A program made the position numbers and the translations under genes. 35,363 nt of DNA from assembly GCA_938048815.1 (NCBI GenBank), contig CALIUI010000114.1, forward strand, positions 1-35,363, read 5' to 3'. The DNA comes from an uncultured Aquificaceae bacterium (GTDB taxonomy: Bacteria > Aquificota > Aquificia > Aquificales > Aquificaceae). The notes beneath the pieces were generated by a model, which made no database searches, was not told where the DNA came from, and saw nothing but the letters and a program-made list of their open reading frames with translations. Of the stretch, positions 1 to 35,363 are shown piece by piece. Position 1 is the first letter of the stretch; every line of letters begins with the position of its first letter.

Positions 1-110
1 AAGAAGGGCAGGGCATTTTCAAGGTCTTGGAGTATTTGTTTGTATATGGACATGTAGTGTGGTAAGATATCCACTTTTTATTGATGGGCTTGTGTTTGAG
101 CTTTTTTGAA

Positions 111-128
111 TTTCTCACTCGGCGTATA
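111..128 (+). promoter_or_regulatory. Copy 1 of recurrent 18-bp intergenic motif TTTCTCACTCGGCGTATA
   Basis: Direct match to copies at 20019-20036 and 24837-24854; starts 40 nt upstream of the ATG at 151; followed by TATAAC-like hexamer at 136-141. Confidence 0.5.
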
Positions 129-150
129 GAAAAGTTATAACTTTTAAGAT

Positions 151-504
151 ATGATGGAATCTGCCTTAAAGCTTTATGACTTGCTTGAAAAGAAGCTTGG
201 AAAGGAAGAAACCAAAGAGTTTGCCAAAGCTTTGGAGGAGATAATAGGGGATATAGGGGAGTTGAAAAAACAAGAGACGAAGAAGGAATTAACTCAAGAC
301 CTTGCCACAAAGCAGGATATAAGGATAATAGAAGCACAGATGAAGGGGTTAGAAACCGAAATAAAAAGAGTGGAAGATACCCTAAGGGCAGAGATAAAAA
401 GGTTTGAAGCCTATATGAGAATAATGATAGTTTTGCTACTGACAGCCATAGCGCTTTACAGCCCAATCTTTGCTCAACTCATTGGAAGGTTTTTAAAGCC
501 ATAG
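151..504 (+). CDS. Coiled-coil protein with C-terminal transmembrane helix (DUF1640-like)
   Basis: 117-aa ORF; charged heptad-like middle region, hydrophobic C-terminus IMIVLLLTAIALYSPIF. Confidence 0.7.
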   Translation: MMESALKLYDLLEKKLGKEETKEFAKALEEIIGDIGELKKQETKKELTQDLATKQDIRIIEAQMKGLETEIKRVEDTLRAEIKRFEAYMRIMIVLLLTAIALYSPIFAQLIGRFLKP

Positions 505-519
505 TATAAAATTACTACC

Positions 520-1440
520 ATGAAGACTATAAAACTTTTGTTGATATTTTTGGTGCTTGCCTTTGCCATGGCTCCCGAGATGAAGTTGAAAAGGGTGCAT
601 GGCAATGTTTATATGGTTAGGGGTGTAGATGCCCTGCCTTCTTTGGAAAACAGGGGCTTTATGTCCAACGCCTTTGGGGTGCTTACAAAAGAGGGATGGA
701 TAGTTATAGATTCCTTATCCACTCCTGAACTATCCAAGGAATTTGTAGATAATTTGATGCGTGTTAAGAAAGCCCCTATAAAATACGCCATCATAACCCA
801 CTACCATCCAGACCACTGGTATGGAGCCCTTACTTACGAAAAGCTGGGGGCAAAGGTAATAGCCCACAAAAAGCTTTTGGACTTTTACCAATCCGGGGAA
901 GCACAAATAGCCCTAAGGGCAAACAACGAAAGGTTTAAGGGTCTGTATAACAGTGTGGTCCTTGTGGCACCGCACATGGTGGTAAAAGACCGCATCACCT
1001 TGAAGGTTGGCGATACTATTTTTGAGATAATCTCCATGGCACCAGCCCATACAGATAACGATATTGTGGTTTATATGCCCAAGGAAAAAATTCTCTTTAC
1101 AGGGGACCTTGTATATAAGAACAGAATACCTTTTATGGGAGACAGAGGGGCAAGCTCCAAAGGCCTAATGAAAGCCCTTGAAAGGATAAAAGAAATGGAT
1201 GTGAAAATAATACTGGGTGGCCATAACGAGCCCATGGATATATCCGCTGTAGATTACACCCTTGGGTATGTAAAGTTCCTAAGAGAAAGGGTAAAGAAGC
1301 TAAAGGAAGAGAACAAAAGCTTGGATGAGATAAAGGAAGCCCTAAGGAACAGCCCTTACGAAAAGGCTGTGATGTATGAAAACTTCCACAACGCCAACAT
1401 CTTTAGAGTAGATTTTGAACTTGATGCGGAAGAATTATGA
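520..1440 (+). CDS. MBL-fold metallo-hydrolase, probably secreted
   Basis: Hydrophobic N-terminus; HYHPDHW and FTGDLVY motifs typical of the metallo-beta-lactamase superfamily. Confidence 0.88.
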   Translation: MKTIKLLLIFLVLAFAMAPEMKLKRVHGNVYMVRGVDALPSLENRGFMSNAFGVLTKEGWIVIDSLSTPELSKEFVDNLMRVKKAPIKYAIITHYHPDHWYGALTYEKLGAKVIAHKKLLDFYQSGEAQIALRANNERFKGLYNSVVLVAPHMVVKDRITLKVGDTIFEIISMAPAHTDNDIVVYMPKEKILFTGDLVYKNRIPFMGDRGASSKGLMKALERIKEMDVKIILGGHNEPMDISAVDYTLGYVKFLRERVKKLKEENKSLDEIKEALRNSPYEKAVMYENFHNANIFRVDFELDAEEL

Positions 1441-2708
1441 AGGTAGGTGTTATAAGCTTAGGGTGTGCTAAAAATCTGGTGGATACAGAGGTGCTTTTGG
1501 GTAAGCTAAGGGCTGGCGGAGCCAAGCTTGTTAATGATCCTAAAAAGGCAGATGTGATAATTATAAACACCTGCGGTTTTATAGAGCCTGCCAAGCTTGA
1601 AGCCATAGAAACTATCCTTGAATTTGCCCAAAGAAAGAAGGTTATAGTAATGGGTTGTTTGGTACAAAGATACAAGGAAGAGCTTCAAAGGGAAATACCG
1701 GAGGTAGAAGCCTACTTTGGCACAGAAAGTTGGGATCAAATAGTGGATTTTCTCGGTTTGAGGAAATGGGAAGATTCAAAAAGAGTTATAACCACGCCCA
1801 AGTCCTATGCCTATCTGAAGATATCGGAAGGGTGCAATCGCCTATGTTCCTTTTGTGCCATACCCTTAATAAGGGGAAGGCACAGATCTAAGCCCATGGA
1901 AGAGATACTAAAAGAGGCAAGACAACTTGCCCAAGAAGGTATAAAGGAGCTGTGTATAGTTTCTCAGGATACCACCTATTATGGAAGAGACCTGTATGGT
2001 GCTAACCGCCTTGAAAAACTCCTTGAAGAGCTTGAGAAAATAGAAGGTATAAAATGGATTAGGTTGCTATACCTATATCCCACAGAAATTGAGGATTCTC
2101 TCCTTGAGTGTATAGCAAAATCAGAAAAAGTTGTACCATATTTTGATATTCCACTTCAACATATATCCACGCCAGTTCTAAAGAGTATGAGAAGGGGCTA
2201 TGATGAAGCCTTTGTAAGAAAGCTAATAGAGAAGGTAAGAAAAAGATTACCAGAGGCAGTTTTAAGAACCACCTTTATAGTGGGCTATCCCACAGAAACC
2301 ACAGATGACTATAAAAAGCTTAGTTCCTTTGTATCAGAAGGACACTTTCACTGGGTTGGTGTTTTTACCTACTATAGAGAGGAAGGAACCCATGCTTATT
2401 CTTTGGGGGATCCCATAGATGAAGAGGAAAAGGAAAGGAGAAAAGAGGAAATATTAGAAGTCCAAAAGGAAATAACTCAAAGAAAAAACCAAGAGTTTGT
2501 TGGCAAAGAGTTAGAGCTTTTGGTAGATGGTTTTGACGAGGAATTTGGATATGTGCCCGTTGGTAGGATATACGCACAAGCTCCAGAAGTGGATGGTATA
2601 ACCTATGTGGAAGCGCAAAGGGATCTAAAAGCGGGTGATGTTATAAGGGTTGGGATAACACAAGTGGGAGAGTACGACCTGGGAGCGATTTACCAACCGC
2701 CCGTCTAA
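1437..2708 (+). CDS. rimO: Ribosomal protein S12 methylthiotransferase RimO
   Basis: N-terminal MKVGVISLGCAKNLVDTE, radical-SAM CNRLCSFC, C-terminal TRAM-like region. Confidence 0.95.
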   Translation: MKVGVISLGCAKNLVDTEVLLGKLRAGGAKLVNDPKKADVIIINTCGFIEPAKLEAIETILEFAQRKKVIVMGCLVQRYKEELQREIPEVEAYFGTESWDQIVDFLGLRKWEDSKRVITTPKSYAYLKISEGCNRLCSFCAIPLIRGRHRSKPMEEILKEARQLAQEGIKELCIVSQDTTYYGRDLYGANRLEKLLEELEKIEGIKWIRLLYLYPTEIEDSLLECIAKSEKVVPYFDIPLQHISTPVLKSMRRGYDEAFVRKLIEKVRKRLPEAVLRTTFIVGYPTETTDDYKKLSSFVSEGHFHWVGVFTYYREEGTHAYSLGDPIDEEEKERRKEEILEVQKEITQRKNQEFVGKELELLVDGFDEEFGYVPVGRIYAQAPEVDGITYVEAQRDLKAGDVIRVGITQVGEYDLGAIYQPPV

Positions 2709-2721
2709 ATTTCATCCAATT

Positions 2722-2949
2722 TTAACTTTTTATAAACCTTGAAAGGATCCCTCCAAAATAACCAAGCAAGAAACCAAGAAGGAAGCTAAGGACAACAAGA
2801 AGCCCTATGGGCATTTCGGGAAGGGTGTAATAAAAGCCTTTAAAGGCTGGAGTGAGTACAAAGACTATCTTTTCTTGATTGAGAAATATAAACATGCCAG
2901 AAATAGCTGTAAATAAAATTAGCAGCACAAAGCTTATAAGCATCTTCAT
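2722..2949 (-). CDS. LapA/DUF1049-like small membrane protein
   Basis: 75 aa with two hydrophobic segments, NQEKIVFVL..., GLLVVLSFLLGFLLGY; overlaps argH stop. Confidence 0.6.
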   Translation of the reverse strand: MKMLISFVLLILFTAISGMFIFLNQEKIVFVLTPAFKGFYYTLPEMPIGLLVVLSFLLGFLLGYFGGILSRFIKS

Positions 2950-4322
2950 GAAATACCCTCCTCTCTTTTTGCTACCTTTATCCTTTTGATAAGCTCTTCT
3001 TTTGAAGTGCCACCGAAGGTTTTCCTCCTGTCTGCCACCTTTTCTGAATCCAAAAGCTCAAGAGCATCCTCTTGGTAAAACTCTGAAAAACTCCTTAGCT
3101 CCTCAAGGGTTAAGTCTTCGGGCTTTTTGCCCTTATCTATAAGGTAGGCAGTTATTGATCCTGCTATTTTGTGAGCTTGACGAAAGGGAACACCCTTCAT
3201 AACAAGGTAATTGGCAAGGTCTGTCATAAGGGTAAAGCCGCCGCTGGCTTCTTTCATCCTATCTTCTTTTATACTTATACCTTCCAACACAAGGGTTATT
3301 CCCTCAAGGCAATCCTTTATAGTTCTAAGACTGTCAAAAAGGGGCTCTTTGTCCTCTTGCAGGTCTCTGTTGTATGCCATAGGAAGACCTTTTAGAGTTG
3401 CAAAAAGGTTCATAAGGTTCCCATAAAGCCTTCCCGTTTTTCCCCTTATAAGTTCAAGCACGTCTGGGTTTTTCTTCTGGGGCATGATGGAGCTTCCTGT
3501 ACATAGCCTGTCGGGAAGGCCTATAAAGCCAAACTCTTCCGTAGACCAAAGAATCAAATCCTCTGCAAGCCTTGAAAGATGCATGCCGCAAACCCCGCAA
3601 GCGTACAAAACATCCAATATGAAGTCTCTGTCTGCGGTTGCTTGCATGGAGTTTCTACAGAGCCTGTTAAAGCCCAAAAGCTCCGCCGTATAGAATCTGT
3701 CCAAGGGAAAATCTACACCCGCCACTGCACCGGAGCCAAGGGGAAGGTAGTCGGAAGACCTATAGGCATTTATGAACCTTTGGGTATCTTTTAAAAAGAT
3801 CTCCCTGTATGCTAAAAAATAATGGGCAAGCCTTATAGGTTGAGCCCTTTGTAGATGGGTATAGGAAGGCATTATGATATCTAAACTCTTCTCCGCAAGA
3901 TTTACCAAGCTTCTTCTTAATTGATTTAAAAGGCTAAAAACTTCCAAAAGTTTATCCTTTATATAAAGCCTCTCATCCGTTGCTACTTGGTCGTTTCTAC
4001 TCCTTGCGGTGTGCAACTTTCCCCCAACTTCTCCAATCTTTCTTGTAAGCTCTGCTTCTATGTTCATATGCACATCTTCCAATTCCCTTTTAAAGTGGAA
4101 TTCACCTTTGTATATTTCCTCCTCTATTCTTTTTAAACCTTCTATTATTTTCTCTGCCTCCTCTTCCTTTAGCACTCCAGCCTTCAAAAGGGTCTTTGCA
4201 TGGGCCATACTCTGTTTTATATCCCAAGGAGCCAGCTCCTTGTCAAAGCTTACCGATTGAGTAAATCTCTCTACAAACTCCTCTGTCTTTTCTTTGAACC
4301 TACCTTCCCAAGCCTTTTCCAT
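2946..4322 (-). CDS. argH: Argininosuccinate lyase
   Basis: Fumarase/aspartase signature GSSIMPQKKNPD; full-length 458 aa. Confidence 0.96.
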   Translation of the reverse strand: MEKAWEGRFKEKTEEFVERFTQSVSFDKELAPWDIKQSMAHAKTLLKAGVLKEEEAEKIIEGLKRIEEEIYKGEFHFKRELEDVHMNIEAELTRKIGEVGGKLHTARSRNDQVATDERLYIKDKLLEVFSLLNQLRRSLVNLAEKSLDIIMPSYTHLQRAQPIRLAHYFLAYREIFLKDTQRFINAYRSSDYLPLGSGAVAGVDFPLDRFYTAELLGFNRLCRNSMQATADRDFILDVLYACGVCGMHLSRLAEDLILWSTEEFGFIGLPDRLCTGSSIMPQKKNPDVLELIRGKTGRLYGNLMNLFATLKGLPMAYNRDLQEDKEPLFDSLRTIKDCLEGITLVLEGISIKEDRMKEASGGFTLMTDLANYLVMKGVPFRQAHKIAGSITAYLIDKGKKPEDLTLEELRSFSEFYQEDALELLDSEKVADRRKTFGGTSKEELIKRIKVAKREEGIS

Positions 4323-4474
4323 GATAAAATATTCTACCCGAGGATAAGCTGTGTGTTTATACTTTAATTGAGTGGTACGCGTACATGTAGCGCCTGTTTT
4401 TTGCAGTTATCTTAAAACACACATTGCATAAAGATCCTTAACTCGACGTGCTCAAAGACATAAAATTTAATTAT

Positions 4475-4491
4475 AGCCCCCGGAGGGGGCT
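4475..4491 (-). terminator. Perfect 7-bp GC-rich hairpin AGCCCCC-GGA-GGGGGCT downstream of the cold-shock gene
   Basis: Seen directly; lies just 3' of the csp stop on the minus strand; T-run weak, so bidirectional or rho-independent status uncertain. Confidence 0.55.
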
Positions 4492-4498
4492 TTAGGTT

Positions 4499-4708
4499 TT
4501 AGGAGAGGATCCGTACGTTCTTTGCTCTTAGTCCCTTTTGGTCCTGCTCTACTTCAAATTCCACCTTTTGACCCTGTTCAAGGGTTTTGAAGCCTCTTTG
4601 TTGGATGGCGGAGTAATGTACAAAGACATCCCCTCCATTATCATCGCGGGTTATAAAGCCATAACCCTTTTCCTTGCTAAACCATTTGACTGTGCCTGTG
4701 AGTGACAT
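4499..4708 (-). CDS. Cold-shock domain protein (CspA family)
   Basis: [15 protein letters not shown] and [12 protein letters not shown] motifs; SD AAGGAGG upstream. Confidence 0.95.
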
Positions 4709-4807
4709 GGAACAAAAACCTCCTTAAAATTATTACTTAGCAAGCCAAGAAAGGTTAGGCGCCTTCCCTTTCCAAAACTTGCCTTTTTATGAATATAAAG
4801 CATCCCC

Positions 4808-4836
4808 TTGCCTGTGTCAAGGGAGGGGGCTATAAT
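4808..4836 (+). promoter_or_regulatory. Sigma70-type promoter for the tandem tatA genes
   Basis: TTGCCT-N17-TATAAT, followed by SD AAAGGAGGTG and ATG at 4857. Confidence 0.7.
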
Positions 4837-4856
4837 TTATAGAAAGGAGGTGAAAA

Positions 4857-5030
4857 ATGCATTTTCCGTTGCCTTGGCAGTTGGTGTTGATACTTTTAGT
4901 GGTGCTTGTTATATTTGGAGCCTCTAAGTTGCCCGAGTTCGGCAAAGGCTTGGGTGAGGGTATAAGGAACTTCAAAAAAGCCCTCTCCGGTGAAGAAGAA
5001 AAGAAGCCAGAAAGGAAGGAAGAGGCATGA
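4857..5030 (+). CDS. tatA: Sec-independent translocase protein TatA/E, copy 1 (57 aa; not in supplied ORF track)
   Basis: [59 protein letters not shown] helix plus [23 protein letters not shown]. Confidence 0.88.
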
Positions 5031-5218
5031 TACCCAACTTTTCCTTTACGGAGATCCTTCTTATTCTCCTTGTGGTGCTTGTACTTTTTGGTGCGGGCAA
5101 ACTTCCAGAAGTAGGTAGGGCTTTGGGAGAGGGTATAAGGAACTTCAAAAAAGCCCTATCGGGTGAAGAGGAAAAGATAAAGGAGGTAAAAGGCGAAGAG
5201 ATAAAGGGAAAGCCTTAA
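5027..5218 (+). CDS. tatA: Sec-independent translocase protein TatA/E, copy 2
   Basis: TatA-like TM and amphipathic helix; ATGA overlap with copy 1. Confidence 0.9.
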
Positions 5219-5634
5219 TCTTGTATATTTAACTTTTCCCTCAAAACCCTTCCCAAGATGCCGTTTACAAAGCGGGCTCCCTTTTTACCCGCGTATTTTT
5301 CCGCCATTTTTACATAGTCTGCGACTACAACCTTGGGACTTTTTACAGAAATGTAAAGGAATTCCGAAAGAGCAACCCTTAGTATGTTTCTCTCTATGTA
5401 GCCCACCCTATCTATGTCCCATTTTTCTGAATACTCCGCTATAAGCTTGTCTACTTCCAAGGAGTGTTCTGTAAAGGTTTTTACCAGCTTTCTTATGTAT
5501 CTCCTTTGGTCCTGTAGTTTTATGGCATTTGCAGAGAGGTATTCCTCCACCAAGGTTTCTATGGGCTCGCCCTTCATATCCCACTGATAGAGGATCAAAA
5601 AGGCATCTTTTCTGGCTTTTGGTTTGTATATCAT
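5215..5634 (-). CDS. nusB: Transcription antitermination protein NusB
   Basis: 139 aa, KARKDAFLILYQWDM..., YAGKKGARFVNGILGRV. Confidence 0.9.
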   Translation of the reverse strand: MIYKPKARKDAFLILYQWDMKGEPIETLVEEYLSANAIKLQDQRRYIRKLVKTFTEHSLEVDKLIAEYSEKWDIDRVGYIERNILRVALSEFLYISVKSPKVVVADYVKMAEKYAGKKGARFVNGILGRVLREKLNIQD

Positions 5635-6095
5635 TAAAGACTTCTAAAAAGATTTACCATCTCTATAACCGATAGGGCTGCTTCCCAACCCTTGTTGCCC
5701 TGTTTTGTTCCAGCCCTTTCTATCGCTTGCTCAAGGCTGTCTGCAGTAATAATACCAAAGCCTACTGGCTTGCCTGTTTCTAAACTTACAAGGGCAAGGC
5801 CCTTTGAAACCTCATTGGCTATGTAATCAAAGTGGGGAGTTTCCCCCCTTATGAGAACGCCCAAGGCTATAACGCCATCTACCTTTTTCCTGTTTATGAG
5901 TTCTTTTACTGCCAAAGGAATCTCCCAAGAGCCGGGCACACGTACTATGTGTATTTTTTCCTTTTCCGCTCCGTGGCGAACCAAGCAATCTATAGCACCC
6001 TCTATAAGCCTATCCACCAAAAGGTGGTTAAACCTGCTTGCCACTATACCAAAGCTGAAACCTTCCGCCTTTAAAAAGCCTTCATAGGTTTGCAT
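5634..6095 (-). CDS. ribH: 6,7-dimethyl-8-ribityllumazine synthase
   Basis: [40 protein letters not shown]. Confidence 0.96.
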
Positions 6096-6942
6096 CGCCT
6101 ATCCTCCAGTTGTCTATAAGCCTTGTATCCCCTACCCATACTGCAAGTAGTATTCTATCACCCTCCTTTACTTCCTTCACAGGCCTTAGATCCTCATCGG
6201 TTATCTCCACGTAATCAATCTTTTTCACATGGGGATGCTTCCTTATGAACTCTATAATAGTTTGTTTAATAGAGTTGGCATCTTTATTTCCACCTTTTAT
6301 AAGCTTTTCCGCCAACAAAAAGGACCTATATAAAGAGAGAGCCGATTCTCTTTCCTCTGGCTTTAAATAGGTGTTCCTTGAGCTAAAGGCAAGCCCATCC
6401 TTTTCCCTTACGGTTTTTACAGGAACTATCTCCACGGGAAGGCTTAAATCCTTTACCAATCTTTGTACCACCTTTAGCTGTTGATAGTCCTTTTCTCCAA
6501 AGTATGCCCTGTCGGGCTGTATTATGTTAAAAAGCTTAAGCACCACTGTGCAAACACCGCTAAAATGTCCCGGTCTAAACTCACCTTCCAATATATGGGT
6601 AAGGCCCTTTATCTCTATGTTTATCAGGGGCTTTTCTGGGTACATTTCCTCGTCAAGGGGAGCAAATACCACATTTACGCCCTCTTCCTCGCATATGCCC
6701 AAGTCCCTTTCCAAATCCCTTGGGTATCTTTCAAAGTCTTCTCCTTCGCCAAACTGGAGAGGGTTTACGTATATACTAACTATGGTTATATCGTTTTGAA
6801 TCTTTGAAGTTCTTATAAGTTCTCTGTGCCCCTCGTGTAGATAACCCATTGTGGGCACAAAGCCCACCGTATACCTATTCTCACACCTTAAGGACTTTAT
6901 GTAGTTCCTTATTTCCTTGGTTTTTTTAAAAAGGATTGGCAT
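6082..6942 (-). CDS. panC: Pantoate--beta-alanine ligase
   Basis: [26 protein letters not shown], internal start MPILFK preferred over the 6969 ORF start. Confidence 0.95.
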
Positions 6943-6960
6943 AGCTATATTATTATAGCA

Positions 6961-6993
6961 CTTAACCAAATCTTAACAATTATATGTTATGCT
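6961..6993 (+). promoter_or_regulatory. Pho-box-like promoter A: CTTAAC-N5-CTTAAC-N10-TATGCT, ATG at 7003
   Basis: CTTAAC at 6961 and 6972 (11-bp period); TATGCT at 6988-6993; same layout as at 11103-11119 and 15131-15169. Confidence 0.65.
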
Positions 6994-7002
6994 TTCTTTA
7001 AG

Positions 7003-7377
7003 ATGATTGAGTATGTGTCCTTGAGAGAAGATAGTGCGAGGTTATACTTTTCCAGTGTTGAAGAGAGAGACCTCTTTTTGCGTGGTATGGGTAGGATGGA
7101 GGGGGTTTTGGGAGTTGAATACAAGGAAAACACAAGGACTCTTTTGATAAGGTTCAAGGAGGGAAGCTTTATCCACTATCTTCTTGAAAACCTTAAAAAT
7201 AAAAAGCCCCCCAAGAGGATGGGAAAGGAAGACTTACATTTTTACCTTCAGCCTTTCTTGAAAAACCCCGCTGTTAAACTTGCCTTTAGCGTTGCTCTGC
7301 TTGGCTGGGGGGCAGGCTTGATCTCCTTTGGAGTTTGCAGTATGCTATTGCTTCCATACCTAAAAACAAAGCTTTAA
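7003..7377 (+). CDS. Small membrane protein with HMA-like fold lacking CxxC (HMA_2-like)
   Basis: GRMEGVLGVEYKENTRTLLIRFKEG resembles a beta-alpha-beta HMA core; C-terminal hydrophobic segment. Confidence 0.6.
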   Translation: MIEYVSLREDSARLYFSSVEERDLFLRGMGRMEGVLGVEYKENTRTLLIRFKEGSFIHYLLENLKNKKPPKRMGKEDLHFYLQPFLKNPAVKLAFSVALLGWGAGLISFGVCSMLLLPYLKTKL

Positions 7378-7389
7378 AGGAGGTAAGAG

Positions 7390-7704
7390 ATGGTAAATTT
7401 AAACCTTCCAAGCACCATAGGTGGATGTCTTTCCACAAATATGTTGCTCTATGGCTTTGGTACCCTTGCGGGGCTTGTGGTACTAAGCAAGCTTATGAGG
7501 GATGCCAGACCTTTTCTTGTGTCCACCACAAAGGAGGTTATAGCCTTCCAACAGTGGCTAACGGGCAACCTTGAGGAGGGAAAGGAGTTTTGGGAGGATG
7601 TAGTATCAGAGGCAAAGCACCTTTACAGGCTTGAAGTGGAAAAGAAATTAGAAGTATTACAAAAGCAGCAGGAGATCCTGCAAAGAATAAAGGAAAGACT
7701 GTGA
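7390..7704 (+). CDS. Small protein with N-terminal TM and C-terminal coiled coil (DUF5132-like)
   Basis: MLLYGFGTLAGLVVLSKLMRDARPF then EAKHLYRLEVEKKLEVLQKQQEILQRIKERL; SD AAAGGAGG upstream. Confidence 0.6.
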   Translation: MVNLNLPSTIGGCLSTNMLLYGFGTLAGLVVLSKLMRDARPFLVSTTKEVIAFQQWLTGNLEEGKEFWEDVVSEAKHLYRLEVEKKLEVLQKQQEILQRIKERL

Positions 7705-7716
7705 GGAGGTAGAAAG

Positions 7717-7923
7717 ATGAACCAAGTGAGCTCATTACTTAGCAGAGTTTTTTGCTCCGGTCCCTTTAGTTTTGCCTTGGGCTTTGGCTTGGGGGTCGTT
7801 GCCTTTTACATGCTTGACAGGGCAAAGGAAAAAAGAAGGCTTGAAGAGACTCAAAGGGAAATAGAAGCCATGATAAAAGCCCTTGAGTTGAAGCTACAAC
7901 AAGAAACCGAAAGCAAAACATGA
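7717..7923 (+). CDS. Small single-TM, coiled-coil protein
   Basis: PFSFALGFGLGVVAFYMLDRAKEKRRLEETQREIEAMIKALELKLQQE; SD GAGGAGG; ATGA overlap with the ATPase gene. Confidence 0.65.
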   Translation: MNQVSSLLSRVFCSGPFSFALGFGLGVVAFYMLDRAKEKRRLEETQREIEAMIKALELKLQQETESKT

Positions 7924-10007
7924 ACAGCTACAAGATAGAAAGGCTATCTCTCGGCAGGCTAAGGCTTAGCTCCTATCTTTTTAAGTATTTACACCATCCC
8001 GAGGAAAGCCTTCAGGGCTATTTTTTAAAGTTTGGTGGTGTAAAAAGGGTAAAGTACTCAAGAGCTTCCGGTAGGCTAACCCTTGAGTATGACCCTGAAA
8101 GCTTTGACCTTATAGAGTTTCTAAACCATCTGGAAAACACTCCCAGGGAGGTATTCCTTGAAGACCTCTCCAAGCACCCAATAAAGCCAAAAGATGAAAA
8201 AAAGGTGGCTTTTAGCTGGCTTGTCCTTACAAGCCTTGGCTTTTTCCCTTATCTTTTCAGAGGAATTTTTCCTAACCCTTTGCTTGCGGGTATGACCCTA
8301 TTATTGTCAAAGCCCGTTTTTGACAAGGCCATAAATTCTTTGAAGGAAAAAAGGCTTGATGTTCATTTCCTTGATTCCTCAGCCATCCTGCTGGCATCCC
8401 TTACGGGCAGTCCTCTGTCTGCCCACGTTATGAGCTTTCTCTTGGCTTTGGGCGATTACCTATCGGAGAAGATGGAAAAGAAAGCTTACGAGAAGATTGA
8501 AAGGCTCTTTTCTTACAAGGAGGATATGGCGTGGCTTGTGGTATCCGATGGCCAAGCCCTAAGGGTAAAGGCGGTGGATTTAAAGAAGGGACAGCTTATA
8601 GTGATCTATGCGGGCGAAAAGATACCCGCAGACGGAGTTGTAGAAGAGGGGGATGCCCTTGTAAACCAAGCTTCTCTGACGGGCGAATCCAACCCTGTTC
8701 ATAAGAAAGCGGGGGATAAAGTTTATGCAGGTACCTTTGTGGAAGACGGAAAGCTATACGTAAGGGTGGAGGAGGTGGGAGAGAATACGGTGGTGGCAAA
8801 GATAGCAAAGATAGTGGAGGAGAGTATAAAGGAGCCCATAAGCGTCCAAAGAATGGCAGAAGAGAGGGCAAACAAACTTGTCCTGCCTACCATAGGGCTT
8901 GGGCTTTCCTCTTTATTCTTAAGCGGTCAGATAAACAGGCTTACCTCCACCTTGATAATAGACTACCATACGGGCATACACCTTGCCACACCTTTAACAG
9001 TCTTATCAAGCGTAGCCCATGCCTCCACCTACGGCATTCTCATAAAGAGTGGTGGGAAGCTTGAAGCCCTGTCCCGTGTGGATACCTTTGTTATGGATAA
9101 AACGGGCACTCTAACGGTAGGAAGCCCATGTATAGAGGACTTAGTGGGCTTAGAAGTAAGCAAGGAAGAGGTGCTTCTGTACGCCGCCTCCTTGGAACAG
9201 AGGATCACCCACCCTGTAGCCAAGGCTATAGTGAAGCTTGCCCAAGAGAGAGGCTTGCCCCTTTTACTTAGAGAAGACTCCAAATATCACATAGGGCTGG
9301 GTATAGAGGGACAGATAGAGGGAGATACCTATATGCTTGGGAGCACACGCTTTATGCAAAAAAAGAGGATAAGGATAAGCCCAGAGATTAAGGAGATGGT
9401 GGATAGGTTCCACTCCGAGGCAAAGTCGGTGCTGTACCTTGTAAAGGGTAGAAAGATCATAGGACTGCTTACCTTTAGAGATCCTTTGAGGGAAGAGGCA
9501 AAGGATGTGATGAGGGAATTAAAGAGAAGGGGGAAAAGGGTTATTCTATGCACGGGTGATAACGAGGGTATAGCCAAATACATGGCAAGGGAGCTTGGCA
9601 TAGAGGATTACTACGCAAGGGTTTTCCCCGCGGAGAAGGCTAAGATAGTGGAGGAGTTAAAAAGTAAGGGTAGGATTGTTGCTTTTGTGGGCGATGGTAT
9701 AAACGATTCTCCAGCCCTTTCCTGTGCGGACGTGGGCATATCCCTAAGGAGTGGAACAGACATAGCCATAGAGGTTGCGGACGTGGTTATAGGCGATAGC
9801 CTTTGGCACCTCATAAACGTGGTGGATATGGCGGAGGGCACGGTGGAAAAGCTGAAAAGAATATATAACATAAACACTTGGGTAAACAGCATAGGCCTTT
9901 TGGGGTCTGTACTGGGAATTTTTGGGCCCTCTGTGTCCACCCTTATAAACAACGGCACCACAGTGCTTTTGGGATTATATTCAATAACAAAACCAAAAGG
10001 AGGTTAA
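7920..10007 (+). CDS. P-type ATPase of the heavy-metal-transporter type, non-CPx (DYHTGIHLATP in place of CPCALGLATP)
   Basis: DKTGTLT, TGES, THPVAKAI, GDGINDSPALS; N-terminal HMA-like region without CxxC. Confidence 0.92.
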   Translation: MNSYKIERLSLGRLRLSSYLFKYLHHPEESLQGYFLKFGGVKRVKYSRASGRLTLEYDPESFDLIEFLNHLENTPREVFLEDLSKHPIKPKDEKKVAFSWLVLTSLGFFPYLFRGIFPNPLLAGMTLLLSKPVFDKAINSLKEKRLDVHFLDSSAILLASLTGSPLSAHVMSFLLALGDYLSEKMEKKAYEKIERLFSYKEDMAWLVVSDGQALRVKAVDLKKGQLIVIYAGEKIPADGVVEEGDALVNQASLTGESNPVHKKAGDKVYAGTFVEDGKLYVRVEEVGENTVVAKIAKIVEESIKEPISVQRMAEERANKLVLPTIGLGLSSLFLSGQINRLTSTLIIDYHTGIHLATPLTVLSSVAHASTYGILIKSGGKLEALSRVDTFVMDKTGTLTVGSPCIEDLVGLEVSKEEVLLYAASLEQRITHPVAKAIVKLAQERGLPLLLREDSKYHIGLGIEGQIEGDTYMLGSTRFMQKKRIRISPEIKEMVDRFHSEAKSVLYLVKGRKIIGLLTFRDPLREEAKDVMRELKRRGKRVILCTGDNEGIAKYMARELGIEDYYARVFPAEKAKIVEELKSKGRIVAFVGDGINDSPALSCADVGISLRSGTDIAIEVADVVIGDSLWHLINVVDMAEGTVEKLKRIYNINTWVNSIGLLGSVLGIFGPSVSTLINNGTTVLLGLYSITKPKGG

Positions 10008-10012
10008 TAGCC

Positions 10013-10303
10013 ATGGAAGAAAAGAAGGACTTAGCCCAAGAGCTTGAAAGGATCAAAGCGGAGCTGGAGGAGCTCAAAAAGAAGATGGGTGTAGCAGAAG
10101 AAAAGGGGCTAAAGGATGTGCCCGCAGAAGCCCTTTCCAAGGTTATGGATATCAGCAAGGAGATAGTGAAAACGGCGGCAGAGATAGGAGAGAAGGCTAT
10201 AAAGGTGGTTAAGTTCTCGGTGGAGGGCGCTGTAGAAGGCGCCAAAAAGGCACTAAAGGAGGAAGAAGGAGCCAAAGGAGAGGAGAAGAAGGAAGAAGCA
10301 TGA
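10013..10303 (+). CDS. Helical, phasin/YtxH-like small protein
   Basis: SD AAAGGAGG then ATG at 10013 in frame with ORF 9878-10303; MEEKKDLAQELERIKAELEELKKKMG... Confidence 0.65.
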   Translation: MEEKKDLAQELERIKAELEELKKKMGVAEEKGLKDVPAEALSKVMDISKEIVKTAAEIGEKAIKVVKFSVEGAVEGAKKALKEEEGAKGEEKKEEA

Positions 10304-10557
10304 ACTTTTTAAGGACCAGGAGCGGTAGGTATCTCAACGCTTTGCACGTGATTTCCTTGTCTGTGGAAGAGGCAAAGATAGAGGTGGAAGGTAAAAAGAG
10401 GCTGGTTTATGAGGTGGTTGCCTACATGAGCCAGCCTCTCTTGCCCGCCGTCCTTGGTATCTACTCCACAGAAGAAAAGGCCTTTGAGGTGCTTGAAGAG
10501 ATAATAGAAAAGCTTTCCCAAGATGAGAGAGTTATACACATACAAAGCGAATATTGA
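10300..10557 (+). CDS. Conserved-looking small protein of unknown function
   Basis: 85 aa, ATGA overlap with preceding CDS, same strand and spacing as cluster. Confidence 0.6.
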   Translation: MNFLRTRSGRYLNALHVISLSVEEAKIEVEGKKRLVYEVVAYMSQPLLPAVLGIYSTEEKAFEVLEEIIEKLSQDERVIHIQSEY

Positions 10558-10876
10558 GGATTACCTTGGGGAGCTAAAACTTTTGGCTCACCACCTACAA
10601 GAAAGGCACAAGAAGGATTTAGAAAAACTTCAAGAGCCTGTGCTTTTAATGGTGGAGCTTCCCCAAAAGGTTTGGGCTTACTTTCTTATAGGATCCGAGG
10701 GCATAGTATATAAGGAAGATCCGCCACCCATAAAAAACAGGATATTGATATCCTACAAAGACCTCATAAGGCTTGTGGAAAAACCCTCCAAGGTGTTAAG
10801 GTACGTGTTTGAGGGTAGGGTGAAGTTGCAGGGTGATTATCAAAAGATATTGGAGTCTTTGCAAAAACTCCTTTAA
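10523..10876 (+). CDS. Small protein, possibly SCP2-like
   Basis: 117 aa; C-terminal VLRYVFEGRVKLQGDYQKILESLQKL resembles an SCP2-type ending (weak); 35-bp overlap with preceding CDS. Confidence 0.55.
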   Translation: MRELYTYKANIEDYLGELKLLAHHLQERHKKDLEKLQEPVLLMVELPQKVWAYFLIGSEGIVYKEDPPPIKNRILISYKDLIRLVEKPSKVLRYVFEGRVKLQGDYQKILESLQKLL

Positions 10877-11079
10877 AGGACCCTGCTTATAGCTTTTGTG
10901 ATTAGGTTTTCCAATATACCACCAACCACAAAGGACTCAATGAGTATGGTTCTATCCTTTTCCGTCAAAAAGGTATCCCTTTCACGCTTTCTTACCCTTT
11001 CACCCTTTTTCAAAAGCCTTTTGTAGCAATCCTTTTGTCTTTCAAGGTCTTCTATTAGGTTTTCTATTTTCTCCCTCAT
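10873..11079 (-). CDS. Small helical protein of unknown function
   Basis: 68 aa; ATG sits 7 nt after a TAAACT hexamer that follows CTTAAC direct repeats. Confidence 0.55.
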   Translation of the reverse strand: MREKIENLIEDLERQKDCYKRLLKKGERVRKRERDTFLTEKDRTILIESFVVGGILENLITKAISRVL

Positions 11080-11086
11080 GGGATTT

Positions 11087-11119
11087 AGTTTAAGGGAAGT
11101 TTGTTAAGATTTTGTTAAG
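11087..11119 (-). promoter_or_regulatory. Pho-box-like promoter B: CTTAAC-N5-CTTAAC-N10-TAAACT, ATG at 11079
   Basis: On the minus strand CTTAAC at 11114-11119 and 11103-11108; hexamer 11087-11092. Confidence 0.6.
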
Positions 11120-12216
11120 AGTCGTCCCGAATACACACCCATCAGCCTTTCAAAGGTGGATGTCCAAGAGAAGTTGTTTATTATGTAGGAGCTTATGGCT
11201 TCCTTGAGAGACAAGCTCAAGGTATTGGAAGCCCTAATTATGGCGTTATATAGTTCTTCTTGGTTCATCTCCCTAACCAAGAATTCTTTGAAGGGCTGTG
11301 TTTCCAAGCCCATATCAAAGGCCACCAAAATACAACCACAAGCTTGAGCCTCAAGGAAGGAAAGTCCGTAGGTCTCCCTAAGGGAGGCACTCACATAAAT
11401 ATCACAGCTTGCATAGAGTTCTGCAAGCTCTTCCTCCTTGTGAATGTAGCCCAAATAGGTTAAATTGGGAAGTTTTTTGGAGATGCCTTCCACCTTTCTT
11501 TTTAAAGGACCATCCCCCGCTATAACAAGGTGGAAAAGGAAAGGGTCAAGGTGTTGAAAAACTTCAAGGAGAAGGCTTAGGTTTTTTTCTATGGATAGCC
11601 TACCCACATATAGAAGTTTGTACTTGTTCTCTCTTATACCAAGGATCCTGTTAAAGTAGGGGTTTTTTTTGGAAGGGTTAAAGGTTTGCGTATCTACTCC
11701 TAAGTTTATAGTTAGGACACTTTCAAGCCCAAAGCCCTTTAAAAACTCCTCTTGCTTTTTGGAGGGTGTTAAGATAATGTCTGCCTTTGAAAGCTTTTTT
11801 CTTATGGTGTGTTCCAAAAGGAAGTTTTTTAACCTTTGGGGACCGGGGATTAAAAAAAGGTCTGCCTTTATATCGGAGTGGTAAAAAACGCTTAAAAGGT
11901 ATTTGTGGGATTTCAAATAGGGTATTATCTGGTAGCTTCCGCCCACTTCCACTATATCTGGGGATTCCCTTTGAAGTATCTCCTTTATCTCTGCAAGGGA
12001 GGAAAAGAACCTATACCCGCCCGTAAGGGGCAAGGGAAAGGAGGGAAGTTCATAAACCTTGGTGGCTTCTAAATAGTAGCTTTTTCTTTCCTTTCCCGGT
12101 ATTATAAGAAGGTGTTCTATATCCTTGTCCCTGAAGTATTTTATCTTCTCCAAAAGGTATCTTTTTATGCCACCGCTCTTGCTGTGGAAATAGGGCGTTA
12201 TATCAACCAACTTCAT
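11104..12216 (-). CDS. Glycosyltransferase, GT4-like
   Basis: LLYVGRLSIEKNLSLLLEVF, VIAGDGPLKRKVE, SASLRETYGLSFLEAQACG; start MKLVDITPYF preferred. Confidence 0.88.
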   Translation of the reverse strand: MKLVDITPYFHSKSGGIKRYLLEKIKYFRDKDIEHLLIIPGKERKSYYLEATKVYELPSFPLPLTGGYRFFSSLAEIKEILQRESPDIVEVGGSYQIIPYLKSHKYLLSVFYHSDIKADLFLIPGPQRLKNFLLEHTIRKKLSKADIILTPSKKQEEFLKGFGLESVLTINLGVDTQTFNPSKKNPYFNRILGIRENKYKLLYVGRLSIEKNLSLLLEVFQHLDPFLFHLVIAGDGPLKRKVEGISKKLPNLTYLGYIHKEEELAELYASCDIYVSASLRETYGLSFLEAQACGCILVAFDMGLETQPFKEFLVREMNQEELYNAIIRASNTLSLSLKEAISSYIINNFSWTSTFERLMGVYSGRLLTKS

Positions 12217-14434
12217 ATACCAGCCTCCCAAGCCCTGCTATCGCCAGCATATAATCTATGTAGCTCTTTCTCATATCAAGGGACTTTGCCTTATAAAGGG
12301 CTTCCTGCGACATGGCTTTGCGCAAATCCTCTCTTGAAAGTAAAAGGGAGAGTTTTTCCACAAATTCCTCCTGCCTTGTGGCTATAAAGCCGTTTATACC
12401 CTCATCCACATGCTCATGGGCTGCACCCTTTGAGCTTACTATAACAGGAAGGCCGCTTGCCATAGCCTCAAGGACTACCTGCCCGTAGGTTTCCGTCGTA
12501 GAAGGAAAGAGAAAAACATCACTGCTGGCGTATGCCTTGGCAAGCTCCTCTCCCAACATATAACCCACCAAGTGCACATTTTTGGGCTTTTTCCTTTCTA
12601 TCTCCTGTCTGTAGGGTCCATCGCCCACTATTACAAAGATGTCCTCCGGGAAACATTTGGCGACGTACAAGAAGGTATCCAAGCCCTTCTCCTTTGAAAC
12701 TCTTCCCACGTAGAGTATAACCCTTTGGTGTTTCTTTTTGTGCCAAAAATCCTCTTGCCTTTTGTTGGGCGAGAAGAGTTCCGTATCCACTCCCCTTTTG
12801 AAAACCCCTATTTTTCCATAGCTTAAGCCCTTGCCTGTAAAGACCTTTCTGTAGTGTTCCGAGGGTACAAAGAACCTATCAGACCAATTACCAAGTAGTA
12901 CAAAGAACCTCCAAAGGATCTCCTCTATGTCTGGGTCTCCCGTGTAGGTCTTTGCATAGGTGGGTATATCCGTATGAAAGGCAAAGGTTGTTCTAAGACC
13001 TAAAAGCTTGCCCGCAAGGAAACCCAAAAGCCCCAAGGGTCCGGGTGTGGCTATATGCACTTGCGAAAAGCCTTCCCTTTCCAAAAGGTCTAACAGCTCT
13101 AAAAAGTTTGGAACTCCCATCCTTAGCTCTTCATAAAAGGGTGTGGGAATCTCCCAAAGGGGTTTTAGGTTTATAAGCCCTTCCTCCTCTCTTATTGATG
13201 CGTTGCACGTTATAAGGGTAAAGGGCAGTCCTTCCTCCAAAGCTATCTGTCTTATAAGTTTAGCGCTTCTGGCAACGCCGTTTATATGGTGGTAGGTGTC
13301 GGTAATATAGGCTACCTTTATGGCTTTTCCGTTGGTGATGCCAAAGTCCTTGCTTAGCTCTTTTATCTTTTTCGCCTCTCTCTTTTGGGCGTACTTTAAA
13401 AAGGCAGGGAAGCCATGAGCCATGAGGGACAGGCACAGCTCCCCAAAGGTTTGCGGTGAGGGACTTTTCAAAAGCCTTTCTATGGCTATAGAAGGCAAAA
13501 GCTTTGCTATCTCTTTGATTAGCCTGTACCTCTCTCCCTTTATGTTTAAAAAATTCCTTAGCATAAAGGCCACCATGGGATTGTCCGAATGCATAAAGAT
13601 GTAATCCGTTATGGGCTTTATATCGGAGGGTATGTAGTTCTTGTTTTTTACAAAGTCGTAGCCCACCCTGCAAATCATGTTTAAAAGCCTTTCTTCTCCA
13701 AGTTCTTCTGTTCCCACCTGCGTTCTGCCCTCCAAAAGGCCCCTTAGGAAGTCCTCCTTTGTAAAGGCTTCTTCTACAATTGTCCAAGTCCTACCTACGT
13801 CCATACCTCCATGATCGTCAGACCCTGCGGTAAAGCTTATCCTTTCCCTTGTCCTCTGGGGTTCTATCTTGTACTTTTCCGCCAAAAGGTATATCTTGTC
13901 CCATCCGTTGTAAATCCTTGCTATGGATTCCTCTATGTACCTCACACCATCTCCCCTTGTGCCGTTTATAACCTCCCAATTGTCAAAGAGAAGTACCAAC
14001 TTTTCTACAAAACTTTTATCTACGTTGCTTCTTTCCACGGAATACAGGGGATGGGCAAGGGAATGGGCTATCCTGTTGGCTTTTAAGTATCTTACAAAGT
14101 GGTATATGTTCTCCCTCAGTTTTATTAGCTCTTGATGGTCTTTTTCTGTAATACCATAGACAAGTACATGTACTTTTCCTCCCTCGGGGAAGGCTACCGT
14201 GTACTCACAGCTTATAAAGACCTCTGGAAAGTGAGCTATCTCAAGAACACCCTCTATGGTATTGTGGTCGGTGATGGTTATGCAGGTCATGCCCCTCTCT
14301 TTCAGTCTTTTGTATATCTCCATAGGCTCTGTGTAGCTTTCGGGACATCCTATAAGCCTACTAAACCATCCACCCGGCAGGTTGGAGGCTTTGGAATGAA
14401 GATGAAGGTCTGCCTTTGCTAAAAAGTTCTTCAT
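12203..14434 (-). CDS. Fusion of PHP-type phosphoesterase domain and GT4-like glycosyltransferase
   Basis: N-terminal ADLHLHSKAS, TITDHNTIEG, GSDDHGG; C-terminal VLYVGRVSKEKGLDTF, FPSTTETYGQVVLEAMASGLPVI. Confidence 0.88.
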   Translation of the reverse strand: MKNFLAKADLHLHSKASNLPGGWFSRLIGCPESYTEPMEIYKRLKERGMTCITITDHNTIEGVLEIAHFPEVFISCEYTVAFPEGGKVHVLVYGITEKDHQELIKLRENIYHFVRYLKANRIAHSLAHPLYSVERSNVDKSFVEKLVLLFDNWEVINGTRGDGVRYIEESIARIYNGWDKIYLLAEKYKIEPQRTRERISFTAGSDDHGGMDVGRTWTIVEEAFTKEDFLRGLLEGRTQVGTEELGEERLLNMICRVGYDFVKNKNYIPSDIKPITDYIFMHSDNPMVAFMLRNFLNIKGERYRLIKEIAKLLPSIAIERLLKSPSPQTFGELCLSLMAHGFPAFLKYAQKREAKKIKELSKDFGITNGKAIKVAYITDTYHHINGVARSAKLIRQIALEEGLPFTLITCNASIREEEGLINLKPLWEIPTPFYEELRMGVPNFLELLDLLEREGFSQVHIATPGPLGLLGFLAGKLLGLRTTFAFHTDIPTYAKTYTGDPDIEEILWRFFVLLGNWSDRFFVPSEHYRKVFTGKGLSYGKIGVFKRGVDTELFSPNKRQEDFWHKKKHQRVILYVGRVSKEKGLDTFLYVAKCFPEDIFVIVGDGPYRQEIERKKPKNVHLVGYMLGEELAKAYASSDVFLFPSTTETYGQVVLEAMASGLPVIVSSKGAAHEHVDEGINGFIATRQEEFVEKLSLLLSREDLRKAMSQEALYKAKSLDMRKSYIDYMLAIAGLGRLVYEVG

Positions 14435-15107
14435 AGCTTATCCACCTCCTTGTTTCTTTTACCCTTTGGAGTATCTCCCTCCAAAGGTTTATCTTTCTTT
14501 CGTCCCTAAAATCCTTCATATGAAGGGCAAGCCTAAGGATTTTTTGCCTTTTATAAAGCCTTTCAAACTCTGGCACCATCCTAAGGCTAAGCCAAGAGAA
14601 CAAAAATCTATTGCTAAAGCTCAAAGCTGGAGTTTTTACATAGCTTCCCCTCTGTAGGTCCTTTATGTACCATCTGTAGGCTATACCTTTGAAGTTAAAG
14701 GAATAGAGCACATCCTCAAGGTAGAGATTGCCTATCCACGCTGGAGGAACAAAAAACTCAGAGCTTAAGCCCGCATATTCCATAAGCTCCAAGGCAGAGG
14801 AGATCTTTTGATAGGTGTTGTAAAGGTCAAGCCCACCAAACTCACCCTCTCCATCGGTCCATAAAAACTCTTGAAGTCTTTTGGCACCTTTGTGGGTATA
14901 TCCGTGTAAGACTATTTCCCCAGGAAGGTTTTTTATAAGGTGGAGCAATTCCTTATCCTCTAAAAGGGAATACTTCTCCCAAAAATAAGGAACCACCAAG
15001 AGGGAAAGCTTATATATATCCAGGTCCTCCAAAAGCCCAAGGGCCTTTAAAAACTCCCTCCTGTAGTAGGGGCTAAGGTCATGAAGTTCCAAAAGGGCAT
15101 ACTGCAT
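14361..15107 (-). CDS. DUF2334 / polysaccharide-deacetylase-like protein
   Basis: ALLELHDLSPYY, EIVLHGYTHKG; 74-bp overlap with downstream PHP-GT gene. Confidence 0.75.
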   Translation of the reverse strand: MQYALLELHDLSPYYRREFLKALGLLEDLDIYKLSLLVVPYFWEKYSLLEDKELLHLIKNLPGEIVLHGYTHKGAKRLQEFLWTDGEGEFGGLDLYNTYQKISSALELMEYAGLSSEFFVPPAWIGNLYLEDVLYSFNFKGIAYRWYIKDLQRGSYVKTPALSFSNRFLFSWLSLRMVPEFERLYKRQKILRLALHMKDFRDERKINLWREILQRVKETRRWISYEELFSKGRPSSSFQSLQPAGWMV

Positions 15108-15114
15108 AGGTATA

Positions 15115-15169
15115 AGAATAGGGGATTAAAGTTAAGATTTTTTTAAGTTTTGGTTAAGATTTAGTTAAG
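15115..15169 (-). promoter_or_regulatory. Pho-box-like promoter C: four 11-bp-phased repeats CTTAAC/CTTAAA then N10-TATTCT, ATG at 15107
   Basis: Plus-strand GTTAAG/TTTAAG/GTTAAG/GTTAAG starting at 15131, 15142, 15153, 15164; TATTCT on minus strand at 15115-15120. Confidence 0.7.
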
Positions 15170-15183
15170 GGGGCAATGCCCCC
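15169..15183 (-). terminator. GGGGGC-AAT-GCCCCC hairpin at the 3' end of thiC
   Basis: 6-bp perfect stem, downstream of thiC stop on the minus strand and abutting the repeat array. Confidence 0.5.
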
Positions 15184-15187
15184 GGGA

Positions 15188-16558
<1,371 letters not shown>

Positions 16559-16656
16559 TTACCTCCTATAAAAATTTTGGTTTTATAAATATCTTTCTTC
16601 TGTATTGTCTTTTCAATATGATTTATAATAGCTTAAAACCCTCGGGGGGTAAGTTC

Positions 16657-17508
16657 ATGAAGGACTATATAACCATCGTAATAGCTTACCATGAAGGGAA
16701 AGCTCCCAAAACCATAAGGGTGAAAAAGGTTCACTTAAAGATGGCTTCTTTACTGATCTTTTTATTCACAGTTATCTCCCTTGGCTCTTACCTTCTTAAC
16801 CTAAGCTTTATTTCTGAGAGAAGGAGTTTGGCAATCAAAGAGGAAAAACTTGAGGAAGAAAGACTAAAGACACACACGGAAAAGGAGAATTTGGCAAGGG
16901 AATTAAAGAATTTACAAAAGGAAAAGGAAAAAGTAAAGGAGAAGATAGCCTATATAGAGAGCAACATGGGTCTCATAGAGGAACACCTTTCAAAGAGGGG
17001 AGCCATAAAAAAGCCCCTGGGGGTAGGTGGAGCATCCCATAAGGTAAATTTAGAAGACATATCTCACTTGGATTTTTTGAAGGAAAGAAGCGATTATCTA
17101 CTTTCAACGTTAAGGTCTATCCCTGTGGGCTACCCTGTTTATGGGAGGATAACTTCCACCCTTGGTTGGAGGAAAAACCCCTTTGGAAGGGGCTATGAGT
17201 TCCATTCGGGCATAGACATAGAAGCGCCTTATGGAAGTAAGGTAGTAGCCACTGCGGACGGAGTTGTTGAATTGGCAGGATATTTTGAAGATTACGGCAA
17301 GGCGGTTGTAATAAGACATCCCTCTGGCTATAGAACCCTTTACGGACATCTTTCGGAGATCTTGGTTAAAGCAGGACAAAGCGTAAAAGCTGGGGAAGTT
17401 ATAGGCAAGGTGGGCTCCACGGGAAGGTCAACCGGTCCGCACCTCCATTATGAGGTTCAATACGAAGGTAGCTTAAAAAACCCTATGGAATATCTAACAC
17501 TGAGGTAA
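16657..17508 (+). CDS. M23-family peptidase, membrane-anchored with coiled coil
   Basis: TM near N-terminus, coiled coil, FHSGIDIEAPYGSKVVA, GHLSEIL, TGPHLHYEV; start MKDYITIVIAY after GGGGGG-rich SD. Confidence 0.92.
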   Translation: MKDYITIVIAYHEGKAPKTIRVKKVHLKMASLLIFLFTVISLGSYLLNLSFISERRSLAIKEEKLEEERLKTHTEKENLARELKNLQKEKEKVKEKIAYIESNMGLIEEHLSKRGAIKKPLGVGGASHKVNLEDISHLDFLKERSDYLLSTLRSIPVGYPVYGRITSTLGWRKNPFGRGYEFHSGIDIEAPYGSKVVATADGVVELAGYFEDYGKAVVIRHPSGYRTLYGHLSEILVKAGQSVKAGEVIGKVGSTGRSTGPHLHYEVQYEGSLKNPMEYLTLR

Positions 17509-17512
17509 TGCC

Positions 17513-17893
17513 ATGTTTAAAAGGGATGTAAAACCCTCAACAAGCCAAGAGATCAAAACCCTCATAGCCGTGGGATGCCTTTTCGAGGGAAACCTGACCA
17601 TAAGGGAAGGACTTACAAGGATTGATGGGGAAATAAAGGGTAATGTTATGGGAAGCGGTGGATTGATAGTAGGGGAACAAGGTAGTATAAAGGGGAACAT
17701 AAGCGTGGGGGAGGTTGTGATCTATGGAAGCGTGGAGGGAGATATATCCGCCAACAGCGTGGAGTTAAAAGCAAGTAGCAGGGTAAAGGGTAATATAACC
17801 ACCTCAGAGCTAATAGTAGAAAGGGGGGCGGTTTTTAACGGAGAGTGTAGAATGGAAGGTTATGAAAAGAAGGGGGCGGAGCCCCAGCTATAG
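17513..17893 (+). CDS. Bactofilin family protein
   Basis: Repeating beta-helix-type GN(I/V)xxG segments, FEGNLTIREGLTRIDGEIKGNV. Confidence 0.9.
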   Translation: MFKRDVKPSTSQEIKTLIAVGCLFEGNLTIREGLTRIDGEIKGNVMGSGGLIVGEQGSIKGNISVGEVVIYGSVEGDISANSVELKASSRVKGNITTSELIVERGAVFNGECRMEGYEKKGAEPQL

Positions 17894-17895
17894 TT

Positions 17896-19788
17896 TTAGT
17901 CTTCCAAGGTGGATACATCCCCCACAGGAAGGCCAAGCTCTTGCGCCTTTAGAACCCTTCTCATTATCTTTCCGCTTCTTGTTTTTGGTAGCTTTTCCAC
18001 AAACTCTATCTCATCGGGCATTGCAATAGGACCCAGTACATTCCTTACGTGCTGTTTTATCTCTTCCTTGAGATGGTCGGTGGGCTCAACACCCTTTTTG
18101 AGAATAACAAAGGCTTTTATGGATTCTCCCTTTATCTCGTGGGGCTTTCCGATAACCGCCGCCTCTGCAACCGCTGGGTGATCCACCAAAGCGCTTTCCA
18201 CCTCCATGGTTCCTATCCTGTGCCCTGCCACATTAAGAACATCATCCGCACGTCCCAATATCATTACGTAGCCATCTTCATCATAGGTGGCAAGGTCTCC
18301 TGCAAGGTAATACCCAGGTATGGTATTCCAGTACTTTTCGTACCTATCGGGCTCTCCCCAGCAGGTTCTTAGCATAGAGGGCCAAGGTGTTTTTATAACA
18401 AGGTTTCCCACTGTATTTGATGGAAGCTCTTTACCAGAGCTATCCACAACCGCTACCTCTATTCCAAAATAGGGCTTTCCTGCCTTTCCGGGCTTTGCAG
18501 GATAGGAGGGGGTTGTGGTTATCATATGCATCCCTGTTTCCGTCTGCCACCAAGTATCCACTATCGCACAGTTTTCTCTTCCTATGTGTTTATAATACCA
18601 ATGCCAAGCCTCTGGATTAATGGGTTCTCCCACACTACCCAAGATCCTAAGGGAGGAAAGGTCGTACTTGGCAGGCCATTGTTCTCCGTACCTCATAAAC
18701 ATCCTTATTGCAGTTGGAGCGGTGTAAAAGATATTTACCCTATATTTTTCCACATAGCTCCACCATCTTCCAGGATCTGGATAATCGGGAGCTCCTTCCG
18801 TTATAAAGCTGGTGGCTCCGTTGGCGAGGGGTCCATAAACTATGTAGCTATGGCCTGTTATCCAACCTATATCGGCAGTGCACCAATAGATATCATCATC
18901 ATGTAGGTCAAAGGTTATCTTTGTGGTAAAGTAGGTTCCCACCATATAACCACCAGTTGTATGAAGCACTCCCTTGGGTTTTCCTGTGGTTCCAGAAGTG
19001 TAAAGTATAAAGAGGGGATCCTCTGCATCCATCTCCGCAGGCTCGCACTCTGGTGAGCTATTTTTAACAAGCTCATCAAGGCTTACAAAAAGTCCTCCAG
19101 AGCCGTTTAACACATCGGAATCTCTGTCCCAGACTACCACCTTTTCCACAAAGCTAAGCCCATCCACAGCCCTTTGGGCAACCGCCAAAAGGTCAATCTT
19201 TTTACCCCTTCTCCTCGTATAGGTAGAAGTGATAACCACCTTTGCCTTGGCATCCTCTATCCTTAACCTAAGGGCACCTTCACTAAAGCCCGCAAAGACT
19301 ACGCTATGTATGGCGCCTATCCTTGCGCAGGCAAGCATACAAGCTATAGCTTCTATGGTGTTGGGCATATATATGGATACCCTATCCCCCTTCTTTACAC
19401 CCAAGGATTTAAGCCCGTTGGCTATGCGGTTTACAAGCTCCAAAAGCTCACCATAGGTGATCTTCTTTTCCCTACCCTCTTCATCCACAAATATATAAGC
19501 CACCTTATTGCGCTTTCCCTCTTTTACGTGCCTGTCTAAGCAGTTATAGGTGATGTTAGTTTTTGCATTTACAAACCATTTGGCGTAGGGATAGTTCCAC
19601 TCTAAAACCTTATCCCACTTTTTGAACCATACAAGCTCTTCTGCCACTTTTGCCCAAAAGCCTTCCCTGTCCTTTATGGACTCTTGGTAAAGGCTTTCAT
19701 AATCTTTGATCCACGCTCTTTCTAAAATACGTGCTGGTGGATTATACTTTTCTTCCACTTTTAGATGCACTTGGTCTACTGCCTCCAT
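17896..19788 (-). CDS. acsA: Acetyl-CoA synthetase
   Basis: YTSGTTGKPKG, TWWQTETGMHMI, KTRSGKIMRRVL; start MEAVDQVHLKV after AAAGGAGG (ORF extension to 19980 rejected). Confidence 0.96.
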   Translation of the reverse strand: MEAVDQVHLKVEEKYNPPARILERAWIKDYESLYQESIKDREGFWAKVAEELVWFKKWDKVLEWNYPYAKWFVNAKTNITYNCLDRHVKEGKRNKVAYIFVDEEGREKKITYGELLELVNRIANGLKSLGVKKGDRVSIYMPNTIEAIACMLACARIGAIHSVVFAGFSEGALRLRIEDAKAKVVITSTYTRRRGKKIDLLAVAQRAVDGLSFVEKVVVWDRDSDVLNGSGGLFVSLDELVKNSSPECEPAEMDAEDPLFILYTSGTTGKPKGVLHTTGGYMVGTYFTTKITFDLHDDDIYWCTADIGWITGHSYIVYGPLANGATSFITEGAPDYPDPGRWWSYVEKYRVNIFYTAPTAIRMFMRYGEQWPAKYDLSSLRILGSVGEPINPEAWHWYYKHIGRENCAIVDTWWQTETGMHMITTTPSYPAKPGKAGKPYFGIEVAVVDSSGKELPSNTVGNLVIKTPWPSMLRTCWGEPDRYEKYWNTIPGYYLAGDLATYDEDGYVMILGRADDVLNVAGHRIGTMEVESALVDHPAVAEAAVIGKPHEIKGESIKAFVILKKGVEPTDHLKEEIKQHVRNVLGPIAMPDEIEFVEKLPKTRSGKIMRRVLKAQELGLPVGDVSTLED

Positions 19789-19832
19789 GGTTAAACCTCC
19801 TTTTGGATTTTGTTGAATAAAATTATAACTCA

Positions 19833-19995
19833 TAGCGTTGGTGCGTAAATTCTCAAAAATAGCCACGCCCAATAAATTAAAGAAGGTAAATTTTTTTCGG
19901 TTCATAGACTTATCGATTGGCTTCTTAGATAAGAATGTCAAGGGTTCTCTCAAAGTTCCTTTTACGGATTTATTTACCAAAACCGGCAGGGATGT
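19833..19995 (+). repeat. Degenerate relic A of a dispersed, formerly coding element (inverted relative to relic B)
   Basis: Alignable by eye with the reverse complement of about 26160-26332, e.g. RFIDLSIGFLDKNVKGSLKVPFTDL vs RFISLSIGF*DRNAKGLPEVPLTDL. Confidence 0.7.
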
Positions 19996-20018
19996 CTGCG
20001 CTACCGATGAAAAGGAAA

Positions 20019-20036
20019 TTTCTCACTGGGCGTGTA
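20019..20036 (+). promoter_or_regulatory. Copy 2 of the 18-bp motif: TTTCTCACTGGGCGTGTA
   Basis: 16/18 identity to copy 1; 43 nt upstream of ATG at 20062; TATAAT at 20046-20051. Confidence 0.5.
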
Positions 20037-20061
20037 CTGTTGAATTATAATTAAAAGAACT

Positions 20062-20784
20062 ATGAGGAAAAAATTACTTCTTGTAGCAGCTTTTAACTTT
20101 TTGGCTTCCTGCGGGGGTATTACAAAGGAAGAGTTTGATAAAAAAAGCGCCATGCTGGAGAGCAGAATAGCCCAGCTTGAGGAAAGGCAAAGGCTTCTGG
20201 AAGAGAGAAATATAAAAACGGAGGGTAGGGTAGATAACCTATCCGAAACTCTGGCTGGTATAAGGCTTGACATGGAAAGGTTAAAGTTAGACAGAAGCCA
20301 ACCTCAAGAAATAAGCATAAAACTGCCAGAGCCAAAAAAGGAAGTTCCAATAGCGCAGAGAGACCTCCAAACGACCCCATCTTCTGCCCCCGGATCAACG
20401 GAGGATTTCCAAAAGGAATACGAAGAGGCTTTAAACCTATATAACCTCAAACAACTACATCAAGCAAAGGATAAGTTCATAGACTTCATAAAGAAGCATC
20501 CAAAAACACCCTTGACTGATAACGCCTATCTTTGGCTTGGAGTTATATACAGGGACCTTGGAGAGTTAAATAAAGCAGAAGCTGTATGGCTTACCTTGGT
20601 AGAAAGATGCCAGAGAAAGGAAATGATAGATTGCAACAAGGCGCCCTCTGCCCTTCTACAATTGGCAAGATTGTACGAACAAAGGGGAGATGTTCAAAAA
20701 GCTAAGGAGTTTTACGAAACAATACTTAGGGCTTATCCTTCTTCTGAAGAGGCAAACACTGCAAAAACAAAGCTTGGGAGATAG
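20062..20784 (+). CDS. TPR-containing lipoprotein, YbgF/CpoB-like
   Basis: Lipobox FLASCGG, coiled coil, TPR-like C-terminal region (YEEALNLYNLKQLHQAKDKF..., AYLWLGVIYRDLG). Confidence 0.8.
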   Translation: MRKKLLLVAAFNFLASCGGITKEEFDKKSAMLESRIAQLEERQRLLEERNIKTEGRVDNLSETLAGIRLDMERLKLDRSQPQEISIKLPEPKKEVPIAQRDLQTTPSSAPGSTEDFQKEYEEALNLYNLKQLHQAKDKFIDFIKKHPKTPLTDNAYLWLGVIYRDLGELNKAEAVWLTLVERCQRKEMIDCNKAPSALLQLARLYEQRGDVQKAKEFYETILRAYPSSEEANTAKTKLGR

Positions 20785-20785
20785 T

Positions 20786-21466
20786 ATGAAGATACCAAAA
20801 CATTTAGCGATCATTATGGACGGCAACGGCAGATGGGCGAAGGAAAGGGAACTACCAAGGATAGCAGGGCACTACGAGGGTGTAAAAAGGGCCGAAGAGC
20901 TTGTGGATGTTTGCATAGAGCTTGGTATAAAGTGGCTTACCCTTTTCACCTTTTCCACGGAAAACTGGAAAAGGCCAGAAACCGAGGTAAAAGCTCTTAT
21001 GAGGCTCCTTGAAGGCTATCTGAGGGAGAACTTCCATAGACTTATGGAAAAGGGTATAAGCTTGTCTTTCATAGGTAGAAGGGACAGACTTCCTTTGAGC
21101 CTTTTAAAGGAGATGGAAAGGGCGGAGAGCATAAAGCCCAAGCAGGAAAGGATAAGGGTTATACTGGCTGTTGATTACGGTGGTAGGGATGAGATAATAA
21201 GAACCGCAAAAAGGCTTTTGGAAGCCCGCAAGGATATTACAGAGGAAAACTTTAAGGTACTGTCAGACCTTTCTGATACACCAGACCCAGACCTTTTGAT
21301 AAGGACGGGAGGAGAAAAGAGAATATCCAACTTTCTCCTTTGGCATTTGGCATACACGGAGCTTTATTTTAGCGATACCTACTGGCCAAATTTTACAAGG
21401 GAAGAACTCCTAAAAGCTTTGGAGGATTTCTCAAGAAGGGAGAGGAAGTTTGGCACAGTGCTATAG
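20786..21466 (+). CDS. uppS: Undecaprenyl diphosphate synthase
   Basis: HLAIIMDGNGRWA, TLFTFSTENWKRP, DLLIRTGGEKRISNFLLW; start MKIPKH preferred. Confidence 0.96.
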   Translation: MKIPKHLAIIMDGNGRWAKERELPRIAGHYEGVKRAEELVDVCIELGIKWLTLFTFSTENWKRPETEVKALMRLLEGYLRENFHRLMEKGISLSFIGRRDRLPLSLLKEMERAESIKPKQERIRVILAVDYGGRDEIIRTAKRLLEARKDITEENFKVLSDLSDTPDPDLLIRTGGEKRISNFLLWHLAYTELYFSDTYWPNFTREELLKALEDFSRRERKFGTVL

Positions 21467-22166
21467 AAGCAGAGAGTTTGTGGGTCTTTTTATAGGTCTT
21501 TTGTCTATATTTATAGCTCTTTCTCCAAGCCCAGTGTTTTACTCTTTTGTATTGCTTCTTTCTTTTCTAATAGGTTATGAGGTCTCAAAAGCTATAGGTT
21601 TTAGGTTTTTTTTATTTGCACCCCTTACCCTTTTCTCTTCCTCCCTATCACTTGAGCTTGGATTTTTATGCCTATTGCTTCTTTCTTTTTACGCGGGGTG
21701 GAAAAGCTGGCTTTTTGAGGATTTTATGAAATCTCTACTTGTTTGTACTTACGCAGGCTTGTTATTGGTCTTTCTTTTGGAGTTAAAGTACTTGGGCAAT
21801 TTCCTTTTGCTAAAACTCTTATTCTTCGTTTGGGCCGTAGATATCTCTTCCTACTATGCGGGGAAAAAACTTGGGAAACACCCTTTGGCAAAAAGACTTT
21901 CTCCAAAAAAGACCTGGGAAGGTTTGGTAGGTGGTGCTCTTGCAGGTTCTTTGCTTTTGATCTTTTTTCATGGTTTAAAGGGTATCCTTTGGTCTACCCC
22001 TATGGTGGCAACTGCCCTCTTTGGAGACCTTTTCAAAAGCTACATAAAAAGGATGATGGGTATAAAGGATTTTTCTCATATATTGGGAGAGCATGGAGGC
22101 TTTACCGACAGGTTTGACTCTTTAATTTTCACAGCACCTCTTTACCTTTTTCTTTTGAAGATATAA
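21450..22166 (+). CDS. cdsA: Phosphatidate cytidylyltransferase
   Basis: Multi-TM; SPKKTWEGLVGG, GDLFKSYIKRMMGIKDFSHILGEHGGFTDRFDSL. Confidence 0.93.
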   Translation: MAQCYRSREFVGLFIGLLSIFIALSPSPVFYSFVLLLSFLIGYEVSKAIGFRFFLFAPLTLFSSSLSLELGFLCLLLLSFYAGWKSWLFEDFMKSLLVCTYAGLLLVFLLELKYLGNFLLLKLLFFVWAVDISSYYAGKKLGKHPLAKRLSPKKTWEGLVGGALAGSLLLIFFHGLKGILWSTPMVATALFGDLFKSYIKRMMGIKDFSHILGEHGGFTDRFDSLIFTAPLYLFLLKI

Positions 22167-22263
22167 GTATATACAAGGGCGCATGCCATACTCCCCTACA
22201 GGTTAAAATCACAAACCGGTGAATTATCCCTCAGTGGCAATTTACCTAAGGATTGGACCATCT

Positions 22264-24120
22264 TCAAAGTCTCATGGCAGCTTCCAAAGCCATGTTCTTT
22301 TCATAAAGCTTTGATAGGTTTTCGCTTCTTTTAGTTATCCAGTTGCTTCTGTATAGGTGTACATACCGTTTATAACCTTCTTCTTGAGATCTTACGGTTT
22401 TTATACCCTTTTCTTCCTTTGGCAATAGTTCAAGAAGAATTCTTAGAAAGTCTGTATGGTTAAAGGACTTGTTTAGCACCCTTTTGGCTTTCACCTTTCC
22501 TGAAAGGGTTGTAAAGGTACCCTCTATTTCTCCCATCAAGTCCATGGGAATCTTTATAGGTGCCAAAGAGCCTATGCCGTCTTCAAAGGGAGAAAAGACC
22601 ACTTTATGTTCCACGTTTTCCAAAATCTTTTCAAGCTCTTCAACGCTTATGTAATCTAAAAGGTCCTCTCCAAAGATCACTATCCTTTTGGCTTCCCTGA
22701 GAGCCCTTCCAAGGTTTGAGAGCTCTTGCAGTGGTATATTTTCTATAAGCCCCATGAAATTACCATCATGAACCAACACAAGCCCAAGGTTCTTCAGCTC
22801 TTTTAGATAGCTTCCCCACTCCTTTGCCTCTTTTTCTTGCATGCCTATAGGATTAAATATGATTACACCTTTCCCTTCCAATTCCCTTAACCTTTCCCTT
22901 TCTATAGGTATGGGGTTCAGCTTTCTGTCCCTTTGGGTGTTTCCTATTTTATATACCTTTTTCTTAAGATGGTAAGAAAGTACAGGCGCCGTGGAGGTTA
23001 TATCCTCTCCTATAAGCACGTAAAAGTCCGCAGATTTTATATCTTCTATGCTTGGAGGTCTGTATTCTCCATAGGCTTCAAGGAAGGGCACAAGGTCAAG
23101 GGTGAAAGGTGCGCTAAGCATTGACCCAGTCCTAAGGGCTATATCTCTGATAAGGCTATAATCTTCGTTGCTTAGGTAAGAGGAAAGCACTATAAGAGTG
23201 TCTTCTCCCTTCAATAGGGTGGAGATGAAGTTTGCCAAGTTTCCCCTTGTTTCTTCTCTTCCAAAGACCTTGGGCTCTCTCAACCTGCTTTCATTGAGTA
23301 CATCATAGCCAAAAAAGGCTTTTGCGCATATCATAAGTTCATCGGTAGGTTTTGTCCTATAAACCTTGTCCTTAGACCTCCAATCTCCTGTTCCATACTC
23401 TATCTGGATCTCACAGCCCACGGGGCAAAGGTTGCATACAGTTTTCCCCTTTTTAATCAGCCAGCTCCTTGTCCAGTATTTAAAGGGCTTTGATATTATG
23501 GCTCCCACAGGACAAACATAAACACACAAGCCACACATTTCACAAGCGGAAGTATCCATAGGCCTTATGGTTGGAGCTATGTTTGTCTGAAAGCCCCTTT
23601 CTTCTACGTATAAAGCATGAGCTCCAACAACATCGTCGCATGCCCGAGTACATCTATAACAAACTACGCACCTATTGGAATAGTACTCCAAGAAATCGCT
23701 TTCCCAATCTATTTGATGCCTTTTCTTTTTAAGGGCGGATATGGGCACTATCTGTTTCTGGGGTCCAAAGAGGGCTCCGTAGTTTTGTAAGTCGCACTCT
23801 CCAGCCTTGTCGCATATTGGGCAGTCAAGGGGATGTCTTGTCATAAAAGCCTGCAATAGATACTTTTGGTTTTCCACCACAAGGGGATGCTTTGTGGATA
23901 TGGACATGCCCTCCTCTGGGTAAGTGTTGCAGGAAGTTATAAGCCTTCCTGTTTTTTCATTGAAAACTATACACATTCTACAAGCGCCTATTATCCTAAG
24001 GCGTGGATGGTAGCAAAAGTATGGGATTTGGAATCCCAACTCGAGAAGGCTTTTCAAAAGGGGCTTGTTCTTTTCAAGCTCGTACTCTTTGCCATCTATA
24101 GACACTTTTACCTTTTCCAT
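22264..24120 (-). CDS. NuoG-like NADH-quinone oxidoreductase subunit / Fe-S protein
   Basis: N-terminal 2Fe-2S, HPLDCPICDKAGEC, CVVCYRCTRAC, CEMCGLCVYVCP, and CNLCPVGC...C (N7-type) motifs. Confidence 0.85.
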   Translation of the reverse strand: MEKVKVSIDGKEYELEKNKPLLKSLLELGFQIPYFCYHPRLRIIGACRMCIVFNEKTGRLITSCNTYPEEGMSISTKHPLVVENQKYLLQAFMTRHPLDCPICDKAGECDLQNYGALFGPQKQIVPISALKKKRHQIDWESDFLEYYSNRCVVCYRCTRACDDVVGAHALYVEERGFQTNIAPTIRPMDTSACEMCGLCVYVCPVGAIISKPFKYWTRSWLIKKGKTVCNLCPVGCEIQIEYGTGDWRSKDKVYRTKPTDELMICAKAFFGYDVLNESRLREPKVFGREETRGNLANFISTLLKGEDTLIVLSSYLSNEDYSLIRDIALRTGSMLSAPFTLDLVPFLEAYGEYRPPSIEDIKSADFYVLIGEDITSTAPVLSYHLKKKVYKIGNTQRDRKLNPIPIERERLRELEGKGVIIFNPIGMQEKEAKEWGSYLKELKNLGLVLVHDGNFMGLIENIPLQELSNLGRALREAKRIVIFGEDLLDYISVEELEKILENVEHKVVFSPFEDGIGSLAPIKIPMDLMGEIEGTFTTLSGKVKAKRVLNKSFNHTDFLRILLELLPKEEKGIKTVRSQEEGYKRYVHLYRSNWITKRSENLSKLYEKNMALEAAMRL

Positions 24121-24134
24121 CCTTTTCCTCCAAA

Positions 24135-24710
24135 TTAGAACTCTATTTTAACAGGAGTTCCCCTTTTCATAAGCTGTTCAATACCCTCTACAGCCCTTTC
24201 AAAGTCCATAACTACACCACCATAGCCTTTGGCAAATTTTTCCGCATCCTCTTTGCTGGAAAAAGCTATGGCGGAAGGAGAACAGCAGGGCATGGCAGAA
24301 GAGCCCACCACATACCATGCGGAGAAACAGCTTAAGGGCTTGCAGTTTATAAAGTCCCAGGTCATACAAGATTCTATATCTTCTTCTCTTATGTTTTTAT
24401 AAAGCAACAGCCCACAATGGGCACAACAAGCCTTTATAGATCTTCCACGCTTAAGTCTGTAGGTAAATTCTAACCTCTTCTCTATGGGCTTTGTGCAATA
24501 GGCGCAGGAATAGGTTTTTTCTTCGGCTATATCTCCCGCCTCTTCCCTCAAAAGTAGCTCTCCATGCTTGCGGACAATCCTTCCTTCTTTCTCCAACTCC
24601 CTTACATCCCTGTATATGGTCATAAGAGATACGCCAAAGTATTGCGCCAAGGTCTTTACATTTCTGTGCCCTTGTGTTATAAGCTCCAATATTTTTTCTT
24701 TCCTTTCCAT
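24135..24710 (-). CDS. DeoR-type HTH domain fused to a NosL-like domain
   Basis: MERKEKILELITQGHRNVKTLAQYFGVSLMTIYRDVRELEKEG plus CAYC, CCAHCGLLLY, IAFSSKEDAEKFAKGYGGVVMDFE; start at 24710. Confidence 0.75.
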   Translation of the reverse strand: MERKEKILELITQGHRNVKTLAQYFGVSLMTIYRDVRELEKEGRIVRKHGELLLREEAGDIAEEKTYSCAYCTKPIEKRLEFTYRLKRGRSIKACCAHCGLLLYKNIREEDIESCMTWDFINCKPLSCFSAWYVVGSSAMPCCSPSAIAFSSKEDAEKFAKGYGGVVMDFERAVEGIEQLMKRGTPVKIEF

Positions 24711-24836
24711 GTTAAAATTATAATATAAGCGCGCTGTGCAAAAAATTAAAGGTGGAGCGGACGCATTAACATGAAGGGGTGATTTACCAATTGTTCCGTA
24801 AAAAATCCATTGGTTGCTTAGAGGTTTAAAAGGCAA

Positions 24837-24854
24837 TTTCTCACCCGGCGTATA
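24837..24854 (+). promoter_or_regulatory. Copy 3 of the 18-bp motif: TTTCTCACCCGGCGTATA
   Basis: 17/18 identity to copy 1; 40 nt upstream of ATG at 24877. Confidence 0.5.
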
Positions 24855-24876
24855 AAAACTAAATTATCCTACTAAT

Positions 24877-25989
24877 ATGGATTGGATGGAGAAGTTTTTA
24901 GAGGATTTAAAGTCAAAAGGTTTATACAGAGAAAGAAGGCTAAGGGAGGGTCTTTTGGATTTTTGTTCTAACGACTATTTGGCTCTAAAAGACCATCCGG
25001 AGGTAATAGAAGAGGCTATAAAGGCTTTGAAAGAGGCAGGTCTGGGTAGTGGTGCCTCTCAGTTGGTTTCAGGATATACAGGATATCATAGGGATTTGGA
25101 AGAAGTTTTGGCAGATTTTAAAAGGGTTCCCTGCTGTGTTCTTTTTGGCTCGGGCTATCTTGCAAACCTTTCCCTTGCCAACTTGGTGCAAGAAAAAGAC
25201 CTTATACTAAGTGATGAATTAAACCATGCAAGCCTGATTGATGGTTGTAGATTGTCCAAGGCGAAGGTTCTTATTTTTAAACACAAGGATTATCAACATC
25301 TGGAGGAGCTTTTAAAAGATCATAGAAAAAATTACAGAAGATGCCTTATCGTAAGCGATACGGTTTTTAGCATGGATGGAGATATAGCCCACATTCCCAC
25401 TTTAAAAAAGCTTGCCAAGGCTTACGATTGCATGCTTTATTTGGACGAAGCCCATGCTACGGGAGTTTTGGGTAAAGAAGGAAGGGGAGGCTTGGAGGAG
25501 TTTATGGAATGTTGGGAAGATTACATGATAATAATAGGCACTCTTTCAAAGGCTATAGGCTCTTACGGAGCCTTTGTGTGCGGTTCAGAAAGACTTTGTC
25601 AATATCTTGTAAATGGGGCGAGGAGTCTTATCTTTTCCACTTCCTTGCCCCCCTCTGTCTGCGCCGGTGCCAAAAGAGCTTTGGAGATCATCAAAGAAAA
25701 TCCAAGCATGGTAAAAAGGTTAAGATACCTATCAACGAAAATCTATAAAAAAATAGCCCTTATAGGGCTTGAAGTAGCCTTTCATGGTACGCCCATAATC
25801 CCCATAATGGTTTATCAAGAGGAGAAGGCTGTAGAAATCAGAGAAAGACTTTTGCAAAAAGGCATATTTCTACAAGCTATAAGATATCCCACGGTACCTT
25901 TTGGCAAAGCAAGGTTAAGGCTAACCGCAAGTCTAAGGTACAAGGAAGAGGATATAGAAAGGCTTATTGATGCCCTTAGGGAGGCATAA
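24877..25989 (+). CDS. bioF: 8-amino-7-oxononanoate synthase / AONS-type PLP enzyme
   Basis: DFCSNDYLALKDHPEV, LYLDEAHATGVLG, GTLSKAIGSYGAF. Confidence 0.9.
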   Translation: MDWMEKFLEDLKSKGLYRERRLREGLLDFCSNDYLALKDHPEVIEEAIKALKEAGLGSGASQLVSGYTGYHRDLEEVLADFKRVPCCVLFGSGYLANLSLANLVQEKDLILSDELNHASLIDGCRLSKAKVLIFKHKDYQHLEELLKDHRKNYRRCLIVSDTVFSMDGDIAHIPTLKKLAKAYDCMLYLDEAHATGVLGKEGRGGLEEFMECWEDYMIIIGTLSKAIGSYGAFVCGSERLCQYLVNGARSLIFSTSLPPSVCAGAKRALEIIKENPSMVKRLRYLSTKIYKKIALIGLEVAFHGTPIIPIMVYQEEKAVEIRERLLQKGIFLQAIRYPTVPFGKARLRLTASLRYKEEDIERLIDALREA

Positions 25990-26159
25990 ATTAGGGTATT
26001 TCAAAATAGCCCTGTCAGGAGAGAATGCCGTTAGCACCACTTAGGATTTTAGCACAAGGACGTACTTAACTTGGGATTTTTGAGGTAGCCCCAAGTTCAA
26101 CCTGCCCCGTAAAAATTCCACAAGTACATATAAGTTGTCTCCCAAGGTAAAAACACCAA

Positions 26160-26332
26160 TACTTTTGACGCCAAACCAGCATTTATGGATAAATCCGTTA
26201 AAGGAACTTCGGGAAGACCCTTGGCATTCCTGTCTTAGAAACCAATTGACAAGCTTATGAACCGAAAAAATTACCTTGCTCAAGTTATTGACTGTAGCCC
26301 TCTTGAAGATTTGTGCACCGATGCCACTTAAT
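26160..26332 (-). repeat. Degenerate relic B of the dispersed element (partner of 19833-19995); embedded in the 123-aa minus ORF 26041-26412
   Basis: Alignable by eye with relic A across ~150 nt in inverted orientation. Confidence 0.7.
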
Positions 26333-26388
26333 TTAAGAATGTTAAAGCTAATAGATAAGATATTAGAAGCTTTAGTAAAATATAAAAG

Positions 26389-27087
26389 ATGAAGATCTAT
26401 AAACTCTCCCACAGTTCAATAAGGAAAGCAGCCAAGGTATTAGAAGATGGCGGTATAGTTTGCTTTCCTACCGACACAATATATGGACTCCTCGCCCTTG
26501 CTAGCAACAAAGAAGCGGTGGAAAGGCTTTATTCCATCAGAAGACCCTCTGGAAAGCCCTTTCTTTTACTTTTGCCCTCGCCTTTGTGGGTTGAAAGCCT
26601 TGAGCTTATGGCAAAGGAAGAACATCTGCTTCTTATGGAGCTTTTCAACGCCACCTTTGTCTTTTACAAGAAAAATTCCATACCTTTGTACCTGACAAGG
26701 GGAAGAAAAAGCTTGGCGGTTAGGGTACCACCTCCTACTTCTGAAGTTTATGAACTTTTGGAAATCTTGGGAGAGCCTGTGGTGGCACCCAGCGTAAACC
26801 CGGAAGGGAAAAACCCTGCAACCACCATAAAGGAAGCCATAGAATACTTCGGAGATAAAATAGACCTATACATGGATGGTGGAAAAAGGCAAGGAAAGCC
26901 CTCAACCATCGTAAGGGTTATATCCCCCCATGGCTTAAGGCTTCTAAGGGAAGGCAGTATACCCTTTGAAAATATCCTTAAAGCCTTCAGGGAATTAAAG
27001 ATCACTTCCTTTTTTTCATCTGAAGCCTTTCCTTTAGAGTTTTCCTCTTTGGGCCTTTTTGATCTTCCTTTCCCTCCACACCGCTAA
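26389..27087 (+). CDS. Sua5/YciO/YrdC-family L-threonylcarbamoyladenylate synthase
   Basis: GGIVCFPTDTIYGLLALA, RRPSGKPFLLLLP, PVVAPSVNPEGK. Confidence 0.88.
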   Translation: MKIYKLSHSSIRKAAKVLEDGGIVCFPTDTIYGLLALASNKEAVERLYSIRRPSGKPFLLLLPSPLWVESLELMAKEEHLLLMELFNATFVFYKKNSIPLYLTRGRKSLAVRVPPPTSEVYELLEILGEPVVAPSVNPEGKNPATTIKEAIEYFGDKIDLYMDGGKRQGKPSTIVRVISPHGLRLLREGSIPFENILKAFRELKITSFFSSEAFPLEFSSLGLFDLPFPPHR

Positions 27088-29797
27088 ATATTGCCACGTT
27101 GAGAAGCTTTTCCCTTTCTTCTTCTTCCCTTTTCCTCTCTTCCTCCAGCTCCTCTTGGGATTTTACCTGTATGTGGAATAGGTCTGTTATAAACCTTTCT
27201 CTTAGCCTGCTTAACATATCCTCAAAAAGATAAAAGGCTTCTTTCTTGTATTCTACAAGGGGATCCCTTGAAGCGTACCCCCTTAGGTATATGCTTTCTC
27301 TTAGCCTGTCCATGGTATGAAGGTGCTCCCTCCAAAGATGGTCAAGGTTGGAGAGCATAAGGATCTTTACAAGTTCCATAAACACACTTTCCCCAATCTC
27401 TTCTTTCTTTGCCTCCAAAAGTTTAAGGATATCATCTTTTAGGGCTTTTATTAGGTCTTCTTTATCACGTGCTTGATGAATATCCAACTCTTTGCCCGTT
27501 AATTCCCTTAGATAATCCCTTAGGGGCTCTGTCTCCCAAAGCTCTGGCTCTTCTTCTTTTAGAAGTTCATTGACCTTTTGAGCTAAAAGGTCGTGGATAA
27601 ATTCTTCAAGGTAATCCAATAAGCCCTTTGATTCAAGTATATCCCTCCTGATGGAATAAACAGTTAGCCTTTGGGTGTTCATTACCATATCGTATTCAAG
27701 AAGCCTTTTCCTTATTTGGAAGTTCTGCGCTTCCACTCTTTTCTGGGCGTTTTGTATGGCTTTGGTTACCATACCGCTTTCTATGGGCTCTCCAGGCGGA
27801 ATTTTTAGAATTTCCATAAGTCTTTTGACCCTATCTCCTCCAAATATTCGCATAAGGTCGTCTTCAAGGGAAAGGACAAAGCGAGACTCTCCGGGATCTC
27901 CCTGTCTTCCAGCCCTACCCCTCAACTGGTTATCTATCCTTCTTGATTCGTGCCTTTCTGTACCTATAACCAAAAGCCCACCAAGCTCTACCACCTTTTT
28001 CTTTTCTTCTTCTGTTATCCTATAGGCTTCCTCCAAGGCTTGTTTCCACTCTTCTTCTGTGGCTTCTTCCAAAGATCTGTTCTTTGAACGTAGTATCTCC
28101 CTCGCTAAGTATTCGGGGTTTCCTCCAAGGAGTATGTCTGTTCCTCTCCCCGCCATGTTGGTGGATATGGTAACCGCTCCAAGCCTTCCCGCCTGAGCTA
28201 TTATCTCTGCCTCTCTTTCATGTTGCTTTGCGTTAAGCACGTTGTGGGGTATTTTTTCCTTTTGAAGAAGCCTTGAAAGGTGTTCTGAATCTTCTATGGA
28301 TACAGTGCCAACCAATATGGGCCTGCCCTTGGTATGCTCTTCCTTTATAGTGCCTACCACCGCCTGCCATTTTTCTTCCTTAGTTTTATAGACAAGGTCA
28401 GGATGGTCTTTTCTTCTCATAGGTTTGTGGGTTGGTACAACCACTACCTCAAGACCATATATCTCTTTAAACTCCAAAGCCTCCGTTTCTGCAGTTCCTG
28501 TCATACCGGAGAGTTTTCTGTAGAGCTTAAAGTAGTTTTGGAAAGTTATACTTGCCAAGGTTTGATTTTCCTTTTGGATAGGTACACCCTCCTTTACTTC
28601 TATAGCTTGGTGCAATCCATCGCTCCACCTTCTACCAGGAAGTACCCTACCGGTAAATTCATCCACTATAAGCACTTCGCCATCTTTCACTATATAATGG
28701 ACATCCCTTTTAAAAAGGGTGTGTGCCCTTAGGGCTTGGTTTATCGCATGCAATAGTTCTATATTCCTAAGGTCGTAAAGGTTATCAATGTTTAGTAGTT
28801 TTTCCACTTTCTTTATACCAGATTCCGTAAGCTGCACTGTTCTGTTTTTCTCATCAAGGATAAAATCTTCTTCTTGTTTTAGCTTTCTTACCACCTCGTC
28901 CGCCTTGTAATAAATAGAGATATCCATCTCCGCTGGTCCGGAGATGATAAGGGGGGTTCTTGCCTCGTCTATAAGGATAGAGTCCACTTCGTCCACTATG
29001 GCAAAGTTATGGCCCTTTACCTGTACTATCTCTTCCAAAGAAAAAGCCATGTTGTCCCTTAGGTAGTCAAAGCCAAACTCATTGTTGGTGCCATAGGTTA
29101 TATGGCATTGGTATGCCTCTTTTCTTGTACAGGGCACAAGCTTGGTATAAAAGGCCTTTTTGGCTTGTACCTTTATAAGGTGTGAAGGCAAGGTTTCCTC
29201 AAAGTAGCCTTTGGGCCATACCCTAAGGTCTTCTTCTATGGCCCTTTGGGCAAGTTCCTTGTTAGCCCATTCCACCCTGTAGGAGCTATAATCGGAGTTT
29301 ATAACCCCCACATCAAGGCCAAGGAAAAGGTATATGGCACCCATCCACTGGGCGTCCCTCCTTGCCAGATAGTCGTTAACGGTTACCACATGCACTCCTT
29401 CATCTGTCATGGCATTTATGGCTGTGGCGGAAGTTGCCACAAGGGTTTTACCCTCTCCCGTTTTCATCTCCGCTATCTTGCCCTCGTGCAATACAAGACC
29501 ACCTATAAGCTGTACGTCAAAGAACCTAAGACCGAGAACCCTTTTGCCCGCTTCTCTAACAAGGGCAAAAGCAAGCTCTACCTCCTGCGTTATCTCCCCC
29601 CTTAATATCCTTTCTTTGACTTCTTCCTCTTGCAAGATCCTTTGATGTAGATCCTGAGCCATTTGTACTATCTCAAGGTTGGATAAGGCATCCAGGTCTT
29701 TCTCTTTCTGAGTTATCCTTTTAACTACCTTGCGCAGCCTTTTTACTTCTCTATCGCTCTTTGTACCAAGCAGTTTTTTAACAAGCCATTCTATCAT
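27002..29797 (-). CDS. secA: Preprotein translocase subunit SecA
   Basis: MKTGEGKTLVAT, VDEVDSILIDEARTPLIISGP, NMAGRGTDI, LRGRAGRQGDPG. Confidence 0.97.
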   Translation of the reverse strand: MIEWLVKKLLGTKSDREVKRLRKVVKRITQKEKDLDALSNLEIVQMAQDLHQRILQEEEVKERILRGEITQEVELAFALVREAGKRVLGLRFFDVQLIGGLVLHEGKIAEMKTGEGKTLVATSATAINAMTDEGVHVVTVNDYLARRDAQWMGAIYLFLGLDVGVINSDYSSYRVEWANKELAQRAIEEDLRVWPKGYFEETLPSHLIKVQAKKAFYTKLVPCTRKEAYQCHITYGTNNEFGFDYLRDNMAFSLEEIVQVKGHNFAIVDEVDSILIDEARTPLIISGPAEMDISIYYKADEVVRKLKQEEDFILDEKNRTVQLTESGIKKVEKLLNIDNLYDLRNIELLHAINQALRAHTLFKRDVHYIVKDGEVLIVDEFTGRVLPGRRWSDGLHQAIEVKEGVPIQKENQTLASITFQNYFKLYRKLSGMTGTAETEALEFKEIYGLEVVVVPTHKPMRRKDHPDLVYKTKEEKWQAVVGTIKEEHTKGRPILVGTVSIEDSEHLSRLLQKEKIPHNVLNAKQHEREAEIIAQAGRLGAVTISTNMAGRGTDILLGGNPEYLAREILRSKNRSLEEATEEEWKQALEEAYRITEEEKKKVVELGGLLVIGTERHESRRIDNQLRGRAGRQGDPGESRFVLSLEDDLMRIFGGDRVKRLMEILKIPPGEPIESGMVTKAIQNAQKRVEAQNFQIRKRLLEYDMVMNTQRLTVYSIRRDILESKGLLDYLEEFIHDLLAQKVNELLKEEEPELWETEPLRDYLRELTGKELDIHQARDKEDLIKALKDDILKLLEAKKEEIGESVFMELVKILMLSNLDHLWREHLHTMDRLRESIYLRGYASRDPLVEYKKEAFYLFEDMLSRLRERFITDLFHIQVKSQEELEEERKREEEEREKLLNVAIFSGVEGKEDQKGPKRKTLKERLQMKKRK

Positions 29798-29808
29798 AAC
29801 GTATAAAA

Positions 29809-30144
29809 TTATACAACCCTGTAAAATTCCTTTCCTTCCTCTCTTATATGCCTTAAGAAATCCTCATCCTTCAAAGATTCGTACCTTATAAGGTCTATTT
29901 TATAGGGCAAGTTTAATTCATCAAGGTCAGACATCAGTCTAAGGTATTGGGAAAAGCTTAGCTTTGGGGCAAAGATCACTATATCTATATCAGAACCCCT
30001 TGAATAATTTCCCCTTGCCCTTGAGCCAATGATGAAAGCCCTTTCTATAGGATAAGAAGCCAAAACCTCTCTTATTCTTTCCAAAACATTAGCCTCTAAA
30101 CCGAACTCATCCATGGTCTTCTTGTAGCTTTTTAAACCTTTCAA
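29809..30144 (-). CDS. mntA: MntA-type minimal nucleotidyltransferase (antitoxin of HepT/MntA pair)
   Basis: GSRARGNYSRGSDID matches GSx10DxD. Confidence 0.85.
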   Translation of the reverse strand: MKGLKSYKKTMDEFGLEANVLERIREVLASYPIERAFIIGSRARGNYSRGSDIDIVIFAPKLSFSQYLRLMSDLDELNLPYKIDLIRYESLKDEDFLRHIREEGKEFYRVV

Positions 30145-30523
30145 GGAGTTCTTTAAAGGCTTGATAATAGGTATTCACAACACGCTGAATTAACTCCTTT
30201 GCCATCTCCTCGTCATAGGTATGAGAAGTAAGATTTCTTGCTTGTATCATTTCCATCCAAACCTCTCCCTTTTCAATTATTCCATACTTAAAAGCCAATC
30301 TAAAAGCATCCCTTGAACCTTTTACATCGCTTATTCCTTGATAGATAAGGTAATCCCTTAGCAGGTTCCAGCTAAGCTCAAAGGTGTGTTCAAAGGCTTG
30401 AATAAGCCCTTGCTTTTCAAGGTCGGTAAGCTCCCTCTCCTTGTATAGATCCACGGCCTTTTCCAATTGCTTAAAAGCCTTTTCAAACTTATTCAATCTT
30501 TGAAGCCATCTGTTCTTTTCCAT
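30107..30523 (-). CDS. hepT: HepT-like HEPN protein (HI0074 family; toxin of HepT/MntA pair)
   Basis: RNLTSHTY matches Rx4HxY; overlaps mntA by 38 bp. Confidence 0.85.
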   Translation of the reverse strand: MEKNRWLQRLNKFEKAFKQLEKAVDLYKERELTDLEKQGLIQAFEHTFELSWNLLRDYLIYQGISDVKGSRDAFRLAFKYGIIEKGEVWMEMIQARNLTSHTYDEEMAKELIQRVVNTYYQAFKELLERFKKLQEDHG

Positions 30524-30604
30524 TTATGTAATAAATTTAATCGCAACAGGATTTTTTCCTTTTCCACCAAAGATAAGAAGGTATAAGGATAAGAAAAAAA
30601 AGGA

Positions 30605-32677
30605 TCAAGTACTCCATATGAGGCTTCCTATCCTGTAGGCTAAAAGCCCAAAGAACCAACCTACAGCAAAGCTATAAGCCAAGAAAAGAAGGGCAAACCT
30701 TTTGCCCGCCTCCCTCCACATGACCGCCACAGTACCAAGGCAAGAAGTGTACAAAAGCAAGAAAACCATAAAGGCAAGACCAGAAGCAGGAGAAAGACTT
30801 TTGGCTATTATGCCTTTTAAACCATCCACAGATCCCTCTTCTACCTCAAAGGCGGTAGGTACAGGATTAAAGAGGTTTATAAAGGCTTCCTTGAAAGCTA
30901 AAAGGAGAGAGATTCCTTGTTCCTTCAAGGCTTTAAGGGCGTTGAACTCTTTTTTATCCTCTTGGGACTCAACCGCATATATGGTAGCCATAGAGCTAAG
31001 CACTATCTCCCGAGCTAAAAAGGCAGGTATTAAAGATGTGGACATTCTCCAATCGTCAAGCCCTAAAGGAGCAAAGATTGGGGATATGGTTTTTCCAATG
31101 TATCCTGCTATACTTTCCGAAGGGTTTTTAACTCCTGGAGGAAGGTTTAACAGAAGCCAGATAACTACGGAAGCAGCAAAGATCAAAGTTCCAGCCCTGT
31201 AGAGAAAGTCTTTAACATAAACCCATACAACTCTCAAAAGGAGCCTTAAAGTGGGCAGTCTATAGGGTGGTAGCTCCATAACAAAGTGGTACAAACTACC
31301 CCTAAAAAGAGTTTTTCTAAGAACAAAGGCCGTAAGCAAGGCTGTTAATATTCCTAAAAGATAAAGGCTAAATATAACAGTAGCAGGGTTTTTGAAAAAA
31401 ATGACCGCAAAAAAGGAAAAGACCACAAGCCTTGCAGGGCAGCTCATAAAGGGTATCATGGCGATCACCAGCAGTTTATCCCTTTTTGTCTCCAAAGTTT
31501 TTGTGGCCACAATTGCGGGCACATTACATCCAAAGCCCAAAAGTAAAGGCACAAGGCTTTTGCCATGAAGTCCAAGCCTGTGCATAAACCTGTCCATCAA
31601 AAAGGCTATGCGAGGCAAATACCCAGAGAATTCAAGGAGAGAAAGCATAAAATATATGACCGCAATAAGGGGTAAAAAGGTAAAAACAAAGCCCACACCA
31701 CCTATGATTGCCTCCGCTACAACCCTTTTTATAATCTCTCCTACGCCTATAGCATCAAGAGCTTGTAAAGTCAATGGGGAGAGAAAGTCCTTTATAAAGC
31801 CATCTATCCAGTCCATAAAGGGGGATGAAAAATCAAAGGATATCTTAAAAACCAAAAACATAACCAAAAGAAAAATGGGAATACCAAACCATGGATGTAA
31901 AAGGAGCTTATCTATGGAATCGGTTATATCCCTTGCGGTTAGAGATCTTCTAATTACAACCTCTTTATAAATACCATGGGCTGTGGCATACCTTTCATCC
32001 TTTACAATTTCATAAACATCCTTGGCATAGATCCTTTTAAGACTTTCCCTGTACTCTTTGAACCTATCTTCTGTAGAGAGTTTTCTTATTAACTTTGCTT
32101 TTGTTTCTTGCCCAGTTTCCATTGCTTTTTGTAAAACTTCTTCCAATTCTTTTGAGTACCTCAAAGCCTTTGGCTTTTCTTTGGAGTTAAAAACCTCCAC
32201 TATATGGGGCAAAAGAGCCTTTACACCTTCTCCAGTTCTTGCATTGGTCTTTAGCACTCTTACTCCCAAAAGGTCTGAGAGCCTTTCTTCCCTTACCTCT
32301 ATCCCCAGCTTTTGAGCTTCATCTACCATGTTTAACACCAAGATCATGGGAATTTCCAATTCCAAAAGCTCTACCGTTAAAAGAAGGTCTCTTTCCATGT
32401 TGGGCGTTTCTATAACGTTTAGTATCAAATCTGGCTTTTCCGTGGTAAGGTAGTTATACGCTACCCACTCATCCTCCGACAAGGGCTCAAGGGTATAAAT
32501 ACCAGGAAGGTCTATAAGATGTATTTCATAATCCCAAAATTTAACCTTTCCCTCCTTCTTTTCTACCGTAACGCCGGGCCAGTTGCCCACCTTTAGATTT
32601 GTCCCCGCCAAGTGGTTAAGAAGACTTGTCTTTCCTACGTTAGGATTGCCCGCAAGGGCTACTCTTATAGTTTTCAT
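30605..32677 (-). CDS. feoB: Ferrous iron transporter FeoB
   Basis: GNPNVGKTSLLNHLAG, DLPGIYTL, LLGFGCNVPAIVATKTL, multiple TMs. Confidence 0.96.
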   Translation of the reverse strand: MKTIRVALAGNPNVGKTSLLNHLAGTNLKVGNWPGVTVEKKEGKVKFWDYEIHLIDLPGIYTLEPLSEDEWVAYNYLTTEKPDLILNVIETPNMERDLLLTVELLELEIPMILVLNMVDEAQKLGIEVREERLSDLLGVRVLKTNARTGEGVKALLPHIVEVFNSKEKPKALRYSKELEEVLQKAMETGQETKAKLIRKLSTEDRFKEYRESLKRIYAKDVYEIVKDERYATAHGIYKEVVIRRSLTARDITDSIDKLLLHPWFGIPIFLLVMFLVFKISFDFSSPFMDWIDGFIKDFLSPLTLQALDAIGVGEIIKRVVAEAIIGGVGFVFTFLPLIAVIYFMLSLLEFSGYLPRIAFLMDRFMHRLGLHGKSLVPLLLGFGCNVPAIVATKTLETKRDKLLVIAMIPFMSCPARLVVFSFFAVIFFKNPATVIFSLYLLGILTALLTAFVLRKTLFRGSLYHFVMELPPYRLPTLRLLLRVVWVYVKDFLYRAGTLIFAASVVIWLLLNLPPGVKNPSESIAGYIGKTISPIFAPLGLDDWRMSTSLIPAFLAREIVLSSMATIYAVESQEDKKEFNALKALKEQGISLLLAFKEAFINLFNPVPTAFEVEEGSVDGLKGIIAKSLSPASGLAFMVFLLLYTSCLGTVAVMWREAGKRFALLFLAYSFAVGWFFGLLAYRIGSLIWST

Positions 32678-32889
32678 TGAACTTCTATGTTTTTGGCTAT
32701 CTCCCTGCTTATCACTATCCTTGAATTATCCACCTTAAGAAGGAGGTTTCTGCCCACCTTCTGTATCAGGGCTATTTTTCTGCCTTTTCTTAGCCCCATG
32801 GCTTTTATTTTCTCCAATATATCCTCCTTGCCAGAGAGATTTAGTATCATCACCTCTTGACCGGGCTTGATCTCCTCAAGCTTCATCAA
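32674..32889 (-). CDS. feoA: FeoA family protein
   Basis: 71 aa SH3-like, GQEVMILNLSG..., KAMGLRKGRKIALIQKVG; 4-bp overlap with feoB. Confidence 0.9.
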   Translation of the reverse strand: MMKLEEIKPGQEVMILNLSGKEDILEKIKAMGLRKGRKIALIQKVGRNLLLKVDNSRIVISREIAKNIEVQ

Positions 32890-33072
32890 TTACCTCCGTA
32901 AAAAGTTGGTATTAATATACAATCTTAAAATTACTTTGTCAAGGGTTTTTGGAAAGGTGTTCAAAAATTTTTGTAGACCCCTTGTAATAAATCAAAAATT
33001 TAGCTAAAATATCCTCTATGAAGGGGAGCTTGGTTTTCAAAGGTTTTAAGAAGCCTTACAGGGGAAGAAGAT

Positions 33073-35363
33073 ATGCATGAACTTGCTAAGCCCTTTTTAA
33101 AGTCTTGTGCCGAAGAGACAGAGGCAGAAAGGGTTGGTTATTGGAGCGTAGGAGAGGAGGTAATCTTTTGCGAAAGTATGTACGTGAAAGAAAAGAAGGA
33201 ATTTACAAGGGGCACTTTCTTTTATAAGGAAGGGTGCAAAAGTTTCTTGGAGGCTTTGGAAAGGGAAGGGATCTTTGAAAGCAAAAGGGCTCAAGAGGAT
33301 GAGAGGATAGGAGAATGTATGGGTGAATATCTAAGGGCTAACAACACCAACATGCTTCTCTGCTTTGGTGTATGGTTTGAAGGAAGGTTAGTAGGTTTTT
33401 TGACCCTTGAAAAGTCCCAAAGAAGACAATGGATCATTTTTGAATTTTACAAGGTCCTTTATACAACCAGCCTAATAAGCCTTTTGTTTGAAAAGCAAAA
33501 GGGAGATTTCCTTTTAAGGATGTATAAAACCCTGTACTCTGTGAACAATCTTATTTTAAACGTCAAAGAGAGGGAAGAGCTTTTTAGTTGGTTCTGTAGG
33601 ATTGCGGTGGAAGAGGGTATGTTTAGAATGGTTTGGGTGGGGCTTTTGGATGAGAAGGGGAACGTGGTTCCAGTGGCTTCTGCGGGCTATGGGGAGGACT
33701 ATCTAAGCTGGCTAAGGATAAATATATACGACGAGATAACCAAAAAGGAGCCAACGGCGACCGCCATAAGGGAGGGCAAGATTCAGATTAACAATGATAC
33801 AGAAACAAACCCAGCCATGGCTCCCTTCCGTGAAAAGATGTTAAAGAGGGGATACCTTTCAAGCTGTGCCTTCCCCATAAGCTTTAAGGGAAAGGTAATA
33901 GGTGCCATAAACCTTTACTCCGATAAGAAGAACTTCTTTAGTGAAGAGGTAATAAAGCTTGTGGAAGAGTTGGGAGGGTATCTATCCTTTGCCCTTGAGT
34001 ATATGGAAACCCTAAGGACAAAAAATATCCTATACCTTGCAGTAGAGGATATTAAAGACTGGGTAATTATGACAGACAAGAAGGGATACATTGAATACGC
34101 AAACCCCGCCGTTGAAGAGATATCGGGCTATAAAAGAGAGGAGATCATAGGGAAAAAGACTTCTATATTCAAATCTGGGTTGCACTCAGAGGACTTTTAC
34201 AAAAAACTTTGGGATACTATCCTTTCTGGGAATATCTTCAGTGATGTTTTTATAAACAGAAGAAAGGATGGTAGCCTTTTTTACCTTAGCTCAAGGATAA
34301 CACCCATAAAGGATGAAAAAGGAAAAATAGTAGGTTTTATAGCCGTGGGTAGAGATATAACACAGTTTAGAGAGATAGAGGAAAAGCTAAAATACCTTTC
34401 AAGCTATGACCCTCTTACAGGCACTGCAAACAGAAATTACTTTTTTGAAGTCTTGGATTCTGCCATAAAGGAAGGTGGGACTATAGTCATAGCTGTAGTA
34501 GATATATACAACCTCTCCCGTATAAACTTTTTGTATGGATATTCTACGGGAGATAAATATCTACTTTCCCTTGCAAAAAAGCTGTCAAAGGTTGGAGATT
34601 TTTGCGGACGCTATGGAAGTGACGAGTTTATGCTCTTTAAAAGGTTAAAGTATACAAAGGAGTTTGAAAAATTTGTGGATGACATCCTTAAAGTAGGAGA
34701 AGAAATAAGGCTAACTTTAAGAGTGGGCTTTTCTCTTTTCCCTTTGGATGATTCAGACCCTTATAGTCTTGTAGAAAAGGCTATGTATGCCCTAAAGAGT
34801 GCAAAGTCTGCCACAAACTTTTATGCCTTTTATATCAAGCATGAGGAAGATGAGATACTAAGGAGTTTAAAAATGGAAGAAGAATTAAGCCATGCCTTGG
34901 AAAGGGGAGAGTTCCTTCTTTATTTCCAACCCTATTACAGCTCAAAGGATTATAAAGTAGAGGGGGCGGAGACTCTTTTAAGGTGGAACTCCAAAAGCTT
35001 TGGACTTTTGCCCGCAGGGAAGTTTATCCATCTTATCCAAAAGAGAAAGGAGCTTATGGATAAAATGGAGTATTGGGTATTTGAAACCGCCATAAGGCTT
35101 ATAAAGACCCATTCTATAAAAATCCCCATATCTATAAACCTATCACCCCTTCATATAGAGGAAAGCTTTTGCGGTTATATTAAATCTCTATTGGAAAAAT
35201 ATGAGGTTAGCCCCAATCTTATAGATATAGAGATAACAGAAGAATCTGTGATAAAAGACACGGATAAGGCTTTAAAGGTTCTTAAAATGTTAAAAGAGTA
35301 TGGATTAAAGATAGTTCTTGATGATTTTGGAGTTATGTATTCTTCTCTTTCCCTTCTTTCCAA
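33073..35363 (+). CDS. GAF / PAS / GGDEF-like / EAL-like signalling protein, truncated by window end; true start possibly 33018 with frameshift
   Basis: Translated by eye (absent from ORF track): GAF-like regions, PAS NPAVEEISGYKREEIIGK, RYGSDEF, GAETLLRW, DDFG. Confidence 0.85.
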   Translation, partial: MHELAKPFLKSCAEETEAERVGYWSVGEEVIFCESMYVKEKKEFTRGTFFYKEGCKSFLEALEREGIFESKRAQEDERIGECMGEYLRANNTNMLLCFGVWFEGRLVGFLTLEKSQRRQWIIFEFYKVLYTTSLISLLFEKQKGDFLLRMYKTLYSVNNLILNVKEREELFSWFCRIAVEEGMFRMVWVGLLDEKGNVVPVASAGYGEDYLSWLRINIYDEITKKEPTATAIREGKIQINNDTETNPAMAPFREKMLKRGYLSSCAFPISFKGKVIGAINLYSDKKNFFSEEVIKLVEELGGYLSFALEYMETLRTKNILYLAVEDIKDWVIMTDKKGYIEYANPAVEEISGYKREEIIGKKTSIFKSGLHSEDFYKKLWDTILSGNIFSDVFINRRKDGSLFYLSSRITPIKDEKGKIVGFIAVGRDITQFREIEEKLKYLSSYDPLTGTANRNYFFEVLDSAIKEGGTIVIAVVDIYNLSRINFLYGYSTGDKYLLSLAKKLSKVGDFCGRYGSDEFMLFKRLKYTKEFEKFVDDILKVGEEIRLTLRVGFSLFPLDDSDPYSLVEKAMYALKSAKSATNFYAFYIKHEEDEILRSLKMEEELSHALERGEFLLYFQPYYSSKDYKVEGAETLLRWNSKSFGLLPAGKFIHLIQKRKELMDKMEYWVFETAIRLIKTHSIKIPISINLSPLHIEESFCGYIKSLLEKYEVSPNLIDIEITEESVIKDTDKALKVLKMLKEYGLKIVLDDFGVMYSSLSLLS

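Follow-up and report, generated by a model that had tools for sequence, protein, structure and literature searches.

This locus raises the question of whether three similar promoters pointing into one gene cluster answer to a common regulator and, if so, which process they control. The DNA comes from an uncultured Aquificaceae bacterium (GCA_938048815.1, contig CALIUI010000114.1). The window, that is, the whole stretch analyzed, comprises 35,363 nt of the forward strand, and the island examined spans positions 6961–15169 (8.2 kb). Its operator and promoter sites are as follows; the sequences of all three boxes were read directly.

6961–6966 and 6972–6977, plus strand: PHO box 1, CTTAAC-N5-CTTAAC, ahead of the orf124/P-type ATPase operon
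6988–6993, plus strand: TATGCT, putative −10 hexamer of box 1, 10 bp past the last repeat, then 9 nt to the ATG at 7003
11119–11114 and 11108–11103, minus strand: PHO box 2, ahead of orf68
11092–11087, minus strand: TAAACT, putative −10 hexamer of orf68, 10 bp past box 2, then 7 nt to the ATG at 11079
15169–15131, minus strand: PHO box 3, four tandem units with an 11-bp period (CTTAAC, CTTAAC, CTTAAA, CTTAAC), ahead of the DUF2334 operon
15120–15115, minus strand: TATTCT, putative −10 hexamer of the candidate lipid operon, 10 bp past box 3, then 7 nt to the ATG at 15107
15169–15183, minus strand: hairpin GGGGGC-ATT-GCCCCC, 3′ of thiC and touching PHO box 3

The first-pass annotation described the repeats at the three sites as identical. 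Direct repeats with an 11-bp period occur at all three, but site 3 has CTTAAA as its third unit. Direct reading confirmed the rest of the described geometry, namely the 10-bp gap, the TAnnCT hexamers and the ATG 9, 7, and 7 nt later. In E. coli, the distance from PHO box to −10 is 10 bp. The second repeat of box 2 includes the GT4 stop codon, and the hairpin is a probable terminator or insulator of thiC.

A scan of the genome (1,594,706 bases in 133 contigs) found seven exact copies of the 17-mer CTTAAC-N5-CTTAAC, of which three lie in the window and four outside it. Under a first-order Markov model derived from the window sequence, 0.45 copies would be expected per genome and 0.002 in the 8.2-kb island, where three were observed; requiring a TAnnnT hexamer at +10 lowers the expectation to 0.0095 per genome. 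The 11-bp period is specific. When spacers of 0–25 nt were scanned, seven pairs fell at N5 (Poisson P ~5e-10 for the excess), and the other 25 spacings gave four chance pairs plus a single N16 pair, which is internal to the site 3 array. With seven copies in the genome, the motif is rare, and the objection that it might be frequent genome-wide falls away. Weaker sites in the same genome (C40, C56, C79, C90, C107, and C108) were not taken as regulon members.

The four exact sites outside the window lie upstream of pstS, behind which come two genes for permease-like proteins and one for an ABC ATPase (pstC, pstA, pstB); of phoX, where there is also a tandem array; of phoU, which overlaps a histidine kinase gene; and of a DUF302 gene. 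Because the outside sites precede these genes, we interpret the motif as the PHO box of a PhoB-type regulator. The genome scan proposed in the first-pass annotation thus turned up pst and phoU genes, and phoX as well. That annotation had regarded the island as one regulon, possibly induced by phosphate starvation. The phosphate part is supported, with boxes common to pst, phoU, and phoX, but the island is not the boundary, since four of the seven operators lie elsewhere. The sequence evidence supports the three sites as PHO boxes of a predicted phosphate-starvation regulon that reaches past the island.

A PHO box is described as a pair of direct repeats with 11-nt units, to which the regulator binds in head-to-tail fashion, and its core is species-specific (PMC4415409). 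The sites described here resemble those of E. coli PhoB and other PhoB/PhoP regulators in their tandem 11-nt direct repeats (PMC4415409), in lying 10 bp upstream of the −10 hexamer, and in having pst, phoU, and a phosphatase among their targets. They differ in the core (CTTAAC instead of CTGTCAT), in the lack of a recognized phoR alongside the regulator gene, and in targets that include a PHP-GT fusion lipid operon and a P-type ATPase operon. A literature search found no study on the operator and promoter geometry of the Pho regulon in this lineage; the sites give a concrete version of both for a deep-branching thermophilic lineage.

Comparison with the genus reinforces this reading. The 14 genus genomes carry 4 to 13 exact sites each, 97 in total versus 1 for a reversed-pattern control. 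The genes behind the sites in the relatives form the same set (pstS, phoX, phoU, DUF302, DUF2334, orf68, and orf124), and extra targets, such as a phosphonate-binding protein or a Porin_O_P protein, each occur in single genomes. Absence of the motif from orthologous islands had been raised as a possible objection; the motif is present in the islands of the relatives, several of which have pstS inside the same island. All 14 genomes have a four-unit array, with some units degenerate, ahead of DUF2334. When the DUF2334, orf124, and orf68 promoters are aligned, conservation reaches 99%–100% in the box columns (100% in nine sequences for PHO box 1 of the orf124 promoter) and averages 67%–75% in the remaining columns. 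TAnnnT follows the last unit at a distance of exactly 10 bp in 50 of 54 distinct contexts, against a mean of 1.6 at other offsets; as the contexts are mutually related, a binomial probability calculated from them exaggerates the certainty. In most of the phylum's other families, far fewer copies of the exact motif occur. Nothing beyond the shortness of the repeats speaks for a chance or repeat-derived similarity of the three sites; this explanation, to which we give a negligible probability, is refuted by the number of exact sites in the island, by the spacing and reversed-pattern controls, and by boxes kept across the genus while their flanks diverged. A separate sequence, CTTAACACCTCCTTAAC, present in one copy in most genus genomes, was put aside as a probable coding match.

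PHO boxes 1 and 2 precede the following genes:

7003–7377, plus strand: orf124, which opens the ATPase operon; without a confident family
7390–7704, plus strand: orf104, a small protein without an assigned family
7717–7923, plus strand: small hydrophobic/charged 68-aa ORF (frame read directly) that overlaps the ATPase start
7920–10007, plus strand: P1B-type (heavy-metal) P-type ATPase; the CPx motif is missing and a conserved IIDYHTGIH is in its place
10300–10557, plus strand: orf85, kept in the islands of relatives
10523–10876, plus strand: SCP2-domain (sterol-carrier-like) protein, last of the ATPase operon
10873–11079, minus strand: orf68, a conserved protein of 68 aa served by a separate PHO-box promoter

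Within the genus, two types of promoter were seen. For orf124, orf68, and DUF2334, the start codon lies 6–9 nt past the −10 hexamer without a Shine–Dalgarno motif (24 of 24 promoters); a distance this short implies leaderless mRNAs for the three genes. For pstS, phoX, phoU, and DUF302, the start lies 19–32 nt past the hexamer and has a Shine–Dalgarno motif (15 of 15). The idea that leaderless promoters are special to the island was dropped, as many other genes of the window look leaderless too.

A candidate for the regulator is encoded on contig 64. The best matches of this full-length protein are to PhoB models, at 237.6 and 229.8 bits, short of both PhoB cut-offs (270 for the first and 296.2 for the TIGR02154 equivalog). 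A gene for a YaeI-like phosphodiesterase comes after it. The histidine kinase that follows phoU in an overlapping operon matches the phoR model weakly. With four OmpR-type DNA-binding domains encoded in the genome and a P1B ATPase operon among the targets, a different member of the OmpR family, such as one that responds to metal, might act on the island through a look-alike operator. We consider this very unlikely, because pstS, phoX, and phoU share the operator and the hexamer at +10 in this genome and in its relatives. For a PhoB-type regulator, we infer that the phosphorylated protein would bind the boxes head to tail, standing in for a −35 element with 10 bp between the box and the downstream −10 hexamer, and that under phosphate starvation it would activate PstSCAB, PhoX, and the PhoU–histidine kinase pair elsewhere, together with the three island units, among which the DUF2334 operon is understood best.

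PHO box 3 precedes three minus-strand genes that overlap end to end:

14361–15107, minus strand: DUF2334, modeled as a CE4-type deacetylase; opens the candidate lipid operon
12203–14434, minus strand: PHP-GT, a PHP metallohydrolase domain (~1–250) fused to a GT4 glycosyltransferase (~370–743)
11104–12231, minus strand: GT4 glycosyltransferase, a distant relative of GpgS

DUF2334 is a distant match to the GlcNAc-PG deacetylase GpgD (80.6 bits; NCBIfam equivalog cut-off 280), and the GT4 protein to the GlcN-PG synthase GpgS (187.4 bits; cut-off 480); at scores so far under the cut-offs, these matches do not fix the product of the operon. A PDB sequence search with DUF2334 gave no convincing match. 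Its predicted structure (pLDDT 86.9) matches the folds of CE4 deacetylases, among them the lipid-sugar deacetylase ArnD, and H9-D10, H68, and H72 are invariant. The model is consistent with a NodB/CE4 fold with the metal-binding D-H-H residues D10, H68, and H72. PHP-GT matches NCBIfam profiles of glycolipid synthases, including diacylglycerol glycosyltransferase models, and of the PHP metallohydrolase domain, all under cut-off. Since the fold search gave solely GT domains among the matches listed and the model is poor around residues 12–31 of the PHP region, the PHP assignment rests on the profiles and on residues invariant in 13 sequences (H11, H13, D56, H57, E77, H89, H128, D206, D207, and H208), which are expected to be metal ligands. 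Full-length PHP-GT is present across many Aquificota genera, and DUF2334 in 45 of 136 genomes.

The neighborhood of the operon in more distant Aquificota genomes is evidence separate from the operator. It adjoins phoX in L150, phoU and orf68 in L148, and the ATPase–orf85–SCP2–orf68 group in L146. L148 and L150 have olsB- and olsA-like (ornithine-lipid) genes directly upstream of it; in that position L144 carries an olsA-like gene. These phoX, phoU, and ols neighbors link the operon with both phosphate and membrane lipids. OlsBA ornithine lipid synthesis is comparable in that ols genes adjoin the same operon in other Aquificota, but no gene for an OlsB-type acyltransferase (PF13444) was found in the genus of the window at the sensitivity used. 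When phosphate is limiting, Desulfovibrio alaskensis makes use of glycolipids and ornithine lipids.

We think it likely that the sites are PHO boxes under a PhoB-type regulator and that the DUF2334 operon serves to make a membrane lipid with an amino sugar when phosphate is limiting. The operators, the promoter geometry, the co-occurrence with phosphate genes, the conservation, and the enzyme families are read from sequence; binding by PhoB, the response to phosphate, the lipid product, and the PHP substrate are proposed. By analogy with known systems, PHP-GT, GT4, and DUF2334 probably make such a lipid together: the GT4 domains would add sugar to a lipid acceptor, DUF2334 would convert GlcNAc to GlcN by deacetylation, and the PHP domain may release diacylglycerol or phosphate. 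Two biochemical precedents support a lipid role. In Pseudomonas aeruginosa, GpgS and GpgD make GlcN-PG (PMC12713373), and this GpgSDF system shares with ours a GT4 enzyme and a COG3233-type deacetylase for an amino-sugar lipid (PMC12713373); the operon described here differs in scoring under both equivalog cut-offs, in having PHP-GT and Pho boxes, and in lacking GpgF. The HexSDF system of Clostridioides difficile produces a phosphate-free aminohexosyl glycolipid (PMC10128005). Likened by description, it also combines a glycosyltransferase and a deacetylase (PMC10128005), but it is regulated by HexRK, its HexS is annotated as an MGDG synthase, and a PHP domain is not reported (PMC10128005). No obvious flippase of the GpgF/HexF type was recognized in the operon.

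The regulatory precedent that supports a lipid role is PlcP–Agt, often Pho-boxed, which swaps phospholipids for glycolipids (PMC4796936). As in marine bacteria, Agrobacterium, and P. aeruginosa, a Pho-boxed hydrolase and glycosyltransferase would act on membrane lipids (PMC4796936), but PlcP is a metallophosphoesterase, for which the operon has no gene; the candidate hydrolase here is a PHP domain fused to GT4, and a deacetylase and a second GT4 are present in addition. The fused protein may be a one-protein analogue of PlcP–Agt. Its product may lack phosphate, and the PHP domain may supply the diacylglycerol. The full form of this proposal, which we hold tentatively, is a phosphate-starvation lipid-renovation cassette peculiar to Aquificota and under PhoB-type control, in which PHP-GT4 would hydrolyze phospholipid and glycosylate the freed diacylglycerol, and GT4 and DUF2334 would add and deacetylate GlcNAc to give a phosphate-free cationic glycolipid.

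We consider it unlikely that the island belongs to the Pho regulon but yields a lipid of modified charge that contains phosphate, such as GlcN-PG, so that membrane charge is altered and phosphorus is not saved. The nearest named models of GT4 and DUF2334, those of the enzymes that produce GlcN-PG in P. aeruginosa, point this way, but their equivalog cut-offs are far above the scores obtained, the PHP hydrolase domain and the olsA/olsB-like neighbors in relatives favor phosphate-free lipids, and it would be odd to find a phosphate-retaining lipid under Pho control. GlcN-PG has phosphate in its own structure and would save none. Less likely still is a Pho-controlled operon that modifies LPS or a polysaccharide of the cell surface and not a membrane glycerolipid. 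Polysaccharide synthesis commonly uses GT4 enzymes and CE4 deacetylases, and there are weak matches to many exopolysaccharide GT models; however, the operon is without polymerase, flippase, or export genes, its best GT matches are lipid glycosyltransferases, and it adjoins lipid genes in relatives. The membrane-lipid reading predicts a phosphate-controlled pathway with hydrolase and glycosyltransferase in one protein; it could be relevant to the glycolipids of hot-spring biomass, and its lipids may spare phosphorus in a hot-spring bacterium.

For the P-type ATPase, the SCP2 protein, and orf68, we know of no established role in phosphate starvation. In L146, a CDF-like exporter recognized by eye adjoins the ATPase, which hints at metal export.

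The following features were noted in the window:

6941-6977, PHO box 1 region, between orf124 and the divergent panC
7920-10007, P1B-type ATPase without a CPx motif
11103-11119, minus strand, PHO box of orf68, overlapping the 3' end of the GT4 gene, which reads L-T-K-S-stop
15169-15183, minus strand, perfect hairpin 3' of thiC, abutting PHO box 3

Because box 1 occupies an intergenic region shared with panC and a TATAAT on the panC strand adjoins it, PhoB binding there might also affect panC. At orf68, the overlap means that the same bases serve both operator and coding sequence. Comparison with the relatives showed hairpins at the homologous place after thiC whose stem sequences differ, and this suggests that the hairpin is a conserved thiC terminator or insulator.

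The relatives' P1B-type ATPases keep IIDYHTGIH or a close variant. Another PHO-boxed gene was found in these genomes:

L051 (a stretch outside the window), 8032-8538, minus strand, gene for a product of ~150-170 aa

The same gene occupies homologous positions in L054, L059, and L062; searches of Pfam and NCBIfam with its product gave no matches.

Among the regulator genes, the phoB-like gene is followed by one for a YaeI-like phosphodiesterase (L037). Two near-identical OmpR-family C-termini were located at contig ends (L035 and L036); one is followed by a sensor kinase, and the contig of the other has a transposase-like ORF.

Many window genes have a TAnnnT 6-10 nt 5' of the ATG and no Shine-Dalgarno motif. 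This would fit leaderless mRNAs being common in the window.
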